From an uncultured Alphaproteobacteria bacterium (GTDB taxonomy: Bacteria; Pseudomonadota; Alphaproteobacteria; Rhizobiales; Aestuariivirgaceae): a DNA stretch of 64,000 nucleotides. Every line of letters begins with the position of its first letter. The stretch's first letter is position 1. Below are positions 1-64,000 of the stretch, piece after piece. Both the position numbers and the translations under genes were made by a program. The notes beneath the pieces are model-generated. The model saw only the letters and a program-made list of their open reading frames with translations, was not told where the DNA came from and made no database searches. Location: NCBI GenBank assembly GCA_937873445.1, contig CALMWF010000035.1:1-64000 (forward strand), given 5' to 3'.

Positions 1-7
1 TGGGCAC

Positions 8-60
8 CCCATCATCCCAAAAAGTTGCACGACTTTTTGGACAAGATGATGGGCAAGTAA
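8..60. repeat. Nested palindromic intergenic element (RIME-like)
   Basis: Two perfect inverted repeats sit one inside the other. The outer arms are CCCATCATC (8-16) and GATGATGGG (45-53). The inner arms are CCAAAAAGT (17-25) and ACTTTTTGG (32-40), around a 6-nt loop. Four unpaired bases (ACAA, 41-44) lie on the right side only, and a CAAGTAA tail follows. The tandem repeat near 50.6 kb has the same plan with different arms, so both probably belong to one family of rhizobial intergenic palindromes. It lies just past the stop of the DUF2336 gene and could form a 3' hairpin on its transcript. It may extend beyond the left edge. Confidence 0.75.
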
Positions 61-66
61 CCCCTC

Positions 67-1233
67 TTACGCCGCGCGCACCATGTCGGCCTTGAGGCGG
101 CGGGCAATGAGCCGCACCTTCTCTTCACCGAAGCGGCCGACATAGTCGAGCTGCCTGGCGCGCTCGGCGCCGCGCAGATCATCATAGCGGGTCATCAGCG
201 CCTCGATGAGCTGCCGGCCGAAATCGCCCGCCGTGAGGGTCAGTCCACGCTCCTGATTTTCCGCCACGACATCGCTGGCCGCCCGCAGCAGCACATGGCA
301 CGACGACGGCAGGCCGGACTTTTTCAGAAGCGAGCGCAGTGACAGCGCCCCGCCGCCATACATCATGTCGCGCGCCCTGGTCAGCGACACATTGGCGAGG
401 TGCGCCAGCGCCCCTTCCACCACGGCCATTTCGCCAAGGGTGGCGGCGCGCACGATCAGCGCCGGAGTCAGCATGTTCTTGGACGCTACAAAGGCGATGG
501 CGCCCACCCGTTCTTCAGCGCTCGCTTCGGTGAGGATGCGCAGAATGGCCCCCTCCTCGGCATCCTCCAGCATCTGCGCAGCGTTGTTGGCCGGCAGCCA
601 GCCGCGTTCGGCCATCAGCATGTGCATGCGGCTGGACGCGCGCTTGGCCTGAAGAATGCGGATGTCCAGCGGCAGGTCCGGCACCTTGAGCAGGCGCTCC
701 ACCACGGCGGGTTCATTGGCAAAACGGTTGTAGAGGTGCTGGTAATCGCCGCCGTCAAAGGCCACCACCTCATTGTCGAAGAGCGTGAGGCAGACGCTGG
801 CCGGCGCCGATTTCAAAATATAGGCCGCGGCTTCGGCGGTGATGTCGGACCGTCCGGCCACCGACCTCTGACGGGCTTCATCGCCAACCCGCAGAATGGC
901 CATCATATGCCAGGAATCAAGCGACGGCGTGTGGCGCAAAAACGGAAGGGCCAGATCATCCGCGTCGGCAATGAGCGCGAAAACAATGTCCCCGTGCAGA
1001 TTTTCAATGGGCGTCAGCTGATGCACCAGCGTCTCGCGCACCTTGCGCTCTGGGTCCACCGCCAGCTTGAGAATGACCGGAACCACCTGCTGCTTTTCCA
1101 GCGCCGAGGCCCCGTCATCGGCCAGAAGGCCGGCCAGCTTCTCGGCCAGGGCCATGCGGGCCTCCGCACCACCCTGGTCAATCACCGTATCGAAGACGGA
1201 AATGTCGAGTCCGAAACCGGGTTCAACGCTCAT
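67..1233 (-). CDS. DUF2336 domain-containing protein
   Basis: About 388 residues, built almost entirely of amphipathic helices resembling HEAT-like repeats, with no signal peptide or membrane segment. The text matches the DUF2336 family of alphaproteobacterial cytoplasmic proteins, whose biochemical role is unknown. I chose the ATG giving MSVEPGF, which has GGCAGG immediately upstream; a GTG twelve bases earlier is the alternative. It lies downstream of and co-directional with the degenerate receiver protein (93-bp gap), so the two may be co-transcribed. Two TTAA half-sites in that gap (1264 and 1279) have an 11-base spacer, not the 7 expected of a CtrA box. The function is not deducible from sequence. 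Confidence 0.8.
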   Translation of the reverse strand: MSVEPGFGLDISVFDTVIDQGGAEARMALAEKLAGLLADDGASALEKQQVVPVILKLAVDPERKVRETLVHQLTPIENLHGDIVFALIADADDLALPFLRHTPSLDSWHMMAILRVGDEARQRSVAGRSDITAEAAAYILKSAPASVCLTLFDNEVVAFDGGDYQHLYNRFANEPAVVERLLKVPDLPLDIRILQAKRASSRMHMLMAERGWLPANNAAQMLEDAEEGAILRILTEASAEERVGAIAFVASKNMLTPALIVRAATLGEMAVVEGALAHLANVSLTRARDMMYGGGALSLRSLLKKSGLPSSCHVLLRAASDVVAENQERGLTLTAGDFGRQLIEALMTRYDDLRGAERARQLDYVGRFGEEKVRLIARRLKADMVRAA

Positions 1234-1326
1234 CCTGCCACCCACCGCAACATGACTGTCAGGTTAAGAGGCGAGGCGTTAACAATTGGTTCACCATAGG
1301 GCCGCTGCGCCATGCCCCGGCCTTCA

Positions 1327-1698
1327 TCAACTCACCTTGATGCCCGCCTGCCTGAGCTTGAAGGCCAGCAGGTCGCGGTCGAGGGGCAGCATGATGAAAT
1401 CGGCGGCCCCGCTGAGGATGGATTGGCCGATGACTTCAGTATCGGCGGCACCGGAAAAGAGGATCACCACCGGCTTCTTGGCCCTGGGGCTGCGCCGCAC
1501 CCGGCGCACGAAATCCTGGGCCTCCATATCCTGGCCCTCGGCCTGCATCAGCACCACATCGGGGGTGTTGTCGTTGCACACTGCCACGCCCTCGCCCGCC
1601 AGCGCGCGTTCGGTCAGCGTCAGGCCAAGACCGGACAGAAGCTGCGCCAGACGCGCCCTCTCGCCGGGGTCTCGGTTTATCAGCAGGCACTGTACCAT
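1327..1698 (-). CDS. Degenerate receiver-domain (pseudo-response-regulator) protein
   Basis: A 123-residue stand-alone CheY-like fold. Strand and helix spacing fit a receiver: the DVVLM segment before the active site, Ser82 in LFSGAAD, and the LPLD turn near the C-terminus. Key residues are missing. The N-terminal acidic pair reads INRD, the phospho-acceptor position is Gln52 rather than Asp, and the conserved Lys before Pro is Leu104. It is therefore unlikely to be phosphorylated in the usual way and may act as a constitutive protein-binding module. The start used is Met of MVQCLLINR; 46 further in-frame upstream codons do not look like receiver sequence. A perfect CtrA box lies 72-86 bases upstream, suggesting cell-cycle control. 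Confidence 0.7.
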   Translation of the reverse strand: MVQCLLINRDPGERARLAQLLSGLGLTLTERALAGEGVAVCNDNTPDVVLMQAEGQDMEAQDFVRRVRRSPRAKKPVVILFSGAADTEVIGQSILSGAADFIMLPLDRDLLAFKLRQAGIKVS

Positions 1699-1769
1699 GC
1701 GGCAATCCTCAAACAGACTGGCGAAGACCTGTTGTCCCTCGCGTAAGGCGAGTCCTGACTCCCGGATGG

Positions 1770-1784
1770 TTAACGAGGCGTTAA
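1770..1784. promoter_or_regulatory. Full CtrA-type box
   Basis: TTAA-N7-TTAA is matched exactly (TTAA at 1770-1773 and 1781-1784). GANTC sites of the CcrM type lie at 1750-1754 and 1757-1761. CtrA is the essential alphaproteobacterial cell-cycle regulator. The box is 72-86 bases upstream of the degenerate receiver gene, a plausible activation distance. That CtrA binds here is inferred from the motif only. Confidence 0.65.
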
Positions 1785-1789
1785 ACTGT

Positions 1790-1854
1790 TTTTCCACAGC
1801 TTTTCCACACCCATCAAGCCTATGAATAATAACCATAAAACTACATTTTCCACA
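1790..1854 (+). promoter_or_regulatory. Cluster of three DnaA-box-like nonamers with an AT-rich segment
   Basis: TTTTCCACA occurs exactly three times in the same orientation, at 1790-1798, 1801-1809 and 1846-1854. Each fits the relaxed DnaA consensus TTWTNCACA. The stretch between the second and third boxes (about 1818-1845) is unusually AT-rich for this GC-rich sequence. The gene-free stretch 1699-2000 holds this cluster, the CtrA box, two GANTC sites and the MaoC ribosome-binding site; I see nothing else in it. It may be a DnaA/CtrA-controlled promoter or an origin-like element. The usual alphaproteobacterial origin neighbours (hemE, parAB, gidAB) are not in the window. Confidence 0.55.
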
Positions 1855-2000
1855 GGGTTTTCAACCATGGCGAAATTGCGGCGTTCCGCCTCTGTTCACG
1901 CATTTTCTACCCGACTCGCGCCGCAACCCCTGCGAGTCCCGCCCCGGCGATGGAGGCAGGGCCGGGCAGATGCTATGGAGGGTTGATCAGGGAGGATGCC

Positions 2001-2456
2001 ATGCCGGGACTGTGGTTCGAGGATTTCGAGGTGGGACGGGTTTATGAGCATTCGATCCGCCGCACCGTGACCGAGGCCGACAACACCTTCTTCTCCTGCC
2101 TCACCCACAATCCCCAGCCGCTGCACATCGACCGCGAGTTCTGCGCCGGCACCGAATGGGGCCAGCCGCTGATGAACTCGCTGTTCACCCTCGGCCTCAT
2201 GGTCGGCATTTCCGTGAATGACCTGACGGTGGGCACCACCATTGCCAACCTCGGCATGACCGAGGTGACCTTTCCCGCCCCCCTGTTCCACGGCGACACC
2301 GTGTCGGTGACCACGCGCGTGGCCAGCAAGCGCGAAAGCCGTTCGCGCGGGGATGCAGGCATTGTCGAGTTTGAACACCGCGCCTTCAAGCAGGACGGAA
2401 CCATGGTGGCGCGCTGCCTCAGGCAGGCCTTCATGTATCGAAGGCCGGAGGCGTGA
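2001..2456 (+). CDS. MaoC-family acyl-CoA dehydratase/hydratase
   Basis: 151 residues, the usual length of a single hot-dog-fold MaoC protein. The signature NPQPLHID near residues 36-43 corresponds to the hydratase-2 loop carrying the catalytic His; the usual Asp position is Asn, as in many mesaconyl-CoA-hydratase-like MaoC members. The start at MPGLWFED is supported by an AGGGAGG ribosome-binding site ending six bases upstream; an earlier in-frame ATG at 1950 lacks one. These enzymes hydrate enoyl- or mesaconyl-type CoA thioesters; the substrate here is not determined. The gene converges on the flavin-reductase gene, with six bases between stops. Confidence 0.8.
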   Translation: MPGLWFEDFEVGRVYEHSIRRTVTEADNTFFSCLTHNPQPLHIDREFCAGTEWGQPLMNSLFTLGLMVGISVNDLTVGTTIANLGMTEVTFPAPLFHGDTVSVTTRVASKRESRSRGDAGIVEFEHRAFKQDGTMVARCLRQAFMYRRPEA

Positions 2457-2462
2457 GCCGTC

Positions 2463-3059
2463 TCAGTCGGGGCGGCGCATCGCCCAGCTTTCACTGATCG
2501 TGGCGTAGTGCGAATAGCCGAGCCGCGCGATCAGCCCCATGGCCGCCGTCTGCACCCGGCCTTGGCTGATGCAGCGGTCGGCAATGTGAATGCCCACCAC
2601 CTGCCCCACCACCAGCCAGTCATTCACCGCACCCGCGGCACCCGGCAGATCGAGGATGTGGAACAGGCGGCACTCCAGCGCCACCGGACTGTCGGCCACG
2701 CGCGGCGGCCGGATCAGGCGGCACGCTGCCTTCTTCACCCCCGCCAGCTCAAATTCATCCACCTCCGGCCCGACCAGGGCCGAGGTGGCGTTCATGGCGG
2801 CGGCCAGTTCCGCCGTCACCAGATTGACGCAGAATTCGCCCGTGGCCCGTATATTGGCCAGCGTGTGCTTGGCCCCGCCCGAGCCATAGGCCACGTAATG
2901 GGGGTCTTCCGCCACGGCATTGAAGAAACTGTAGGGCGCAAGATTGGCCACGCCATCGTCCGACAGGGTGGAAATCCAGCCGATGGGCCGGGGTGCCACC
3001 AGCGCCTTGAACGGATCAGCGGCAAGGCCGTGGTCCGCATCCTGCGGCTGGTAGAACAT
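2463..3059 (-). CDS. Flavin reductase-like FMN-binding protein
   Basis: 198 residues matching the flavin-reductase-like split-barrel family. The N-terminal PRPIGWISTL and NLAPYSFFN segments (about residues 24-50) are the typical FMN-contacting motifs. Members reduce FMN with NAD(P)H or serve as the reductase partner of oxygenases; no oxygenase gene is nearby. It is the last gene of a three-gene operon. Its ATG shares one base with the stop of the HAD-phosphatase gene, so translational coupling is likely. The physiological substrate is unknown. Confidence 0.8.
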   Translation of the reverse strand: MFYQPQDADHGLAADPFKALVAPRPIGWISTLSDDGVANLAPYSFFNAVAEDPHYVAYGSGGAKHTLANIRATGEFCVNLVTAELAAAMNATSALVGPEVDEFELAGVKKAACRLIRPPRVADSPVALECRLFHILDLPGAAGAVNDWLVVGQVVGIHIADRCISQGRVQTAAMGLIARLGYSHYATISESWAMRRPD

Positions 3060-3778
3060 CAGGACAGGTCCGGCAGGGCGGCCAGCAGCGCCGGAAGCTC
3101 GGCCACGCTGGCCAGCGTATAGTCGGCAAGGTGGCTGATGTGCTCTGGCCCGGCATTGCCTGACAGCACCGCCACCGCCAGCCCCGCGCCGCCGTTGCGC
3201 GCCTCTTCCATGTCGTGGCCATTGTCGCCCACCATGGCGATTTCCGCCGGATCAAGCCCGGTGATGCGGGCAAAGGCGCGGATCATGTCGCCCGAGGGCT
3301 TGGGCACCGCCACCGTGTCCGCCGCCACGATCTCGTCGAAGAATGACAGCACGCCAAGCTGGTCCATGTGGTGGCGGGCCGACAGCCGCGAATCATTGGT
3401 GGCGATGCCAAGCCGCAGGCCCTGCGCCTTCAGCGCCTCGAACACCGGCACCAGCGGCAGCAGCGGCTTCAGCGCATCCTTCACCAGGGGGGTAAAGTCG
3501 TGGTCGAGCACGCGGGTGAAGTGGCGCCGCTCCACCGGCGTGGCCTTGGGCCACCACACCTCGACCAGTTGCGCCGTGGTGCCCGCAGCAAGGATCGAGC
3601 CCGCGACGAAGCGGCCCGTCTCCGGGTCATAGCCCACCTTTTCCATCAGCGCCTCGGCCCCGGCCTCATCCACACCGAACAACTGCATGAGGATATGGCG
3701 ATAGACCGGCACCCAGGTGCCGTTCACGTCAATCAGGGTTCCGTCCTTGTCGAACAGCACGCCGCGGATGGCCATCAT
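3059..3778 (-). CDS. HAD-superfamily hydrolase (phosphoglycolate-phosphatase-like)
   Basis: 239 residues with all four HAD motifs: FDKDGTL (residues 9-15, Asp nucleophile and acid/base), IATNDS (motif II), KPSGD (motif III Lys), and GDNGHDM (motif IV, Mg binding). An all-helical cap is inserted after motif I, as in phosphoglycolate phosphatase and related subgroup I enzymes. The substrate cannot be assigned. Its start overlaps the nitroreductase stop by four bases (ATGA) and its stop overlaps the next start by one, so the three genes form a tightly coupled operon. Redox genes on both sides may mean a damaged-metabolite or flavin-related role; that is inference. Confidence 0.85.
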   Translation of the reverse strand: MMAIRGVLFDKDGTLIDVNGTWVPVYRHILMQLFGVDEAGAEALMEKVGYDPETGRFVAGSILAAGTTAQLVEVWWPKATPVERRHFTRVLDHDFTPLVKDALKPLLPLVPVFEALKAQGLRLGIATNDSRLSARHHMDQLGVLSFFDEIVAADTVAVPKPSGDMIRAFARITGLDPAEIAMVGDNGHDMEEARNGGAGLAVAVLSGNAGPEHISHLADYTLASVAELPALLAALPDLS

Positions 3779-4356
3779 CCCTCCCAGCGTGTGGTGAGGG
3801 CGGCGGCATCGGGCCGGGGCCGGTCCTCCAGCGTCTCGGTGGCCGTGCCCATATAAATGAGGCCGGCCACCTTCTCATCGGCGGCCACGCCCATCACCTT
3901 CAGCATCTCGGCGTCATAGCACAGCCAGTCGGTCTGCCACTGCGCATCAAAGCCCAGGGCCTGTGCTGCCAGCAGCATGTTGTAGCACACCGCCCCCGCC
4001 GATAATTGCTGCTCCCACACCGGCACCTTGGGATGCTCCCGGGCAGCCGACACCACCATGACCACGGTGGGCGCGCGCGTCAGCATGGCGCGGACAAAGC
4101 CCAGCGTGCCCTCGCCATGGTCGGGGTGCATTTCCTGCCAGCGCGCCACCATGCGCTCGCCCATGCGGGCCCGCGCCGCCCCCTCGAACACCACGAAGCG
4201 CCACGGCGCCAGCTTGCCATGGTCGGGAATGCGGCTGGCCATCTTGATGATGTCGGCCAGTTGCGCCGCGGTGGGGCCTGGTCCGTCCATGGCCTTGGCC
4301 GAGGCGGATTTGCGCGATTTCAGAAAGGCGGCAAGGGAGGAGCGGTCGTTCAGCAT
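3775..4356 (-). CDS. Nitroreductase-family protein (YdjA-like)
   Basis: 193 residues of the compact nitroreductase fold. The SRIPDHGKLAPWRF segment and the Trp of the QWQTDW segment are typical of the YdjA subgroup of FMN-dependent nitroreductases. The start chosen is MLNDRSSLAAF, because the 22 upstream codons of the open frame are not family-like. It is the first gene of the operon with the HAD hydrolase and flavin reductase. Members reduce nitro groups or quinones with NAD(P)H; the physiological substrate is unknown. A CtrA box lies 59-73 bases upstream, though it fits the divergent gene equally well. Confidence 0.8.
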   Translation of the reverse strand: MLNDRSSLAAFLKSRKSASAKAMDGPGPTAAQLADIIKMASRIPDHGKLAPWRFVVFEGAARARMGERMVARWQEMHPDHGEGTLGFVRAMLTRAPTVVMVVSAAREHPKVPVWEQQLSAGAVCYNMLLAAQALGFDAQWQTDWLCYDAEMLKVMGVAADEKVAGLIYMGTATETLEDRPRPDAAALTTRWEG

Positions 4357-4414
4357 GAGGGTAGTGTGCCGGGACCGGCGGCCCTTTTCAATGGCCACAA
4401 TTGATTCGGCCCCG

Positions 4415-4429
4415 TTAACCATTCGTTAA
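4415..4429. promoter_or_regulatory. Full CtrA-type box
   Basis: An exact TTAA-N7-TTAA (4415-4418 and 4426-4429) lies in the divergent region between the nitroreductase and the secreted repeat protein. A GATTC (GANTC) site lies just upstream at 4403-4407. It is 86-100 bases before the start of the + strand gene. Binding by CtrA is inferred from the motif. Confidence 0.6.
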
Positions 4430-4514
4430 GGATATGATTGAGGCGGGCCGCGCCCCATGCTTTGGTTTCCAAACCGGCCGCAAGGCTTGGGGGTAACTCT
4501 CAGGGGACAGAAGC

Positions 4515-5453
4515 ATGGACGATTTCAGCACCCGTCCAGCGCTCATCCGCCGTCAGGGCAGCGCGAAAAACGCCGCCGTCCTGACGGCGGTTTTCCTGTT
4601 GGCGACCGGCTTTGCCACCGCCCTGCCCCCCCTTGCCCGCAGCGCCGGCAGCGCCGCCGACGCCCCCGACCAGACCGCCGCCATCGGCCGGCCCTATGCC
4701 CATTCCATCGCCATCCAGATTGTCCAGCCCGGCAATGAGGGTCTGGAACTGACGGCGAGGCTTTCTGATGATACCAATCTCATCCGCCGCGACATTTCCT
4801 GGACTGTCGCCAGCGCCGAGGGCGAGGTGGTGTTTTCCGGCGATGCCCCGGTGGCTGAACCTGCCCTGCCGCCGGGCGACTATGTGGTCCGCGCCCATTA
4901 TGGTTCCACCCGGCTGGAACAGAGCCTGACCCTTCTGCCCGGCAACCGGCTGGCGGTGAGCTTTGTCCTGGAAATGGGCGGCATCCGGGTTCTGCCGCGC
5001 CTGGCCGGGGCGGGCCTCGCCGCGGCCGAAAGCAAGACCTATGTCTATGCCGCTTCGGGCCGCGAGCGCGGCCGCCTCATCACCGTGTCAGAAACGCCGG
5101 GTGAAATCCTGCGCGTGTCGGCGGGCGATTACCGCATTGAAAGCCGCTTCGTCACCGGCAATGCCAGCGCCATCACCGAGGTCAAGGTGAAGCCGGGCCG
5201 CATGAGCGCGGTGGAGATCGACCATCAGGCGGGGCTTGCCCACCTTGCCTTCGTTGGCGCGCCCGACGCTGCCGTGTCCTGGCAGGTCATTGCCGACAAT
5301 GGCGAGGCCCTGCCCGCCGTCAGCGGCCTGACCGCCAATTTCGTGCTGAAGCCCGGCCTCTATCGCGCCGAGGCCGACGTCGGCAGCGAAAAACTGGAAG
5401 CCCGCTTCCAGATCAGCGCCGGCGAACAGCGCGACATCATGCTTGGCAACTAG
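4515..5453 (+). CDS. Secreted/periplasmic protein with three repeated beta modules
   Basis: 312 residues with an N-terminal hydrophobic segment (about residues 19-42) that looks like a signal sequence or anchor. I do not recognise a named family. The rest contains three copies of a module ending in LxPGxYxxxA...xExxxxxxPG (PGDY, AGDY and PGLY turns near residues 119, 205 and 284), which suggests tandem Ig-like or carboxypeptidase-regulatory-like beta sandwiches. A GGGGACAG ribosome-binding site precedes the ATG. A CtrA box upstream suggests a cell-cycle-linked envelope protein. Its TAG overlaps the stop of thrS on the opposite strand at CTAG (5450-5453). Confidence 0.65.
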
Positions 5454-7426
5454 GCCGCTGCCCCCGCCAGATCGGGCGGCGTAGCCTCGTCCTTCAGCGC
5501 GGCAATGGCGGCATAAAGCGCCATGGGCTTCTGCTCCTGCGAACCGAGCCGGCGCATGTTGACGGCGCGCTCCTCCATTTCGCGTTTGCCCACCACCAGA
5601 ATGACCGGCACCTTCACCAGCGAGTGTTCGCGCACCTTGTAATTGATCTTCTCATTGCGCAGATCGGCCTCGGCCCGCAGCCCCGCCCGGCGCAGCGCGT
5701 CACGCACCTCCAGCGCATAGGCGTCAGCCTCCGAGGTGATGGTCGCCACCACGATCTGGCTGGGCGCCAGCCACAGCGGGAAATGCCCGGCATAGCTTTC
5801 GATCAGAATGCCGAGGAAGCGTTCCATGGAACCGCAAATGGCGCGGTGGATCATCACCGGCCGCTTCTTCTGGCCATCGGCATCGACAAAGAAGGCGTCG
5901 AACCGCTCCGGCAGGTTGAAGTCCACCTGGGTGGTGCCGCACTGCCATTCGCGCCCGATGGCGTCATGCAGCGTATATTCGAACTTGGGTCCGTAGAAGG
6001 TGCCCTCGCCCTCGTTGATGCCGGTCTCGATCCGGTCCGACGATGCCGCGATCTTGGCCAGAAGCCGCTTCAGCACATCCTCGGCATGATCCCACAGCGT
6101 ATCCGAACCCACCCGCTTTTCCGGCCTCGTGGCCAGCTTGATCTTCACCTTCTCAAAGCCGAAGTGGCGATAGACCGACAGCATCAGATCATTGATCTTG
6201 AGGCATTCCGCCTCCAGCTGCTCCTCGGTGCAGAAAATGTGGGCATCATCCTGGGTGAAGCCGCGCACCCGCATCAGCCCGTGCAGGGCGCCGGACGCCT
6301 CATAACGGTGCACGGCGCCAAATTCCGCAAGGCGGATGGGCAGATCGCGATAACTCTTCAGGCCATGCTTGAAGATCTGCACATGCCCCGGACAGTTCAT
6401 CGGCTTCAGCGCGAAGATGCGCTGGTCGGCGTCCGGATCATTGGGCTTCAGGAAGGCGGTGGCGGATTTCACCGCGAACATGTTGTCGGAATACCAGCCC
6501 CAGTGACCGGAGGTTTCCCACAGCGACTTGTCGAGGATCTGCGGCGCGTTGACCTCGTCATAATCGCCCTGCAGGCGGCGGCGCATATAGGCCAGCAACT
6601 GCTGGAACATGGTCCAGCCCTTGGCGTGCCAGAACACCACGCCCGGCCCCTCCTCCTGGAAATGGAACAGGTCCATCTCGCGGCCCAGACGGCGGTGGTC
6701 GCGCTTTTCCGCCTCCTCCAGCGCCGTCACATAGGCGGCAAGGTCGGCATCCCTGGCCCAGGCCGTGCCATAGATGCGGGTCAGCATGGGATTGTTGGAA
6801 TCGCCGCGCCAATAGGCCCCGGCCACCTTCATCAGCTTGAAGGCCGAGCCGATCTTGCCGGTCGTGGTCATGTGCGGGCCGCGGCACAGGTCCACCCAGC
6901 CGCCCTGATCGTAGAACTTGATGTCCTGCCCCTGCGGAATGGCGTCCACCAGTTCCACCTTGAACAACTCGCCCTTCTGGCGGAAGAAATCCTTGGCTTC
7001 GTCACGCGTTTTGAGCGTCTTGGTGAAGGGTTTGTCGCGCGCAATGATCTCGCGCATCTTCTTTTCAATGGCCGGAAAGTCGGCCGGCGTGAACGGCTCG
7101 TTGCGGAAGAAGTCGTAATAGAAACCGTTCTCGATGACCGGCCCGATGGTGACTTGCGTGCCGGGGAAAAGCTCCTGCACGGCTTCCGCCATGACATGGG
7201 CGGCATCGTGACGGATCAGCTCCAGCGCCTCGGCGTCGTCGCGCGTGATGATGCGCAGGCTGGCGTCGTCCGCGATCGGGTCGGCCAGATCAACCAGCAC
7301 GCCGTTCACCATGGCGGCCACGGCCTTCTTTTCCAGCGATTTCGAGATTTGGGCCGCCACCTGGGCCGCCGTGGTCCCCGCTTCAACCTGGCGTGCATTG
7401 CCGTCGGGGAAAGTCAGCGTAATCAT
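5450..7426 (-). CDS. thrS: Threonyl-tRNA synthetase
   Basis: 658 residues, the normal length. An N-terminal TGS domain (about 1-62) is followed by the second additional domain with the [11 protein letters not shown] editing motif (HxxxH type). The class II catalytic core contains MNCPGH, whose Cys is a zinc ligand, and [15 protein letters not shown]-terminal anticodon-binding domain completes it. The enzyme charges tRNA-Thr and edits mis-charged Ser. The start MITLTFPDG is set by an AGGAGG ribosome-binding site and by family alignment; six further in-frame codons upstream are not needed. It is transcribed alone; the 208 bases to the barrel-protein gene show no obvious leader structure. Confidence 0.97.
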
Positions 7427-7634
7427 GGTCTTCCTCCTGCTCACTCCCGCACACCCTGCGGGTAAGCCAAATCAGTTGCCGCCCTCCAATGCCTGCTTGC
7501 CGGCCAGGGGTCAAGGCCATGCGCCGAAACGGCTCCGGTGGATTTTCGCAATTCTGCAACCACCGGTAACCCGCCGTTAACCTTAACAAGTCATGTTGGC
7601 CCACGAACGACCATTAACAGTATCGGGTACCCAC

Positions 7635-8372
7635 ATGAAAAACCACCTTCTGCGCTTTGTTCTCGTCACGGCTGCCCTGGCGCCTGCCGCTGCCGCCTTC
7701 GCTGCCGATCTCGAGCCGCCGCCGCCGCCGGTGATGGACCTCCGTCCGGCTAACTACGACTGGACTGGTGCCCATGTCGGCCTTTTCGCCGGCCGGATTT
7801 TCGAGAAGGGTCATTACAACGTCACCGAATACTGCGACCCCGTCGCCAATCCGGGCTGCGATGCCTATGATCCGCCGCTGTCCGGCGACGGCTGGCAGGG
7901 TGGTGTGGTGGTTGGCTACAACCAGCAGTTCAACAATTTCGTGGTCGGCCTCGAAGCCGACTGGGCCCGCGGCGGCAAGGTGGGCGAAAACGAAGACCCC
8001 GCCCAGATGACCTATCTGGACATCGACAACATGTTCACGGTCCGCTCCAAGTTCGGCATGGCCTTTGATGACACGCTGATCTATCTGACCGGCGGTCTGG
8101 CGGTGCTCGACTCCACCTTCTATTCCACCGACGCGCCCACCGGCAGCGGCCTCTACATCGGCAAGGACAAGTGGCTGAAAGGCTATGTCATCGGCGGCGG
8201 CATGGAACACGCCTTCACCGATGCCATCTCCGGCAAGCTGGAATATACCTATGTCGGCATTCCCGATGCAGCCTATGAACTGTCCAACGCTTCCGTGTCT
8301 GGCCGCGTCGATCAGAAGTTTGACGGCGTGCACACCGTCCGCGTCGGCCTGAACTATAACTTCGGCTGGTAA
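7635..8372 (+). CDS. Outer-membrane beta-barrel protein (Omp25/opacity-type)
   Basis: 245 residues: a signal peptide (about 1-23, cleaving after AFA), a proline-rich stretch (PPPPP), then a small barrel with GWQGGVVVGYNQQF, a VGLEADW strand and a C-terminal strand ending in YNFGW, typical of porin-family barrels in rhizobia. Such proteins are abundant outer-membrane structural proteins. The start MKNHLL is chosen because it begins a good signal peptide; an ATG at 7593 gives a charged extension. Three TTAA half-sites in the upstream region (7577, 7583, 7614) do not form a canonical CtrA box. A strong terminator follows 23 bases after the stop. Confidence 0.85.
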   Translation: MKNHLLRFVLVTAALAPAAAAFAADLEPPPPPVMDLRPANYDWTGAHVGLFAGRIFEKGHYNVTEYCDPVANPGCDAYDPPLSGDGWQGGVVVGYNQQFNNFVVGLEADWARGGKVGENEDPAQMTYLDIDNMFTVRSKFGMAFDDTLIYLTGGLAVLDSTFYSTDAPTGSGLYIGKDKWLKGYVIGGGMEHAFTDAISGKLEYTYVGIPDAAYELSNASVSGRVDQKFDGVHTVRVGLNYNFGW

Positions 8373-8384
8373 CACCCGATCCAG

Positions 8385-8660
8385 TCAGGATTGCGGGGGC
8401 CCCTCTTCGGGGCCCCCTTTCTTTTGACGCCACACCGGCCCGTCATAGTGGTCCGGCACCGGGTCAAAGCCGTGGCCGCCCCAGGGGTGGCAGCGGGCAA
8501 TGCGCGCCGCCCCCATCAGGCTGCCGCGCCAGGCCCCGTGCTTGCGGATGGCATCCGCCGTATAATCCGAACAGGTGGGCAGATAGCGGCAGCGCCGCCC
8601 CATCAGCGGTGACAATGTCAGCTGATAGAGCCGGATCAGCGCCAGCAGCAGGCTTTTCAT
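8385..8660 (-). CDS. yidD: Membrane protein insertion efficiency factor YidD
   Basis: 91 residues with the family signature: an N-terminal amphipathic helix ([14 protein letters not shown]), then [15 protein letters not shown] and the [13 protein letters not shown] motif. YidD is a small inner-membrane-associated protein that assists YidC-dependent insertion. It follows mce with a 12-base gap on the same strand, so the two are probably co-transcribed. The C-terminal 10 or so residues are Gly/Pro/Glu-rich and lie over the terminator of the opposing gene, so that tail may be shaped by the hairpin rather than by YidD function. Confidence 0.93.
8395..8425 (+). terminator. Rho-independent terminator of the barrel-protein gene
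   Basis: A perfect 9-bp stem, GGGGGCCCC (8395-8403) with GGGGCCCCC (8409-8417), has a TCTTC loop and is followed by TTTCTTTT. It lies inside the last codons of yidD on the opposite strand, so the same bases encode the YidD tail. Confidence 0.85.
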
Positions 8661-8672
8661 GGCCGCTTGATC

Positions 8673-9077
8673 TCAGGCCTGTTCCAGTTCGGTGAGTGTG
8701 CCGCAAAAATCCTTGGGGTGAAGAAACAGCACCGGCTTGCCATGGGCGCCGATTTTGGGATTGCCGTCGCCGATGACGCGCGCGCCCGCCGCCTTCAGCT
8801 GGTCGCGTGCGGCCAGAATGTCGGCCACCTCGTAGCACACATGATGAATGCCGCCGGACGGGTTCTTCTCCAGAAAACCCCTGATGGGCGAGTTTTCGCC
8901 CAGCGGCTCCAGCAATTCGATCTTGGTGTTGGGCAGTTCCACAAACACCACCGTCACCCCATGGCCAGGTTCGGCCTGCGGCGGTGACACCCTGGCCCCC
9001 AGCGTGTTTTCATAAGTTTTGACCGCCGCGGCCAGATCGGGCACGGCAATGGCCACATGGTTCAGGCGTCCGAGCAT
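8673..9077 (-). CDS. mce: Methylmalonyl-CoA epimerase
   Basis: 134 residues of the glyoxalase/VOC fold: LNHVAIAVPDL at the N-terminus (first metal-ligand His), the GIHHVCYEV segment at mid-protein, and VLFLHPKDFCGTLTELEQ at the end. These are the hallmark motifs of methylmalonyl-CoA epimerase, which interconverts the (S) and (R) forms between propionyl-CoA carboxylase and the mutase. The start MLGRLNHV is chosen on family alignment; 17 extra upstream codons are not family-like. No mutase or carboxylase gene is in the window. It precedes yidD. Confidence 0.92.
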   Translation of the reverse strand: MLGRLNHVAIAVPDLAAAVKTYENTLGARVSPPQAEPGHGVTVVFVELPNTKIELLEPLGENSPIRGFLEKNPSGGIHHVCYEVADILAARDQLKAAGARVIGDGNPKIGAHGKPVLFLHPKDFCGTLTELEQA

Positions 9078-9124
9078 GTTTGTCTCCTGCGGTTGCGCCT
9101 CATCTAGCCCGGTGCCGCCAGGAA

Positions 9125-9847
9125 TCAACGGTTCTTTTGGCCAAGCAGCACCATCAGGCGCTCGCGCGCCGGGGGCATGCCGATCCCGCGGGGTTCCAGC
9201 ACATGCCGGGCAAGGAAATAGCCGGTGAGCCGGAACCCCGCCAGCACCTCGGCGGCGGTGGCCGCCCCCTCCCCCTTCAGAAAGCCCGGCAGGTCAAACA
9301 GCCGGTCGTGCCATTCCGCCCCCGCCGCCCGCGACACCGCCCGGCCCGACTTCGGCGACACATAGGCCAGATCAACCGCCGTGCCGGTGGCGGCACAGCG
9401 CGTCAGGTCAAGGCCAAAGCCCAGTTCGTCCAGCAGGCCCAGTTCCCAGCGCACCAGTAGCGCCGGCCACAGGGCGTCATTCTCCATGGCCTCCAGCACC
9501 ACCTGGGCTGCCTCATAAACGCGCGGGTGCGGCTCACGCTCCGGCAAAAGCTGGGCCAGGGCCGTCAGCGTGGACAGAGCCGAAAGCCGGCTGGCGTCAT
9601 CCATCAGAAAGCCCGCCCGCAGCGCCAGCGGCTCCAGCGTGAAGACCCCGAGGTGGTCCTCAAGCCGCGCCCGCCACTGCACCTGCACCAGATTGCCCGG
9701 CTGCAACACCGGCCGCTGCAGCCGCGACCGGCCGCCCCGCACCAGCCCCAGGGCACGGCCGTGAACCGGTGTGAGCAATTCCGCAATGGCGTTGCTTTCA
9801 CCGTGGCGGCGCACCGACAGCACAATGCCCTGATCGCGCCATTCCAT
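9125..9847 (-). CDS. recO: DNA repair protein RecO
   Basis: 240 residues. The N-terminal OB fold begins MEWRDQGIVLSVRRHGESNAI, typical of alphaproteobacterial RecO, followed by a helical domain. RecO works with RecR to load RecA onto SSB-coated single-stranded DNA. It is the last gene of the rpoZ-rsh-pyrE-acpS-lepB-rnc-era-recO run, beginning six bases after the era stop. No zinc-finger cysteine set is evident; a single Cys (CAATG) remains. Confidence 0.92.
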   Translation of the reverse strand: MEWRDQGIVLSVRRHGESNAIAELLTPVHGRALGLVRGGRSRLQRPVLQPGNLVQVQWRARLEDHLGVFTLEPLALRAGFLMDDASRLSALSTLTALAQLLPEREPHPRVYEAAQVVLEAMENDALWPALLVRWELGLLDELGFGLDLTRCAATGTAVDLAYVSPKSGRAVSRAAGAEWHDRLFDLPGFLKGEGAATAAEVLAGFRLTGYFLARHVLEPRGIGMPPARERLMVLLGQKNR

Positions 9848-9852
9848 GGGGG

Positions 9853-10761
9853 TTACCGGCCCTTGGTCTCCAGCCCCATCATGCGCAGGCGCTCGGGGTC
9901 TTCGGCCCAGTTGGCCCGCACCTTGACGAACAGGAACAGATGCACCTGGCGCTCCAGCATGGTTTCCAGTTCGGCCCGCGCCAACTGGCCCAGCAGCTTC
10001 ACCGTCTGCCCGCCCTTGCCCAGCACAATGGCCTTCTGGCCGTCGCGCTCCACATAGATCACCTGCGAAATCTTGACCGAGCCGTCGCGCCGTTCCTCCC
10101 AGCCCTCGGTCTCCACCGTCGAGGCATAGGGCAGTTCCTCATGCAGGCGCTCATAGAGCTTTTCCCGCGTCACTTCGGCGGCCAGAAAGCGCAGCGGCAC
10201 ATCCGCCGTCTGGTCTTCGGGATAAAGCCACGGCCCCGGCGGCATGGCCCCGGCAATGGCGGCGCGCAGGTCATCAACCCCCGAGCCGGTCAAAGCCGAG
10301 ATCATGAAGGTCTGGCTGAAGGGATAGGCGGCATTGAAGTCCTGCGCCAGATCAAGCAGTTTCTCGCGCTTCACCAGGTCAACCTTGTTCAGCGCCAGCA
10401 TGGCCCTGGTGCCGCTGTCGGTCAGTCCCTTGATGATGGCCTTGACCTCATCTGACAGGCCGCTGCGGGCATCAGCCAGCAGCACCACGGCATCGGCCTC
10501 GCCCGCCCCGCCCCAGGCGGCCTCCACCATGGCGGCATCGAGCGTGCGGCGCGGCTTGAAAATGCCGGGCGTGTCCACCAGCACCACCTGGGTTTCGCCC
10601 GCCATGAAAATGGCCCTTATGCGCGCCCGCGTGGTCTGCACCTTGTGGCTGACGATGGAAATCTTGGCGCCGGTCAGCGCATTGACCAGGGTTGACTTGC
10701 CGGCATTGGGCGCGCCGATGATGGCGCAGAAACCGCACCGGGTTTGGGCCGTCTCGGTCAT
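9853..10761 (-). CDS. era: GTPase Era
   Basis: 302 residues: G1 GAPNAGKS (about 17-24), G3 DTPGI, G4 NKVD, and a SALTG segment in the G5 position, followed by a KH RNA-binding domain containing VIYVERDGQKAIVLGKGG. Era binds the 3' end of 16S rRNA and assists 30S assembly. Its start overlaps the rnc stop by one base, the classical rnc-era coupling, and recO follows. Confidence 0.97.
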   Translation of the reverse strand: MTETAQTRCGFCAIIGAPNAGKSTLVNALTGAKISIVSHKVQTTRARIRAIFMAGETQVVLVDTPGIFKPRRTLDAAMVEAAWGGAGEADAVVLLADARSGLSDEVKAIIKGLTDSGTRAMLALNKVDLVKREKLLDLAQDFNAAYPFSQTFMISALTGSGVDDLRAAIAGAMPPGPWLYPEDQTADVPLRFLAAEVTREKLYERLHEELPYASTVETEGWEERRDGSVKISQVIYVERDGQKAIVLGKGGQTVKLLGQLARAELETMLERQVHLFLFVKVRANWAEDPERLRMMGLETKGR

Positions 10762-11450
10762 CAGCGCACTCCTTCGCGGGCGAGAAAGGCCGCCGCCGCC
10801 GCCATTTCCGCCGCCCGCTTGCTGGCCCCCTGGCCGGTGGCGGCCGCATGGTTCTGCACACTCAGCCGCACCTCGAAATGCGGTGCATGATCCGGCCCGG
10901 TTCGGGACAGCGTCTCATAGGCCGGAATGGCCAGACCCCGGCCCAGCGCCCATTCCTGCAGGGTGGTCTTGGCATCCTTGCTCACCACCTGCTGGCCGGC
11001 CAGCGCCCCGGCCCAATGGCTGAGGATGAAGCGCTGCGCCACGCCAAGGCCGCCATCGAGATAGAGCGCCCCGATCACCGCTTCCATCACATCAGCCAGA
11101 ACCGAAGCCGACTGGTGCAGGCCCTTCTTGCGCTCGGCCGCCCCCACCACCACAAACTCGTCAAGCCCCAGGGCCGCAGCCACGGCCGCACAGGTTTCCG
11201 CCCGGACCAGCGCCGAATGGCGCGCCGACATGGCCCCTTCGCCGTCGCCCGCAAAGGTCTTGAACAGGGCTTCGGCGATGACCAGGCCGAGCACCCGGTC
11301 GCCCAGGAATTCGAGACGCTGATAATCGCTCGTGCGCGCCTTGCCCGAACCATGAGTGAGCGCGTGAAGCACAAGGTCGGGGTCACTGAAGCTGTGGCCG
11401 AGCCGCTGTTCCAGCGCGGCCCGTGCCCTATCGGCGGCATGATTGGTCAA
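10761..11450 (-). CDS. rnc: Ribonuclease III
   Basis: 229 residues: the RNase III signature LEFLGDRVLGLVIAE (about 44-58) holds the metal-binding acidic residues, the downstream ADVMEAVIGALYLDGG holds the second acidic set, and a C-terminal double-stranded-RNA-binding domain ends in Ala-rich helices. It processes rRNA and structured mRNAs. It begins seven bases after the lepB stop and overlaps era by one base. Confidence 0.97.
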   Translation of the reverse strand: MTNHAADRARAALEQRLGHSFSDPDLVLHALTHGSGKARTSDYQRLEFLGDRVLGLVIAEALFKTFAGDGEGAMSARHSALVRAETCAAVAAALGLDEFVVVGAAERKKGLHQSASVLADVMEAVIGALYLDGGLGVAQRFILSHWAGALAGQQVVSKDAKTTLQEWALGRGLAIPAYETLSRTGPDHAPHFEVRLSVQNHAAATGQGASKRAAEMAAAAAFLAREGVR

Positions 11451-11457
11451 GGGGCGC

Positions 11458-12264
11458 CTAGATCAGGTTGAAGAAGCGCGACCAGCGGATTTCGAGCGGC
11501 CACTTCCACACCTCCCGCAGCGTGGCACGCGGCGAGATGGAGAAGAAGATCACATCCGCCCGGCCGACAAAATTCTCGATCGGCACATAGCCCACTTCGT
11601 CCAGAAAGCGCGAATCCTCCGAGTTGTCGCGGTTGTCCCCCATCATGAAATAATGATTGGCGGGAACCACATATTCACGCGTGTTGTCGGCCATGCCGTC
11701 CGGCTTGTAGTCAAGCACCCGGTAGCTCACCCCGTTGGGCAGCGTCTCCAGATACTGCGGCAGCAGCGGAGGCCCCCTCAGACCGGTCGCTTCCGCATTG
11801 GGATCGACATAATCCGCAATGCGCTCCTTCTTCACCGCAACGCCGTTGATATAGAGCACGCCGCCGATCATCTGGATGCGGTCGCCAGGCAGGCCGATGA
11901 CGCGCTTCACATAGTCAACACTGGTATTGGTCGGCAGCTTGAACACCGCCACGTCGCCGCGCTCCGGCACATCGGCCAGCACCTTGCGCCCCGGAAAGTC
12001 GATATTGCAGCAGGAGATCCAGCTCTTGCCGAAGGGCGCGAGGTTGAAGTTGAAGGAATATTTGCCGTAGCCGTAGGACAGTTTCGACACAAAGATGTAG
12101 TCGCCGATCTTCAGCGTCGGATACATCGACGACGACGGAATGTTGAACGGCTGAAACAGGAAGGTCCGCACCACAAAGGCGATGAGCAGCGCCTGCACCA
12201 CCACCTTGATGGTTTCCCACAGGCCTTCTTCCGGTTTCGGTTTCGCCGTCTGACCGGTCATCAT
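11458..12264 (-). CDS. lepB: Signal peptidase I
   Basis: About 268 residues with one N-terminal membrane segment (about 18-36). The catalytic Ser is in PSSSMYPTL (Ser46) and the general-base Lys is in DYVKRVIGLPGD; the C-terminal MGDNRDNSEDSR box is diagnostic of S26A. It removes signal peptides at the periplasmic face. The start is uncertain: MMTGQTAKP is used because earlier in-frame codons add a non-conserved tail. A Cys pair in ISCCNIDFPG is typical of alphaproteobacterial LepB. It lies between acpS and rnc, with a 129-base gap to acpS under this start. Confidence 0.93.
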   Translation of the reverse strand: MMTGQTAKPKPEEGLWETIKVVVQALLIAFVVRTFLFQPFNIPSSSMYPTLKIGDYIFVSKLSYGYGKYSFNFNLAPFGKSWISCCNIDFPGRKVLADVPERGDVAVFKLPTNTSVDYVKRVIGLPGDRIQMIGGVLYINGVAVKKERIADYVDPNAEATGLRGPPLLPQYLETLPNGVSYRVLDYKPDGMADNTREYVVPANHYFMMGDNRDNSEDSRFLDEVGYVPIENFVGRADVIFFSISPRATLREVWKWPLEIRWSRFFNLI

Positions 12265-12393
12265 GGATTCTCGTTCACGCATGGCAATGGCGGCCCGTTC
12301 CGGCCCAATCATGGTAGGTCTATACGCGCCACAGTTGATGCGCAATCCAGCCGTGGTCAAGGTGCCACGGGTGTGGCTCTATTGCCACAGCCT

Positions 12394-12795
12394 TCACGTT
12401 TCCGGCACTGCCTCGATGATCACCATGGCCTGAGCATAGGGATAGTCATCGGTCAGCGTGAGGTGCACTGCCGCTCGCTGCCCCTGCGGTGTCATGGCCC
12501 GAAGCCGCGCCAGCGCCCCACCCGAAAGGGCAAGCGTGGGCTTGCCGGACGGATCATTCACCACCCCCAGGTCGCGCATGAACACGCCCTGCGAAAAGCC
12601 GGTGCCCAGCGCCTTGGAGCAGGCCTCCTTGGCGGCAAAGCGCTTGGCATAGGTGGCCGCCCGCGTGGCCCGGCCTTGCGCCTTGCGCTGCTCGGTCGCG
12701 GTGAAGACGCGGCTGGTGAAGCGCGTTCCGAACCGCTCCAGCGTGCGCTCGATGCGGCGGATGTCTACCGTATCGCTGCCCAGCCCGATGATCAC
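12394..12795 (-). CDS. acpS: Holo-acyl-carrier-protein synthase
   Basis: 133 residues. [14 protein letters not shown] at the N-terminus and [15 protein letters not shown] in the middle are the Mg- and CoA-binding signatures of AcpS. It transfers phosphopantetheine from CoA to acyl carrier protein. It overlaps pyrE by four bases. In many relatives pdxJ stands immediately upstream of acpS; here pyrE takes that place. Confidence 0.95.
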
Positions 12796-13384
12796 TTGGC
12801 CAGCCCCCGGCTGCCCGGCTTCACCGCCGGAAGGGCCCGCAGCGCAGGCGGCAGCTGGTCGGCGGCATAGGCCGGAATATCCAGCCGCGTCAGGGCAAAC
12901 AGCGGCACGCCCACATCAGCCTTGCCGTTGGACCGGTCGATGAGACAGGCCGCCGCCACCGTCCTGCCGCCCTCGGCGGCAATGCCGTCGATGCATTCGC
13001 GCGATGACAGGCCGGTGGTCACAATGTCCTCGACCATCAGCACGCGCGCGCCCGCCGGAATGGTGAAGCCGCGGCGCAGCGCCAGCCTGCCGTCCACCCG
13101 CTCGAAGAAAATGGCCGGCACGCCAAGCTGGCGGCCCATTTCATAGCCCACCACCACGCCGCCCATGGCGGGCGAGGCCACAATGTCGATGGGCCCGACA
13201 CCCCCTGCCCTTACCTGTGCCGCCAGTGACCGACACAGGCGCTCGGCCCGGGCTGCATCCATCAGCACGCGGGCGCATTGCAGATAGCGCGCCGAATGCA
13301 GCCCCGAGGACAGGACGAAATGCCCCTCCAACAGGGCGCCCGCGGCGCGGAATTCGTCCAGAACCTGATCGTGTGTCAGCATCA

Positions 13385-13385
<1 letters not shown>
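12792..13385 (-). CDS. pyrE: Orotate phosphoribosyltransferase
   Basis: 197 residues. The PRPP loop [13 protein letters not shown] (about 115-127) and the upstream [13 protein letters not shown] segment are characteristic. It converts orotate and PRPP to OMP in pyrimidine synthesis. Its start overlaps the rsh stop by one base (TAATG) and its stop overlaps acpS by four, so it sits in the middle of a translationally coupled run. Confidence 0.95.
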
Positions 13386-15565
<2,180 letters not shown>

Positions 15566-15644
15566 GATGTGATAATACGAAAAAAACGGCCGGACGCTAT
15601 ATGACGATAGCACCGACCGCAAAAATGCTCAGGCGTGGGGGGGC

Positions 15645-16058
15645 TCAGTAGCCGTTGCGCTGGCTGCCGGGGCTTTCGGCCGGCGGCAGGCCTTCCAGCC
15701 CGCGCAGCAGCTCTTCCTCGGTCATCTGCTCGAATTCCGGCTGGTCTTCGCCGGACAAAGTCTCCTCCACCATCACCATGTCGCCCGACTGCGAGATCAG
15801 CGGCACTTCGGTGGGTTCCGGCTCGTCCACTTCCACATGCTTCTGCATGGCGTGGATATATTCCTCGCGCAGATCGTCCTTGTTGACGCTCTCATCGGCG
15901 ATTTCGCGCAGCGCCACCACCGGATCCTTGTCATTGTCGCGGTCCACGGTGATGGGCGAACCCTGCGAGATCATCCGGGCCCGGTGGGCCGAGAGCAGCA
16001 CCAGTTCGAAACGGTTGGGCAACTTGTCGATGCAGTCTTCAATGGTGACGCGCGCCAT
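15645..16058 (-). CDS. rpoZ: RNA polymerase omega subunit
   Basis: 137 residues. [28 protein letters not shown] is the canonical omega N-terminus (here noted in part), continuing through [11 protein letters not shown]. The tail beyond residue 75 is long and strongly acidic, as in other alphaproteobacteria. A clear AGGAGAA ribosome-binding site precedes the ATG. It heads the operon with rsh. Omega aids RNA-polymerase assembly and, in many proteobacteria, ppGpp binding, which fits its pairing with rsh. Confidence 0.96.
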
Positions 16059-16119
16059 GAAGCGGGATTCTCCTGCTGATTGGGAAATGCTGCGGCCTTC
16101 TAGGCGGAAGCGGCGAAAA

Positions 16120-16632
16120 ATGCAAGATACCGCGAAATTCACTGATTCCCGGAGTGCGCCGGTGGACGGAGCGCCCAACCGCATACCCTGGCCGCCCATT
16201 GTTTTCCTTGCCGCCATCGTGGCGGCCTGGGCGCTGGACTGGCTTTTGCCGCTTCGCCTGCCGCATCCGGCAAGCCCGCTCTGGCAGGTGGCCGGCCTCA
16301 CCCTCATTCTTGCCGGGCTGATGCTGGATTTCTGGACCGCCCACACCCTTTATCGCCACCGCACCACCATTCTGCCCCACCGCGCCGTGACGCAGCTGGT
16401 CACCAGTGGTCCCTTCGCCCTGTCGCGCAATCCCATTTACATCGGCAATACGGCGGTGGTGCTGGGTCTGGGCCTGGCCTTTGCCATTGTCTGGCCGCTG
16501 CTGGCCGCGCCGGTTGCGGCTTTCGCGGTGCAAAAGCTGGCCATCGAGCGCGAGGAAGACCATCTGGCCCGGCGCTTTGGACGGGCCTGGTATCTCTATG
16601 CCGCGCGCACCCCGCGCTGGCTGCTCTTCTGA
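16120..16632 (+). CDS. Isoprenylcysteine carboxyl-methyltransferase-family membrane protein
   Basis: 170 residues with about four hydrophobic segments. The [15 protein letters not shown] motif and the [12 protein letters not shown] segment are the SAM-binding signatures of the ICMT/NnrU-like methyltransferase family. Bacterial members are integral-membrane methyltransferases of mostly unknown substrate. It is divergent from rpoZ; the start MQDTAKF has a GGAAG 11 bases upstream. The C-terminus is aromatic (RWLLF). Confidence 0.82.
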
Positions 16633-16706
16633 CGCCTGAAGGGCGTGAATGACGCGCCCGCCCCCGCACTATCCGGCGCAGGCAAAGCCTTAACCAAAAA
16701 AGGGAT

Positions 16707-16791
16707 TGGTGCGGTCGAGAAGACTCGAACTTCCACGGGTTGCCCCGCTACCACCTCAAGGTAGTGCGTCTACCAATTCCGCCACGACCGC
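16707..16791 (-). tRNA. tRNA-Leu (anticodon GAG)
   Basis: The minus-strand sequence folds as a type II tRNA. A 7-bp acceptor stem starts GCGGTCG, the anticodon stem CTACC/GGTAG has loop TTGAGGT (anticodon GAG), then come a long variable arm, a T loop TTCGAGT, and an encoded CCA end (16707-16709). The 203 bases upstream on that strand, to the BTLCP gene, contain no further gene. Confidence 0.95.
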
Positions 16792-17006
16792 ACGTCAGGG
16801 AGAAACGTGCGGCTGAATAACAGGCGTTTCCAGTGAAAGCAACCCCCGCCCCCGCCCGCCGGAAAACCCAAGGGAGGCTGTGCATGGTTAACAGGTTGAA
16901 AACAGATTCCATAAGAATTACATAGACTTGCATCTCGCACCTGAACGCCGATTCAACACCCCTCCGCTAGTCTCAGCCCATAACGATAAAACGGATGGGG
17001 CTTCAA

Positions 17007-17657
17007 ATGACAATCAAGACCGCTGTGGGGGCGGCCATTCTGGGAGTGAGCATGAGCGCATCGCTGGCCTTCGGCCTCGATACCGCCTCGCGCAGCCCGG
17101 TGGGTCCGGCCAAGGCCGATTCAGCAATTGAATATGACAAGACTTTGCCGCCCGTCGGCTTTGTGAAGTTCTGCGCCTCGAACCCGCAGGACTGCAAGCC
17201 GGAAGGCGCCTTCTTCCCCGGCAAGTTCGCCATGAGCCCGGAGCGCTGGAACCAGCTCTATCAGGTTAACAGCTACGTCAACGGCAAGATCGCCCCGGTT
17301 TCCGACAAGGACCTTTATGGCGAAGCCGAATACTGGACCTACCCGGTCGATGCCGGTGACTGCGAAGATTATGTGCTGCTGAAGAAGCGCTATCTGGAAA
17401 GCCTGGGCTTTCCGGCCACGGCGCTGCTCATCACCGTGGTGCTGGATGAAAAGAATGAGGGCCACGCGGTGCTCACCATTCTCACCGACGGCGGCGATTT
17501 CGTCCTCGACAACCGGCGCGATGACATTCTGCGCTGGAACGACACCAAATACACCTTCCTGAAGCGTCAGACCCAGCGTGATCCGCTGCGCTGGGTGGCG
17601 CTCAGCAAACAGAAAGCCGAAGTGACAGGCTTCATGACCAAGGGCAACGGCAAGTAA
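17007..17657 (+). CDS. Transglutaminase-like cysteine peptidase (BTLCP/DUF920)
   Basis: 216 residues with a signal peptide (about 1-22). The catalytic triad is visible: Cys in AGDCEDYVLLK, His in NEGHAVLT, and Asp in FVLDNRRDD. This is the bacterial transglutaminase-like family that includes the adhesin protease LapG; rhizobial genomes often carry several exported members. No LapA-like adhesin or LapD-like sensor gene is adjacent, so the substrate is unknown. The start is set by a GGGG ribosome-binding site eight bases upstream; an ATG four codons earlier is possible. GATTC sites near 16905 and 16952 lie in the upstream region. Confidence 0.85.
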   Translation: MTIKTAVGAAILGVSMSASLAFGLDTASRSPVGPAKADSAIEYDKTLPPVGFVKFCASNPQDCKPEGAFFPGKFAMSPERWNQLYQVNSYVNGKIAPVSDKDLYGEAEYWTYPVDAGDCEDYVLLKKRYLESLGFPATALLITVVLDEKNEGHAVLTILTDGGDFVLDNRRDDILRWNDTKYTFLKRQTQRDPLRWVALSKQKAEVTGFMTKGNGK

Positions 17658-17814
17658 CGCCACCGCCCACATTCTTGGCCCGGCCGGTTGTCCCCCCATC
17701 CCCCAAGACCGCCGGGCTTCAGGAGCCGGCACTGTCCCACCCAGTGCCGGCTCCACCCCATTTAGACCGATGGCTTCCTTTACGGACGGCTGACAAACCG
17801 TCATAATCACCGTC

Positions 17815-18435
17815 ATGAATTCCCCTGCGGATGACGCCGAACGGCAACGCCAGTTCGTGCTTGAGGTTCTGCGGCGCACCGGCTGGTCGCAATCCGACCT
17901 GGCCCATCGCGCCGGTCTTGATCCGTCCACCCTGTCGCGTTTTCTGTCCTTCGGCGCCGAGGGCCGGGCCCTGCGCGCGGCCACCCTGGCCCGCATCGAG
18001 CGCGCGGCGGGCATTTCCGTTTCTGGTGACAACTCCGCCAATGGTGGCTTTGCCGAGACCGAGGCCACCCCCCTGACCCGGCCGGACGCGGCGCTGGCCC
18101 GCGCCGTGGCCGCCCTCTCCGAAGGCCACCGCAATGTCGATGCCTGGACGCTGGCCTCGCGCGCCCTGGAGATGGCGGGCTATCGCCCCGGTGACATTCT
18201 TCTGGTGGCGCTGGATGAAACGCCCCAGCCCGGCGATGTGGTCTGCGCCCAGATCTATGACTGGGCCAGGGGCCGGGCCGAAACCGTGTTCCGCCTTCAC
18301 CAGCCGCCCTGGCTGGTGGCTGCCAGTGCCGATCCTGCCCTGCTGCGTCCCCACGCGCTGGGTGACAACGGCGTGGTGATAAAAGGGGTGGTGATCTACA
18401 GCCTGCGGCCGCGCACGGCGACTGCCAGATCATAA
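17815..18435 (+). CDS. XRE-family HTH regulator with degenerate S24 (LexA-like) C-domain
   Basis: 206 residues. Residues 8-60 form an XRE-type helix-turn-helix (TGWSQSDLAHRAGLDPSTLSRFL). The C-terminal half (about 115-195) has the layout of an S24 repressor domain, including RPGDILLVAL and LGDNGVVIKGVV. The position that normally holds the nucleophilic Ser before Met-x-Pro is Leu here, so self-cleavage is unlikely. It resembles phage C2/CI-type repressors. An inverted repeat around a TTGACA hexamer begins at its stop codon and precedes the next gene, so it probably regulates that gene. No integrase or phage structural gene is near. Confidence 0.75.
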   Translation: MNSPADDAERQRQFVLEVLRRTGWSQSDLAHRAGLDPSTLSRFLSFGAEGRALRAATLARIERAAGISVSGDNSANGGFAETEATPLTRPDAALARAVAALSEGHRNVDAWTLASRALEMAGYRPGDILLVALDETPQPGDVVCAQIYDWARGRAETVFRLHQPPWLVAASADPALLRPHALGDNGVVIKGVVIYSLRPRTATARS

Positions 18436-18458
18436 AATCAATTGACATTTGTGATTTT
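18434..18458 (+). promoter_or_regulatory. Promoter with putative repressor operator
   Basis: AAAATCA (18434-18440) and TGATTTT (18452-18458) form a perfect 7-bp inverted repeat flanking TTGACA (18442-18447), a consensus -35 hexamer. TACCCC follows 17 bases later as a poor -10. It lies between the S24-like regulator and the small HTH gene. An operator overlapping the -35 box is the typical arrangement for a phage-type repressor. Confidence 0.55.
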
Positions 18459-18495
18459 TATTGCTACCCCTGCTTGAACAACGGGGGAGGCAATC

Positions 18496-18729
18496 GTGAA
18501 ACTTGTATTCGAGCTGGATGATCTGGCAGCGGCTCTTAAACTCTCAGCGGAGGAATTTCGCCGCCGCCGCCCGGTGCTGGAGGCGCACGGCTTTCCCCCC
18601 TCCATTCCGGGTCTGGATGAGCGCTGGTCCATCATTGAAGTGGTGCGCTGGATCAATCGCGAGCCGGAGGAATTTGCGCCGCCCCTGCCCAAGCCCGCCG
18701 CGCGCCGCCAGCGCAAGATCGCGCCCTGA
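18496..18729 (+). CDS. Small excisionase/AlpA-like putative DNA-binding protein
   Basis: 77 residues, no cysteines. LDDLAAALKLSAEEFRRRRPVLEAHGFPP followed by WSIIEVVRWINRE reads like the winged-helix layout of AlpA/excisionase-type proteins, with a basic proline-rich tail. This is inferred from pattern; I cannot name a family. A GGGGGAGG ribosome-binding site ends 9 bases upstream. Its promoter region contains the inverted repeat described above. It may be the remnant of a lysogeny-type switch or a domesticated two-gene module. Confidence 0.6.
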   Translation: MKLVFELDDLAAALKLSAEEFRRRRPVLEAHGFPPSIPGLDERWSIIEVVRWINREPEEFAPPLPKPAARRQRKIAP

Positions 18730-18818
18730 AACGGCCGCCGGAACGGCCGGCAAAAGAGTCTGAATTCAAACCGTTGGAGCCGCAAGCGGACTCATTTTGC
18801 GAAGAGTCCCCGCGCGCC

Positions 18819-19346
18819 CTACACCCGCTTCAACGCCGCGGCAAAGCGCTGCCATTTGCGCACATAGTTTTCCGCCGATTTGGTCAGCCGGGCCGCCCCC
18901 TCGGCGTCGATCTCGCGCACCACCTTGCCGGGCGCACCCATGACCAGTGAATTGTCGGGGATCACCTTGCCCTCGGGGATCAGCGCCCCTGCCCCGATCA
19001 GGCAGTTCCGCCCGATTCTGGCATGATTGAGCACCACGGCGCCAATGCCGATCAGCGAATTGTCGCCGATGGAGCAGCCATGCAGCACCGCCTTGTGGCC
19101 CACCGTGCAGTCACGCCCGATGGTCAGCGGCGCGCCCATGTCGGTGTGGCACACGCAGCCATCCTGCACATTGGAATTTTCACCAATCTCGATCCACTCA
19201 TTGTCGCCGCGCAGCACCGCGCCAAACCACACGCTGGCATTCCTGAGCAGGCGGATGCGCCCCATGATGTCGGCCGAGGGCGCAATATAGTACTGGCCGT
19301 CGGCCGGCAGGTCGGGGTGAATGCCATCAAGCGTGTAGAGGGTCAT
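18819..19346 (-). CDS. Gamma-carbonic-anhydrase-family hexapeptide protein
   Basis: 175 residues with left-handed beta-helix hexapeptide repeats from about residue 20 to 140. The metal-ligand His residues are in CVCHTDMG and [14 protein letters not shown] (three His), as in the YrdA/PaaY/gamma-CA group. [11 protein letters not shown] carries the conserved Arg/Asp. Members are trimeric zinc or cobalt enzymes, often of unproven carbonic anhydrase activity. The start MTLYTLDG is used; 13 upstream in-frame codons are not family-like. Confidence 0.88.
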
Positions 19347-19426
19347 GGGGGCCTCGCGTCGGGGGTTCGCTGCACTGTTCCCCAAATCACGGGCCGGATA
19401 AAGTCAAAAAGGCGCGCCCGTCCGCC

Positions 19427-19741
19427 TCAGCCGACACCGAAAATCCAGGTGAGAATGAACACCCCCTGAAAGAAACTCCAGGCAAGGCCGAGGGCCAGCA
19501 TCAGCGCGCCAAGGGGCGGCCGGTCGATCAGGTGCCAGAAGGCGCGGAAAACCAGCGTCACCGGCCCGGCAATCAGCACCGCCACCACCCGCAGCGGTGT
19601 CATCAGCGTGGGATAGGGATCCAGCAGCAGCGACAGCTCCATCTCCTCGTCGGTGGCAAGGGTCCACAGATTGGCCGCAAGACCCGCCGCCGTCAGCCCA
19701 ACGGCAAGCGCATAAAGCCAGGCCAGCTCCTGATAGGACAC
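19427..19741 (-). CDS. Small hypothetical inner-membrane protein
   Basis: 104 residues with three predicted membrane segments (about 2-24, 44-66 and 78-100). I do not recognise the family with certainty. The start is taken as GTG (V/M-SYQELAW) because a GGGGAGG ribosome-binding site lies eight bases upstream and the longer open frame adds a charged, Cys/Arg-rich tail. It is transcribed toward the carbonic-anhydrase-like gene on the same strand, with an 80-base gap between them. Confidence 0.6.
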   Translation of the reverse strand: MSYQELAWLYALAVGLTAAGLAANLWTLATDEEMELSLLLDPYPTLMTPLRVVAVLIAGPVTLVFRAFWHLIDRPPLGALMLALGLAWSFFQGVFILTWIFGVG

Positions 19742-20062
19742 GCAACACCTCCCCGGACCGCCGTGCCGTTTTGGCACAGGGCCTTTACCCCGTCTTAATA
19801 GATGCAAATGCGGGGCCGGTGCAGTGACAGATGATCCGCCGCTTTCACAACGCTGTGGGGGTGGGAAGGCAATCTGGGGCTGTCGAGAGCAGCCGAACTT
19901 TTGCCGGTTGCGGCAAGGTCAGAAAGCGGCTCGCCAGCAATCGCTGCGGGTGGCCGTTTTGATTCCGTCAAAAGGCATTGACCTCTGCCCTTGGACAGGC
20001 CGACTGGCCGGTTCAGCGCCAGGCCCTGCCGACAGAGCGGCTGAGGGGCGGTTCAGCCCGCC
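19742..20062. other. Gene-free 321-bp stretch with two hairpins
   Basis: No convincing gene on either strand; one open frame (19824-20105, +) has no family-like composition. Two short hairpins are visible around 19877-19915: GGCTG...CAGCC, and TTGCCG...CGGCAA. The region lies between the DUF3126 gene and the small membrane protein, so it may simply be untranslated sequence, or it could encode a small RNA. I cannot match it to 6S, SRP or another known RNA by eye. Confidence 0.35.
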
Positions 20063-20272
20063 CTATTCCAGATCGATGTCGAGAATGGCCATGGAGAAAT
20101 TATAGGACAGTTCGCCGTCTTCCTCGTCGCGGAAGATGACGCCGGTGAAGTCGTCACCGATATAAACCTCGGCCGAATCGCTTTTCTGTGGCCGCTTGCG
20201 CACGCTGATGGCCGGATTGTTGAACTGCTGGCGCAGGTATTTCGTCAGTTTGGCAAGTTCTTCGGGCTTCAA
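20063..20272 (-). CDS. DUF3126 family protein
   Basis: 69 residues, full family length: KYLRQQFNNPAISVRKRPQK then AEVYIGDDFTGVIFRDEEDGE. DUF3126 is a small alphaproteobacterial protein of unknown function regularly found just downstream of cysE, as here (43-base gap, same strand). It is acidic at the C-terminus, with no membrane segment. The conserved pairing suggests a link to cysteine synthesis, which is inference. Confidence 0.85.
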   Translation of the reverse strand: MKPEELAKLTKYLRQQFNNPAISVRKRPQKSDSAEVYIGDDFTGVIFRDEEDGELSYNFSMAILDIDLE

Positions 20273-20315
20273 GTGGGCGCACTCCTCGGTCGGTCTGCCC
20301 CCGGTCTAGCCCCAA

Positions 20316-21143
20316 TCACGCGCAGTCGCAATCCGGGTTCACCCGATGGTCCATGGAGCGCGACGGCTCCACCGCCCCCACCTGTCCCACCACGCGGGCC
20401 GGAATGCCCGCCACCGTGGTGTGCGGGGCCACGTCTGCCAGCACCACCGAGCAGGCCGCCACCCGCGAGCAATGACCGATTTCGATATTGCCCAGAACCT
20501 TGGCCCCGGCGCCGATCAGCACGCCCTGACGGATCTTGGGGTGGCGGTCGCCCTCCTCCTTGCCGGTGCCGCCCAGGGTCACACCCTGCATCAGCGAGAC
20601 ATTGTCCTCCACCACCGCCGTTTCACCGATGACGATGTCGTGGCCGTGGTCCACCATGATGCCCTTGCCGATCTTCGCGGCGGGGTGAATGTCCACCGAC
20701 GAGATCATCGACGAGCGGCTTTGCAGGTAATAGGCAAAGTCCCTGCGCCCCATGATCCACAGCTGGTGGGCCACGCGGTGGGTCTGCATGGCCTGATAGC
20801 CCTTGAAATACAGAAGCGCGTCAATGTAGCGGTGGCAGGCGGGATCACGCTCGAAGGTGGCGATCATGTCGGCCCGCGCCGAAAGGCCGATGCCGGGGTC
20901 GGCGGCCATGGCATCGTCAAAGGCATGGACGATGAAGTCCGGCCCCAGATCAGCCGCGCCCAGACGCTGGGCCAGCCGGTGCACCAGCGCCTTTTCAAAA
21001 CTGTCATGACTGAGCACCGAGGCATAGATGAAGGCCCCCAGTTCCGGCTCGCTGCGGGTGATCTCAGCCGCCTCGGCGCACAGCCGGTCCCACACGGGAT
21101 CGATCTTGCCGAGGCTGGCGGTCTGGCCGGTCGTCGCAGTCAT
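20316..21143 (-). CDS. cysE: Serine O-acetyltransferase
   Basis: 275 residues. An N-terminal helical domain (about 20-150) precedes a left-handed beta-helix containing the DIHPAAKIGKGIMVDHGHDIVIGE active-site region (Asp/His pair) and VTLGGTGKEEGDRHP. It makes O-acetylserine for cysteine synthesis. The start MTATTGQ is chosen because the upstream 18 codons of the open frame are not conserved. The C-terminal tail DCDCA is cysteine-rich; in other CysE proteins the C-terminus inserts into cysteine synthase. It is followed by DUF3126. Confidence 0.94.
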   Translation of the reverse strand: MTATTGQTASLGKIDPVWDRLCAEAAEITRSEPELGAFIYASVLSHDSFEKALVHRLAQRLGAADLGPDFIVHAFDDAMAADPGIGLSARADMIATFERDPACHRYIDALLYFKGYQAMQTHRVAHQLWIMGRRDFAYYLQSRSSMISSVDIHPAAKIGKGIMVDHGHDIVIGETAVVEDNVSLMQGVTLGGTGKEEGDRHPKIRQGVLIGAGAKVLGNIEIGHCSRVAACSVVLADVAPHTTVAGIPARVVGQVGAVEPSRSMDHRVNPDCDCA

Positions 21144-21305
21144 GGGCTTCTCCTGAAGCACGGGAAAGCGCGCCCTATAGCACAATTTCGGCCGCACCGG
21201 GAGAGCGCGTGGCCCCGCCCCGCCCGGGCCATCACAATTCGGTTAACCGCATCGCCCATTCGCCGCATTGAACCGCGCCCCGCATGATGCTAGCCGCCTT
21301 GCATC

Positions 21306-22103
21306 ATGACCATCATTCGCTCCCCCTCCCCCTTCGTGCAGGCCAAGGTCGATGGCGTCATCGGCTGGCTCATCCTCAACCGTCCGGAACGCAAGAACGC
21401 GCTGAACGGCGACATGTGGGGGGCCATTCCGCCGCTGCTGGATGCGCTGGTGAAGCAGCCGGGGGTGAAGGTCATTGTGCTGCGCGGGGTCAATGCCGAA
21501 GCCTTTGCGGCAGGCGCGGATATTTCCGAATTCGCCTCCAGCCGCTTCAACGCCGAGGCGGCCCAGGCCTATGAACAGATGAACACCCACGCCATGGCGG
21601 CAATCCGCACCTGTGCGCTGCCCACCATTGCCCTCATTCAGGGCTTCTGCGTGGGTGGTGGCGTGTCGCTGGCGCTGTCCTGCGACCTGCGCTTCTCCGA
21701 TGCCAGCGGCATCTTCGCCCTGCCCCCGGCGCGCCTGGGCCTGGCTTATCCTATGGCCGGCATCCGCGATCTTTTGGCCACCGTGTCGCCGCCCATCGCC
21801 AAGGAAATGATCTATACCGCCCGCCGCCTGAACGCGGCCGAAGCCGCCCAGGCCGGCCTCATCAACGCAGTGGCCGACGACGTGGAAGCCCATGTCCGCC
21901 AGATTGCCGCCAGCATCGCCGATAACGCGCCGCTGACCATCCGCGCCTCCAAGGCCGCCATCGACCACGCCGCAGGCCGCCTTGGTGCGCCGTCGCTGGT
22001 GGAGGTGGCGGAACTGACCACCGCCTGCTTCAACAGCGACGACTACCGCGAGGGCCAGGCGGCCTTTCTGGAAAAACGCAAGCCGCGCTTCACCGGCCGG
22101 TAA
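21306..22103 (+). CDS. Enoyl-CoA hydratase/isomerase-family protein
   Basis: 265 residues of the crotonase fold. FAAGADISEF (about 67-76) and GFCVGGGVSLALSCDLRF (113-130) form the CoA oxyanion-hole region. In the following FALPPARLG segment the usual catalytic Glu of the family's PE-x-x-LG motif is Pro141, so classical enoyl-CoA hydration is doubtful; isomerase, hydrolase or decarboxylase activity is possible. A palindromic GGTTAACC lies about 65 bases upstream. The MliC-like gene follows after 22 bases and may be co-transcribed. Confidence 0.83.
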   Translation: MTIIRSPSPFVQAKVDGVIGWLILNRPERKNALNGDMWGAIPPLLDALVKQPGVKVIVLRGVNAEAFAAGADISEFASSRFNAEAAQAYEQMNTHAMAAIRTCALPTIALIQGFCVGGGVSLALSCDLRFSDASGIFALPPARLGLAYPMAGIRDLLATVSPPIAKEMIYTARRLNAAEAAQAGLINAVADDVEAHVRQIAASIADNAPLTIRASKAAIDHAAGRLGAPSLVEVAELTTACFNSDDYREGQAAFLEKRKPRFTGR

Positions 22104-22125
22104 CCGTCCGTTCACGGAGGATAAA

Positions 22126-22704
22126 ATGCAGCGCCTGTTCATTGCCGCCGTCCTGGCCCTGGCCGCGCCGCCCGTGCTGGCCGCCCCCGCCATCACCTAT
22201 CAATGTGCCGACGGCCACCGCTATGCCCTCGCCCGCTATGACGAATTCATCAGCCTGCTGACGGACCAGAGCGGCGACGAGGCCCTCATCAGCCAGCAGA
22301 AGACGCGCACCGCGCAGAAATATGGCGGCACCGGCTTTTCCGGCAGCACATACACACTGGCGGTGGAACCGCTGGAACAGCGCCTGACCATCAACGATGG
22401 CGACGAGATCGGTCCCTGCAAGCCGGTGGTTGACGGCAGCGTGACACCCGCGGTGACGGCCCTGCACTTCTCCTGCAACATGGGCACCTATCACTTTCTC
22501 ATCCGCCCCGCCGCCGACGGCAGGGGCGACTTCCTCGACCAGAATGGCAACAGTGTCGGTCTGGCCGCGCCGGATGGCACCAGCCACCTGATGGTGGGCA
22601 AGTCGGCCAGCGGCGCCACATTTGATGTGCGCCTGCGCGGCGATCAGGCGGAGGTGAAAATCGCCGGCAAGCGCAGCTACATCGACTGCACGGCCCGCGA
22701 CTAG
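22126..22704 (+). CDS. Periplasmic protein with two MliC-like modules
   Basis: 192 residues with a signal peptide (about 1-19). The mature part divides into two related halves. Each begins with an aromatic/Cys strand (ITYQCADGHRY; LHFSCNMGTYHF) and ends at a lone Cys (IGPC; SYIDC), with a SASGATF turn in the second. This resembles the membrane-bound lysozyme inhibitor (MliC/PliC) fold, here apparently duplicated. The assignment is by pattern and tentative. A CACGGAGG ribosome-binding site precedes the ATG. Confidence 0.6.
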   Translation: MQRLFIAAVLALAAPPVLAAPAITYQCADGHRYALARYDEFISLLTDQSGDEALISQQKTRTAQKYGGTGFSGSTYTLAVEPLEQRLTINDGDEIGPCKPVVDGSVTPAVTALHFSCNMGTYHFLIRPAADGRGDFLDQNGNSVGLAAPDGTSHLMVGKSASGATFDVRLRGDQAEVKIAGKRSYIDCTARD

Positions 22705-22726
22705 TCCGTTCAGGCTCCGTACCGGC

Positions 22727-23482
22727 CTATCCCTTCCAGTCAGCAAGGAAATCGAGCACCGCCTGCTTGGCCTGTTTGTCGCCCACCGCATTCATGTGGT
22801 TGCGGTTCTTCAGCACCAGCCCCTGCGCGCCGGGAATGATGCGGGTCAGGCTGCCCACCTCCCCGGCAATCTCGTCCTGATCGCCCGCCCACACCAGCAC
22901 CGGCACCCGGATCGTCGCCAGCTCATCGGCGGTGATCCGCGCCCGGCCCGAGCGCATGCAGGCCGCCAGCGCGCCAAGATCGCTTCCGGTCTGCTCGGCA
23001 AAGGCCCGGAACAGGCGGCCCTCGCGGCTGGTCACCTCGCGCGCTGTGGGGGCCTCCAGCGCGGCGGCAATCTGGTCAGACCCCGCCACCCCGGTGATGA
23101 GGCGAGACGCCATGCCGGCGAAGATGACCCGCGCCACGCGCGTCGGGTGCCGCAGCGTCAGAAAGGCCGCAATGCGCGCGCCCATGGAATAGCCCATCAC
23201 CGCCGCCTGGCCGATGCCGAGGTGGTCAAGCAGGCGGCGCGCGTCCTCGGGCATGGCCGGGCTGTCATAGGCCTGGGGAACATGGATTTTCTCGCTCTCG
23301 CCATGGCCGCGGTTATCCATGACGATGACCCGGAAGCCCGCCTGCACCAGCAGCTCCACCCAGCCGGTATTGACCCAGTTGACCCGGCCGTTGGAGGCAA
23401 AGCCGTGGATCAGCAGCACGGGCGGGCCGCTACCCGTCGTCGCAAAGGCGATTTCCACTCCGTCGGAATTGAATCTGTCCAT
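22727..23482 (-). CDS. Alpha/beta-fold hydrolase
   Basis: 251 residues. The oxyanion-hole HGFAS (26-30), nucleophile elbow GYSMGA (Ser99), the acid in WAGDQDE and the terminal His in NHMNAVGD complete the triad. The MDNRGHGES segment is typical of esterases and lyases of this superfamily. The substrate cannot be assigned. It is convergent with the MliC-like gene and divergent from the zinc-finger gene. Confidence 0.88.
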   Translation of the reverse strand: MDRFNSDGVEIAFATTGSGPPVLLIHGFASNGRVNWVNTGWVELLVQAGFRVIVMDNRGHGESEKIHVPQAYDSPAMPEDARRLLDHLGIGQAAVMGYSMGARIAAFLTLRHPTRVARVIFAGMASRLITGVAGSDQIAAALEAPTAREVTSREGRLFRAFAEQTGSDLGALAACMRSGRARITADELATIRVPVLVWAGDQDEIAGEVGSLTRIIPGAQGLVLKNRNHMNAVGDKQAKQAVLDFLADWKG

Positions 23483-23539
23483 GGCTTCAAGGATATGCTA
23501 TCCCCCGCCCCAAGATCAAATAGTCCAAGGGATTGAGCC

Positions 23540-23785
23540 ATGGCTGCCCACGCCACCCCCCATTTCCAGAACGACCAGGGTGTGCCCGTCATCGAGACCG
23601 GGGCGAAAAAGCTGATGTGCATTGGTGCCACCCCGCCCTTTGACCATCCCCATGTCTTCCTCGACATGGGTGCGGCGGGCGAAATCACCTGCCCCTATTG
23701 CTCCACCATCTACCGCCACAACGGCAGGCTGGGCGCAGAGGAGTCAAACCCGGCCGGGGCGCTCTGGCACCACAAGGCCGCCTGA
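23540..23785 (+). CDS. Zinc-finger protein of the zf-CHCC (NDUFS6-like) family
   Basis: 81 residues: KLMCIG, then HPHVFLDMG and ITCPYCSTIYRH supply the Cys-His-Cys-Cys zinc ligands. The family corresponds to the mitochondrial complex I subunit NDUFS6 C-terminus; in alphaproteobacteria it is a small stand-alone protein thought to associate with complex I. The GNAT gene starts 18 bases downstream on the same strand. Confidence 0.88.
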   Translation: MAAHATPHFQNDQGVPVIETGAKKLMCIGATPPFDHPHVFLDMGAAGEITCPYCSTIYRHNGRLGAEESNPAGALWHHKAA

Positions 23786-23803
23786 TTGAACCCTGTTTAA
23801 GCC

Positions 23804-24367
23804 ATGACCCGGCGCAAGCCCCCTGTCAGCCATAACCGGCTGGAAACGGACCGGCTTTATCTGGCGCTGGTGCCGCTGGCGGGCCTGGCCGCCACCGCCG
23901 CAAAAAAGCCAGCCGTGGCCAAAAAGATCATTGGCGACAAGCTGCCGCCAGAGTGGTTTGACCAGGCCTGGGTCTTCGCTCTCCGGCGCGACCAGTGGCT
24001 GGCCAGCGCCGCCTATGCCCCGTGGTCCATCCGGGCCATCGCGCTGAAGGCCACCGGCCAGGTCATCGGCACCATGAACTGCCACCGCGCCCCCGCCGCC
24101 TTCCGCTTCGGCGATGAAATTTTCCAGGTGGTGGAGATGGGCTATGAGATCTTTCCGCCCTGGCAGCGTCAGGCCTATGCCTTCGAGGCCATCACCGGCT
24201 TTCTCGACTGGGCCAGAACCCAGGGACTGGAAGGCGTGCTGCTGTCCATCGCGCCCGACAATAGCGCCTCGCGCCGGCTGGCGGAAAAACTGGGCGCCAC
24301 CCACATTGACCATCGCATCGACCCTGAGGACGGGCCGGAGGATGTATTTCTGCTGCGTCTGAGCTGA
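23804..24367 (+). CDS. GNAT-family N-acetyltransferase (RimJ/RimL-like)
   Basis: 187 residues: TDRLYLALVPLAGL at the N-terminus, EMGYEIFPPWQRQAYAFEA (acetyl-CoA pyrophosphate-loop region, degenerate), and a SIAPDNSASRRLAEKLGA motif characteristic of RimJ/RimL-type acetyltransferases. The acceptor is unknown. It lies behind the zinc-finger gene and ends four bases from the kup stop on the opposite strand. Confidence 0.85.
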   Translation: MTRRKPPVSHNRLETDRLYLALVPLAGLAATAAKKPAVAKKIIGDKLPPEWFDQAWVFALRRDQWLASAAYAPWSIRAIALKATGQVIGTMNCHRAPAAFRFGDEIFQVVEMGYEIFPPWQRQAYAFEAITGFLDWARTQGLEGVLLSIAPDNSASRRLAEKLGATHIDHRIDPEDGPEDVFLLRLS

Positions 24368-24371
24368 CGGG

Positions 24372-26303
24372 TCAGATATTGATCTGGGTGCCCACTTCCA
24401 CCACCCGATCCGTGGGCAGACGGAAATAGTTGCTGGCATCATCGGCATTGCGCGACAGGGCGATGAACAGCTTGTCCTGCCAGGCAGGCATGCCCTCATG
24501 GCGTGATGATTTCACCGTCCGCCGCGACAGGAAGAAGCTCGTCGTCATGATGTCGAACTTGAGCCCTGCCCTGCGCGCCAGCGCCAGCGCCTTGGGCACA
24601 TTGGGTGTTTCCATGAAGCCGAAGGTGACGATCATCGACTGGAACAGGTCATTGAGTTTTGTGAGCTTCACCTTGTCGGCGTCAGGCACCACCGGATAGT
24701 CCGAGGTTCTCACCGTCAGCACCAGATTTTGCTCATGCAGAACGCGAAAGTGCTTCAGGCTGTGCAACAGGGCGGTGGGCGCGCTGTCGGGATCGGAGGT
24801 GAAGAACACGGCGGTTCCCGGAACGCGGCCCGGCGGCCGTCTAGCCAGGGACTCCACCAGTCCCATGAGCGGCACCTCGGCTTTGCGCGTTTTTTCAAAG
24901 ACCAGGCGATTTCCGGTGCGCCAGGTGCGCATGACCACCATGAGCAGCGCCCCCAGTGCCAGCGGCACCCAGCCGCCGTCATGGATCTTGAGGCTGTTAG
25001 CCCCGAGGAAAATCAAATCCAGCGTCAGCAAGGGAAGCATCAGCGCCAGGGCAGCCCACAGCGGCCACTTCCAGTATTTCCAGATCACCAGAATGGCCAT
25101 GGTGGCGGTGACCACCATGGTACCGGTAACGGCGATGCCATAGGCGGAAGCCAGCGCCGATGAGGTGCGGAACAGCAGCACCAGAATGACCACGCCGAAC
25201 AGCACCAGCCAGTTCACCTGCGGCATGTAAACCTGGCCTGCATGGGCCTCGGAGGTGAAGCGGATTTCCATGCGCGGCAGAAGCCCAAGCTGCATGGCCT
25301 GACGGGTCAGCGAATAGGCCCCGGTGATCACCGCCTGACTGGCTATGATGGTGGCCGCCGTGGCAAAAACGACAATGGCCGCCAGCGCCCAGTTCGGTGC
25401 CATCCGGAAGAAGGGGTTTTCAATGGTGGCCGGGTCATGCAGCAGCATGGCCCCCTGGCCGAGATAATTCAGCATCAGCGACGGCATCACCAGAAACAGC
25501 CACGCCGCCTGAACAGGCTTTTTGCCGAAATGGCCAAGATCGGCATAGAGCGCCTCGGCCCCCGTGACCGCCAGAAAGACTGCCCCCAGCGTCACCAGCC
25601 CAATGCGTCCGTGGCCGGCCAGAAAATCCACTGCGAAGTGCGGTGAAAAGGCGGCAAATATGCCGGGATGGTCGCTGATGTGGCGCAGCCCAAGAACCCC
25701 CATGAGCACAAACCACGCAACCATCACCGGCCCGAAGAAATTGGCAACCCGCGCCGTGCCCGACTGCTGCACCGTGAACAGGCCAATGATGATGCCGAGC
25801 GTGATCCACAGCACATAGGGCTCGAAGGCGGGGGTCACGATGTTGAGACCCTCCACAGCCGACAGCACCGAAATCGCCGGGGTGATGATGGCATCACCGT
25901 AAAACAGCGCCGCCCCGATCATGCCCAGAACCGGAATGAGCACCAGCCTGGTGCCCATGGCCCGTTGCGCCAGCGCCATCAGCGAGAGGGTTCCCCCTTC
26001 GCCCTTGTTGTCAGCATTGAGAAGAACCAAAACATATTTCAGCGTGACGATGAGAATGAGCGTCCACAGAATGAGCGACACCACGCCATAGACCATGATT
26101 TCGCTGATGGCCCCGTCCTTGTGCATGGCCGCCAATATGGCCTCGCGCAGGGCATAGAGCGGGCTGGTGCCGATGTCGCCATAGACAACGCCGATGCAGC
26201 CAAGGGTCAGAATCCAGAAACCGGGCGGAGAGTGCGTGTAGCCTGGTTCAATTGCCCCATCACCTTCCGGTGCTGGTTTACCATTCGACACAACGCTGCT
26301 CAT
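24372..26303 (-). CDS. kup: Potassium uptake protein Kup
   Basis: 643 residues, about 12 membrane segments in the first 460 and a soluble C-terminal domain. The [16 protein letters not shown] motif (about 39-54) is the family signature. It is a low-affinity H+/K+ symporter of the inner membrane. The start MSSVVSNGK is the only one with a reasonable leader. It is a single-gene unit. A GCTGACA/TGTCAGC inverted repeat (26431-26461) lies upstream, at the end of the neighbouring CNNM gene. Confidence 0.95.
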
Positions 26304-26456
26304 GGCTCGCTCTCCGTCGCCCGGTGGGGGCTGTGGGGCACGCGGTATGCTCTTCTTGCGGCCGAAAGTAAAGGCACCGCCGAAATCGGACGCCCTTGCA
26401 TTGCATGTTTCGGCTCCATCGGCTTAGCCCGCTGACACCAGCGGCCTGACGGCCTG

Positions 26457-27761
26457 TCAGCGCGCCCGGTGCGTCACCGTGGCGGCGCGGGCCACCAGCA
26501 CCTTGTCAATGCGCTTGCCGTCCAGGTCCACCACCTCGAAGCGCCAGCCCTGATGGTTGAAGGATTCGCCCACCCTTGGCAGGCGGCCCATCTGATCGAG
26601 CACAAATCCGGCCAGCGTCTGATAATCGCGCTTGGGGGGCAGCGGCAGATTCAGCCGCTCCAGCACCCCGTCAATGGGGGCCCAGCCGGCCAGCAGCAGC
26701 GATCCGTCATCGCGCTCCACGGCTTCGGGCTCAGGCGCGCCCCCCTCCTCGCGGAAGGCGCCCACAATGGCCTCCAGTACGTCGGCAACCGTGACAATGC
26801 CTTCGAAGTGACCATATTCGTCATGCACCAGGCCGATATGCACGCCGGACTGCTTCAGCATGGCCACCACGTCCAGCGCATCCACCGTGTCGGGAATGAT
26901 GGGCGCCTGGCGCAGCACCTGGCGAATGGCGCCGGAGCGCTTGCGCAGCAGGGCGGCCGCCACATCCTTGGCCTGCACCACCCCCACCACCGTGTCGGGA
27001 TTGCCCCGATAGACCACAAAGCGTGAGTGGCCGCTGTCGGCGATGAGTTGCCCCAGTTCGGCCGGTGTGGCCTTGATGTCCACCATCTTCACATCGGCAC
27101 GGGGAATCATGATGCCGCGCACCGGCCGGTCGCCCAGCCGCATGACCCCGGCAATCATGCTGCGCTCCTCCGGTTCCAGCACCCCGGCGGACTCGGCTTC
27201 GGCAATCATGGTGTGAATTTCGGCCGTGGTCATGACGTCATCGCGCACGTGCGATTGCCCCAGCAGGGTCAGCACCAGCCGGCCCGACCGGTCAAGAAGC
27301 CAAACCACCGGGGCCGCCAGCCGGGCAAGCAATGTCATGGCCGGCGCCGCCAGACAGGCAATGCGCTCGGGGTTGCGCAGGGCAATCTGCTTCGGCACCA
27401 GTTCGCCGATGATCAGCGACAGATAGGTGATGAGCGCCACAACCGTGCCGAAGCCCGTGATCTCGGCCCACCAGCGCGGAACGCCCAGCGCCACCAGCCA
27501 TTCCCCCGCCCTGGCCCCCAGCGAAGCACCGGAAAAGGCCCCGGCAATGATGCCAATGAGGGTGATGCCGATCTGCACCGTGGACAGGAACCGGCCAGGG
27601 TCGGCGGAAAGCGCAAGCGCCGCCCGCGCCCCGGCCACATTCTGATCCGCCATGGTCTTGAGGCGCGCCGGCCGTGATGAGGCAACGGCCATTTCCGACA
27701 TGGCCAGCAGGCCATTGATAATGGTCAGAACCACCACCACCAGAATTTCGATAGAAGCCAT
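26457..27761 (-). CDS. Hemolysin C/CorC-type transporter-associated protein (CNNM, DUF21 + CBS)
   Basis: 434 residues: an N-terminal DUF21 membrane domain (about 1-190, containing MSEMAVASSRPARLK), a CBS pair (about 210-330, PVRGIMIPRADV ... FVVYRGNPD) and a C-terminal CorC_HlyC domain (about 345-430). Bacterial members are linked to Mg/Co efflux. The start MASIEILVV is used, since the longer open frame runs through the neighbouring tRNA-Leu gene. It is transcribed in the same direction just after that tRNA. Confidence 0.9.
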   Translation of the reverse strand: MASIEILVVVVLTIINGLLAMSEMAVASSRPARLKTMADQNVAGARAALALSADPGRFLSTVQIGITLIGIIAGAFSGASLGARAGEWLVALGVPRWWAEITGFGTVVALITYLSLIIGELVPKQIALRNPERIACLAAPAMTLLARLAAPVVWLLDRSGRLVLTLLGQSHVRDDVMTTAEIHTMIAEAESAGVLEPEERSMIAGVMRLGDRPVRGIMIPRADVKMVDIKATPAELGQLIADSGHSRFVVYRGNPDTVVGVVQAKDVAAALLRKRSGAIRQVLRQAPIIPDTVDALDVVAMLKQSGVHIGLVHDEYGHFEGIVTVADVLEAIVGAFREEGGAPEPEAVERDDGSLLLAGWAPIDGVLERLNLPLPPKRDYQTLAGFVLDQMGRLPRVGESFNHQGWRFEVVDLDGKRIDKVLVARAATVTHRAR

Positions 27762-27785
27762 TGTTTCTCCCTGGCGGTCCTGATC

Positions 27786-27871
27786 TGGTGCAGGCGGAGG
27801 GACTCGAACCCTCACTTCCTTTCGGAAAACGGATTTTAAGTCCGTTGCGTCTACCGTTCCGCCACGCCCGC
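27786..27871 (-). tRNA. tRNA-Leu (anticodon TAA)
   Basis: Minus-strand type II tRNA with acceptor GCGGGCG pairing to CGCCTGC (one G-U), anticodon stem ACGGA/TCCGT with loop CTTAAAA (anticodon TAA), a long variable arm TTCCGAAAGGAA, T loop TTCGAGT and an encoded CCA (27786-27788). It lies 24 bases upstream of the CNNM-type gene. Confidence 0.95.
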
Positions 27872-27881
27872 CCTCGCCCGA

Positions 27882-28379
27882 CTATACCGTGGCGCCGTCG
27901 CGGATGGGCGGGGCAAATTGCAGCCCCATGTCCCAGGGCAGATAGATCCAGGTATCCTGGCTCACCTCGGTGACGAAGGTATCCACCAGCGGCCGCCCCT
28001 GCGGCTTGGCATAAACCGTGGCAAAATGGGCCTTGGGCAGCATTTCCCGCACCACCCGGGCGGTGGCGCCGGTGTCCACCAGGTCATCGACGATCAGCAC
28101 CCCCTCGCCGCCGTCCTCCCCCGCCACGGCGGCGGAAACCGACTTCAGAACCGAGATTTCACCCTGCTTGTCATAGTCGTAGGAGGCCACACAGACTGAT
28201 TCGACCACCCGGATGCCCAGCTCGCGCGCCACAATGGCGGCCGGAACCAGCCCGCCGCGGGTGATGGCCACCACCGCCCGGAACGGCCCCGCCGCCGACA
28301 GCCGCCAGGCCAGCGCCCGGGCGTCGCGGTGAAACTGGTCCCATGAAACGGGGAAATTCTTCTGCCATTTGTCGTCCAT
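27882..28379 (-). CDS. gpt: Xanthine(-guanine) phosphoribosyltransferase
   Basis: 165 residues: [19 protein letters not shown] at the N-terminus, [24 protein letters not shown], and the PRPP loop [17 protein letters not shown]. This matches the Gpt group of purine-salvage phosphoribosyltransferases (XMP and GMP formation). The start [10 protein letters not shown] is chosen on family alignment; 26 earlier codons are not conserved. It is followed on the same strand by tRNA-Leu(TAA). Confidence 0.92.
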
Positions 28380-28527
28380 GCCACACCACCTTTGCAACCT
28401 GACATTTCCGGGTTCATCTGATTTAGCGCGCAGCCGACCCGCACCGCAACAAAGCATGGTTAATAATCAACCCTTGCTTCATAATTTGCCGCCATGATCC
28501 CGGCCCAAATCGCTTTGGGAGAGTTTT

Positions 28528-31047
28528 ATGTCCGGTCGGTCCTCCACCCTCAAGGATCTGGTCCACATCTTCGAGCTGTCCAACACCCAGCTTCTGGTCA
28601 TCCGGATGCCGGACGCCGCCATTGTGGAAACCACCACGGCCCTGCTCCGCAAATGGAATTGCCAGCGCAGTGACGTCATCGGCAAGCCCCTGCTGAAATA
28701 TGGCACCGGCGCCATTTCCGCCCGCTATGCGGCCCAGACGGAGGCTGCCCAGCAAGGCCCGGCAGCCCTGGAGATCTCCTTTGCCAGCCCGGTCGGGGTG
28801 CGCTCGTCGGCCCTGTTCCGCCAGCACAACTGGCAGGATGAGGGCGGCATCAGCTATGCCCTGGTGGTGGGCGAACAGGCCAGCGGCGAAGAAGCCGAGC
28901 GCGCCATCAGCAACGAACGCCGGTTGAACCTGGCGCTCCGCTCCGGCGGCTATGCCCTGTGGGATTATGACTTCGAGACCCGCGAAACCTACAACTCGCC
29001 GGAAATGTATGACCTCCTCGGCTTTCCGCGCGGTTCCGTCGACCTGAACTTCGAGAAGTTCAACGCCCGCATTCACCCCGACGACCAGGACAAGACCCTT
29101 GAGCACAAGCTGCTCAATACCCCCTTCGGCGATGATGTGGTCCAGAGCCGCTACCGCGTGCGCATGGCCGACAATGAATTTGTCTGGATTGAAGCGGTGG
29201 CCGGCGTCATCCGCGATCCGGTGTCGGGCAATCCGGTGCGCTGCGTCGGCCTGTGCCGCAACGTCAATGACCAGATGGCCACACTGGAGCGTCTGCGCGC
29301 CTCGGAACGCACCATGAAGCGCACCCAGCAGGCCGCCCGGCTTGGCTCCTTCTCGCTGGCCAGCGAAAGCGGCTTCTCGCGCATGTCGTCGGAAATGGCC
29401 GTGCTGATCGGCATGGGCGATGCCATTGTTCATCCGGCGCTGTCCACCTTCATCACCATGATCGAGCCCGGCGGCCGCGAGCAGTTCGAGCAGGCGATTG
29501 AGCTTGCCCGTCAGGGCACCCGCGTGTCCGACCTTGAAATCGCCGTGCGCCTGCGGTCTGGCGAGATCGAGTATTTTCAGGTCAACATGGAGCCGGAAAC
29601 CAACGCCTTCGGCAAGATCGAAGGGGTGTTCGGGTCCTGCCAGCTGGTCACCGAGCGCAAGCAGCTCGAGCGCCGCTTCCATCAGGCCCAGAAAATGGAG
29701 GCGGTGGGTCAACTCACCGGCGGCGTGGCTCACGACTTCAACAACCTGCTCATGGTGGTCATGGGCAATCTGCAACTGGTTGACCAGCTCGTCACCGGCA
29801 ATGAACGGGCCCAGAAGCGCATTCGCTCGGCCATTGAGGCTGCCGAACGCGGCTCCGAACTGACCCGCCGCATGCTTGCCTTCTCGCGCCAGAACACCCT
29901 GCAAAGCAAGGACATCGACATCAACCGCCTGCTGGCCGGCTTCACCACCATGGTGCGCCACGCGGCCGGCAACGACATCGAACTCGCCGTCATCCCGGGC
30001 GATGGTGTGTGGCCGGTGAAGGCCGATCAGACCATGCTGGAATCGGCCATCCTCAATCTCGCCATCAACGCCCGTGATGCCATGCTGCCCAAGGGCGGCA
30101 AGCTGATCATTGAAACACGTAACGTACACCTGGATGAGGAATATGCCGCCCGCAATGACGACGTCACGGCAGGCGACTATGTGGAAATTGCCGTCACCGA
30201 CACCGGCTGCGGCATAGCCCCGGAAAATCTGGAAAAGGTCTTCCAGCCCTTCTTCACCACCAAGGGGCCGGAATCTGGGTCGGGCCTCGGCCTGTCCATG
30301 ATCTACGGCTTCGTCAAGCAGTCCGGCGGCCATGTGAAGATCTATTCGGAAGTGGGCCATGGCACCACAGTGAAGCTCTACCTGCCCCGTCTCATCTCCA
30401 TGTCCTACTCGTCGGCACCTCCGGCCGGGGCGCCGGTCATGAACCGCCACGCTCCGCCGGCTGCCGAGACCGGCCGCTCGGTGGCGCACTATGCCGCAGC
30501 CGAATATGGCGCCGTGCCGCACTTCAACACCGAACCCTATGCGACAGCGGCGGCAGCCCCGCCACAGCACGTTGCCCCGCCGCTGCACGTTGCCCCGCCG
30601 CCCTCTGCCCCGCCGCCGGCCCCGTCGGTGGCCGCTGTCGTCACGGCGGTGCCGGAAACACTGCCCGCCGCCGCCGGTGACAGGCAGGTGGTGCTGGTCG
30701 TCGAAGACAATCTGTCGGTGCGCGAAGTGGCCGCCGCCATGATCGAGGAGATGGGCTATGAGGTCATCACCGCGAGCAATGGCGTCGAAGGCTACAAGAC
30801 CATCACCGACCGGCCGGACATCTGCCTCGTGCTGTCTGATGTCATCATGGCCGGTGGCATGAACGGCCCGGAACTGGCCGCCAAGGCCATTCAGATCCGC
30901 CCCGAACTCAAGATCCTGTTCATGTCGGGTTATGCGCCGGGCTCGGTGCGCCAGATGCAGGACCTGCCGGCCTCCATCGAGCTGGTGAACAAGCCCTTCA
31001 CCCGCACCGATCTCACCGAGAAGGTGAGGAAGGCGCTGGCGGCCTAA
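28528..31047 (+). CDS. Soluble hybrid histidine kinase (PAS-PAS-PAS/HisKA/HATPase/REC)
   Basis: 839 residues without a membrane segment. PAS-like modules lie at about 8-115, 130-250 (GYALWDYDFETRETYNSPEM; RIHPDDQ) and 265-380. The H-box GGVAHDFNNLL puts the phospho-His at 402. The N and G boxes follow at about 510-590. A Pro/Ala/His-rich linker of about 90 residues (630-718) separates them from a receiver domain with Asp771 (VLSDVIM). Fusion of the HDFNN kinase class with a C-terminal receiver is common in rhizobia. Input signal and partner are unknown. The region upstream has one TTAA half-site only. The stop overlaps the CinA-like gene's stop on the other strand by four bases. Confidence 0.93.
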   Translation: MSGRSSTLKDLVHIFELSNTQLLVIRMPDAAIVETTTALLRKWNCQRSDVIGKPLLKYGTGAISARYAAQTEAAQQGPAALEISFASPVGVRSSALFRQHNWQDEGGISYALVVGEQASGEEAERAISNERRLNLALRSGGYALWDYDFETRETYNSPEMYDLLGFPRGSVDLNFEKFNARIHPDDQDKTLEHKLLNTPFGDDVVQSRYRVRMADNEFVWIEAVAGVIRDPVSGNPVRCVGLCRNVNDQMATLERLRASERTMKRTQQAARLGSFSLASESGFSRMSSEMAVLIGMGDAIVHPALSTFITMIEPGGREQFEQAIELARQGTRVSDLEIAVRLRSGEIEYFQVNMEPETNAFGKIEGVFGSCQLVTERKQLERRFHQAQKMEAVGQLTGGVAHDFNNLLMVVMGNLQLVDQLVTGNERAQKRIRSAIEAAERGSELTRRMLAFSRQNTLQSKDIDINRLLAGFTTMVRHAAGNDIELAVIPGDGVWPVKADQTMLESAILNLAINARDAMLPKGGKLIIETRNVHLDEEYAARNDDVTAGDYVEIAVTDTGCGIAPENLEKVFQPFFTTKGPESGSGLGLSMIYGFVKQSGGHVKIYSEVGHGTTVKLYLPRLISMSYSSAPPAGAPVMNRHAPPAAETGRSVAHYAAAEYGAVPHFNTEPYATAAAAPPQHVAPPLHVAPPPSAPPPAPSVAAVVTAVPETLPAAAGDRQVVLVVEDNLSVREVAAAMIEEMGYEVITASNGVEGYKTITDRPDICLVLSDVIMAGGMNGPELAAKAIQIRPELKILFMSGYAPGSVRQMQDLPASIELVNKPFTRTDLTEKVRKALAA

Positions 31048-31820
31048 TTTTTTTCGGCCGGTCGCCAGCCGCGCACCTTGCCAGCGTCGGAAAGGCTCTG
31101 CGCCAGGGCCTTCACATCGGCCATGGCCTGATTCAGCGCCGCGCCATCGCGGCTGCGCGCCACCAGATGGGTGGCAAAGCCCGCCGGTTGCTCAAACGGA
31201 TAGGAGCCGATGCTGACGGCGGGATAGCTGCGCTGGATGGCGGCCAGCGCGGTTGCCACATCGCCCTCACCGCCTTCCAGCACAATGCCGTCGGTGAACA
31301 CCGGCACACCGCCCTGGAGCGTCGGCACGATCTGCTCCAGCATCGCCTGCATGATGCGCGGCACGCCCGCCATCACGAAAACATTTTCAATCCGGAAGCC
31401 CGGCGCCACCGACACCGGATTGGCAATCAGGCTGGCGCCCTCGGGAATGCGCGCCATGCGCAGCCGCGCCTCGTTCGGTTCGCGCCCGATGGAGCGGAAA
31501 AAATCCATAAGCAGGCGCACCGCCTCGGGATGATGGCTGATCCCCGTGTTGAAGGCCCGCGCCATGGCGTCGGCGGTGATGTCGTCATGGGTGGGACCAA
31601 TGCCGCCGGTGGAGAATACATAGCTGTAGCGCGCCGCCAGCGCCTGCACTGCCGCCACAATCTCGTCCTCGCTGTCAGGAACGCAGCGCGCCTCCATCAG
31701 GTCGATGCCCCTGGCCGCCAGAGCATCAGCGATGGTGCCGAGATTTTTGTCCTTGGTGCGCCCCGACAGGATTTCATTGCCGATGATGAGAACAGCAGCG
31801 GTGGCGGGTTTGGCGGTCAT
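31044..31820 (-). CDS. CinA N-terminal/MoaB-MoeA-like molybdopterin-binding-domain protein
   Basis: 258 residues: LIIGNEILSGRTKDKNLGTIADAL and STGGIGPTHDDITADAMARAF are the signature of the COG1058 (CinA N-terminal) domain. There is no C-terminal nicotinamide-nucleotide deamidase (PncC) domain, so this is the short form. In CinA proteins the domain is linked to ADP-ribose pyrophosphatase activity; in short forms the function is unproven. It is divergent from sfsA. Confidence 0.88.
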   Translation of the reverse strand: MTAKPATAAVLIIGNEILSGRTKDKNLGTIADALAARGIDLMEARCVPDSEDEIVAAVQALAARYSYVFSTGGIGPTHDDITADAMARAFNTGISHHPEAVRLLMDFFRSIGREPNEARLRMARIPEGASLIANPVSVAPGFRIENVFVMAGVPRIMQAMLEQIVPTLQGGVPVFTDGIVLEGGEGDVATALAAIQRSYPAVSIGSYPFEQPAGFATHLVARSRDGAALNQAMADVKALAQSLSDAGKVRGWRPAEKN

Positions 31821-31879
31821 GGCTTAAATCCTGGGCAGGATTGAACAGTGCCACCGCACCCCCCACCTGTCAAAAGATC

Positions 31880-32587
31880 ATGCATTTTGCCACCGCCCTC
31901 ATCCCCGCCCGGCTCATCAGGCGTTACAAGAGGTTTCTCGCCGATGTGACTCTGGAATCAGGGGAAAACACCACCGTCCTCTGCCCCAACACCGGCGCCA
32001 TGACCGGGCTGGCCACACCCGGCACCAAAATCTGGCTGTCGCTCGCGACCAATCCGGCGCGCAAATATGCCCTCACCTGGGAATTGGCCGAGGTGGCGGA
32101 ATCCGGCCTCACCGGCGTCAACACCCAGCATCCCAACCACATCGTTGCCGCCGCCCTCACCCGCCATGCCATTCCCGAACTGGCCGGTTATGACCGCATC
32201 CGGCGTGAGGTACCCTATGGCCAGAGAAGCCGCATCGACCTGCTGCTGGAGGGACCGAACCGCCCCTCCTGCTTCGTCGAGATCAAGAACGTCCACTTCT
32301 TCCGCGGCGGCGATCTGGCCGAATTTCCCGACTGCCCCACCGACCGCGGCCGCCGCCACCTCGAGGAAATGGCAGCCATGGTGGCCCAGGGTCATAGGTC
32401 TGTCATGGTCTATCTCATCCAGAGCAACACCGCCAGGCGCTTCGCCCTTGCCGCCGATCTTGATCCCGCTTATGTGAAAGCCTTCACGGCGGCGCGTCAG
32501 GCGGGCGTCGAGGCGCTGGCGCTGGCCTGCCGCGTCTCAACCACTGCCATCACCGTGGACCGGCCCGTCCCCGTCATCATGCCCTGA
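31880..32587 (+). CDS. sfsA: SfsA family sugar-fermentation-stimulation protein
   Basis: 235 residues: LIRRYKRFLADV near the start (OB-like N-domain), then CPNTGAMTGL, a YDRIRREVPYGQRSRIDLLL segment and a CFVEIKNVHFFRGGDLAEFPD nuclease-like core with Glu/Lys. SfsA proteins are nucleic-acid-binding nuclease-fold proteins named for an E. coli maltose phenotype; the true role is unclear. The start MHFATALIPARL fits the family. map follows 13 bases later, so the two may be co-transcribed with radC. Confidence 0.92.
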   Translation: MHFATALIPARLIRRYKRFLADVTLESGENTTVLCPNTGAMTGLATPGTKIWLSLATNPARKYALTWELAEVAESGLTGVNTQHPNHIVAAALTRHAIPELAGYDRIRREVPYGQRSRIDLLLEGPNRPSCFVEIKNVHFFRGGDLAEFPDCPTDRGRRHLEEMAAMVAQGHRSVMVYLIQSNTARRFALAADLDPAYVKAFTAARQAGVEALALACRVSTTAITVDRPVPVIMP

Positions 32588-32600
32588 GGTTTTTGCCTGA

Positions 32601-33392
32601 ATGCCCCGCGATGCCATCAAGATCCACAGCCCGGAGGACTTTGCCGGCATGCGCAAGGCGGGGCACCTGGCAGCGCTGGCCCTTGACGAGATCACCCCCA
32701 TGATGGTGCCCGGCACCACCACCGACGCCATCAATGATTTTGTCAACGCCTTCGCCAAAAAGCACAACGCCATTCCCGCCTCGCTCAATTATCGCGGCTT
32801 TCCCAAGTCCATCTGCACCTCCATCAATCATGTAGTCTGTCACGGCATTCCCAATGACAAGCCGCTGCGCGACGGCGACATTGTCAACGTCGACATCACC
32901 CTTATCGCTGATGGCTGGTATGGCGACACCAGCCGCATGTATAATATCGGCAGCGTGGCGCGCGCCGCAGCGCGTCTGGTGGAAGTGACCTATGAAAGCC
33001 TGATGCGCGGCATTGCCGCAGTCAAGCCCGGCGCCACGCTGGGCGACATCGGCCACGCCATCCAGTCCTTTGCTGAAGCCGAGCGCTGCTCGGTGGTGCG
33101 CGACTTCTGCGGCCACGGCCTGGGCCGCGTCTTCCACGACAACCCGAATGTGCTGCACTATGGCAAGCCCGGGGATGGCGCCGTGCTGAAGCCCGGCATG
33201 TTCTTCACCATTGAACCGATGATCAATCTCGGCAAACCGCATGTGAAGGTGCTGGCCGATGGCTGGACCGCCGTGACCCGCGACCGCTCGCTGTCGGCCC
33301 AGTTCGAGCATTCCCTCGCTGTCACCGAAACCGGCTGCGAGATCTTCACCCTCTCTCCCGGCGGGCTGCACCAGCCGCCCTATAAAATCTGA
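32601..33392 (+). CDS. map: Methionine aminopeptidase, type I
   Basis: 263 residues. The five metal ligands are visible: Asp98 (VNVDIT), Asp109 (WYGDTSR), His172 (GHGLG), Glu205 (TIEPM) and Glu236 (QFEHS); His81 lines the substrate pocket. It removes the initiator Met from nascent proteins. It has no N-terminal zinc-finger extension. It follows sfsA closely and precedes radC by 15 bases. Confidence 0.96.
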   Translation: MPRDAIKIHSPEDFAGMRKAGHLAALALDEITPMMVPGTTTDAINDFVNAFAKKHNAIPASLNYRGFPKSICTSINHVVCHGIPNDKPLRDGDIVNVDITLIADGWYGDTSRMYNIGSVARAAARLVEVTYESLMRGIAAVKPGATLGDIGHAIQSFAEAERCSVVRDFCGHGLGRVFHDNPNVLHYGKPGDGAVLKPGMFFTIEPMINLGKPHVKVLADGWTAVTRDRSLSAQFEHSLAVTETGCEIFTLSPGGLHQPPYKI

Positions 33393-33407
33393 CCGGAGCG
33401 GCAGCGC

Positions 33408-34124
33408 ATGGGCAGGAAAGCGGCCAGCGGTTTTGCCGAAGCGCCCGTGGCGCTGCCCGGCCACAGCGGCCACCGCGAACGCCTGAAGCAGCGCTTCCGC
33501 GATGGCGGGGCCAATGCCCTGCCAGACTATGAACTTCTGGAACTGGTGCTGTTCCGCGCCATTCCCCGCGCTGACACCAAGCCGCTGGCCAAGGCGCTCA
33601 TCGCCCGCTTCGGCAGCTTTGCCGAGGTGGTGAGCGCACCGGCCGAACGCATCATGGAGGTGAAGGGCGCGGGCCAGGCCGTGGCCACCGAACTGGCGCT
33701 CATCCGCGCTGCGGCGCTGCGCCTTGCCAAGGGCGAGGTGGTGAACCGGCCGCTGCTCGCCAGCTGGACCGCCATCATCGATTATTGCCACGCCGCCATG
33801 GCCTTCGCCGAACGCGAGCAGTTCCGCATTCTGTTCCTCGACAAGAAGAACCAGCTCATCACCGATGAGGTGCAGCAGCAGGGCACGGTGGACCACACCC
33901 CCGTCTATACCCGCGAGGTCATCAAGCGGGCGCTGGAGCTGGCGGCTTCAGCCATCATTCTGGTACACAACCACCCCTCCGGTGACCCCACCCCCTCCAT
34001 GGCCGACATCGACATGACCAAGAAGATCATGGTGGCGGGTGAAAAACTGGGGGTCATGGTCCATGACCACATCATCATTGCCCGCAAGGGCCATGTCAGT
34101 TTCCGGAACCTCGGATTGATGTGA
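33408..34124 (+). CDS. radC: RadC family JAB-domain protein
   Basis: 238 residues: a helix-hairpin-helix part (about 20-110) and a JAB metalloprotease-like domain with the metal motif [13 protein letters not shown] and an upstream Glu in [11 protein letters not shown]. The family is historically called DNA-repair protein RadC, but a repair role has been questioned. Its last 29 bases overlap the 3' end of the convergent MoeA/MobA-type gene. It is downstream of map in the same direction. Confidence 0.93.
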
Positions 34125-35667
34125 GGTCATCCGGCGTGTCGATGTCGGTGAAAATGCCGTCATCCCCGGCCGCCACCTCCACCACATCGTCAAGCCCGGC
34201 AAGGAGGCTCCTTGCCCCCTGATCGCCGGCGAACGCCATCAGCGCCGGAAAATGCGCACGCGGCCACAGCACCGGATTGCCGCGCCGCCCGGCCCGCACC
34301 GGCACCGCCACCCGCTTGCCGCCCCCGGCCTGCAGCAGGGCGGTCATGTCGTCCTCGGCCACATGCGGCATGTCGCCCAGCGCCACCAGGGCTGCCTTCA
34401 CCTCCGCCCCCAAAGCGCCAATGCCCGCCCTGAGCGAGGTGGAAAGCCCCTGGGCATAGTCGGCGTTATGGATGAGCCTGACCGGAAGGCCCGCCAGCGC
34501 CGCCCCCACCCCCTCGGCATCGTGGCCGGTCACCACCAGCACCTCGGCCAGGCCCAGCGCCAGCAGCCTTTCCGCCACCCGGCGGATGAGCGGCGCGCCC
34601 GCCACCGGCTCCAGCAGTTTCGTCCGCCCCATGCGCCGCGACAGGCCCGCCGCCAGAATGACCCCGGCCACCCCGGCATGGCGCGGCCGCATCCGCAGGG
34701 CGCGCGGGCTGGGCCGCGAGGCAATTTCCGCCAGAAGCCCCCCCACCCCCATGCCCGCGAGATCATTGGGCCCCACCGCAAGCCCCGCCATGACCGGCTC
34801 CAGCACCAGGTCAAAGCCGTTGCGTTTCAGTGCGCGCGCACAACTGGGCAGGCCGATAACCGGTGTGTCGCGCAGGCTGGCGAGCAGCAGCAGATTGCCC
34901 GGATCGACCGGCATGCCAAAGCGGCTGATGCGGCCGCCCGCCGCGACAATCCCCTGTGGCACCACATCGCCCCGGTCGCCAGTGGCCGTTTCGCCCGCCA
35001 CCAGAAGAAGCGCGTGATCGGCCATTTCCGCTAGCGCCGCCGCAATGGCCTGTGCGGCGTGGGCCACCCGCCGCACGCTGGCCAGATGGCCGCCCAGCGC
35101 CTCCACCCTGGCCCGCGTGGCGGCCTCCGCCTTGGCTGCAAGCCCCGCCTTGCCCCGGCCTGTTTCCGTGATGATGAGTCCGACCTTTCGGCGGCTGAAG
35201 GGCGCCACCCGCAGCGGCCGGGCCGCTGCCTCGGCCCGCGCCACCGCACCTTCGCTCACCGCAAAGGGAATGATTTTCACCGTGGCCACCAGATCGCCCG
35301 GCTGAACGCGCCGAAGCGGCAGGAGCGTGGCCAGTGTCACCGCCTCATCAACGCCGTTGACGGCGGCCAGGGCCGCCCCGTCCAGCACCAGCAGGCCGGC
35401 ACGCGTGGCCACCAGATTGGCCCGTCCGGTGGCCGCGGGCGAGGCCGCGACACCCTCACCGGCAAGCCTCGCGGCAATCCGGGCCGCCGCCCTGTTCTCG
35501 TCCACATCGCCTGGCGCCAGCCGCGCCGCCATGACCTCATGAATGCCCGCCGCCGCCAGCCCCGCCACATCATCAGGCGTGAGCAGCCGCCCCTTGCGCA
35601 GGGCCCCCGCGCCATGGGCCAGCACCGCGCCAACCGCCTCGGCCACCGGGATCAGACCAAACTTCAT
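34096..35667 (-). CDS. Molybdopterin-binding/MobA-like nucleotidyltransferase fusion protein
   Basis: 523 residues in two domains. Residues 1-330 contain a MoeA/MogA-like molybdopterin-binding region ([35 protein letters not shown]). Residues 335-520 are a MobA/MocA-like transferase ([35 protein letters not shown]). This architecture is known in molybdenum-hydroxylase cofactor maturation, where the second domain adds CMP to molybdopterin. It is coupled by a four-base overlap to xdhC upstream, but no hydroxylase structural gene lies nearby. The domain order and sequence both look intact. Confidence 0.88.
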
Positions 35668-36632
35668 GGCGTCGCCCGGCGCAGGGCGGCAATGATTTCC
35701 GCCATGATGGCCAGAGCGATTTCCGCCGCCCCCTCGGCCCCGATGGCCAGGCCGATGGGCGCCCGGATGCGCGCCAGCGCCGCCTCATCCACACCGCGCG
35801 ACGAAAGCCGGGCCAGGCGCTGGCCATGGGTGCGGCGCGACCCCAGCGCGCCGATGTAAAACGCCTCGCTGGCCAGTGCCGCCATCAGCGCCGGATCATC
35901 AATCTTCGGATCATGGGTCAGCGCCGCCAGGGCCGTGCAAGCATCAAGACCAAGCTGCGGCAGCACCTCTTCCGGCCAGCCCTCATGCAGCGCATCGGCA
36001 GGAAAGCGCGCCACTGTGGCAAAGGCCCCGCGCGGGTCAATGACCGCCACGGCAAAACCCACGCCCCGCGCCAGCCCCGCCAGATGCTGGGCAATATGCA
36101 CCGCCCCGGTGATGATGAGCCGGGGCTGCGGCACATGAACCGCAATGAACTGCTGTTCCACCAACCGCGACCGGCCGGCGCGCAGGGCGGCCCCCACCTC
36201 AGCGTCCGCCCCCTGCTCCGGCACCAGCCGCGTTGTGCCGCTGGCCAGATCGGTTGCCACCGCCACCGCCCGCCGCGCCGCCACGGCCTGTTCCACCGCC
36301 GCCAGCAGCGCCAGCCGCTCCGCCGTCACCTTCTCCACCAGAATGCGAATGCGCCCGCCGCAGGCCAGCCCCACCTTCCAGGCGGTCTCATCGGCCACGC
36401 CGAAGTCCACAACCCTGGCCGCCCCCGACGCCATCACCTCCTGCGCTTCGGTGATGACCGCCCCCTCGACACAGCCGCCGGACACCGACCCGGCAAAATT
36501 CCCCTCGTGGTCCACCGCCAGTTGGCTGCCCACCGGCTGCGGCGCCGAGCCCCAGGTTTCAATGACCGTGGCCAGCGCGCAGGGCCTGCCCGCCTGCGCC
36601 CATGCCATTGCCTGTTGTGCCGCTGTTTCCAT
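35664..36632 (-). CDS. xdhC: XdhC/CoxI-family molybdenum-hydroxylase maturation factor
   Basis: 322 residues. The N-terminal XdhC domain includes WGSAPQPVGSQLAV and GSVSGGCVEGAVI (about 38-70), whose Cys is characteristic. The C-terminal Rossmann-like domain contains PRLIITGAVHIAQHLAGLA and FYIGALGSRRTHGQRLARL. XdhC-type proteins bind molybdenum cofactor and help sulfurate and insert it. The start METAAQQAMAW is used; 27 earlier in-frame codons are hydrophobic but not family-like. It is coupled to the fusion gene downstream and divergent from the DUF2585 gene. Confidence 0.88.
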   Translation of the reverse strand: METAAQQAMAWAQAGRPCALATVIETWGSAPQPVGSQLAVDHEGNFAGSVSGGCVEGAVITEAQEVMASGAARVVDFGVADETAWKVGLACGGRIRILVEKVTAERLALLAAVEQAVAARRAVAVATDLASGTTRLVPEQGADAEVGAALRAGRSRLVEQQFIAVHVPQPRLIITGAVHIAQHLAGLARGVGFAVAVIDPRGAFATVARFPADALHEGWPEEVLPQLGLDACTALAALTHDPKIDDPALMAALASEAFYIGALGSRRTHGQRLARLSSRGVDEAALARIRAPIGLAIGAEGAAEIALAIMAEIIAALRRATP

Positions 36633-36685
36633 GCCGCTGCTCAAAAACCCTGTTGGTTGCTGCGGAATCATCTTAGCCTGAAGCG

Positions 36686-37312
36686 ATGACGCCGCAAACG
36701 CCAGCAAAATCACGCCTTCTCTGGCTTGTGCCAGTGCTGCAGTTCATCGTCATCGCCGCCATTCTGCTGGCCATGGGGCGCGAACCCATATGCAAATGCG
36801 GCACCGTGAAACTGTGGCACGGTGTGGTCATGAGTTCGGAAAATTCCCAGCACCTGAGCGACTGGTACACGCCCTCCCACATCATCCACGGCTTTCTGTT
36901 CTATGGGCTGTTTTTCTGGCTGGGGCGCAAGTGGCCATTGGCGTTCCGCCTCATCGCCGCCATCGCCATCGAGGGCGCCTGGGAGATTTTTGAAAACTCC
37001 GACTTCATCATCAACCGCTACCGCGAAGCCACCATCTCCCTCGATTATTACGGCGACAGCGTCATCAACTCCCTGTCCGATGTGGCGGCCATGGTGGTGG
37101 GCTTCTTCATCGCCCACCGCATTCCCTGGAAGCTCACCGCCGGGCTGGCCATCGCCATGGAGCTTTTCACCGGCCTCATGATCCGCGACAACCTCGCCCT
37201 CAATGTCATCATGCTGGTGGCCCCCAATGACACCATCCGGGCCTGGCAGGCCGTGGGCGGCCCCATGAGCCGGGCTGACCCACCGGCCCCCGTCGCCCCA
37301 GCTAGCCCATGA
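36686..37312 (+). CDS. DUF2585 (UPF0314) membrane protein
   Basis: 208 residues with about five hydrophobic segments. [17 protein letters not shown] (about 32-48), [21 protein letters not shown] and [30 protein letters not shown] are hallmark stretches of this alphaproteobacterial family; function unknown. The C-terminus is Pro/Ala-rich. Its stop overlaps the start of the phosphoesterase gene by four bases, so the two are coupled. Confidence 0.9.
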
Positions 37313-38187
37313 ACCGGCGCGGCTTCTTCCGGTTTCTCGGCGGGCTGCTGGCCTCGGGCGCTGCTCTCACCTCCTATGCTGTGCTGTTTGAGCCGCTGCT
37401 CCGCCTCAACATCACCCGCTATGCGCTCACCCCGCCGCGCTGGACTGATGGTCTGAAGCTGCGGCTCGTTGTGCTGGCCGATCCGCACCTCACCCACCCG
37501 CTCATGCCGCTGCCGCGCTGGCGCGCCATCATCAACCGCGCCAATGCGCTGGACGGCGACATGATCCTGCTGCTCGGCGACTATCTCAGCGGCCACCCGT
37601 TCCGCAGCCACAAGGTTGCCATGTCCGACATGGCCCAGGCGGCGGCGGCGCTGGCCGCACCGCTCGGCGTGCGCGCCATCATCGGCAACCATGACTGGTG
37701 GGAGGACGCCACCGCCCAGCAGACCGGCCAAGGCCCGGTGGAGGCGCAACGCGCCCTGGAAGGGGCCGGCATTCCGGTTCTGGTCAACCGCGCCGAACGG
37801 CTGGAGAAGAATGGCCTGCCCTTCTGGCTGGCGGGAACCGACAGCATGGTGGCCATTGCCCGCACCTTTGAGTCACGCGCCGACCTGCCCGCCACCCTGG
37901 CCCAGGTGACGGATGACGCGCCGGTCATTCTCATGGCCCATGAGCCGGACCAGTTCGTCAACGTGCCGGAGCGGGTGTGCCTCACCCTGTCCGGTCACAC
38001 CCATGGCGGCCAGGTCAGGCTGTTCGGCTGGTCGCCGGTGGTGCCCTCATCCTTCGGCAACCGCTTTGCCTATGGCCATATCGAAGGCGACAACCGCCAT
38101 CTCATCGTCTCCGGCGGGCTGGGCTGTTCCATCCTGCCCGTGCGCATCGGCATGCCGCCGGAAATCGTCGTCATTGACCTGGGATAG
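37309..38187 (+). CDS. Metallophosphoesterase (YaeI-like)
   Basis: 292 residues. The N-terminus [18 protein letters not shown] resembles a twin-arginine-like signal or membrane anchor, though only RR-x-FF is present. The calcineurin-like motifs are [32 protein letters not shown] and SGHTHGGQ, all in order. This matches the YaeI/YkuE branch of membrane-anchored phosphoesterases, some of which hydrolyse lipid-linked phosphates; the substrate here is unknown. It is translationally coupled to DUF2585. Confidence 0.9.
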
Positions 38188-38217
38188 CAGCAGGGGTGCG
38201 GCGGTGGCCGTACCGCC

Positions 38218-38682
38218 TCACTCCTTGATGGTGATGCCCGTGGCGGACGCCCCATATTCCTTCACCAGCGCATAAAGCCGGGCGGCATTGTTGGGGTGAA
38301 GCCGCACACAGCCATGCGAGGCAGGCCGCCCCAGCGCCCGCACATGGCCGGAGCCGTGAATGGCATAACCGCCCTTGAAAAAGATCGAGTTGGGCATGGG
38401 GGCATCGTCATATTTTCGTGAATAATAGACCTTGGCCATGCGCTGCACCCGGTAGCGGCCGCGCGGCGTCCAGTAGCCGTCACGGGCCGTCGACACCTTC
38501 CAATAGGCATAGGGGAAGCCATGCACCGTCACCATCATCGACTGCGACGAGATATCAATGCTGATATTGACCACCTTGGGCACCGGCGGGGCCCGGTAAG
38601 ACCGGCGTTTTGCCGCTTCGGCGGGTGCCGTCGCCACCAGCAGGGCCGCCATGGCCCCAAACACAAGCGCTCTCAGTTTCAT
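38218..38682 (-). CDS. L,D-transpeptidase (YkuD domain)
   Basis: 154 residues: a signal peptide (about 1-23, ending AEA), then a YkuD domain with IHGSGHVRALGRPASHGCVRLHPNNA (in part), holding the catalytic His and Cys. These enzymes make 3-3 cross-links in peptidoglycan or attach proteins to it, both important in rhizobial polar growth. The compact length (no LysM) is common. The start MKLRALVFG is used; the longer open frame lacks a signal-like N-terminus. Confidence 0.9.
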   Translation of the reverse strand: MKLRALVFGAMAALLVATAPAEAAKRRSYRAPPVPKVVNISIDISSQSMMVTVHGFPYAYWKVSTARDGYWTPRGRYRVQRMAKVYYSRKYDDAPMPNSIFFKGGYAIHGSGHVRALGRPASHGCVRLHPNNAARLYALVKEYGASATGITIKE

Positions 38683-38760
38683 CGTTCCTCCCAGCAGAGA
38701 TGCCCCCTCCGCTGCCTGCCCATAGCAGCACAAGCCTTAATATTGTGAAACCGGCAAAAA

Positions 38761-40005
38761 TCAATCGAACAGGAATTCGCGCCCCACCTTGACCCGCCGC
38801 ACCCCGTCATAGGCAATGATGTCGGCGGTGGCATAGGTTTCGCTGAAGGTGGCGGGCAGGAACGAGCCCGTGCCGACCATGTCCAGCGGTGCCTTGGCCG
38901 CGCCCATGATCTGGCACTTCTGCGGATCAAAGCCGGAGGAGCCGACAATCTGGGCGTCCTTGAAACCGGCCCGGTCCAGCGCCAGCCGGGCATGGATGAT
39001 GGCCGCCACCGACACCCCCTTACCGAACAGGATGCGGCGCACCTTGTCGACCAGGATGTTGGAGGGGTCGAGCTGGAAGGCCCGGCCGCCCAGCACCTGT
39101 TCCACGATGTTGTATTCGCCCGACACATCGAGCCACTCACCCACCGTATCCACGGATTTTTCGTAATCCAGCCCCTCGGCGAAACGGCCGCCATGGGTGT
39201 CCATGCGCACCCCGAAGACATGGCCCTTCTTGTTCAGTCTGGCCTCGTCATAGAACCAGCGCGCGCAGCGCAGCGCGTCGCTGATTTCTTCACCCGTGTA
39301 GTCCACCAGCGCATAGAGCGCCTTGGCCTCGGGCAGCGTCTGGGCAAAGAGCTTCAGCGCCTCCAGCACGTCGCCGCCGGTGTAGCCCACCAGCGCATGC
39401 GGCATGGTGCCCATGCCCTGGGTGGCACCGAAGAAGGGCGCCGTCAGGTCCTGCGATGAGCCGATGAAGCCCTTCACCTTGGGGTTGGAGCGGCGGGCCA
39501 TGGCGCTGCCCACGGCCGCGCCATAGGAGGCAAGAATGTTCATCTCCGCCCCCGAGGCGTGGCGCGCATGCATGTCCATGAACCCGGCATCGGGAATGGC
39601 CCGGCACATTTCATAGGCGTTGTTGGCGGCCACGCAGGGAAAGCCGATCTTCTGCAGCATCAGGGTTTCGACTTCCGACAGATCCTTCATGGAGCCGGTG
39701 ATTTCCATGAGCTTGCGCTCGGACGGCACCACCTCGCCCTCGGCCACCAGACGGCGGATCTTGACCTTGGGCACCAGGGCGCGGGCCATGCGGATGGCCG
39801 GTTCCAGGGCGGCCACCACGCGCCGCCGCATGAACACCGCGAAGGTCACCTCGGCATCGCCATGGGCCGCCACAATGCGGCTGGTGTTGGTGAAATACTT
39901 GTCGGTCTGGGCCGACAGCGGACCTGCCGCATGGGCCAGTTCCACCAGCCGGTCGAGAACGGCCTCGTGCGCCGGGGTCAGATGAAAATCGTGGCGGGTG
40001 TCCAT
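38761..40005 (-). CDS. Nicotinate phosphoribosyltransferase
   Basis: 414 residues: TDKYFTNTSRI near residues 34-44, EGEVVPSERKLMEITGSM, GFPCVAANNAYEMCRAIPD, RHASGAEMNILASYGAAVGSAMARR, and VSGEYNIVEQVLGGRAF. This is the nicotinate/quinolinate phosphoribosyltransferase fold of the pncB-like group, forming nicotinate mononucleotide in NAD salvage. Related archaeal and bacterial forms share this rearranged sequence, so a close homologous function is likely but not certain. It is a single gene with a 77-base gap to the aldolase-like gene upstream on the same strand. Confidence 0.86.
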   Translation of the reverse strand: MDTRHDFHLTPAHEAVLDRLVELAHAAGPLSAQTDKYFTNTSRIVAAHGDAEVTFAVFMRRRVVAALEPAIRMARALVPKVKIRRLVAEGEVVPSERKLMEITGSMKDLSEVETLMLQKIGFPCVAANNAYEMCRAIPDAGFMDMHARHASGAEMNILASYGAAVGSAMARRSNPKVKGFIGSSQDLTAPFFGATQGMGTMPHALVGYTGGDVLEALKLFAQTLPEAKALYALVDYTGEEISDALRCARWFYDEARLNKKGHVFGVRMDTHGGRFAEGLDYEKSVDTVGEWLDVSGEYNIVEQVLGGRAFQLDPSNILVDKVRRILFGKGVSVAAIIHARLALDRAGFKDAQIVGSSGFDPQKCQIMGAAKAPLDMVGTGSFLPATFSETYATADIIAYDGVRRVKVGREFLFD

Positions 40006-40082
40006 GGGGCGTCCTCCAGCAACAGGTCCGCCGCTTTAGCACAGGGCCGCGCCGCCCGAAACAGGCAGCGCAGCGCCCGCCT

Positions 40083-40850
40083 TCAGCCTTCCAGAACCGC
40101 CGCCGCCCCCTGACGCAGCAGTTCCACATCGGTGGCCGCCGCCAGAAAGCGATAGCCCATCCGCTCATAGGCCGGAATGGAACTGGCCCGGCCGGCAAAG
40201 GCCCCCGCCACCAGCCCGCGCTGGCGCGCCGCGCTGGCAATCTCCTTCATGGCCGCCAGGGTTTCCGGCCCCGTGGTGGCAATCTCCTCGCCGCCCGACA
40301 GCGCGATGGACAGGTCATTCGGCCCCACGAACAATCCGTCCAGCCCCGGCACGGCGGCAATTTCCCGAACCCGCGACAGCGCCAGCCGGGTTTCAATCAT
40401 GGCGAACACCATGGTCACGTCATTGGCCTGGGCCAGATAATCCGCCGCCGACAGGCCCGCCGCCTGCACCGCCGCAAGGCCGCCCCAGCTGCGCACCCCG
40501 CGCGGCGGATATTTGGCCGCCATCACCAGCCGTTCCGCCTCGGCGGCACTGTTGATGAGGGGCGCAATCACCACCGAGGCGCCAATGTCCAGCGCCTGGC
40601 CGATGAGGCCGGGATCATTGGCCAGCGTGCGCACAATGAGCGGCCGGGCCAGCGCCGTCACCGCCTGGGCCATGGCCGCCGCTTCGGCAAAGCCGATGAG
40701 GCCATGCTGCAGGTCGAGCGCCACCCCCTCAAAGGGCAGCCGCGCCAGTTGCGCGGCCAGCGCCGCACCGGGCAGGCTCGCCCACGAAAACAGAAAGGGA
40801 CCGGACTCCCTGAGCCGGTCCCTGATGCCAAAGCCGGGGGCTGGGCCCAT
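40083..40850 (-). CDS. HpcH/HpaI-family aldolase
   Basis: 255 residues of the class II pyruvate-dependent aldolase TIM barrel: EGVALDLQHGLIGF (catalytic His), APLINSAAEAERLV, FAMIETRLALSRVREI (metal Glu) and DGLFVGPNDLSIAL (metal Asp). It would retro-aldol cleave 2-keto-3-deoxy acids to pyruvate and an aldehyde; the natural substrate is not determined. It starts four bases after the zeta-subunit gene stop on the same strand, an odd partner for an aldolase. Confidence 0.87.
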   Translation of the reverse strand: MGPAPGFGIRDRLRESGPFLFSWASLPGAALAAQLARLPFEGVALDLQHGLIGFAEAAAMAQAVTALARPLIVRTLANDPGLIGQALDIGASVVIAPLINSAAEAERLVMAAKYPPRGVRSWGGLAAVQAAGLSAADYLAQANDVTMVFAMIETRLALSRVREIAAVPGLDGLFVGPNDLSIALSGGEEIATTGPETLAAMKEIASAARQRGLVAGAFAGRASSIPAYERMGYRFLAAATDVELLRQGAAAVLEG

Positions 40851-40854
40851 GGCC

Positions 40855-41178
40855 TTATCCTTCCTTGCTCACCTGCTCCATGGCCGTGAGCAGCAACTCC
40901 TCCATGGTGCGGCGGATCTGATGGTCGGACTGGGCCACCTTCCTGGCGTCAAAATCGGCGCGGATCTTGCGGAACACATCCTCGTCGCCCGCTTCCTCGA
41001 AGTCGGCCGCCACCACTTCCTTGGCATAGGCGTCGGCCTCTGCGCCGGTAAGGCCCATCTTCTCCGCCGCCCACAGGCCAAGCAGCTTGTTGCGCCGCGC
41101 CGTGGCCTTGAAGCGCAATTCCTCGTCATGGGCGAACTTCTTTTCAAAGCCTTCCTGGCGCTTGTCGAAGGTGGTCAT
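40855..41178 (-). CDS. ATP synthase zeta-type inhibitor subunit (DUF1476)
   Basis: 107 residues: MTTFDKRQEGFEKKFAHDEE, then KATARRNKLLGLWAAEKMGLTG and VFRKIRADFDARKVAQSDHQIRR. This is the DUF1476 family, whose Paracoccus member is the zeta inhibitor of the F1Fo-ATPase in alphaproteobacteria. It blocks ATP hydrolysis by the enzyme. It is mostly helical, soluble and highly charged. A much longer open frame reading through from 43251 is only the antisense of the purine genes. It precedes the aldolase-like gene and is divergent from purC. Confidence 0.9.
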   Translation of the reverse strand: MTTFDKRQEGFEKKFAHDEELRFKATARRNKLLGLWAAEKMGLTGAEADAYAKEVVAADFEEAGDEDVFRKIRADFDARKVAQSDHQIRRTMEELLLTAMEQVSKEG

Positions 41179-41454
41179 GGGGCAGCACTCCGTCAAATTC
41201 GGTGAGTCTGGGAAATAGCGGGCGCCGCAGGCCAAATCAACCCGTCCTTTCGCCGCTGCCCCGCCCGCCGCCAGCCCGAAACGCCCGGCCCGCAACCAGG
41301 GTTGGGAAAACTCCCGCCAAAGTGATTGTGCCAGAAAGTCCCATCCTGTAAGACCCGCCTGACAGCGGGGGCCAGCCCCCCATCCCATGATTTTGAACCG
41401 GGTGGCGTGATCCGGCCCAGTCGGAAAGCCCCCCTTGCCATGAGGCGTTTCACC

Positions 41455-42225
41455 ATGAACAACCGCCGCACCCGCATCTATGAGGGCAAGGCCAAGATCC
41501 TTTACGAAGGGCCGGAGCCGGGCACCATCGTGGTCCACTACAAGGACGACGCCACCGCCTTCAATGCCCAGAAGAAGGCGGTGATCGACGGCAAGGGCGT
41601 GCTGAACCAGCGCATCTCCGAATTCATTTTCACCAAGCTGAACGAGCTGGGCCTGCCCACCCATTTCATCCGCAGCCTCAACATGCGCGAGCAGCTGGTG
41701 CGCTCGGTCGAGATCATCCCGCTTGAGGTGATCGTGCGCAATGTGGCCGCGGGCTCGCTGGCCAAGCGGCTGGGGCTGGAGGAGGGTCAGGCCCTGCCCC
41801 GCTCCATCATCGAATTCTGCTACAAGAACGACGCCCTCGGCGATCCCATGGTGTCCGAGGAACACATCACCGCCTTCGGCTGGGCCTCGCCTCAGGAAAT
41901 CGACGACATCATGCACATGTCGATCCGCATCAATGATTTCCTCACCGGCCTGTTCCTCGGCATCGGCATCCGTCTGGTCGACTTCAAGATCGAGTTCGGC
42001 AGGCTGTTTGACGGCGACATGATGCGCGTGGTGCTGGCCGACGAGATCAGCCCCGATTCCTGCCGGCTGTGGGACACCAAGACCAACGACAAGATGGACA
42101 AGGACCGGTTCCGCCGCGACATGGGCGGCCTTGTTGAAGCCTATCAGGAAGTGGCCCGCCGCCTTGGCATCATGCCCGAGGAAAAGCCCGAGCGCAGCCG
42201 CCCCACCCTGGTGAAATCCGATTGA
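41455..42225 (+). CDS. purC: Phosphoribosylaminoimidazole-succinocarboxamide synthase (SAICAR synthetase)
   Basis: 256 residues, typical for the alphaproteobacterial enzyme: [21 protein letters not shown], then [14 protein letters not shown]-like segments and the DFKIEFGR catalytic region. It joins CAIR and aspartate in purine synthesis. The start MNNRRTR is set by family alignment; an ATG five codons earlier is possible. The 276 bases between it and the divergent zeta-subunit gene show no recognisable PurR-type operator. purS follows after 12 bases. Confidence 0.95.
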
Positions 42226-42237
42226 TTGGTGAGCATG

Positions 42238-42477
42238 ATGAAAGCCAAGATCAAGGTCACACTCAAGAACGGCGTGCTCGACCCGCAGGGCAAGGCCATT
42301 GAGGGGGCGCTCGGCTCCCTCGGCTTTTCCGGCGTGGACCATGTCCGCCAGGGCAAGTACTTCGAGATCGATCTGAAGGAAACCGATCCCGTCCGCGCCC
42401 GCGAGCAGGTTCGGGCCATGTGCGAAAAACTCATCGCCAACACGGTGATCGAAAACTACGACATCGAACTGGCCTGA
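42238..42477 (+). CDS. purS: FGAM synthetase subunit PurS
   Basis: 79 residues: KAKIKVTLKNGVLDPQGKAIEGAL and RQGKYFEIDL, the normal PurS length. With PurQ and the small-type PurL it forms the three-part phosphoribosylformylglycinamidine synthetase. The second ATG of an ATGATG is chosen because GGTGA is then at five bases' spacing. purQ is not adjacent; a PsiE-like gene lies between. Confidence 0.93.
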   Translation: MKAKIKVTLKNGVLDPQGKAIEGALGSLGFSGVDHVRQGKYFEIDLKETDPVRAREQVRAMCEKLIANTVIENYDIELA

Positions 42478-42609
42478 TCCGCCGCCTCGCCTGAACGTCC
42501 CCGCCTGAATACCCGCCTGAATAATTGTCAGTTTGCGGCACCGGGCCACCGTGCCAGTGTGGCCTGCGCGTGGGGTGCGGGCGTTTCCGGCAGCAATCAG
42601 GGGCCGGCC

Positions 42610-43074
42610 ATGAATCTCAGGACTGTTAACGTCATTGCGGCCACCTCGCGGCTGCGCGCCCTTGCCGATCCCATTGGCCACCTGCTCACCGAAGCCTTCC
42701 ATTTCCTTGGTCTGTTTGCCATCGGCGGTGCCACCGTCTGGGCGGCCCTTCTGGCCTTCCTGAAAATGGTCGAGGCGGGCCATGCCTCCATCGAGGATCT
42801 GCTGCTGCTCTTCATCTATCTGGAAATCGGCTCCATGGTCGGCATCTATTTCAAGACCAACCACATGCCGGTGCGCTTCCTCGTCTATGTCGGCATCACG
42901 GCGCTGACCCGCCACCTCATCGGCTTCGTCCAGCATGATGTGGAGCCGGACATGGGGGTGATCTATCTGTCGGCTGCCACCCTGATCATGGCGGGCGCGG
43001 TCTTCGTCATCCGCTACACCTCCTACAACTACCCCAACCGCTCGGACGCGGCGGGCGAGACCAACACCGACTGA
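42610..43074 (+). CDS. psiE: PsiE-family (phosphate-starvation-inducible) membrane protein
   Basis: 154 residues with four predicted membrane segments (about 25-55, 60-85, 90-115 and 120-140). [30 protein letters not shown] and [22 protein letters not shown] match the PsiE family. Its exact role is unknown; in E. coli expression is governed by phosphate and cAMP control. The start MNLRTVNVI is used. It interrupts the pur genes, lying between purS and purQ on the same strand with gaps of 132 and 73 bases. A phosphate box is not apparent. Confidence 0.85.
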
Positions 43075-43147
43075 TCCCTCCACAGGGCGCGGAACACTAT
43101 TCCAAACCTCCCCCTGCTCGGCTATAGCGGCCTCAGGAGTCCCGCCC

Positions 43148-43813
43148 ATGAAGACCGCCGTCGTCACCTTCCCCGGAATCAACCGCGAAACCGACATGAT
43201 GCGGGCGCTGAAGCTGGTGACCGGCAAGGCCCCCGTGAACCTGTGGCACACCGAAACCGAACTGCCCGGGGGGCTTGATCTGGTGGTGGTGCCGGGCGGC
43301 TTTTCCTATGGCGACTATCTGCGCTGCGGGGCCATTGCAGCGCGCTCACCCATCATGGCAGCAATCCGCGCCAAGGCCCTGAACGGACTCAAGGTTCTGG
43401 GCGTGTGCAACGGCTTCCAGATCATCACTGAAGCGGGCCTTCTGCCGGGCGCGCTGGTGCGCAACGCCTCGCTCCACTTCGTCTGCCGCGAGGTGAAGCT
43501 CAAGGTTGAGAACAACCGGACATTTTTCACCAACCGGATGAAGCGGGGCCAGATCGTCTCCTGCCCGGTGGCCCACGGCGAAGGCAACTACATCTGCGAT
43601 GCCGACACGCTGAAGGCGCTGGAGGCGGAAGGCCGGGTGGTGTTCCGCTATGCCCAGGGCACCAACCCCAACGGCGCCATGAACGACATTGCCGGCATTG
43701 TAAACGGGGCGGGCAACGTCATCGGCATGATGCCCCACCCGGAAAACATGATCGAACCGCTGCACGGCAAGCTGGACTGCCTGCCGCTGTTTGAGAGCCT
43801 TCTGGCCGCCTGA
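43148..43813 (+). CDS. purQ: FGAM synthetase glutaminase subunit PurQ
   Basis: 221 residues, a class I glutamine amidotransferase: [20 protein letters not shown], the nucleophile [11 protein letters not shown] (Cys at about 87), and a C-terminal [14 protein letters not shown] (His/Glu of the triad). It supplies ammonia to PurL. Its first residues [20 protein letters not shown] are typical. The FMN reductase gene follows after 119 bases. Confidence 0.96.
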
Positions 43814-43897
43814 AATTCTGCTCACCGCGGCGGGAACCGTTTCCGCCAACACACATTGAACCGGCCAACAGCCTTGCACAGCCAATGCTGGGGCTTT

Positions 43898-43923
43898 ATA
43901 TGTAACGCACTATAATACAAATA
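43898..43923 (+). promoter_or_regulatory. Candidate promoter/operator of the FMN reductase gene
   Basis: A perfect TATAAT (43911-43916) stands in an AT-rich island just before the ribosome-binding site AGGAG. TGTA (43901-43904) and TACA (43916-43919) are inverted arms, with more AT-rich similarity outside them, resembling an operator. No convincing -35 box is found. If transcription starts from this -10 the 5' leader is only about ten bases. Confidence 0.4.
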
Positions 43924-43932
43924 GGAGAAGCC

Positions 43933-44484
43933 ATGACCCTGAACGTCGCCGTCCTCATCGGCAGCCTGCGCAAGGACTCTGTCACCCGCAAGCTCGTCCA
44001 CGCCCTCGCCCCCCTCGCCCCCAAGGGCATGACCCTGAAGGTGGTGGAAATTGGCGATCTGCCCCATTTCAATGCCGATCTGGAAGGTGACATGCCGGCC
44101 CCGGTCAAGGCCTTCAAGAAGGCCATCGAGGGGGCCGACGCCGTGCTCTTCGCCACGCCGGAATATAACCGCTCGGTGCCGGGCGTGCTGAAGAACGCCA
44201 TCGACTGGGGCTCCCGGCCCTATGGCAAGTCAAGCTGGAACGGCAAGCCCGCCGCCGTCATCAGCCAGTCCATGGGCGCCCTGTCGGGCTTTGGTGCCAA
44301 TCATCACCTGCGCCAGTCGCTGGTCTTCCTCAACATGCCCACCATGGCCCAGCCGGAAGCCTACATCGCCAATTCCACCACCCTGTTTGATGATAAGGGC
44401 AACCTCGCCAAACCGGAGACGAAGGACTTCCTCAGCCAGGTCATGGCCGCCTTCGGCCAGTGGATCGCCACCCACAAGGCCTGA
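43933..44484 (+). CDS. NADPH-dependent FMN reductase
   Basis: 183 residues of the flavodoxin-like fold: VLIGSLRKDSVTRKL (FMN phosphate binding) near the start, and FATPEYNRSVPGVLKNAIDWGSRP (about 74-97), the NADPH/FMN signature of the chromate/quinone reductase group. It reduces quinones or flavins and can protect against redox stress. An AGGAGA ribosome-binding site lies eight bases upstream. It interrupts the pur genes between purQ and purL and is followed by the hairpin described below. Confidence 0.9.
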   Translation: MTLNVAVLIGSLRKDSVTRKLVHALAPLAPKGMTLKVVEIGDLPHFNADLEGDMPAPVKAFKKAIEGADAVLFATPEYNRSVPGVLKNAIDWGSRPYGKSSWNGKPAAVISQSMGALSGFGANHHLRQSLVFLNMPTMAQPEAYIANSTTLFDDKGNLAKPETKDFLSQVMAAFGQWIATHKA

Positions 44485-44506
44485 TCCGGCGCATGCAAAA
44501 CACCTG

Positions 44507-44547
44507 TTCTTTCCGGCAAATCCAGCGTTGAGATTTGCCGGAAAGAA
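44507..44547 (+). other. 15-bp perfect hairpin before purL
   Basis: TTCTTTCCGGCAAAT (44507-44521) and ATTTGCCGGAAAGAA (44533-44547) are exact inverted repeats around an 11-base loop. The structure lies between the FMN reductase stop and the purL ribosome-binding site (AAAGG, 44552-44556). It lacks a U-tract, so it is not an ordinary terminator. It may be a processing or stability element, a partial transcription block, or a repeat insertion. Confidence 0.6.
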
Positions 44548-44564
44548 TTCTAAAGGCTGGCGTC

Positions 44565-46754
44565 ATGCGCATCCCCAATGACGTCAGGATCACCCCGGAA
44601 CTGGTCGCCCAGCATGGCCTGAAGCCCGAGGAATATCAGCACTTCCTCGACCTTCTCGGCCGCGAGCCCACCATCACCGAACTGGGCATCGTTTCCGCCA
44701 TGTGGAACGAGCACTGTTCCTACAAATCCTCGAAGAAATGGCTGAAGACCCTGCCCACCACGGGCAAGCGCGTCATTCAGGGGCCGGGCGAAAATGCCGG
44801 CGTGGTCGACATCGGCGACGGTCAGGCCATCGTCTTCAAGATGGAAAGCCACAACCACCCCTCCTTCATCGAACCCTATCAGGGTTCGGCCACCGGCGTC
44901 GGCGGCATTCTGCGCGATGTCTTCACCATGGGAGCCCGCCCCATTGCGGCGCTGAATGCGCTGCGCTTCGGCGATCCGTCCCACCCCAAGACCCGCCATC
45001 TCGTCTCCGGCGTGGTGGCCGGGGTCGGCGGCTATGGCAATTCCTTCGGTGTGCCCACCCTCGGTGGCGAGGTGAATTTCCACGCCCGCTACAACGGCAA
45101 CATTCTCGTCAACGCCATGGCCGTGGGCCTGGCCGATGCCGACAGCATTTTCTATTCCAAGGCCAAGGGCGTGGGCCTGCCGGTGGTTTATCTGGGCGCC
45201 AAGACGGGCCGCGACGGCATTCACGGCGCCACCATGGCCTCCGCCGAATTTGACGACAAGGCCGAGGAAAAGCGCCCCACCGTGCAGGTGGGTGACCCCT
45301 TCACCGAGAAGTGCCTGCTCGAAGCCTGCCTTGAACTCATGGCCTCCGGCGCGGTCATCGCCATTCAGGACATGGGGGCGGCGGGCCTCACCTGTTCAGC
45401 CGTTGAAATGGGCGCCAAGGGCGACCTCGGCATCGACCTTGACCTTGACCGCGTGCCCTGCCGCGAAGAGCGCATGACCGCCTATGAGATGATGCTCTCC
45501 GAAAGCCAGGAGCGCATGCTCATGGTGCTGAGGCCGGAGAAGGAAAAGGAAGCCGAAGCCATCTTCAAGAAGTGGGGTCTGGACTTCGCCATCGTCGGCG
45601 AGACCACCAATTCGCTGCGCTTCATCATCAAGCACGAGGGCGAGGTGAAGGCCGACCTGCCCATCAAGCAATTGGGCGATGAAGCCCCCGAATATGACCG
45701 GCCCTGGGTGGAACCGAAGCGGCAGCCCGTGCTGGCGGCACAGCATGTGCCCGCACCGGTCGACCTCAAGACCGCCATTCTCGACATGATGGCCTCGCCC
45801 GCCCTGTGCTCGCGGCGCTGGGTGTGGGAGCAATATGACACGCTGATCCAGTCCAACTCGGCCCAGGTGCCGGGCGGCGACGCGGGCGTGGTGCGCATCG
45901 GCAAGAAGAAGGCCATTGCCGTGTCGTCGGACGTCACCCCCCGCTATGTCGAGGCCGACCCCTTTGAGGGCGGCAAGCAGGCGGTGGCCGAGTGCTGGCG
46001 CAACCTCACCGCCGTGGGCGCCGAGCCGCTGGCCGTCACCGACAATCTCAACTTCGGCAACCCGGAACGCCCGGAAATCATGGGTCAGCTCGTCTTCGCC
46101 ATCAAGGGCATCGGCGAGGCCTGCCGGGCGCTGAACTTCCCCGTCGTGTCGGGCAATGTCTCGCTCTACAACGAAACCAACGGCCAGGCCATTCTGCCCA
46201 CCCCCACCATCGGCGGCGTGGGCCTGCTGCGCGACCTTTCCACCATGGCCACGCTGGCCTTCAAGAAGGCCGGCCAGAAGGTGATCGAAGTGGGCGGGCC
46301 GGGCGGCCACCTTGGCCAATCGCTCTACCTCGCCATTGTCCATGGCCGCGAGGAAGGCGCCCCGCCGCCGATCGATCTGGCCCGTGAAAAGGCCGCAGGC
46401 GACCTGATTCGATCTCTCATCAAAACCGCGCAAGTCTCTGCCGTGCATGACATTTCCGACGGCGGCCTGGTGACCGCCCTGATCGAAATGGCGCTTGCCG
46501 CAAACCTTGGCGTGACGCTCGACCGGCTCACCCCCGCCGAACTCTTCGGCGAGGATCAGGCCCGCTATGTGGTGACGGCCAGGAACGCCCGCGCCGTTCT
46601 GGCAGCGGCCAAGAAGGCCGGGGTTCCGGCCCGCGTCATCGGCGAAGTCACCGCCACCCCCTCCTTGAAGATGGGCCGCCTCACCCTATCTCTGAAGGCG
46701 TTGCGCCAGGCCCATGAGGGCTGGTTCCCCGCCTTCATGGCCAAGGAACTGTGA
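44565..46754 (+). CDS. purL: Phosphoribosylformylglycinamidine synthase subunit PurL
   Basis: 729 residues, the small (bacillus-type) PurL that works with PurS and PurQ. Motifs include [14 protein letters not shown] near residue 43, [32 protein letters not shown], and the second-half NLNFGNPE and ISDGGL. It uses ATP to convert FGAR to FGAM. The start [13 protein letters not shown] follows an AAAGG ribosome-binding site; ten more codons upstream lie within the hairpin and are unlikely to be coding. bolA follows after 23 bases. Confidence 0.97.
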
Positions 46755-46777
46755 GCGCCCGAGGGAGCATCTGAACC

Positions 46778-47014
46778 ATGGCCATGAGCGCCGACGAAAT
46801 CGAACGCCGCATCCGCGCCGCCTTCCCCGATGCCGTGGTGGAGATCCGCGATCTGGCGGGCGACAACAACCACTTCGCCGCCCGCGTTGTGTCCGAGGCC
46901 TTCCGCGGCAAAAGCCGGGTGCAGCAGCACCAGATGGTCTATGCCTCACTGAAAGGTGATATGGGCGGCGCGCTCCACGCCCTTGCGCTGCAAACCGCCG
47001 TCCCCGAAAACTGA
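46778..47014 (+). CDS. BolA family protein
   Basis: 78 residues: MSADEIERRIRAAFPDAVVEIRDLAGDNNHFAARVV and RVQQHQMVYASLKGDM, the single KH-like BolA fold with the conserved His. BolA proteins form iron-sulfur complexes with monothiol glutaredoxins, and grxD is the next gene (27-base gap), a strong contextual confirmation. The start could be the first or third codon (both Met). Confidence 0.93.
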   Translation: MAMSADEIERRIRAAFPDAVVEIRDLAGDNNHFAARVVSEAFRGKSRVQQHQMVYASLKGDMGGALHALALQTAVPEN

Positions 47015-47041
47015 GATCAATCAACCATCGAAGGTATCAAC

Positions 47042-47365
47042 ATGTCCTCCCCCATGCATGACTGGATCGACAAGGAAGTGAAGTCCAACGACGTGGTGCT
47101 GTTCATGAAGGGCACCGCCGAACATCCCATGTGCGGCTTCTCCGGGCGCTCGGCCCAGATCCTGCAGCACCTTGGCGCCCCCTTCCGCGACATCGACGTG
47201 CTGGCCAATGACAGCCTGCGCCAGGGCATCAAGGACTACACCAACTGGCCCACCATTCCGCAGCTCTACGTCAAGGGCGAGTTTGTCGGCGGCGCCGACA
47301 TCATGATGGAAATGTTCCAGTCCGGGGAATTGAAGCAGCTGCTCGCCGACAAGAAGATCATCTGA
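47042..47365 (+). CDS. grxD: Monothiol glutaredoxin, Grx4 family
   Basis: 107 residues with the CGFS active site (Cys31) in HPMCGFSGRSAQIL, plus WPTIPQLYVKGEFVGGADIM for glutathione binding. It carries a [2Fe-2S] cluster together with glutathione and BolA. It follows bolA on the same strand and is closed by a strong terminator at 47392. Confidence 0.96.
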   Translation: MSSPMHDWIDKEVKSNDVVLFMKGTAEHPMCGFSGRSAQILQHLGAPFRDIDVLANDSLRQGIKDYTNWPTIPQLYVKGEFVGGADIMMEMFQSGELKQLLADKKII

Positions 47366-47391
47366 TCCGTCCGTTCACGGATGAAACATAA

Positions 47392-47421
47392 AGGGCGGGG
47401 TCTCCCCCGCCCTATTTTCTT
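47392..47421 (+). terminator. Rho-independent terminator after grxD
   Basis: The 9-bp stem AGGGCGGGG (47392-47400) with CCCCGCCCT (47405-47413), loop TCTC, is followed by ATTTTCTT. It lies between the convergent grxD and ectC stops and ends the purL-bolA-grxD transcript. Confidence 0.85.
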
Positions 47422-47433
47422 GCGCCGCCCGCC

Positions 47434-47820
47434 TTAATAGGCCGAGCCGCCCTTGTCCTTCACATTGTGCACTTCCGTGCCCTTGAGCGGCGGATTGAAG
47501 ACGCTCACCAGAATGAGATCTTCCGTCTTGCCGCCGCGCAGATAGTGCTTGTCATGCTGGTCCAGCACATAGATGTCGCCCACGCTGATGGGATAGACCA
47601 TGCCGTTCATGTCCTCCACCTCGCCCGAACCGCCGATGCAGTAACAGGCCTCCAGGTGGTTGCGGTATTCAAGGATGCATTCCGTGCCCCTGCGCACCAC
47701 CGTGTGGCACACGGTGAAGCCCATATTATCCGCCTGGGTCAGCAGGCGGTGGCTGGTGCCATTGCCCCAATCCACGAAGAACGGCGTCTTTTCAACATCG
47801 GCGAGGCTGCGCTTGAACAT
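47434..47820 (-). CDS. ectC: Ectoine synthase (solitary EctC)
   Basis: 128 residues of the small cupin fold. [18 protein letters not shown] carries the conserved His and metal-ligand Glu, [14 protein letters not shown] holds the Tyr and His ligands, and [13 protein letters not shown] is also conserved. These match EctC, which cyclises N-gamma-acetyl-2,4-diaminobutyrate to ectoine. ectA, ectB and ectD are absent from the window, so this is a solitary gene, as found in some bacteria that take up the substrate or use a different one. The start MFKRSLADV is chosen; ten earlier codons are not conserved. A frame on the same strand upstream is antisense to the DMT gene. Confidence 0.85.
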
Positions 47821-47991
47821 GGAATCCTCTCTGGCGTGATCTGTCACTCCCCCCTAGTCCACCAGCCCCGCGCCCGCAACATCCAGCGCGCTTGTTTTCC
47901 GCCATCCACGCCTGATCCCCCACGTCTGATCCCAAGGCAGGGGCCGCGCTGGCCATTGACCATGGCCCGCGCTTCGGGCACGGCACAGCCC

Positions 47992-48897
47992 ATGACCCCG
48001 CCGACCGCCCCTGCCAGCCGCCTTTCCGCCTATGGCCTGCTCGCCATGACCACCCTCATCTGGGGGGCTGCACCGGTGTTCATCCGCTCGCTGGGTCTGG
48101 CGCTGGGCCCGGCCGAGGCGGTGGCCATCCGCACCCTGCTGGTGGCGCTGATTTCGCTGCCGCTTTTGGCTCGCTTCGGCGGCTTCCACTTTGACCGCGA
48201 GGATTGGCCGCGCCTGGCCTTCACCAGCATCATCGGTTCCTTCGGCTATTACCTCGGCTCCATTTACGGCTATGCCAGCATGCCCGCGGGACAGGGCAGC
48301 ATCATCATGGCCACCTCGCCGCTCCTCATCGCCGTCATGTCCGGCATTGCCGGCCACGAGCGCCTCACCCCCGCCACCCTCATCGGCCTGGCGCTGTCCT
48401 TCGCCGGCACCGTGCTGCTGTTCACCGGCGGCGGGGCCTCGGCCGCTGCGCCCCATGGCGTTCTCTCCGGCGGCCTGATGATCTTTGCTGCTGCTGCCGC
48501 CTGGTCGCTCTATGTGGTGGCGGGCCGCGACCTCATCCGCAAATACGGCGCCATCAAATACATGGCCGCCGCCTCGCTGCTGTCGGTGCTGCCGGCCCTG
48601 CCGTTTCTGTCGGCGCATACCCTTCCCACCCTGCTCGCCCTCACCCCGCGCAACCTGTTTGAGCTGTTCTATCTCTCGGTGCTGGGCACGGTGGTCAGCG
48701 TCTCGGCCTGGAATTATGCTGCCGCCCGCCTGCCACCTTCCACCGTGGGCGCCACCCTCTATCTCCTGCCGCTCATGGCCATTGCGGCGGGTGTTGTCAT
48801 TCTGGGTGAAACGGTGAGCCTGCGCATGGTGCTCGCCGCGGCCATCGTGCTGGGCGGGGTGGCTCTGTCTCAATGGGACAAATACCGCCGGGGCTGA
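47992..48897 (+). CDS. EamA/DMT-family transporter
   Basis: 301 residues with ten predicted membrane segments in two EamA repeats (about 10-140 and 155-298). TLIWGAAPVFIRSLG and GASMPAGQGSIIM-type motifs are typical of drug/metabolite efflux proteins. The substrate is unknown. The start MTPPTAPASRL is used; an upstream in-frame ATG (47962) is possible and neither has a clear ribosome-binding site. It is divergent from ectC (171-base gap) and followed by an MFS gene. Confidence 0.83.
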   Translation: MTPPTAPASRLSAYGLLAMTTLIWGAAPVFIRSLGLALGPAEAVAIRTLLVALISLPLLARFGGFHFDREDWPRLAFTSIIGSFGYYLGSIYGYASMPAGQGSIIMATSPLLIAVMSGIAGHERLTPATLIGLALSFAGTVLLFTGGGASAAAPHGVLSGGLMIFAAAAAWSLYVVAGRDLIRKYGAIKYMAAASLLSVLPALPFLSAHTLPTLLALTPRNLFELFYLSVLGTVVSVSAWNYAAARLPPSTVGATLYLLPLMAIAAGVVILGETVSLRMVLAAAIVLGGVALSQWDKYRRG

Positions 48898-48944
48898 CGC
48901 TTTCAGGCTGGCGAAACCGCCCCGGTTACCGATAATCTCCGGCC

Positions 48945-50177
48945 ATGGACCAGACCGCCCCCCGCCCCGCCCCGTGGTATTACGCCGCCGCCATCGTCAT
49001 TATGTCCGGCTGCCTGCTGGCCATGGTGAATTTCGGCGTGCGCTCCACCTTCGGCCTGTTCACCAAGCCCATCAGCGAGGCCCATCAGTGGCCGCGCGAA
49101 ATCTTCTCCCTCGCCATGGCGCTGCAAAACCTCATCTGGGGTCTGGCCACCCCGGTGGCGGGCGCCCTGGCCGACCGCTTCGGCGCCGCCCGGGTGATGA
49201 TCGGCGGCGCATTGTTTTACGCCGCTGGCGTGTTCACCATGGCCATCGCCCCCACGCCCATGCTGTTTCATGTCGGCGGCGGCCTGCTCACCGGCGTGGG
49301 CATTGCCATGTCCTCCTTCGGCATTGTCATGGCCGCACTGGGCCGTTTGGTCGGGCCGGAGCGGCGCAGCTGGGCCTTCGGTATCGCCACCGCCGCCTCC
49401 TCCATGGGCCAGTTCATTTTCGCGCCGGTGGCGGGCGCCCTCATCGCCGCCTATGACTGGGCCACAGCACTCAAGGTCATGGCGGCCCTGTCGCTTCTCA
49501 TGCTGCCGCTCGCCCTGCCGTTTTTGAACCCGCGCGCCAATGCCGTGCACGCCACGGCGGATGAAGCCGACATGACGCTGCGTCAGGCACTGGCCTGCGC
49601 CTTCAGCCACGGCTCCTATATTCTCCTCGTCTTCGGCTTTTTCGTCTGCGGCTTCCAGATCGCCTTCGTCACCGTCCACCTGCCGCCCTATCTTGCGGGC
49701 CATGGCATCACCCCGGAATTCGCCGGTTTCGCCATCGCCTTCATCGGCCTGTTCAACATCATCGGCTCCTATGCGGCGGGCGTCATCGGCGGGCGCGGCA
49801 ACAAGCGCATTCCCCTGAGCCTCATCTACCTCATCCGCTCCGTAGTGGTGACGCTGTTCATCACCACCCCCATCACCAACACCACCACGCTGCTCTTCAC
49901 CTCCGCATTGGGCCTGCTCTGGCTGTCCACCGTTCCCTTCACCATCGGCCTCGTCGCCGTCATGTTCGGCACCCGCTATCTGGCCACGCTCTATGGCTTC
50001 GTCTTCCTCAGCCATCAGATCGGTTCCTTCCTTGGCGTCTGGCTGGGCGGGCGCATCTTTGACGCCACCGGTTCCTATGATCCCGTGTGGTGGATGGGCG
50101 TGGTGCTGGGCGTCTTCGCCTTTCTGGTCCATCTGCCCATCCGGGAGCACGCCGCCCCCGCCTTTGCCAAGGGCTAG
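48945..50177 (+). CDS. MFS transporter
   Basis: 410 residues with twelve predicted membrane segments. ALADRFGAARVMIGGALFYAAG (about 77-98) is the A-motif region between segments 2 and 3. It resembles the oxalate/formate-antiporter or monocarboxylate-type MFS subgroup, with no specific substrate motif I can name. It follows the DMT gene by 47 bases and is followed three bases later by a small gene, which suggests co-transcription. Confidence 0.86.
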   Translation: MDQTAPRPAPWYYAAAIVIMSGCLLAMVNFGVRSTFGLFTKPISEAHQWPREIFSLAMALQNLIWGLATPVAGALADRFGAARVMIGGALFYAAGVFTMAIAPTPMLFHVGGGLLTGVGIAMSSFGIVMAALGRLVGPERRSWAFGIATAASSMGQFIFAPVAGALIAAYDWATALKVMAALSLLMLPLALPFLNPRANAVHATADEADMTLRQALACAFSHGSYILLVFGFFVCGFQIAFVTVHLPPYLAGHGITPEFAGFAIAFIGLFNIIGSYAAGVIGGRGNKRIPLSLIYLIRSVVVTLFITTPITNTTTLLFTSALGLLWLSTVPFTIGLVAVMFGTRYLATLYGFVFLSHQIGSFLGVWLGGRIFDATGSYDPVWWMGVVLGVFAFLVHLPIREHAAPAFAKG

Positions 50178-50180
50178 GCC

Positions 50181-50552
50181 ATGGCGCTGCACGCCCACCG
50201 CCTGGCGCTCGGCCTGTCTACCGGCGTGGCCGCGGTGTGGCTTGCCGCCATGGGCTTTCTGCTGCACCGCGCCGCCCTGCCGCCCGAGGCATCCGGCGAC
50301 ATGCTGGCCGTGTTCCGCCCCGGCACCGCTCAGGATGATGCGCTCTTCGCCCTGCTCAACGCCGGCGGCACCCCCATCCGCCAAACCGCCACCGGCTTTG
50401 TCTGGATCGTCACCGACAGCACGCCGGGGCTGGTGGGCCGCCTGAAACAGCAGGGCATGGTGGCGGCCTATCGGCCCCTGCCCTTCACCCCCACGGTGGC
50501 CGGCTGCTTTGCCCTGCCCGACGGCGTGGAACGCTTGGCCGTCAAAAAGTAA
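50181..50552 (+). CDS. Hypothetical protein with an N-terminal membrane segment
   Basis: 123 residues: one N-terminal hydrophobic helix (about 8-30, LALGLSTGVAAVWLAAMGFLL), then a soluble domain with GDMLAVFRPGTAQDDALFALLNAGG. I do not recognise a family. It begins three bases after the MFS stop with no gap for an independent promoter, so it is probably translated from the MFS mRNA. Its last codon overlaps the rpsD terminator region on the other strand. Confidence 0.55.
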   Translation: MALHAHRLALGLSTGVAAVWLAAMGFLLHRAALPPEASGDMLAVFRPGTAQDDALFALLNAGGTPIRQTATGFVWIVTDSTPGLVGRLKQQGMVAAYRPLPFTPTVAGCFALPDGVERLAVKK

Positions 50553-50573
50553 CGGCCGGGTTTCCCCGGCCGT
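50543..50573 (-). terminator. Rho-independent terminator of rpsD
   Basis: On the minus strand a 9-bp stem, ACGGCCGGG/CCCGGCCGT with a GAAA tetraloop (50552-50573), is followed by TACTTTTTG (50543-50551). It lies beyond the tandem repeat, 118 bases after the rpsD stop, so the rpsD transcript includes the repeat. It overlaps the 3' end of the + strand hypothetical gene. Confidence 0.75.
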
Positions 50574-50586
50574 CTGAAATTCCGGA

Positions 50587-50686
50587 GCGCAGCCGGAAAA
50601 GTGTGAAGCGGTTTTCCGATAAGCTGCGCGATAAACAGCGCAGCCGGAAAAGTGTGAAGCGGTTTTCCGATAAGCTGCGCGATAAA
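50587..50686. repeat. Tandem pair of 51-bp nested palindromes
   Basis: The stretch 50587-50635 recurs at 50638-50686 with 49 bp identical (period 51). Each unit has outer arms GCGCAGC/GCTGCGC and inner arms CGGAAAA/TTTTCCG around an 11-base loop. Four unpaired bases (ATAA) lie on the right side, and a GATAAA tail follows. The layout mirrors the left-edge element (8-60), which has different arms and a shorter loop, so I group them as one rhizobial intergenic palindrome family. It lies in the rpsD 3' region. Confidence 0.85.
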
Positions 50687-50690
50687 AAAA

Positions 50691-51308
50691 TTACCGCGAG
50701 TAGTATTCGACCACCAGGTTCGGCTGCATCTGCACCGGGAACGGCACATCCGCCAGGCCGGGGATGCGCACCAGACGGGCCGAGCCCGCGCCCTGGTTCA
50801 CTTCCACATAATCAGGCGTGTCGCGCTCGGCCAGGTTCATGGCCTCGATGACCACCGCCAGTTCCTTGGCCTTGGCCGTCAGTTCCACCGTGTCGCCCAC
50901 CTTCAGGCGAATGGAGGAAATGGTGGCGCGGCGGCCGTTCACCTTCACATGGCCGTGGCTGATCAGCTGGCGGGCGGAAAACATGGTGGCGGCAAATTTG
51001 GCGCGATACACCACCGTGTCCAGGCGGCGCTCCAGCAGGCCGATCAGGTGCTCGGAGGAGTCACCGGTCAGCCGCGTGGCTTCCACATAGAGATTGTGGA
51101 ACTGGCGCTCGGAAATATTGGCATAATAGCCCTTGAGCTTCTGCTTGGCCTTCAGCTGGGTGCCGAAGTCCGACATCTTGCCCTTGCGGCGCTGGCCGTG
51201 CTGGCCGGGGCCATATTCACGCTTGTTCACGGGGCTCTTGGGGCGGCCCCAGATGTTTTCGCCCATACGGCGGTCAATTTTGTATTTCGCGGTTGCGCGC
51301 TTTGTCAT
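50691..51308 (-). CDS. rpsD: 30S ribosomal protein S4
   Basis: 205 residues: [42 protein letters not shown] at the N-terminus (noted in part), then [11 protein letters not shown] and the S4 RNA-binding domain [15 protein letters not shown] and [16 protein letters not shown]. It is a primary 16S-rRNA-binding protein of 30S assembly. In other bacteria S4 represses its own operon through the mRNA leader; a structured leader is present here too. It is a single-gene unit with its own promoter and terminator. Confidence 0.98.
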
Positions 51309-51374
51309 TTACGGTCTCCAAATAATCTCTGGGCGCCCCGCACGGAGTGCCCGGTTGGACCCACCCTCCTCATC

Positions 51375-51416
51375 GCCGCTCTCGCGGCTGACAGGGGAAA
51401 ATCAGGTGATTTCCCC
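51375..51416 (-). promoter_or_regulatory. Structured 5' leader of rpsD (two hairpins)
   Basis: The rpsD leader runs about 150 bases from the predicted start site (about 51460) to 51309. It contains a long stem GGGGAAATCA/TGATTTTCCCC with one bulge (51394-51416) and, adjacent, GCCGC/GCGGC with a GAGA tetraloop (51375-51388). This could be an autoregulatory S4-binding structure. No known RNA family is assigned by eye. Confidence 0.5.
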
Positions 51417-51466
51417 ACGGGCAAGCAGAAACCCCGCAAGGCCGCGTGGCCCCGGGGGTTGGCGGG

Positions 51467-51495
51467 TCTATAGCGAAGTGCCCCCGCCCTGTCAA
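51467..51495 (-). promoter_or_regulatory. Strong sigma-70-type promoter of rpsD
   Basis: On the minus strand TTGACA (51490-51495) and TATAGA (51467-51472) are separated by exactly 17 bases. It is close to consensus, as expected for a ribosomal-protein gene. The -35 hexamer overlaps the last bases of murI. Confidence 0.7.
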
Positions 51496-52307
51496 ACCGG
51501 CGCGTCCACCAGCATGAAGCGGGGAAAGCCCATGCGGGCATAGGCCTCCAGCGTTTCCGAGGCCGATCCCCGCCCCGAGGTCAGAATGACCGTGCCATGG
51601 TCGGGCGCCCCCACCCGCGCCGGCTTCAGAGCCGTTTCCTCGGCCACGTCCGCCACCCGCCGGGCAATGGCCGGGGCAGGATCAATGAAGGTGACCGGCC
51701 AGGGCGCAATCTTCTCCATCTCCTCCAGCAGCAGCGGATAATGGGTGCAGCCCAGCACCACCACATCGGTTTTCTTGCCGCCCCGGCTGCGGAACACCGG
51801 CGCCATTTCCGCCTTCAGTTCCTCCAGGTCCACGCCATGGCCCTTCAGCTTGTGTTCGGCCATTTCCGCCATGTGCCGCGCCCCATGCAGCAGCACCTTG
51901 CAGTGATAGGCATAGGTGTGAATGAGGGCATGGGTATATTCGCGGCTCACCGTGCCGGGCGTGGCCAAAACGCCGATCACATTGGTTCTGGTCTGGGCGG
52001 CGGCGGGCTTGATGGCGGGCACCGTGCCCACAAAGGGTACCGTATAGGTCTTGCGCAGCTCGGCAAGGGCAATGGTGGAGGCCGTGTTGCAGGCCACCAC
52101 CACCACATCGGGTTCGGCCGCCGCAATGAGCTTACCCATCACCTCCACAATGCGCCGGATCAGCTTGTCCTCGGCCCACGAGCCATAGGGAAAACCGGCG
52201 TTGTCGGCGGCATAGATGACCGTGGCTTCCGGCATCTGGCGCAGCACGGCGCGGGCCACGGTCAGCCCGCCCATGCCGGAGTCGAACATCAGGATGCGCG
52301 GTTTCAC
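51492..52307 (-). CDS. murI: Glutamate racemase
   Basis: 271 residues: FDSGMGGLTVARAV near the start, VVACNTASTIALAELR (first catalytic Cys) and VVLGCTHYPLLLEEM (second Cys), all in order. It makes D-glutamate for peptidoglycan. It overlaps trmJ by four bases (ATGA), so the two are coupled. Its 3' end carries the rpsD -35 box. Confidence 0.96.
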   Translation of the reverse strand: MKPRILMFDSGMGGLTVARAVLRQMPEATVIYAADNAGFPYGSWAEDKLIRRIVEVMGKLIAAAEPDVVVVACNTASTIALAELRKTYTVPFVGTVPAIKPAAAQTRTNVIGVLATPGTVSREYTHALIHTYAYHCKVLLHGARHMAEMAEHKLKGHGVDLEELKAEMAPVFRSRGGKKTDVVVLGCTHYPLLLEEMEKIAPWPVTFIDPAPAIARRVADVAEETALKPARVGAPDHGTVILTSGRGSASETLEAYARMGFPRFMLVDAPV

Positions 52308-53128
52308 GGCTTCCCCTCCCTTTCCATCTTGCGCTTGATGTGGGTGCCGGTGAGCGAGGCCACCATGCCGCGGAGCGAGCGCACCTCCTGCTCGGTCAGG
52401 GCGGCGCGGGCATAGAGGTTGCGGATGTTGCGCATCATGCCGGGGCGCTTGTCCTCGGTCTTGAAGAAGCCGGCCTCTGCCAGTTCGCGCTCCAGATGGT
52501 CGAAGAAGCCGAACAGTTCATCCTTGCTGGCGGGCCGTGTGTCCGGCGTCACCAGCCCCGGCCCCGCCAGCGCCGGAAGCTCCGGCGTTTCCTGGCCCAG
52601 TGTGTGAGCCTGCACCTTGAACCACTCATAGCCCATGAGCAGCACCGCCTGCGCCATGTTGAGCGAGGCAAAGGCCGGGTTCACCGGGGCGGTGACAATG
52701 ACATCGGCCAGTGACACCTCATCATTGTTGAGGCCCCAGCGCTCGCGGCCGAACAGCAGCGCCACGCGCTCACCCCGGCCCACGCGGGCGCGCATGGTGT
52801 CGCCCGCCTGTTCGGGCGTCACCACCTCCTTGGTCATGCCGCGCGGCCGGGCGGTGGTGGCCATGACGTAATTCATGTCGGCAAGCGCCGACGGCAGATC
52901 GGCATAGACCTTGGCATTCTCGATGATCCACACGGCCCCGGACGAGGCCGACACCGCCCGCTCATTGGGCCAGCCGTCGCGCGGCTCCACAATGCGCAGT
53001 TCCGACAGGCCGAAATTGGCCATGGCGCGCGCCGCCGTGCCGATGTTTTCGCCCAGCTGCGGGTTCACCAGCACCACCACGGGGGCGGGTCCGGTGGCGG
53101 GCGTCTGAGTCTTGTCGGTTCCAGCCAT
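52304..53128 (-). CDS. trmJ: tRNA (cytidine/uridine-2'-O-)-methyltransferase TrmJ
   Basis: 274 residues, SPOUT fold: VVLVNPQLGENIGTAARAMANFGL (about 18-41), ALLFGRERWGLNNDE (motif 2) and NPAFASLNMAQAVLLMGYE (knot region). A C-terminal domain of about 90 residues matches TrmJ. It 2'-O-methylates position 32 of certain tRNAs. The start MAGTDKTQTP is used. It is coupled to murI downstream. Confidence 0.93.
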   Translation of the reverse strand: MAGTDKTQTPATGPAPVVVLVNPQLGENIGTAARAMANFGLSELRIVEPRDGWPNERAVSASSGAVWIIENAKVYADLPSALADMNYVMATTARPRGMTKEVVTPEQAGDTMRARVGRGERVALLFGRERWGLNNDEVSLADVIVTAPVNPAFASLNMAQAVLLMGYEWFKVQAHTLGQETPELPALAGPGLVTPDTRPASKDELFGFFDHLERELAEAGFFKTEDKRPGMMRNIRNLYARAALTEQEVRSLRGMVASLTGTHIKRKMEREGKP

Positions 53129-53185
53129 GCGCTCTGATAAGGCCAATGCGACCCCCGCGAAAGGGGCGTTTCGCCGCCCGTTGGT

Positions 53186-54418
53186 CTAGGTCCTTCCGTC
53201 CAGCCGCCGCGCCTCGCGCAATGACGGAAACCAGCGCGCCCACAGACCCGCCACGGCCATGGTGCCCAGCCCGCCCAGCACCACCGCCGCCACCGCGCCA
53301 ATGGCCGCCGCCACAAAACCGGCGCGGAATTCGCCCAGCTCATTGGATGCGCCGATGAACACCCGGTTCACTGCCGTCACCCGGCCGCGCACCGCGTCCG
53401 GTGTCCACAGCTGCATCAGCGTCTCGCGCACATAGACACTCACCATGTCGGAAGCCCCCATCAGCATCAGCGCGGCAATGGACAGCGGTATCCAGCGCGA
53501 CAGGCCGAACACCACCGTGAACAGGCCGAACAGCGCCACAAACACGAACAGCACATGGCCCGCCCGGTCGCGGATGCCGTGTTTGGCCAGCCACAGCGCC
53601 ACCACCAGCGCGCCAATGCCGGGGGCCGCCCGCAGCAGCCCAAGGCCCAGCGGCCCGGCGTGCAGAATGTCGCGCGCATAGACCGGCATCAGCGCCACGG
53701 CACCCCCCAGCAGCACTGCAAACAGGTCAAGCGATATGGCCCCCAGCACGATCTTTTCTGAACGGATGAAGCGGAACCCGGCAAACAGCGTTTCGAGGCT
53801 TGCCGGCTCCTTCCGCCCCTCCCGGCCCTTCACCGGGCCAATCAGCATCACTGATACCGCCGCCAGTCCGATCAGCGCCGCCGCCGTGCTATAGGCCACC
53901 AGCCCCGACACGCCATAGAGCAGGCCGCCCAGCACCGGCCCCATGATGGTGCCTGCCTGCCAGGTCATGGACGACAGCGAAATGCCATGGGCAATGGCCT
54001 CGCGCGGCAAAAGGTTGGGGGCCAGCGCATCGGCAGCCGGGTTGAGAAAGGCCCGCGCCACCCCCAGTGTGGCGAGAATGGCGAAGATGGGCCACACCAC
54101 GCTGGGTGATGTGGCAGTGAACACGAACAGGGCCGCCGCGCAGGCCGCCTCCAGCGCCAGGCACAGCGCCATGATGAGGCGGCGGCTGAACCGGTCGGCG
54201 GCCAGCCCCGTCAGCAGCACCAGAAACAAGGGCGGCAGAAACTGCACCAGCCCGGCGAGGCCAAGATCGGCCGGGTTGCGGCTGATGTCATAGATCTGCC
54301 AGCCCACCGACACCGACATGATCTGCACGGCAAAGCCCGCCAGCCCCACCGCAAGGAGATAGAACACATAGGCGCGATGATGCAGCGCATTGGCAGAGGG
54401 GGGCGGCGTGTCGGTCAT
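53186..54418 (-). CDS. MFS transporter (EntS-like exporter type)
   Basis: 410 residues with about eleven or twelve predicted membrane segments. It resembles the EntS/BcrA-type MFS group of small-molecule exporters: VQIMSVSVGWQIYDISRNPADLGLAGLVQFLPP near the N-terminus (noted in part), and GLAADRFSRRLIMALC. The start MTDTPPPSAN is used. It is downstream of the receptor genes on the same strand, but a terminator at 54455 separates it from them, so it is probably not part of that cassette. Confidence 0.83.
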   Translation of the reverse strand: MTDTPPPSANALHHRAYVFYLLAVGLAGFAVQIMSVSVGWQIYDISRNPADLGLAGLVQFLPPLFLVLLTGLAADRFSRRLIMALCLALEAACAAALFVFTATSPSVVWPIFAILATLGVARAFLNPAADALAPNLLPREAIAHGISLSSMTWQAGTIMGPVLGGLLYGVSGLVAYSTAAALIGLAAVSVMLIGPVKGREGRKEPASLETLFAGFRFIRSEKIVLGAISLDLFAVLLGGAVALMPVYARDILHAGPLGLGLLRAAPGIGALVVALWLAKHGIRDRAGHVLFVFVALFGLFTVVFGLSRWIPLSIAALMLMGASDMVSVYVRETLMQLWTPDAVRGRVTAVNRVFIGASNELGEFRAGFVAAAIGAVAAVVLGGLGTMAVAGLWARWFPSLREARRLDGRT

Positions 54419-54454
54419 GGGAGGCCGCCTGTGCCACAACCCCCCTGCCCTGTC

Positions 54455-54488
54455 AAAGCAAAGGAGGCGGAGCCAGCGCCCCGCCTCC
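54455..54488 (-). terminator. Rho-independent terminator after the second receptor gene
   Basis: On the minus strand an 8-bp stem GGAGGCGG/CCGCCTCC (54463-54470 with 54481-54488) and a 10-base loop is followed by TTTGCTTT (54455-54462). It lies 18 bases past the receptor stop and ends the copper-type cassette before the MFS gene. Confidence 0.7.
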
Positions 54489-54506
54489 CCCATTCATGGC
54501 CCGGGT

Positions 54507-56708
54507 TCAGAAGTCGACCGCGAAACCCGCATAAATGGTGCGCCCCGGCCCCGGCACATTGTCCTTGGCCTCGCCCAGGAAGGTCGGCGCGATCTCATGC
54601 CCGCCCAGCGGCGTCTCGTAATAGCTGTCGAGAATATTGTCGACGCCAGCCGTCACATGGAAGCGTTCATAGTTCCACGTGCTCTGCCAGTTGAGCAGCG
54701 CATAGGCCTCGGTGGTCAGTTCCTTGCGGTCGGCGTCCACCTTGGTCTTGGCGGTCACAAACTGCAGCGACAGTGTGTTGCTCCAGATGTCACCCTTCTG
54801 CTCCAGCGCCACGCGCCCGTTAAAGGGCATCATGTGATAGAGATTGCCACCCGTGTCCTTGTTCTTGCCGCGCACCACCGACAGTGAACCCGACAGGGCC
54901 AGTTCGCCCACCGGCGATTCCTTCGCCAGCCGCACCCGGCCCCAGGCGTCGAAACCATACATTTCGGCGTCATGGTTCACGAATTGCAGGTTGGAGAAGC
55001 TTCCCGCCGGTGCCGCGGTGGAATCGTTGACAAACCTCACCCCGATGTAATCGTCCACATAGGAGTAGAACGGCGACACCGACAGGCTCCAGGCGTCATC
55101 CGCCGCATCCTTCAGCGTAGCGGTGATGGAGAAGTTGTGCGCCACCTCCGGATCGACATCGAGGTTGCCCATATAGCCGTTGCCGTCGCCAAACCAGCCG
55201 ATCATGTTCTTCGACATCTGGCCGGGCATGGTGTTGGCCGTGCTCCACACATAGCGCTCATAGAAATTGGGCGAGCGCGTCTTGCGGGCATAGCCGCCGT
55301 TCAGCGTGAAATTATCGGACGGCTTGTAGGTCAGCATCGCCGTGGCATCGAAGTTCACGTCGGTCTTGTCGTGGTCCTTGGCGTTGAAGGCCGCTGCGTC
55401 GGCGCCATAGCCCATCGCCGGGTTGACGTTGTAGCCCTGCACATCGCCGGTGTTCATCCACACGATGTCATTGCGCACGCCAACCAGGGCCGACCATTGT
55501 TCGCTTAGCTTCTTGTCCCATTCGATGAAGGTGCCCAGCCGCGTGCGCTCACCGTTATTGATAAGCTGATAGGTGTCGCAACACATGCCGGGCTTTCCCA
55601 CCACCGGCGGCCACCATTCATCCAGCAGCTGGCGGTGCAGCTCGTTGCCGATCTTGAGGGTGCTGCCATCGTCCATGCTGTGGGTGAGCGACAGCTTGTA
55701 GCCGAAATCCTGGCCCTCCGTATCCATGGGCATGTCACGCCCGGCCGGGTTGTTCAGATACTTCTTGTCCTGAAGATAGTTCATGTTGTGGCGGACATAG
55801 TTGTAATAGGCCAGCGCGTTGACGAGGCCCCAGTCCGTGTCCTTCTCCTGGGCCGCGCTGATGCCGAAGGACTTGTTGTAATTCATGTCCATGCGCTGGT
55901 TCATGTATTCCTGTTCAGGCATGTATTGCCCACGCGCCTTCAGCGTGGTCACACCAAGATCACTCTTCAGGCCCAGCGTCACCTCGTGGTTCTGTGTCTC
56001 GAAGTGATTGGACAATACCTTGTCACCATGGCCGTCTTTAAAGTCGCTGCCCTTGGCCCAGTCGCCGGAATAGCTCAGGCTCGCCGTTTCGCCGTGAATT
56101 TCGGCATGCGCGCCAGCACTCACCACATGGCCGTTAAAGCGATAACCGGCATGAACATTGCCCGACCATGCGCTCGGCGGTGCGTCGATCTTGCCGGGGA
56201 TTACGCCGGGATCATCACTGGTGAATTTCGGCTTGTTGGTGACGATGGCAATGCCGCCGCCAATGGCGTCGCCGCCTGAGGAAACGCCCGAAACCGGCAG
56301 CGATACCTTAACGCTGCTGATTGTCCTCGGATCGATATAGGACAAGGGCGGGTTCATATGATTGGCACAGGCCGAAGTGATGTCGTTGCCATTGATGGTC
56401 TGGCGCAGCCGGTCATCATTGAAGCCTCGCAGAACCGGCAGTTGCGAAACAGGACCCGCCTGCTGGATCTGCAGGCCCGGCGCCACATTCTGCAGCACCT
56501 CCGCCGTGGACGGCTGCGTCACCGCCATCTTCTTCACCACATCGGGCTTCAGGGAGATCTGCCCGGTGGTGGTGATGGCCTCCCCCGTCTCGGTATAGAC
56601 GGTGATCTGGGGGATCTGATACGCATCCTGGGCCGCGCCAACCGTGGCACCGGCCACCAGTGCTGCGGTCCCAACGCCCAGCAGGGCCATCATTCGAGTC
56701 TTTGTCAT
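54507..56708 (-). CDS. TonB-dependent receptor, OprC/NosA-like (probable copper receptor 1)
   Basis: 733 residues: signal peptide (about 1-26), a TonB-box-like ITVYT near residue 35, a plug (about 55-165) and a 22-strand-type barrel ending in YAGFAVDF. The plug has CANHM (Cys114, Met118) in SACANHMNPPLSYIDP, and the barrel has HNM (His307, Met309). CxxxM plus HxM forms the copper site of Pseudomonas OprC, so copper import is predicted from those motifs. A GAGGACAG ribosome-binding site precedes the ATG; longer in-frame codons upstream are non-coding in character. It is the last gene of the cassette, 115 bases after receptor 2. Confidence 0.85.
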   Translation of the reverse strand: MTKTRMMALLGVGTAALVAGATVGAAQDAYQIPQITVYTETGEAITTTGQISLKPDVVKKMAVTQPSTAEVLQNVAPGLQIQQAGPVSQLPVLRGFNDDRLRQTINGNDITSACANHMNPPLSYIDPRTISSVKVSLPVSGVSSGGDAIGGGIAIVTNKPKFTSDDPGVIPGKIDAPPSAWSGNVHAGYRFNGHVVSAGAHAEIHGETASLSYSGDWAKGSDFKDGHGDKVLSNHFETQNHEVTLGLKSDLGVTTLKARGQYMPEQEYMNQRMDMNYNKSFGISAAQEKDTDWGLVNALAYYNYVRHNMNYLQDKKYLNNPAGRDMPMDTEGQDFGYKLSLTHSMDDGSTLKIGNELHRQLLDEWWPPVVGKPGMCCDTYQLINNGERTRLGTFIEWDKKLSEQWSALVGVRNDIVWMNTGDVQGYNVNPAMGYGADAAAFNAKDHDKTDVNFDATAMLTYKPSDNFTLNGGYARKTRSPNFYERYVWSTANTMPGQMSKNMIGWFGDGNGYMGNLDVDPEVAHNFSITATLKDAADDAWSLSVSPFYSYVDDYIGVRFVNDSTAAPAGSFSNLQFVNHDAEMYGFDAWGRVRLAKESPVGELALSGSLSVVRGKNKDTGGNLYHMMPFNGRVALEQKGDIWSNTLSLQFVTAKTKVDADRKELTTEAYALLNWQSTWNYERFHVTAGVDNILDSYYETPLGGHEIAPTFLGEAKDNVPGPGRTIYAGFAVDF

Positions 56709-56823
56709 TGCCTGTCCTCTGTTTTGGCGGGCTGAAAATAATGTCAGCGCGCTGTTCATCACGTTACGGGTTGGTGTTGTTGCGGCGGCACCACTGGGCG
56801 CGATGCCGCCGGGTTTTGTGCGT

Positions 56824-59250
56824 CTAGAAGGAATAGCTGGTGCTGAGATAGAACGACCGTCCCGGCCCCGGAACGCCCGTGCCATACATCGAGGCCGTGC
56901 CGCGCGATCCGGTGGAAGCACCACCCGGAGTCATCAGGCCGACATTGCCCACTTCCCCCTGGAACGACATGGAGTTGCCCTCGCCCACATAGGCACCGCC
57001 GAGCGGCAGGGTGTATTTCTTGTCGAGAATGTTCTCGACGCCGAAATTGAGCTTCCAGTTGTTCAGGGTATAGCTGCTGCGCAGATTGAGCAGGCTATAG
57101 GCCGGGGTGTGCAGTTCGTTGCGCATGGAGGACACATGGTCCTTGCCATCCACCATGACAAACTCCAGGGCGTTATCCCAGCCATTCAGCCTGTGGGCCA
57201 GCGTCACCTTGCCGTTCAGCGGCATGATGTTATAGAGCCCGTCATGCGTCACGGTGTTGACGCCGCGGGCATAGTTCAGGCTGCCGCGCAGGGCAAAATC
57301 ACCCAGCGAGGACTTGGCCAGAGGCATGCGCACAGCCACATCAATACCGCCGATATTGGCGGTCTGATTGACATATTTCAGCATCACAAACTGGTTCGGC
57401 CCGGTGGTTGGAACGCTGCCCGTGCCCGTGACTGTCGGATCAGCGGGAAGATTGGTCGTCATGTTCCACTGCGCGGCATCGATGTAGTTTGAGACGTGGG
57501 TGAAGTAGGGCGAAACCGTAAAACCGGTTTCGTCATCATCGCTGCGCCAGTCAGCCGTGAAGCTGATGGTGCGTGACGTTTCCTTCTTCAGGTTTGGATC
57601 ACCCATATAGCCATTGCCGTCGCCGACAAAGTTGTTCATCTCCAGGGCCATAAGCCCACGCGACCAGTCATAGCGTTCATACAGGTTCGGCGACCGGTTC
57701 TTCTGCGCCAGACCAAGATCAAGCTTCAGATTGTCCTGTGGCTTGTAGGTCACGATGGACGACAGATCGAGGTTATAATCAACCCTGCTGCGATCCATGT
57801 TGTTGAAGTCAGCCGTGCTGCCCACCGAACTGGTCGTATAGAAGGTGCTGTAGCCCTGAACAGGACCGGTGTCGGTGGCAACCCGTTCCAGACGCACACC
57901 GAGCAGCGACTGCCACTTGTCATTCCATTGCGATTCCCACTCGCCGAAGGCGGCCAGCCGGTCGCGCTCACCGTTATTGATGTTCCAGAACGTGTCCGGC
58001 GCCATGCCGCCCCGGCAATTCGCCACACCGGCCGTGTAGCCGCAATCGGGGGACGGCGGCCACCAGTCGTCGAGACGATAGAACTGTGCCTCGGCGCCCA
58101 GCCGCAGCGTATCACTGGCTGAAACCTCAATGTCCGATTTCAGTGACGCGCCAGTGGTATGGGTTTTGGTATACATCGGCATGCCCATCACATTCATGGG
58201 GCCCGACGGTGTTGCCAGCCAGCCGTACCACTTGTTGCGGTCGTCGCCGAAATCCATGAAGTGATCGACATACTGGTGATAGGCCTGTGCCTCCAGCTTG
58301 CCCCAGCGGAATTTTTCCTCCCAGCGCAGGTTGCCCATCAGCGACGTGTTGTCGAGCATGTCCATGCGCTGGTTGGGATACCACTCATAGGGAATTTTCT
58401 GCAGACCAAGCTTGAGATCGAGAAGACTGTCGCTGTCCGTCCAGGCAAGGTCGACCGAATGGTTGGTGGCCTCATAGGCGGATGAGCCAACGGTCTTGCC
58501 CGGCAGCAGCGGCGTGTTGAGCGGCGGCACATAGGCCAGGGTGAAATTCTTGTAGTGCCCGCCCGCCTTGTAATCATCGGACTTCGCATAGGCGCCGTTA
58601 TAGGTCAGGCTCAGACTGTCGGTGGCCAGCGTGGTGTTGAGGTTGCCGCCAAAGCCATTGCCGTTGGAGCGGAAGAAGGCACCGACGTTGCCGGTCACCA
58701 GTGTGCCGCCCTCCTCCTTGGCGTTTTTGGCTGTCGCCTCGCCGGCAAATTTCGGCCGGGCCGACTTCACCGCAATGGTGCCACCGATGGCATCGCCGGA
58801 AACACTCACCGGGGCCACGCCGGTCCACACCTTCACCTCGCCCACGCTGGAGGGATCAATGTAGGACAGGGCCGGATTCATGTGATTGGGACAGGACGCA
58901 ACAATGTCCATGCCATCCACCTTGGTGCGCAGCCGGTCATCGGCCAGGCCACGCATGGTGGGCAGGCTGGAAACACCACCCGCGCTGTAGACATTCACCC
59001 CCAGCACATCCTGCAGCAGGGCCGTCGTGTCACTGGTGGTCGCCCGCTTCTGCTCAATCTGGCTCCGGGTCAGCGTGGTGCTGCCCATCTTGGTGGTGCC
59101 GCTGCTGTCAGCATCGGTCTTGCCCGCCTGATTGGTGTAAACCGTGATCTGGGGAATTTGATAGGCATCCTGCGCCAGTGTCGAATGTGCGTTCAGCATC
59201 ATCGCCGTGGCCCCCGCCCCCGCGAGGGCGATGATCTTTGTCCGTGTCAT
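56824..59250 (-). CDS. TonB-dependent receptor, OprC/NosA-like (probable copper receptor 2)
   Basis: 808 residues: signal peptide (about 1-26), the same DAYQIPQITVYT mature N-terminus as receptor 1, a plug (about 60-165) and a barrel ending STSYSF. CPNHM (Cys120, Met124) and HFM (His330, Met332) again give the OprC-type CxxxM/HxM pair. Both receptors also share an NQRMDM loop. It is a divergent paralogue of receptor 1 with a longer loop set, including an LPADPTVTGTG insertion near residue 600. A clear AAAGGACAG ribosome-binding site precedes the start. tonB lies 72 bases upstream on the same strand. Confidence 0.85.
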   Translation of the reverse strand: MTRTKIIALAGAGATAMMLNAHSTLAQDAYQIPQITVYTNQAGKTDADSSGTTKMGSTTLTRSQIEQKRATTSDTTALLQDVLGVNVYSAGGVSSLPTMRGLADDRLRTKVDGMDIVASCPNHMNPALSYIDPSSVGEVKVWTGVAPVSVSGDAIGGTIAVKSARPKFAGEATAKNAKEEGGTLVTGNVGAFFRSNGNGFGGNLNTTLATDSLSLTYNGAYAKSDDYKAGGHYKNFTLAYVPPLNTPLLPGKTVGSSAYEATNHSVDLAWTDSDSLLDLKLGLQKIPYEWYPNQRMDMLDNTSLMGNLRWEEKFRWGKLEAQAYHQYVDHFMDFGDDRNKWYGWLATPSGPMNVMGMPMYTKTHTTGASLKSDIEVSASDTLRLGAEAQFYRLDDWWPPSPDCGYTAGVANCRGGMAPDTFWNINNGERDRLAAFGEWESQWNDKWQSLLGVRLERVATDTGPVQGYSTFYTTSSVGSTADFNNMDRSRVDYNLDLSSIVTYKPQDNLKLDLGLAQKNRSPNLYERYDWSRGLMALEMNNFVGDGNGYMGDPNLKKETSRTISFTADWRSDDDETGFTVSPYFTHVSNYIDAAQWNMTTNLPADPTVTGTGSVPTTGPNQFVMLKYVNQTANIGGIDVAVRMPLAKSSLGDFALRGSLNYARGVNTVTHDGLYNIMPLNGKVTLAHRLNGWDNALEFVMVDGKDHVSSMRNELHTPAYSLLNLRSSYTLNNWKLNFGVENILDKKYTLPLGGAYVGEGNSMSFQGEVGNVGLMTPGGASTGSRGTASMYGTGVPGPGRSFYLSTSYSF

Positions 59251-59322
59251 GGTCTGTCCTTTGTCGCTCTCTGTTCATGTTGTTGGACAGGGCCTCTGTC
59301 AGCCGACCCCGACGGATTGTTG

Positions 59323-60402
59323 TCATTCAAAATTGATCACCACCGAGAACCGCCCCGGCAGTTGCACCCCCGCTGGCACGGCTCCGAAGCCGCCGCGCAC
59401 TGCCGCCATGGCCGCTGCCCGTGTGGACGCCGTCCCTGCGGCCGAAACCCCCACCGCCTGCCCCCCCGGCGTGATGCCGAAACTCACCACCACCCGGCCC
59501 TCTGGCGCGCTGCGCGACAGGCGCGAGATGATGGTTGACCGCACCCGGCCCAGATAATCCCGGCGGGCCCGCATGGCTTGCAACGAGGCGGCCTGGCGCG
59601 CTGTGCTGGCAGCACGCGAAACACCACCCCTGGGCTTTGGCCTGCTCGCCGCCTTCACCGGCCTTGTGCTGCGCACAATGGTGGTGCGTTTGGCTTCGGG
59701 CCTCGGCTGAACCGCCGGCTTCACCACGGGCTCCGGCACGTCCGGAATGGCGAATTGCGCCGGGGTGATGGGCGGCAGTTCCGGCGGTGCCGGAACCTCC
59801 ACCGCTTCCGGCGGGGCAAGCTCCGCGCTCAGATCCGTGAGCTCCGGCGGCGGTGGCACGGAAATCTCCTCCACCGCCGGGGCAGCACTCACCTCTTCCG
59901 GGGCGGGCGTGTCGGCCACCAGTTCCACCGTCACCACCATGGGCGGCGACAGCACGTCGTCATCGTTGCCGAAATGGGCCGGGGTTTCGCGCGCCACTGC
60001 AACAACGGCTGCCGCCGTGATGGCGGTGGCCAGGATGAACCCCGGCCAGCGCCGCGCCAGCCGCGCCACCGGCAGCGACAGGCGTTCGCCCGCCGCCGCC
60101 AGCACATTCCGGATGGTAAGGCTCGCCACGTCGCGGCTTGGCACCACCGGTCCCAGCGCGTCGCGCAGCGTGCGCCGGAACGGCAGAATGGCTGCCCCGG
60201 CACCGGCCGCCGAAGAACCGTCCACGATGGCAGAAGCCACCTCTGTCACCTCCCGATGGGCACGGAAGGCAAAGAGGCTGATGGCCGACGCCATCGTGGA
60301 CGGAGGGCAGCCAGCCCCGTCATCCCGCCGGGCAATGAACGGCAGAACGGCGGTAGCCGGAAGACTTTCGGCCGGCAGACAAACCGGACCAGACAAGGTC
60401 AT
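59323..60402 (-). CDS. tonB: TonB family protein with long cytoplasmic N-terminus
   Basis: About 359 residues. A single membrane segment (about 119-138, GFILATAITAAAVVAVA) is preceded by roughly 115 residues that look cytoplasmic, unlike ordinary TonB, which begins with its anchor. Then come a Pro/Glu-rich periplasmic spacer (PPPPELTDLSAELAPPEAVEVPAPPELPP, noted in part), a basic stretch, and a C-terminal TonB domain (GRVVVSFGITPGGQAVGVSAAG; PGRFSVVINFE). The start MTLSGPVC is uncertain; no strong ribosome-binding site. Its place just before the receptors suggests it energises them specifically. Confidence 0.78.
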   Translation of the reverse strand: MTLSGPVCLPAESLPATAVLPFIARRDDGAGCPPSTMASAISLFAFRAHREVTEVASAIVDGSSAAGAGAAILPFRRTLRDALGPVVPSRDVASLTIRNVLAAAGERLSLPVARLARRWPGFILATAITAAAVVAVARETPAHFGNDDDVLSPPMVVTVELVADTPAPEEVSAAPAVEEISVPPPPELTDLSAELAPPEAVEVPAPPELPPITPAQFAIPDVPEPVVKPAVQPRPEAKRTTIVRSTRPVKAASRPKPRGGVSRAASTARQAASLQAMRARRDYLGRVRSTIISRLSRSAPEGRVVVSFGITPGGQAVGVSAAGTASTRAAAMAAVRGGFGAVPAGVQLPGRFSVVINFE

Positions 60403-60488
60403 GGACGTAACCCGGATGAGTTCCCCGGCGCCGGACCTCACGTCCGGACGCCATGCGCAATGTCACCTGGCCGTGGCCAGTTGACGGT

Positions 60489-60899
60489 TCAGACGACGGG
60501 GAAAAGGACCGGGGGGCCGCGCGAGCGCGCCTCAATCACAGCGGTGGCCAGCGGCGCGCGCTCGCTCTCCACCGTGAACACCACCGGCACAACCGTGGCG
60601 GTGTAGGTGATTTCGGGGGCTGCGGTGTCAAGGCCGGGGGCGGCGGACAGCATGCAGACATCGCACATGGCCGCCATGAAGGAGGCTTTGCCGTCGTCGC
60701 CATTGCCGTGACAGTAATCCAGCGTGATGCCATCAGGCAGATCGGCCTGGGCCACCGCCTTCTGCACCATGGTGCTGTAGGCGGCGTCGGCTTCCTGCGC
60801 ATTGGTAAGCTTGCACGACCAGCCAACCGTCACCGCCACCAGCGCATAAAGCGCCAGCACGACAACGCGCCAATGGGTGTGCCGCAGTCCTTGCATCAT
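60489..60899 (-). CDS. DUF2946-type Cys/Met-containing membrane-anchored protein
   Basis: About 136 residues: an N-terminal hydrophobic segment (about 9-27), then a short domain with SFMAAMCDVCMLSAAPG (CxxC flanked by Met) and an upstream LDYCHGNGDD. DUF2946 proteins commonly occur beside copper-linked outer-membrane receptors; direct metal binding is unproven. It is the first gene of the cassette, 86 bases before tonB, and divergent from icd. The 176-base divergent region holds no obvious metal-regulator box that I can recognise. Confidence 0.65.
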   Translation of the reverse strand: MMQGLRHTHWRVVVLALYALVAVTVGWSCKLTNAQEADAAYSTMVQKAVAQADLPDGITLDYCHGNGDDGKASFMAAMCDVCMLSAAPGLDTAAPEITYTATVVPVVFTVESERAPLATAVIEARSRGPPVLFPVV

Positions 60900-61075
60900 C
60901 CTCAATCCTGCCAGATCGCTATCGCTGCGCAAAACAGGTCAAAACGCCACAGGCCGAAAGAATAACCGGAGTCTCAATTGCTTCTATTCATACGGCTTCC
61001 GTCGCATTGGACGCTCCCCCGTCTCGCTGCTAGAAGGCCTGATCACTCAGCTAACACCCAACAGGCAGGGCGCAC

Positions 61076-62287
61076 ATGACCAAAATCAAGGTGGCAAAAC
61101 CCGTTGTCGAACTCGACGGCGACGAGATGACCCGCATCATCTGGGATCTCATCAAGACCAAGCTGATCAAGCCCTATCTTGACGTTGACCTGCATTATTA
61201 TGACCTGTCGGTGGAAAACCGCGACGCCACCAGTGACCAGGTGACGGTGGATGCCGCCAACGCCATCAAGAAACATGGTGTCGGCGTCAAATGCGCCACC
61301 ATCACGCCGGATGAGGCGCGGGTGAAGGAATTCAACCTGAAGCAGATGTGGAAATCGCCCAACGGCACCATCCGCAACATCCTCGGCGGCGTCATCTTCC
61401 GTGAACCCATCATCTGCAGGAATGTGCCCCGCCTCGTTCCCGGCTGGACCCAGCCCATCGTCATCGGCCGCCATGCCTTCGGCGACCAGTATCGCGCCAC
61501 TGACTTCACCTTCCCCGGCAAGGGCACGCTGACCATCAAATTCGTCGGCGAAGACGGCACGGTGATCGAGAAGGAAGTGTTCAAGTCGCCGGGTGCCGGT
61601 GTCGCCATGGCCATGTACAACCTCGATGAATCGATCAAGGAATTCGCCCGCGCCAGCTTCAACTATGGCCTGATGCGCAATTACCCCGTCTATCTGTCCA
61701 CCAAGAACACCATTCTCAAGGCCTATGACGGGCGCTTCAAGGACATCTTCCAGGAGATTTTCGACGCCGAGTTCAAGGCCGAATTCGACAAGCGCAAGCT
61801 CACCTATGAGCACCGCCTGATCGATGACATGGTGGCCTCGGCCCTGAAGTGGACCGGCGGCTATGTCTGGGCCTGCAAGAACTATGACGGCGACGTGCAG
61901 TCCGATACGGTGGCGCAGGGCTTTGGCTCGCTTGGTCTCATGACCTCGGTGCTGATGACGCCCGACGGCAAGACGGTGGAGGCCGAAGCGGCCCACGGCA
62001 CCGTCACCCGCCACTACCGCCTGCACCAGCAGGGCAAGCAGACCTCCACCAACTCCGCTGCCTCCATCTTCGCCTGGACCGGCGGGCTGAAGCATCGCGC
62101 CAAGCTTGACGACAATGCCGCACTGGCCCGCTTTGCCGACACGCTGGAAAAGACCGTGGTGGCCACCATCGAGGCCGGCCAGATGACCAAGGATCTCGCC
62201 GTGCTGGTGGGTCCGGACCAGAACTGGCTGACCACCGAGGGCTTCCTCGACGCGGTTGACCAAAACCTGCAAAGGGCACTGGCCTGA
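61076..62287 (+). CDS. icd: Isocitrate dehydrogenase, NADP-dependent (eukaryotic-type)
   Basis: 403 residues: [45 protein letters not shown] (substrate Ser/Asn), and [20 protein letters not shown]. This is the homodimeric type II NADP-isocitrate dehydrogenase found in many alphaproteobacteria and in mitochondria. It converts isocitrate to 2-oxoglutarate and supplies NADPH. A kinase-like gene follows after 26 bases on the same strand and may be co-transcribed. Confidence 0.97.
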
Positions 62288-62313
62288 CACCACCCCTCAC
62301 CGGCACGGAAGGA

Positions 62314-63093
62314 ATGGCGGCCCTTGCCCCGTTCCTTTCGTGCTGGCGCCTGAAGGCCGATGGCCGGCTGATGACAACCGCCACCAGCCTGCTGCTGCCG
62401 GTGCGGCAGGACAGCCGCAGCCTGATGCTGAAGGTGGCCCGCCACTCCGAGGAGGCCCGGGGCAACCGCCTCATGGTCTGGTATGACGGTGACGGGGCCG
62501 CACCGGTGGTTGCCCGGCGCGGCGCCTGCCTGCTTCTGCTGCGTGGCGGCCCAAGCCTCGCCGAACTCTCTCAGCATGATGACCATGCCGCCACCCGCCA
62601 CCTGTGCGCAGTGGCCCAGGCGCTGCACCGCGGGCGTGCCAGGCCCCCGCCCCGGCTGGTGACGCTGCGCCGCTGGTTTGCCGACCTGCTCACCGTCAGG
62701 GACAGTCCGGTCAGCGCCATGGCCCGCGCCCTGCTCGATGATGACCGCGACCAGTGCCCGCTGCATGGCGACCTCCACCACGGCAATGTCCTGTGGTTTG
62801 AAGAAACCGGCTGGGGCGCCATTGATCCCAAGGGCCTGCTCGGTCATCGCGCCTTTGACTATGCCAATCTCTTTCTCAACCCGACGGCCCGCATGGCCGC
62901 TGACCCCGCACGCTTTCTGGCGCGCCTCCGTCAGGTGAGCGAACAGGCCAACCTGCCCGAATTGTTGCTGCTGCGCTGGATCGTCGTCTGGGCCACGCTC
63001 TCGGCCCTGTGGCACAAGGAGGAAGGCAGCAATGGCGCAGCCGCGCGCGCCGTGGCCGCCTTGGCCGGAAGTGTTCTTGCGTCCCGAAGCTGA
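62314..63093 (+). CDS. APH(6)/hydroxyurea-type antibiotic phosphotransferase homologue
   Basis: 259 residues of the aminoglycoside-phosphotransferase fold: MLKVARHSEE (nucleotide-binding Lys), LHGDLHHGNVL (catalytic Asp) and AIDPKGLLGHRAFDYANLFLNP (metal Asp), the last strongly like streptomycin 6-kinase (APH(6)) and its relatives. Chromosomal homologues are common and need not confer resistance. A GGAAGGA ribosome-binding site precedes the ATG. It lies directly behind icd and is convergent with the histidine kinase, with two bases between stops. Confidence 0.82.
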   Translation: MAALAPFLSCWRLKADGRLMTTATSLLLPVRQDSRSLMLKVARHSEEARGNRLMVWYDGDGAAPVVARRGACLLLLRGGPSLAELSQHDDHAATRHLCAVAQALHRGRARPPPRLVTLRRWFADLLTVRDSPVSAMARALLDDDRDQCPLHGDLHHGNVLWFEETGWGAIDPKGLLGHRAFDYANLFLNPTARMAADPARFLARLRQVSEQANLPELLLLRWIVVWATLSALWHKEEGSNGAAARAVAALAGSVLASRS

Positions 63094-63095
63094 CC

Positions 63096-64000
63096 TTAAG
63101 CCACCAGCGCGGCCTCGCCGCGTTCCGCCTGCTTAAGGGGCAGCAGCATGCTAAAGCGCGACCCCTCCCCCGGGGTCGAGGCAATATCAAGATGGCCGCC
63201 ATGCTGTGCCATGATCTGTTCCACCGCGGGAATGCCAAGGCCGGTGCCAAAATTCTTGGTGGTGAACATGGGTTCGCGCACCTTGGCCACCACCTCTGGT
63301 GTCATGCCGGGCCCATTGTCGGAGATGATGATGGCCGCCATGTCGGTGCGCAGTTCCGTGGTCACCGTAATGCGCGGATCGGCAGTGGGATTTTTCAACG
63401 GATTGCCCGGCTTGCCCACCATGGCTTCCGATGCATTGTTGATCAGATTATACACCGCCCGCTGCAGGCGCGAGGGGTCCATCGGCACCTTCTGCGCGCC
63501 AAGCCCCAGAAGACAGGTGATGGTAACCTGCTCCGGCAGCCGTTCTGCCTCTTCCTCCACCAGCTTCGCCAGCCAGTGATCGAGATCAACATCCTCGCAG
63601 GTCAGTTCGCGGCTGCGCGAAAAATCAAGAAGCTGGGTGATGGTGTCATCACAGCGCGTGATGCCGGCGTTGATGCGTAGCAATTGCGCATCCACATCAA
63701 TGCCCTTGCCCTTGGCGTCACCCTCGCGCAGGCGGCGTTCCAGCAGATAGGCCGAGGTGCGCACCGCCCCCAAAGGATTGCGCAATTCGTGAGCCACCGT
63801 GGCAATGATCTGGCCAAGGCTCGCCATGCGCCCCTTGCGCAGGATTTCCGCCTGTGCCGCACGCAGCGCCGCCACATTCTCTGCCAACTGCCGGTTCAGC
63901 GCCACCACGCTGTGGTTGGTCGCGTCAATTTCACGGGCAAAGGCCAGCGCCTGCTCATGCGCTTCCTCTAGATTGTGATGGGTCTTCTGCAACTCATCAT
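63096..64000 (-). CDS. Histidine kinase, C-terminal part (runs off right edge)
   Basis: The frame remains open to the last base of the window, so the N-terminus is missing. Visible: a coiled-coil-like stretch (QKTHHNLEEAHEQALAFAREIDAT), the H-box TVAHELRNPLGAVR, an N-box LINNASEAM, G1 DNGPGM and G2 GTGLGIP, ending 298 residues after a TTG at 63992. It is a HisKA/HATPase kinase without a visible receiver domain. A membrane or sensor domain, if any, lies outside the window. The partner regulator is not in the window. Confidence 0.9.
   Translation of the reverse strand, partial: DELQKTHHNLEEAHEQALAFAREIDATNHSVVALNRQLAENVAALRAAQAEILRKGRMASLGQIIATVAHELRNPLGAVRTSAYLLERRLREGDAKGKGIDVDAQLLRINAGITRCDDTITQLLDFSRSRELTCEDVDLDHWLAKLVEEEAERLPEQVTITCLLGLGAQKVPMDPSRLQRAVYNLINNASEAMVGKPGNPLKNPTADPRITVTTELRTDMAAIIISDNGPGMTPEVVAKVREPMFTTKNFGTGLGIPAVEQIMAQHGGHLDIASTPGEGSRFSMLLPLKQAERGEAALVA

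Follow-up and report, generated by a model that had tools for sequence, protein, structure and literature searches.

The window, a 64,000-nucleotide stretch of DNA, carries four genes one after another on its minus strand (54507-60899): a DUF2946-type leader ORF, a TonB-like gene and two genes for receptors, named here R1 and R2. The question raised by this locus is whether the cassette is a copper import system, and how such a system would be controlled and energised. The four co-directional genes lie at the coordinates and on the strand given in the original prediction. We consider it likely that the cassette serves copper uptake during starvation, as an operon of the known CruR-OprC type, a reading that takes gene content, motifs, spacing and conservation from the sequence, and arrest, copper sensing and copper import, by inference, from the literature. 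Two of its parts are unusual: the receptor pair, which is not conserved, and the divergent "TonB". Among the papers listed in the literature search, none describes a cruR-tonB-receptor-receptor order.

The receptors and their predicted copper ligands

R1 (808 aa, 56824-59250, minus strand) and R2 (733 aa, 54507-56708, minus strand) both carry the CxxxM motif in the plug and the HxM motif in the barrel that mark OprC/NosA receptors. The ligands are those originally proposed (C120/M124 and H330/M332 in R1; C114/M118 and H307/M309 in R2); their four columns coincide in the multiple alignment, and phmmer aligned these residues of both proteins with the CxxxM and HxM of OprC from Pseudomonas aeruginosa, whose receptor fold and ligands (PMC8610252) are alike. 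In an alignment of 85 receptors, made up of R1, R2, two congeners and 81 sequences from the 80 loci fetched, the four columns were C, M, H and M in every sequence; the C and M part of this conservation is biased, because CxxxM was in one of the six search patterns, and the H and M part is unbiased. The same four residues were found in 8/8 close alphaproteobacterial relatives.

OprC was the only solved relative of R1 or R2 in the sequence search (E ≤ 0.001), and the R1 model, which has the OprC fold, matched no other structure as well. The two differ in that R1 shares only about 23% identity with OprC over the structural alignment, and R1 and R2 scored far below the cut-off of the copper-receptor equivalog TIGR01778 (96.8 and 126.9 bits, respectively, vs 472.45 bits); their scores with the heme-receptor model TIGR01785 were slightly higher, again below its cut-off. 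ORFs encoding PCuAC-type copper chaperones were present on the receptor's strand at 33 of 80 related loci. Copper-type import is supported because of the kinship to OprC, seen in the sequence search and in the R1 model, the conserved ligands and these chaperone neighbours, and we infer that R1 and R2 bind copper through CxxxM-HxM. It is improbable that R1 and R2 take up a different substrate, such as heme, zinc or chelated copper, and that the motif is incidental, given that all four ligands are fully conserved, that OprC stands alone among the solved relatives found by sequence, and that copper chaperone genes are neighbours.

The leader ORF and the regions around it

The first of the four genes (136 aa, 60489-60899, minus strand) had been taken for a Cys/Met-containing component of uptake, a role that is not supported, because the gene is built like the regulatory leader ORF CruR (PMC9426467). 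It comprises a hydrophobic N-terminal segment (residues 12-28), Cys63, a CxxC motif (CDVC, residues 79-82, with a CxxC also in the congener G014 and in G007), RGPP at residues 127-130 and a six-residue tail. The arrest motif described for CruR is RAPP (PMC9426467), and PMC12992588 describes RGPP as a variant that can still cause arrest. The two motifs are separated by 44 residues in the window, G014 and G007, compared to about 45 in CruR and 42-47 across 40 upstream matches at related loci. The ORF itself reached 15.9 bits with the Pfam DUF2946 model (PF11162), below the curated cut-off of 23.7; with an E-value limit of 0.1, 14 of the 15 aligned leader members matched DUF2946 (best 1.1e-20). 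Between the window and G014 the changes in the CxxC region and in RGPP are largely synonymous, so that both are preserved, and the tail is not conserved.

Single-sequence queries over the first 83 loci matched only the window's own genes, so relatives of the leader and of the TonB-like protein were sought by motif and profile. CruR-like leaders were found upstream of related receptors at 30 of the 73 testable sampled loci, and at the other 43 no ORF with the strict motifs was found within 1.7 kb upstream of the receptor. Among the eight close alphaproteobacterial relatives, six have a CruR-like leader and two a variant lacking the second Cys.

The closest described arrangement is cruR-bfrG(crtA)-bp2921 of Bordetella pertussis (PMC9426467, PMC12914433), with a DUF2946-type leader, CxxC, a C-terminal R[A/G]PP and the same spacing; there too, the leader opens an operon that includes a TonB-dependent receptor, and in Pseudomonas a cruR homologue likewise lies ahead of oprC (PMC9426467). 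The window differs from Bordetella in having RGPP instead of RAPP, a gap of 86 nt instead of 162 nt after the leader (PMC9426467), a TonB/TolA-type gene in second place, no PepSY_TM gene, and a pair of OprC-type receptors where Bordetella has a single CrtA-type receptor, CrtA being without conserved Cys or Met.

On this basis the leader peptide probably senses copper and controls the transducer and the two receptors. When copper is scarce, a ribosome translating the leader ORF would stall at RGPP, and the downstream genes would go on being transcribed or translated; copper bound to the nascent CxxC would relieve the stall and shut the operon off. The second gene would then supply a TonB/TolA-type energy transducer, opening both OprC-like outer-membrane receptors, with copper bound via CxxxM-HxM, through their identical TonB box.

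The leader might instead act in the opposite sense, as CutF of Rhodobacter capsulatus, where copper promotes stalling and a hairpin opens translation of the next gene, making the operon copper-induced. The window is alphaproteobacterial-like, and the copper-related cutFOG operon, which comes from an alphaproteobacterium, has a DUF2946-type leader followed by a short gap with a stem-loop (PMC9973294); the 86-nt gap between leader and tonB-like gene (60403-60488, minus strand) also folds into two predicted hairpins, similarly placed in the window and in G014 (fold z -0.5 and -2.2, respectively). The window hairpins, however, are not significant at that z, and CutF, according to PMC9973294, has CxxxC and controls a copper-detoxifying multicopper oxidase whose expression copper promotes, whereas the window leader has CxxC and R[AG]PP, as CruR does, and heads import genes, whose induction by copper would do harm. 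We regard the CutF sense as having a slim chance, and retain derepression under copper scarcity.

The region upstream of cruR (60900-61075, minus strand), the probable promoter and 5' leader, is common to cruR and a divergent isocitrate dehydrogenase gene, and contains blocks conserved in the pairwise alignment with G014. No sigma-70 consensus site was found there, nor a good Fur-type box (best 9/19 positions, vs 13 elsewhere in the window). Downstream of R2, the hairpin at 54464-54482 (minus strand) had been called a clear terminator; it is terminator-like, and we do not use it as evidence because shuffled versions of the region hold about as many such sites (4.7 ± 2.5) as the region itself (6). 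Rfam gave no match at E ≤ 1 across 54300-61200. CruR leaders are characterised by a Rho-dependent terminator at their 3' end, and a Rho site should show as a C>G composition. A special C>G (Rho) signature in cruR was rejected: C>G stretches are present but unremarkable, and the gene ranked 25 of the 62 window genes.

The origin of R1

A conserved receptor pair and gene order had been expected among relatives. At the same locus G014 has cruR-tonB-R2 and lacks R1, and only 3 of the 37 genus genomes carry the receptors, so the pair is not a conserved unit; the receptor common to the window, G014 and G007 is R2. In the tree, the body of R1 falls in a clade whose receptors are mainly betaproteobacterial, nested there under six well-supported branches, and it is 59% identical to the receptor of locus L004 compared to 40% to R2, on which grounds a recent R1/R2 duplication was rejected. 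R1 and R2 nevertheless share the same 14-residue N-terminal segment and an identical TonB box (the TonB box region of R1, AQDAYQIPQITVYT, begins at residue 26), and the signal peptide and TonB box of R1 match those of the resident receptor. The stretch that supports this mosaic is 40 residues long, of which half belong to the signal peptide, with uncorrected Fisher p-values of 0.002-0.03, and the start codon of L004 is uncertain.

From the absence of R1 in G014 and the mosaic pattern, both read from sequence, the R1 body seems to come from another receptor lineage, to have joined later and to have been fitted with a signal peptide and TonB box of the resident type. If R1 and R2 instead arose by an old tandem duplication in the genus, with loss of R1 in G014 and inherited TonB boxes, their adjacency and their common signal-peptide-like and TonB-box sequence would be accounted for, and weak branches permit a tree in which the four cassette receptors fall together on one side; we find this rather unlikely, given the nested placement of R1 and the 59% vs 40% identities.

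The probable transducer and its possible motor

The second gene (359 aa, 59323-60402, minus strand; start codon set through conservation of MTLSGPV in G014) encodes a 118-aa N-terminal extension, one membrane helix, a D-box-like strand (VTVELVAD, assigned by eye against the motif in PMC10907165), a proline-rich periplasmic linker as in TonB, and a C-terminal domain (263-359). No Pfam or NCBIfam cut-off was reached. When the TonB-like profile was run against PDB sequences, the matches were DD-transpeptidase chains (E 0.09-0.31) and TonB (E 0.21-0.36), none of them significant. Helix, D-box-like strand, linker and alpha-beta-beta-alpha-beta C-terminal domain resemble those of the TonB/TolA proteins working with ExbBD/TolQR (PMC12215075, PMC11658791, PMC10907165). 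The extension, a C-terminal model closer to TolA domain III than to TonB, and the absence of SxxxH (SHLS in TonB) set it apart.

SxxxH is missing from the membrane helix in 3/3 cassette proteins, in two of which the scan found no helix His and in one (G007) a His at the helix edge; it is present in both the B12-locus TonB and the TolA of the same genome. Among TonB controls near receptors, all 16 scored had a His in the helix (19 proline-rich candidates, three left out by eye as not TonB-like), as did 25 of the 30 scored in the class sample (31 loci supplied). By eye, three of the remaining five (L135, L138, L144) lack a clear helix because they start within the proline-rich part or close to it, L150 has its His just beyond the scored stretch, and in L157 it is truly missing.

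The claim of an own TonB is half borne out: the protein is of the TonB/TolA kind, but it has no SxxxH, and its C-terminal model is closer to TolA domain III. An envelope protein of TolA/TonB fold with another function is an unlikely reading, since the expected elements occur in the right order, the gene is found together with the receptors in 3 of the 37 genus genomes, and TonB genes adjoin related receptors at other loci. The supposed self-containment of an energy transducer with its receptors is not supported, because no ExbB/ExbD pair was found in the genome outside tolQR; the sole ExbD-family gene found sits in an apparent tolQRAB, and that TolQR is the motor is our guess. A fuller scheme, which we offer as doubtful, would have the transducer lose the SxxxH contact to ExbB/TolQ and be driven, if at all, by TolQR via the D-box alone, with copper controlling transducer and receptors and a foreign receptor recruited by being given the signal peptide and TonB box of the resident one.

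What had been a "DUF2946 plus receptors" cassette can now be framed as a specific CruR-type copper switch, open to testing, with an RGPP arrest motif. The comparison of R1 and R2 suggests that an incoming receptor was made compatible with a dedicated transducer via a common TonB box. A transducer without SxxxH, in a genome whose only ExbD-family gene found is in tolQR, bears on how force reaches TonB; if the drive through the D-box alone were true, the cassette would be a natural test of force passing via the D-box, not via membrane-helix contact.

The cassette and its probable leader ORF

The cassette comprises four co-directional genes, as the original prediction stated, all on the minus strand: a cruR-like leader gene (60489-60899), a tonB-like gene (59323-60402), the R1 gene (56824-59250) and the R2 gene (54507-56708), in this order, with intergenic gaps of 86, 72 and 115 nt according to their coordinates. 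The residue numbers proposed for the putative copper ligands of both receptors proved exact in a multiple alignment.

The leader encodes a 136 aa protein with a hydrophobic segment at residues 12-28 and two motifs, CDVC (79-82) and RGPP (127-130), with 44 residues in between; Pfam DUF2946 matched it at 15.9 bits, below the cut-off of 23.7. In Bordetella, CruR is a DUF2946 leader ORF in which copper is sensed by a CxxC and the ribosome is stalled by the C-terminal RAPP, 45 residues away; copper lifts this stall, leading to Rho-dependent termination (PMC9426467). Both leaders have CxxC at about the same spacing, and differ in the presumed arrest motif (RGPP instead of RAPP). According to a second study (PMC12992588), RGPP arrest is at least as strong as RAPP arrest in several contexts, and small ORFs with such arrest motifs are enriched 5' of TonB-dependent receptor and copper genes.

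The leaders of the two congeners of the host, G014 and G007, likewise have RGPP and a spacing of 44, and the sequences of the three leaders differ beyond PP. Between the window and G014, 5 of the 7 changed codons in the CxxC region were synonymous, versus 0 of 5 in the six-residue tail, a pattern expected if the functional part stops at PP. As for regulatory signals in the window, the C>G composition of the leader region was nothing special; hairpins in the cruR-tonB gap were insignificant (z -0.5; -2.2 in G014); no promoter consensus was found upstream of the cassette; and the best match to a Fur-type box there covered 9 of 19 positions, in what is a weak test.

Leader ORFs and copper genes at related receptor loci

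The best 80 loci from 381 confirmed R1 relatives in named genomes were analysed, 73 of them testable for leaders (at least 1,500 nt upstream). A strict leader, defined as a CxxC-R[AG]PP-stop ORF ending no more than 1.7 kb upstream of the receptor, was present in 30 of the 73 testable loci and was not found within that distance in the other 43. Matches to the strict motif numbered 40 in 217 kb of upstream sequence, compared to 14 in 1,900 kb elsewhere. R2 had matches (E <= 1e-30) in 11 of the 385 genomes of the class, including the window's own; the ten others were fetched, eight at E <= 8.2e-120 and two weaker. Six of these eight relatives have a strict leader; the leaders of the other two (L123:4146-4559 and L130:3815-4237, both upstream of OprC-like receptors) keep the R[AG]PP end with CPYA replacing CxxC, and may sense differently. 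The same scan revealed no leader at the two weaker loci. At L130, from another alphaproteobacterium, a TonB gene lies directly 3' of the receptor (7069-7836), indicating that the order leader-receptor-TonB also exists.

PCuAC-like and SCO1-like ORFs on the strand of the receptor (families named by Pfam on examples) were detected in 33 and 5 of the 80 loci, respectively, indicating that the OprC-like receptor family travels together with copper genes. Three Rhodoferax-type loci (L016:3102-5140, L011:4683-6828, L025:4539-6768; the L025 chaperones named by eye) harbour tandem leader-PCuAC modules, in which a leader and a PCuAC gene are followed by another leader and a further PCuAC-like gene ahead of the receptor. 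SCO1/SenC and NosL-type genes are headed by a leader ORF at another locus (L055:762-2579), a few kb upstream of that receptor's own leader.

Distribution and origin of the two receptors

Receptors of this kind were found in only three of the 37 genus genomes: the window's own, G014 and G007. The G014 neighbourhood is that of the window (rpsD, murI, an MFS gene, R2, tonB, cruR, icd), and cruR-tonB-R2 is present at another location in G007. The four-gene order did not hold in G014, where R1 is absent from the corresponding locus. In a 38-row tree, R2 joined the G014 and G007 receptors (support 100/100), and R1 joined the receptor of a Bradyrhizobium assembly (L004; 100/97), deep inside a mainly betaproteobacterial clade. 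From sequence comparison, R1 seems to be a late arrival, an acquired second receptor of the cassette.

The first 40 residues of R1 depart from this affinity: 26 of 38 are identical to the G014 receptor (76% at the nucleotide level) versus 290 of 682 in the remainder, and the pattern is reversed against L004 (14/40 and 435/737; Fisher p 0.002 and 0.005 for the front-versus-body contrasts, uncorrected). The segment AQDAYQIPQITVYT has the same residues in R1 and R2, with 6 of 13 checked codons differing. Among 327 receptor pairs with body identity below 45%, R1-R2 alone shared 13 of 13 box residues (12 for R1-G014). We infer that R1 either received the resident TonB box or was under selection to match it.

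The only other plug-domain receptor found in the host genome belongs to an uptake cluster assigned by eye to the B12 type (L095:7302-12718, G000:C8), which has its own TonB, with SxxxH. The only ExbD-family gene found in this genome lies in an apparent tolQRAB (L103:2469-5912, G000:C6).

Judged on its sequence, the cassette is best read as a member of the CruR-OprC kind whose gene order and transducer are both unusual and whose additional receptor, R1, appears to have been acquired.
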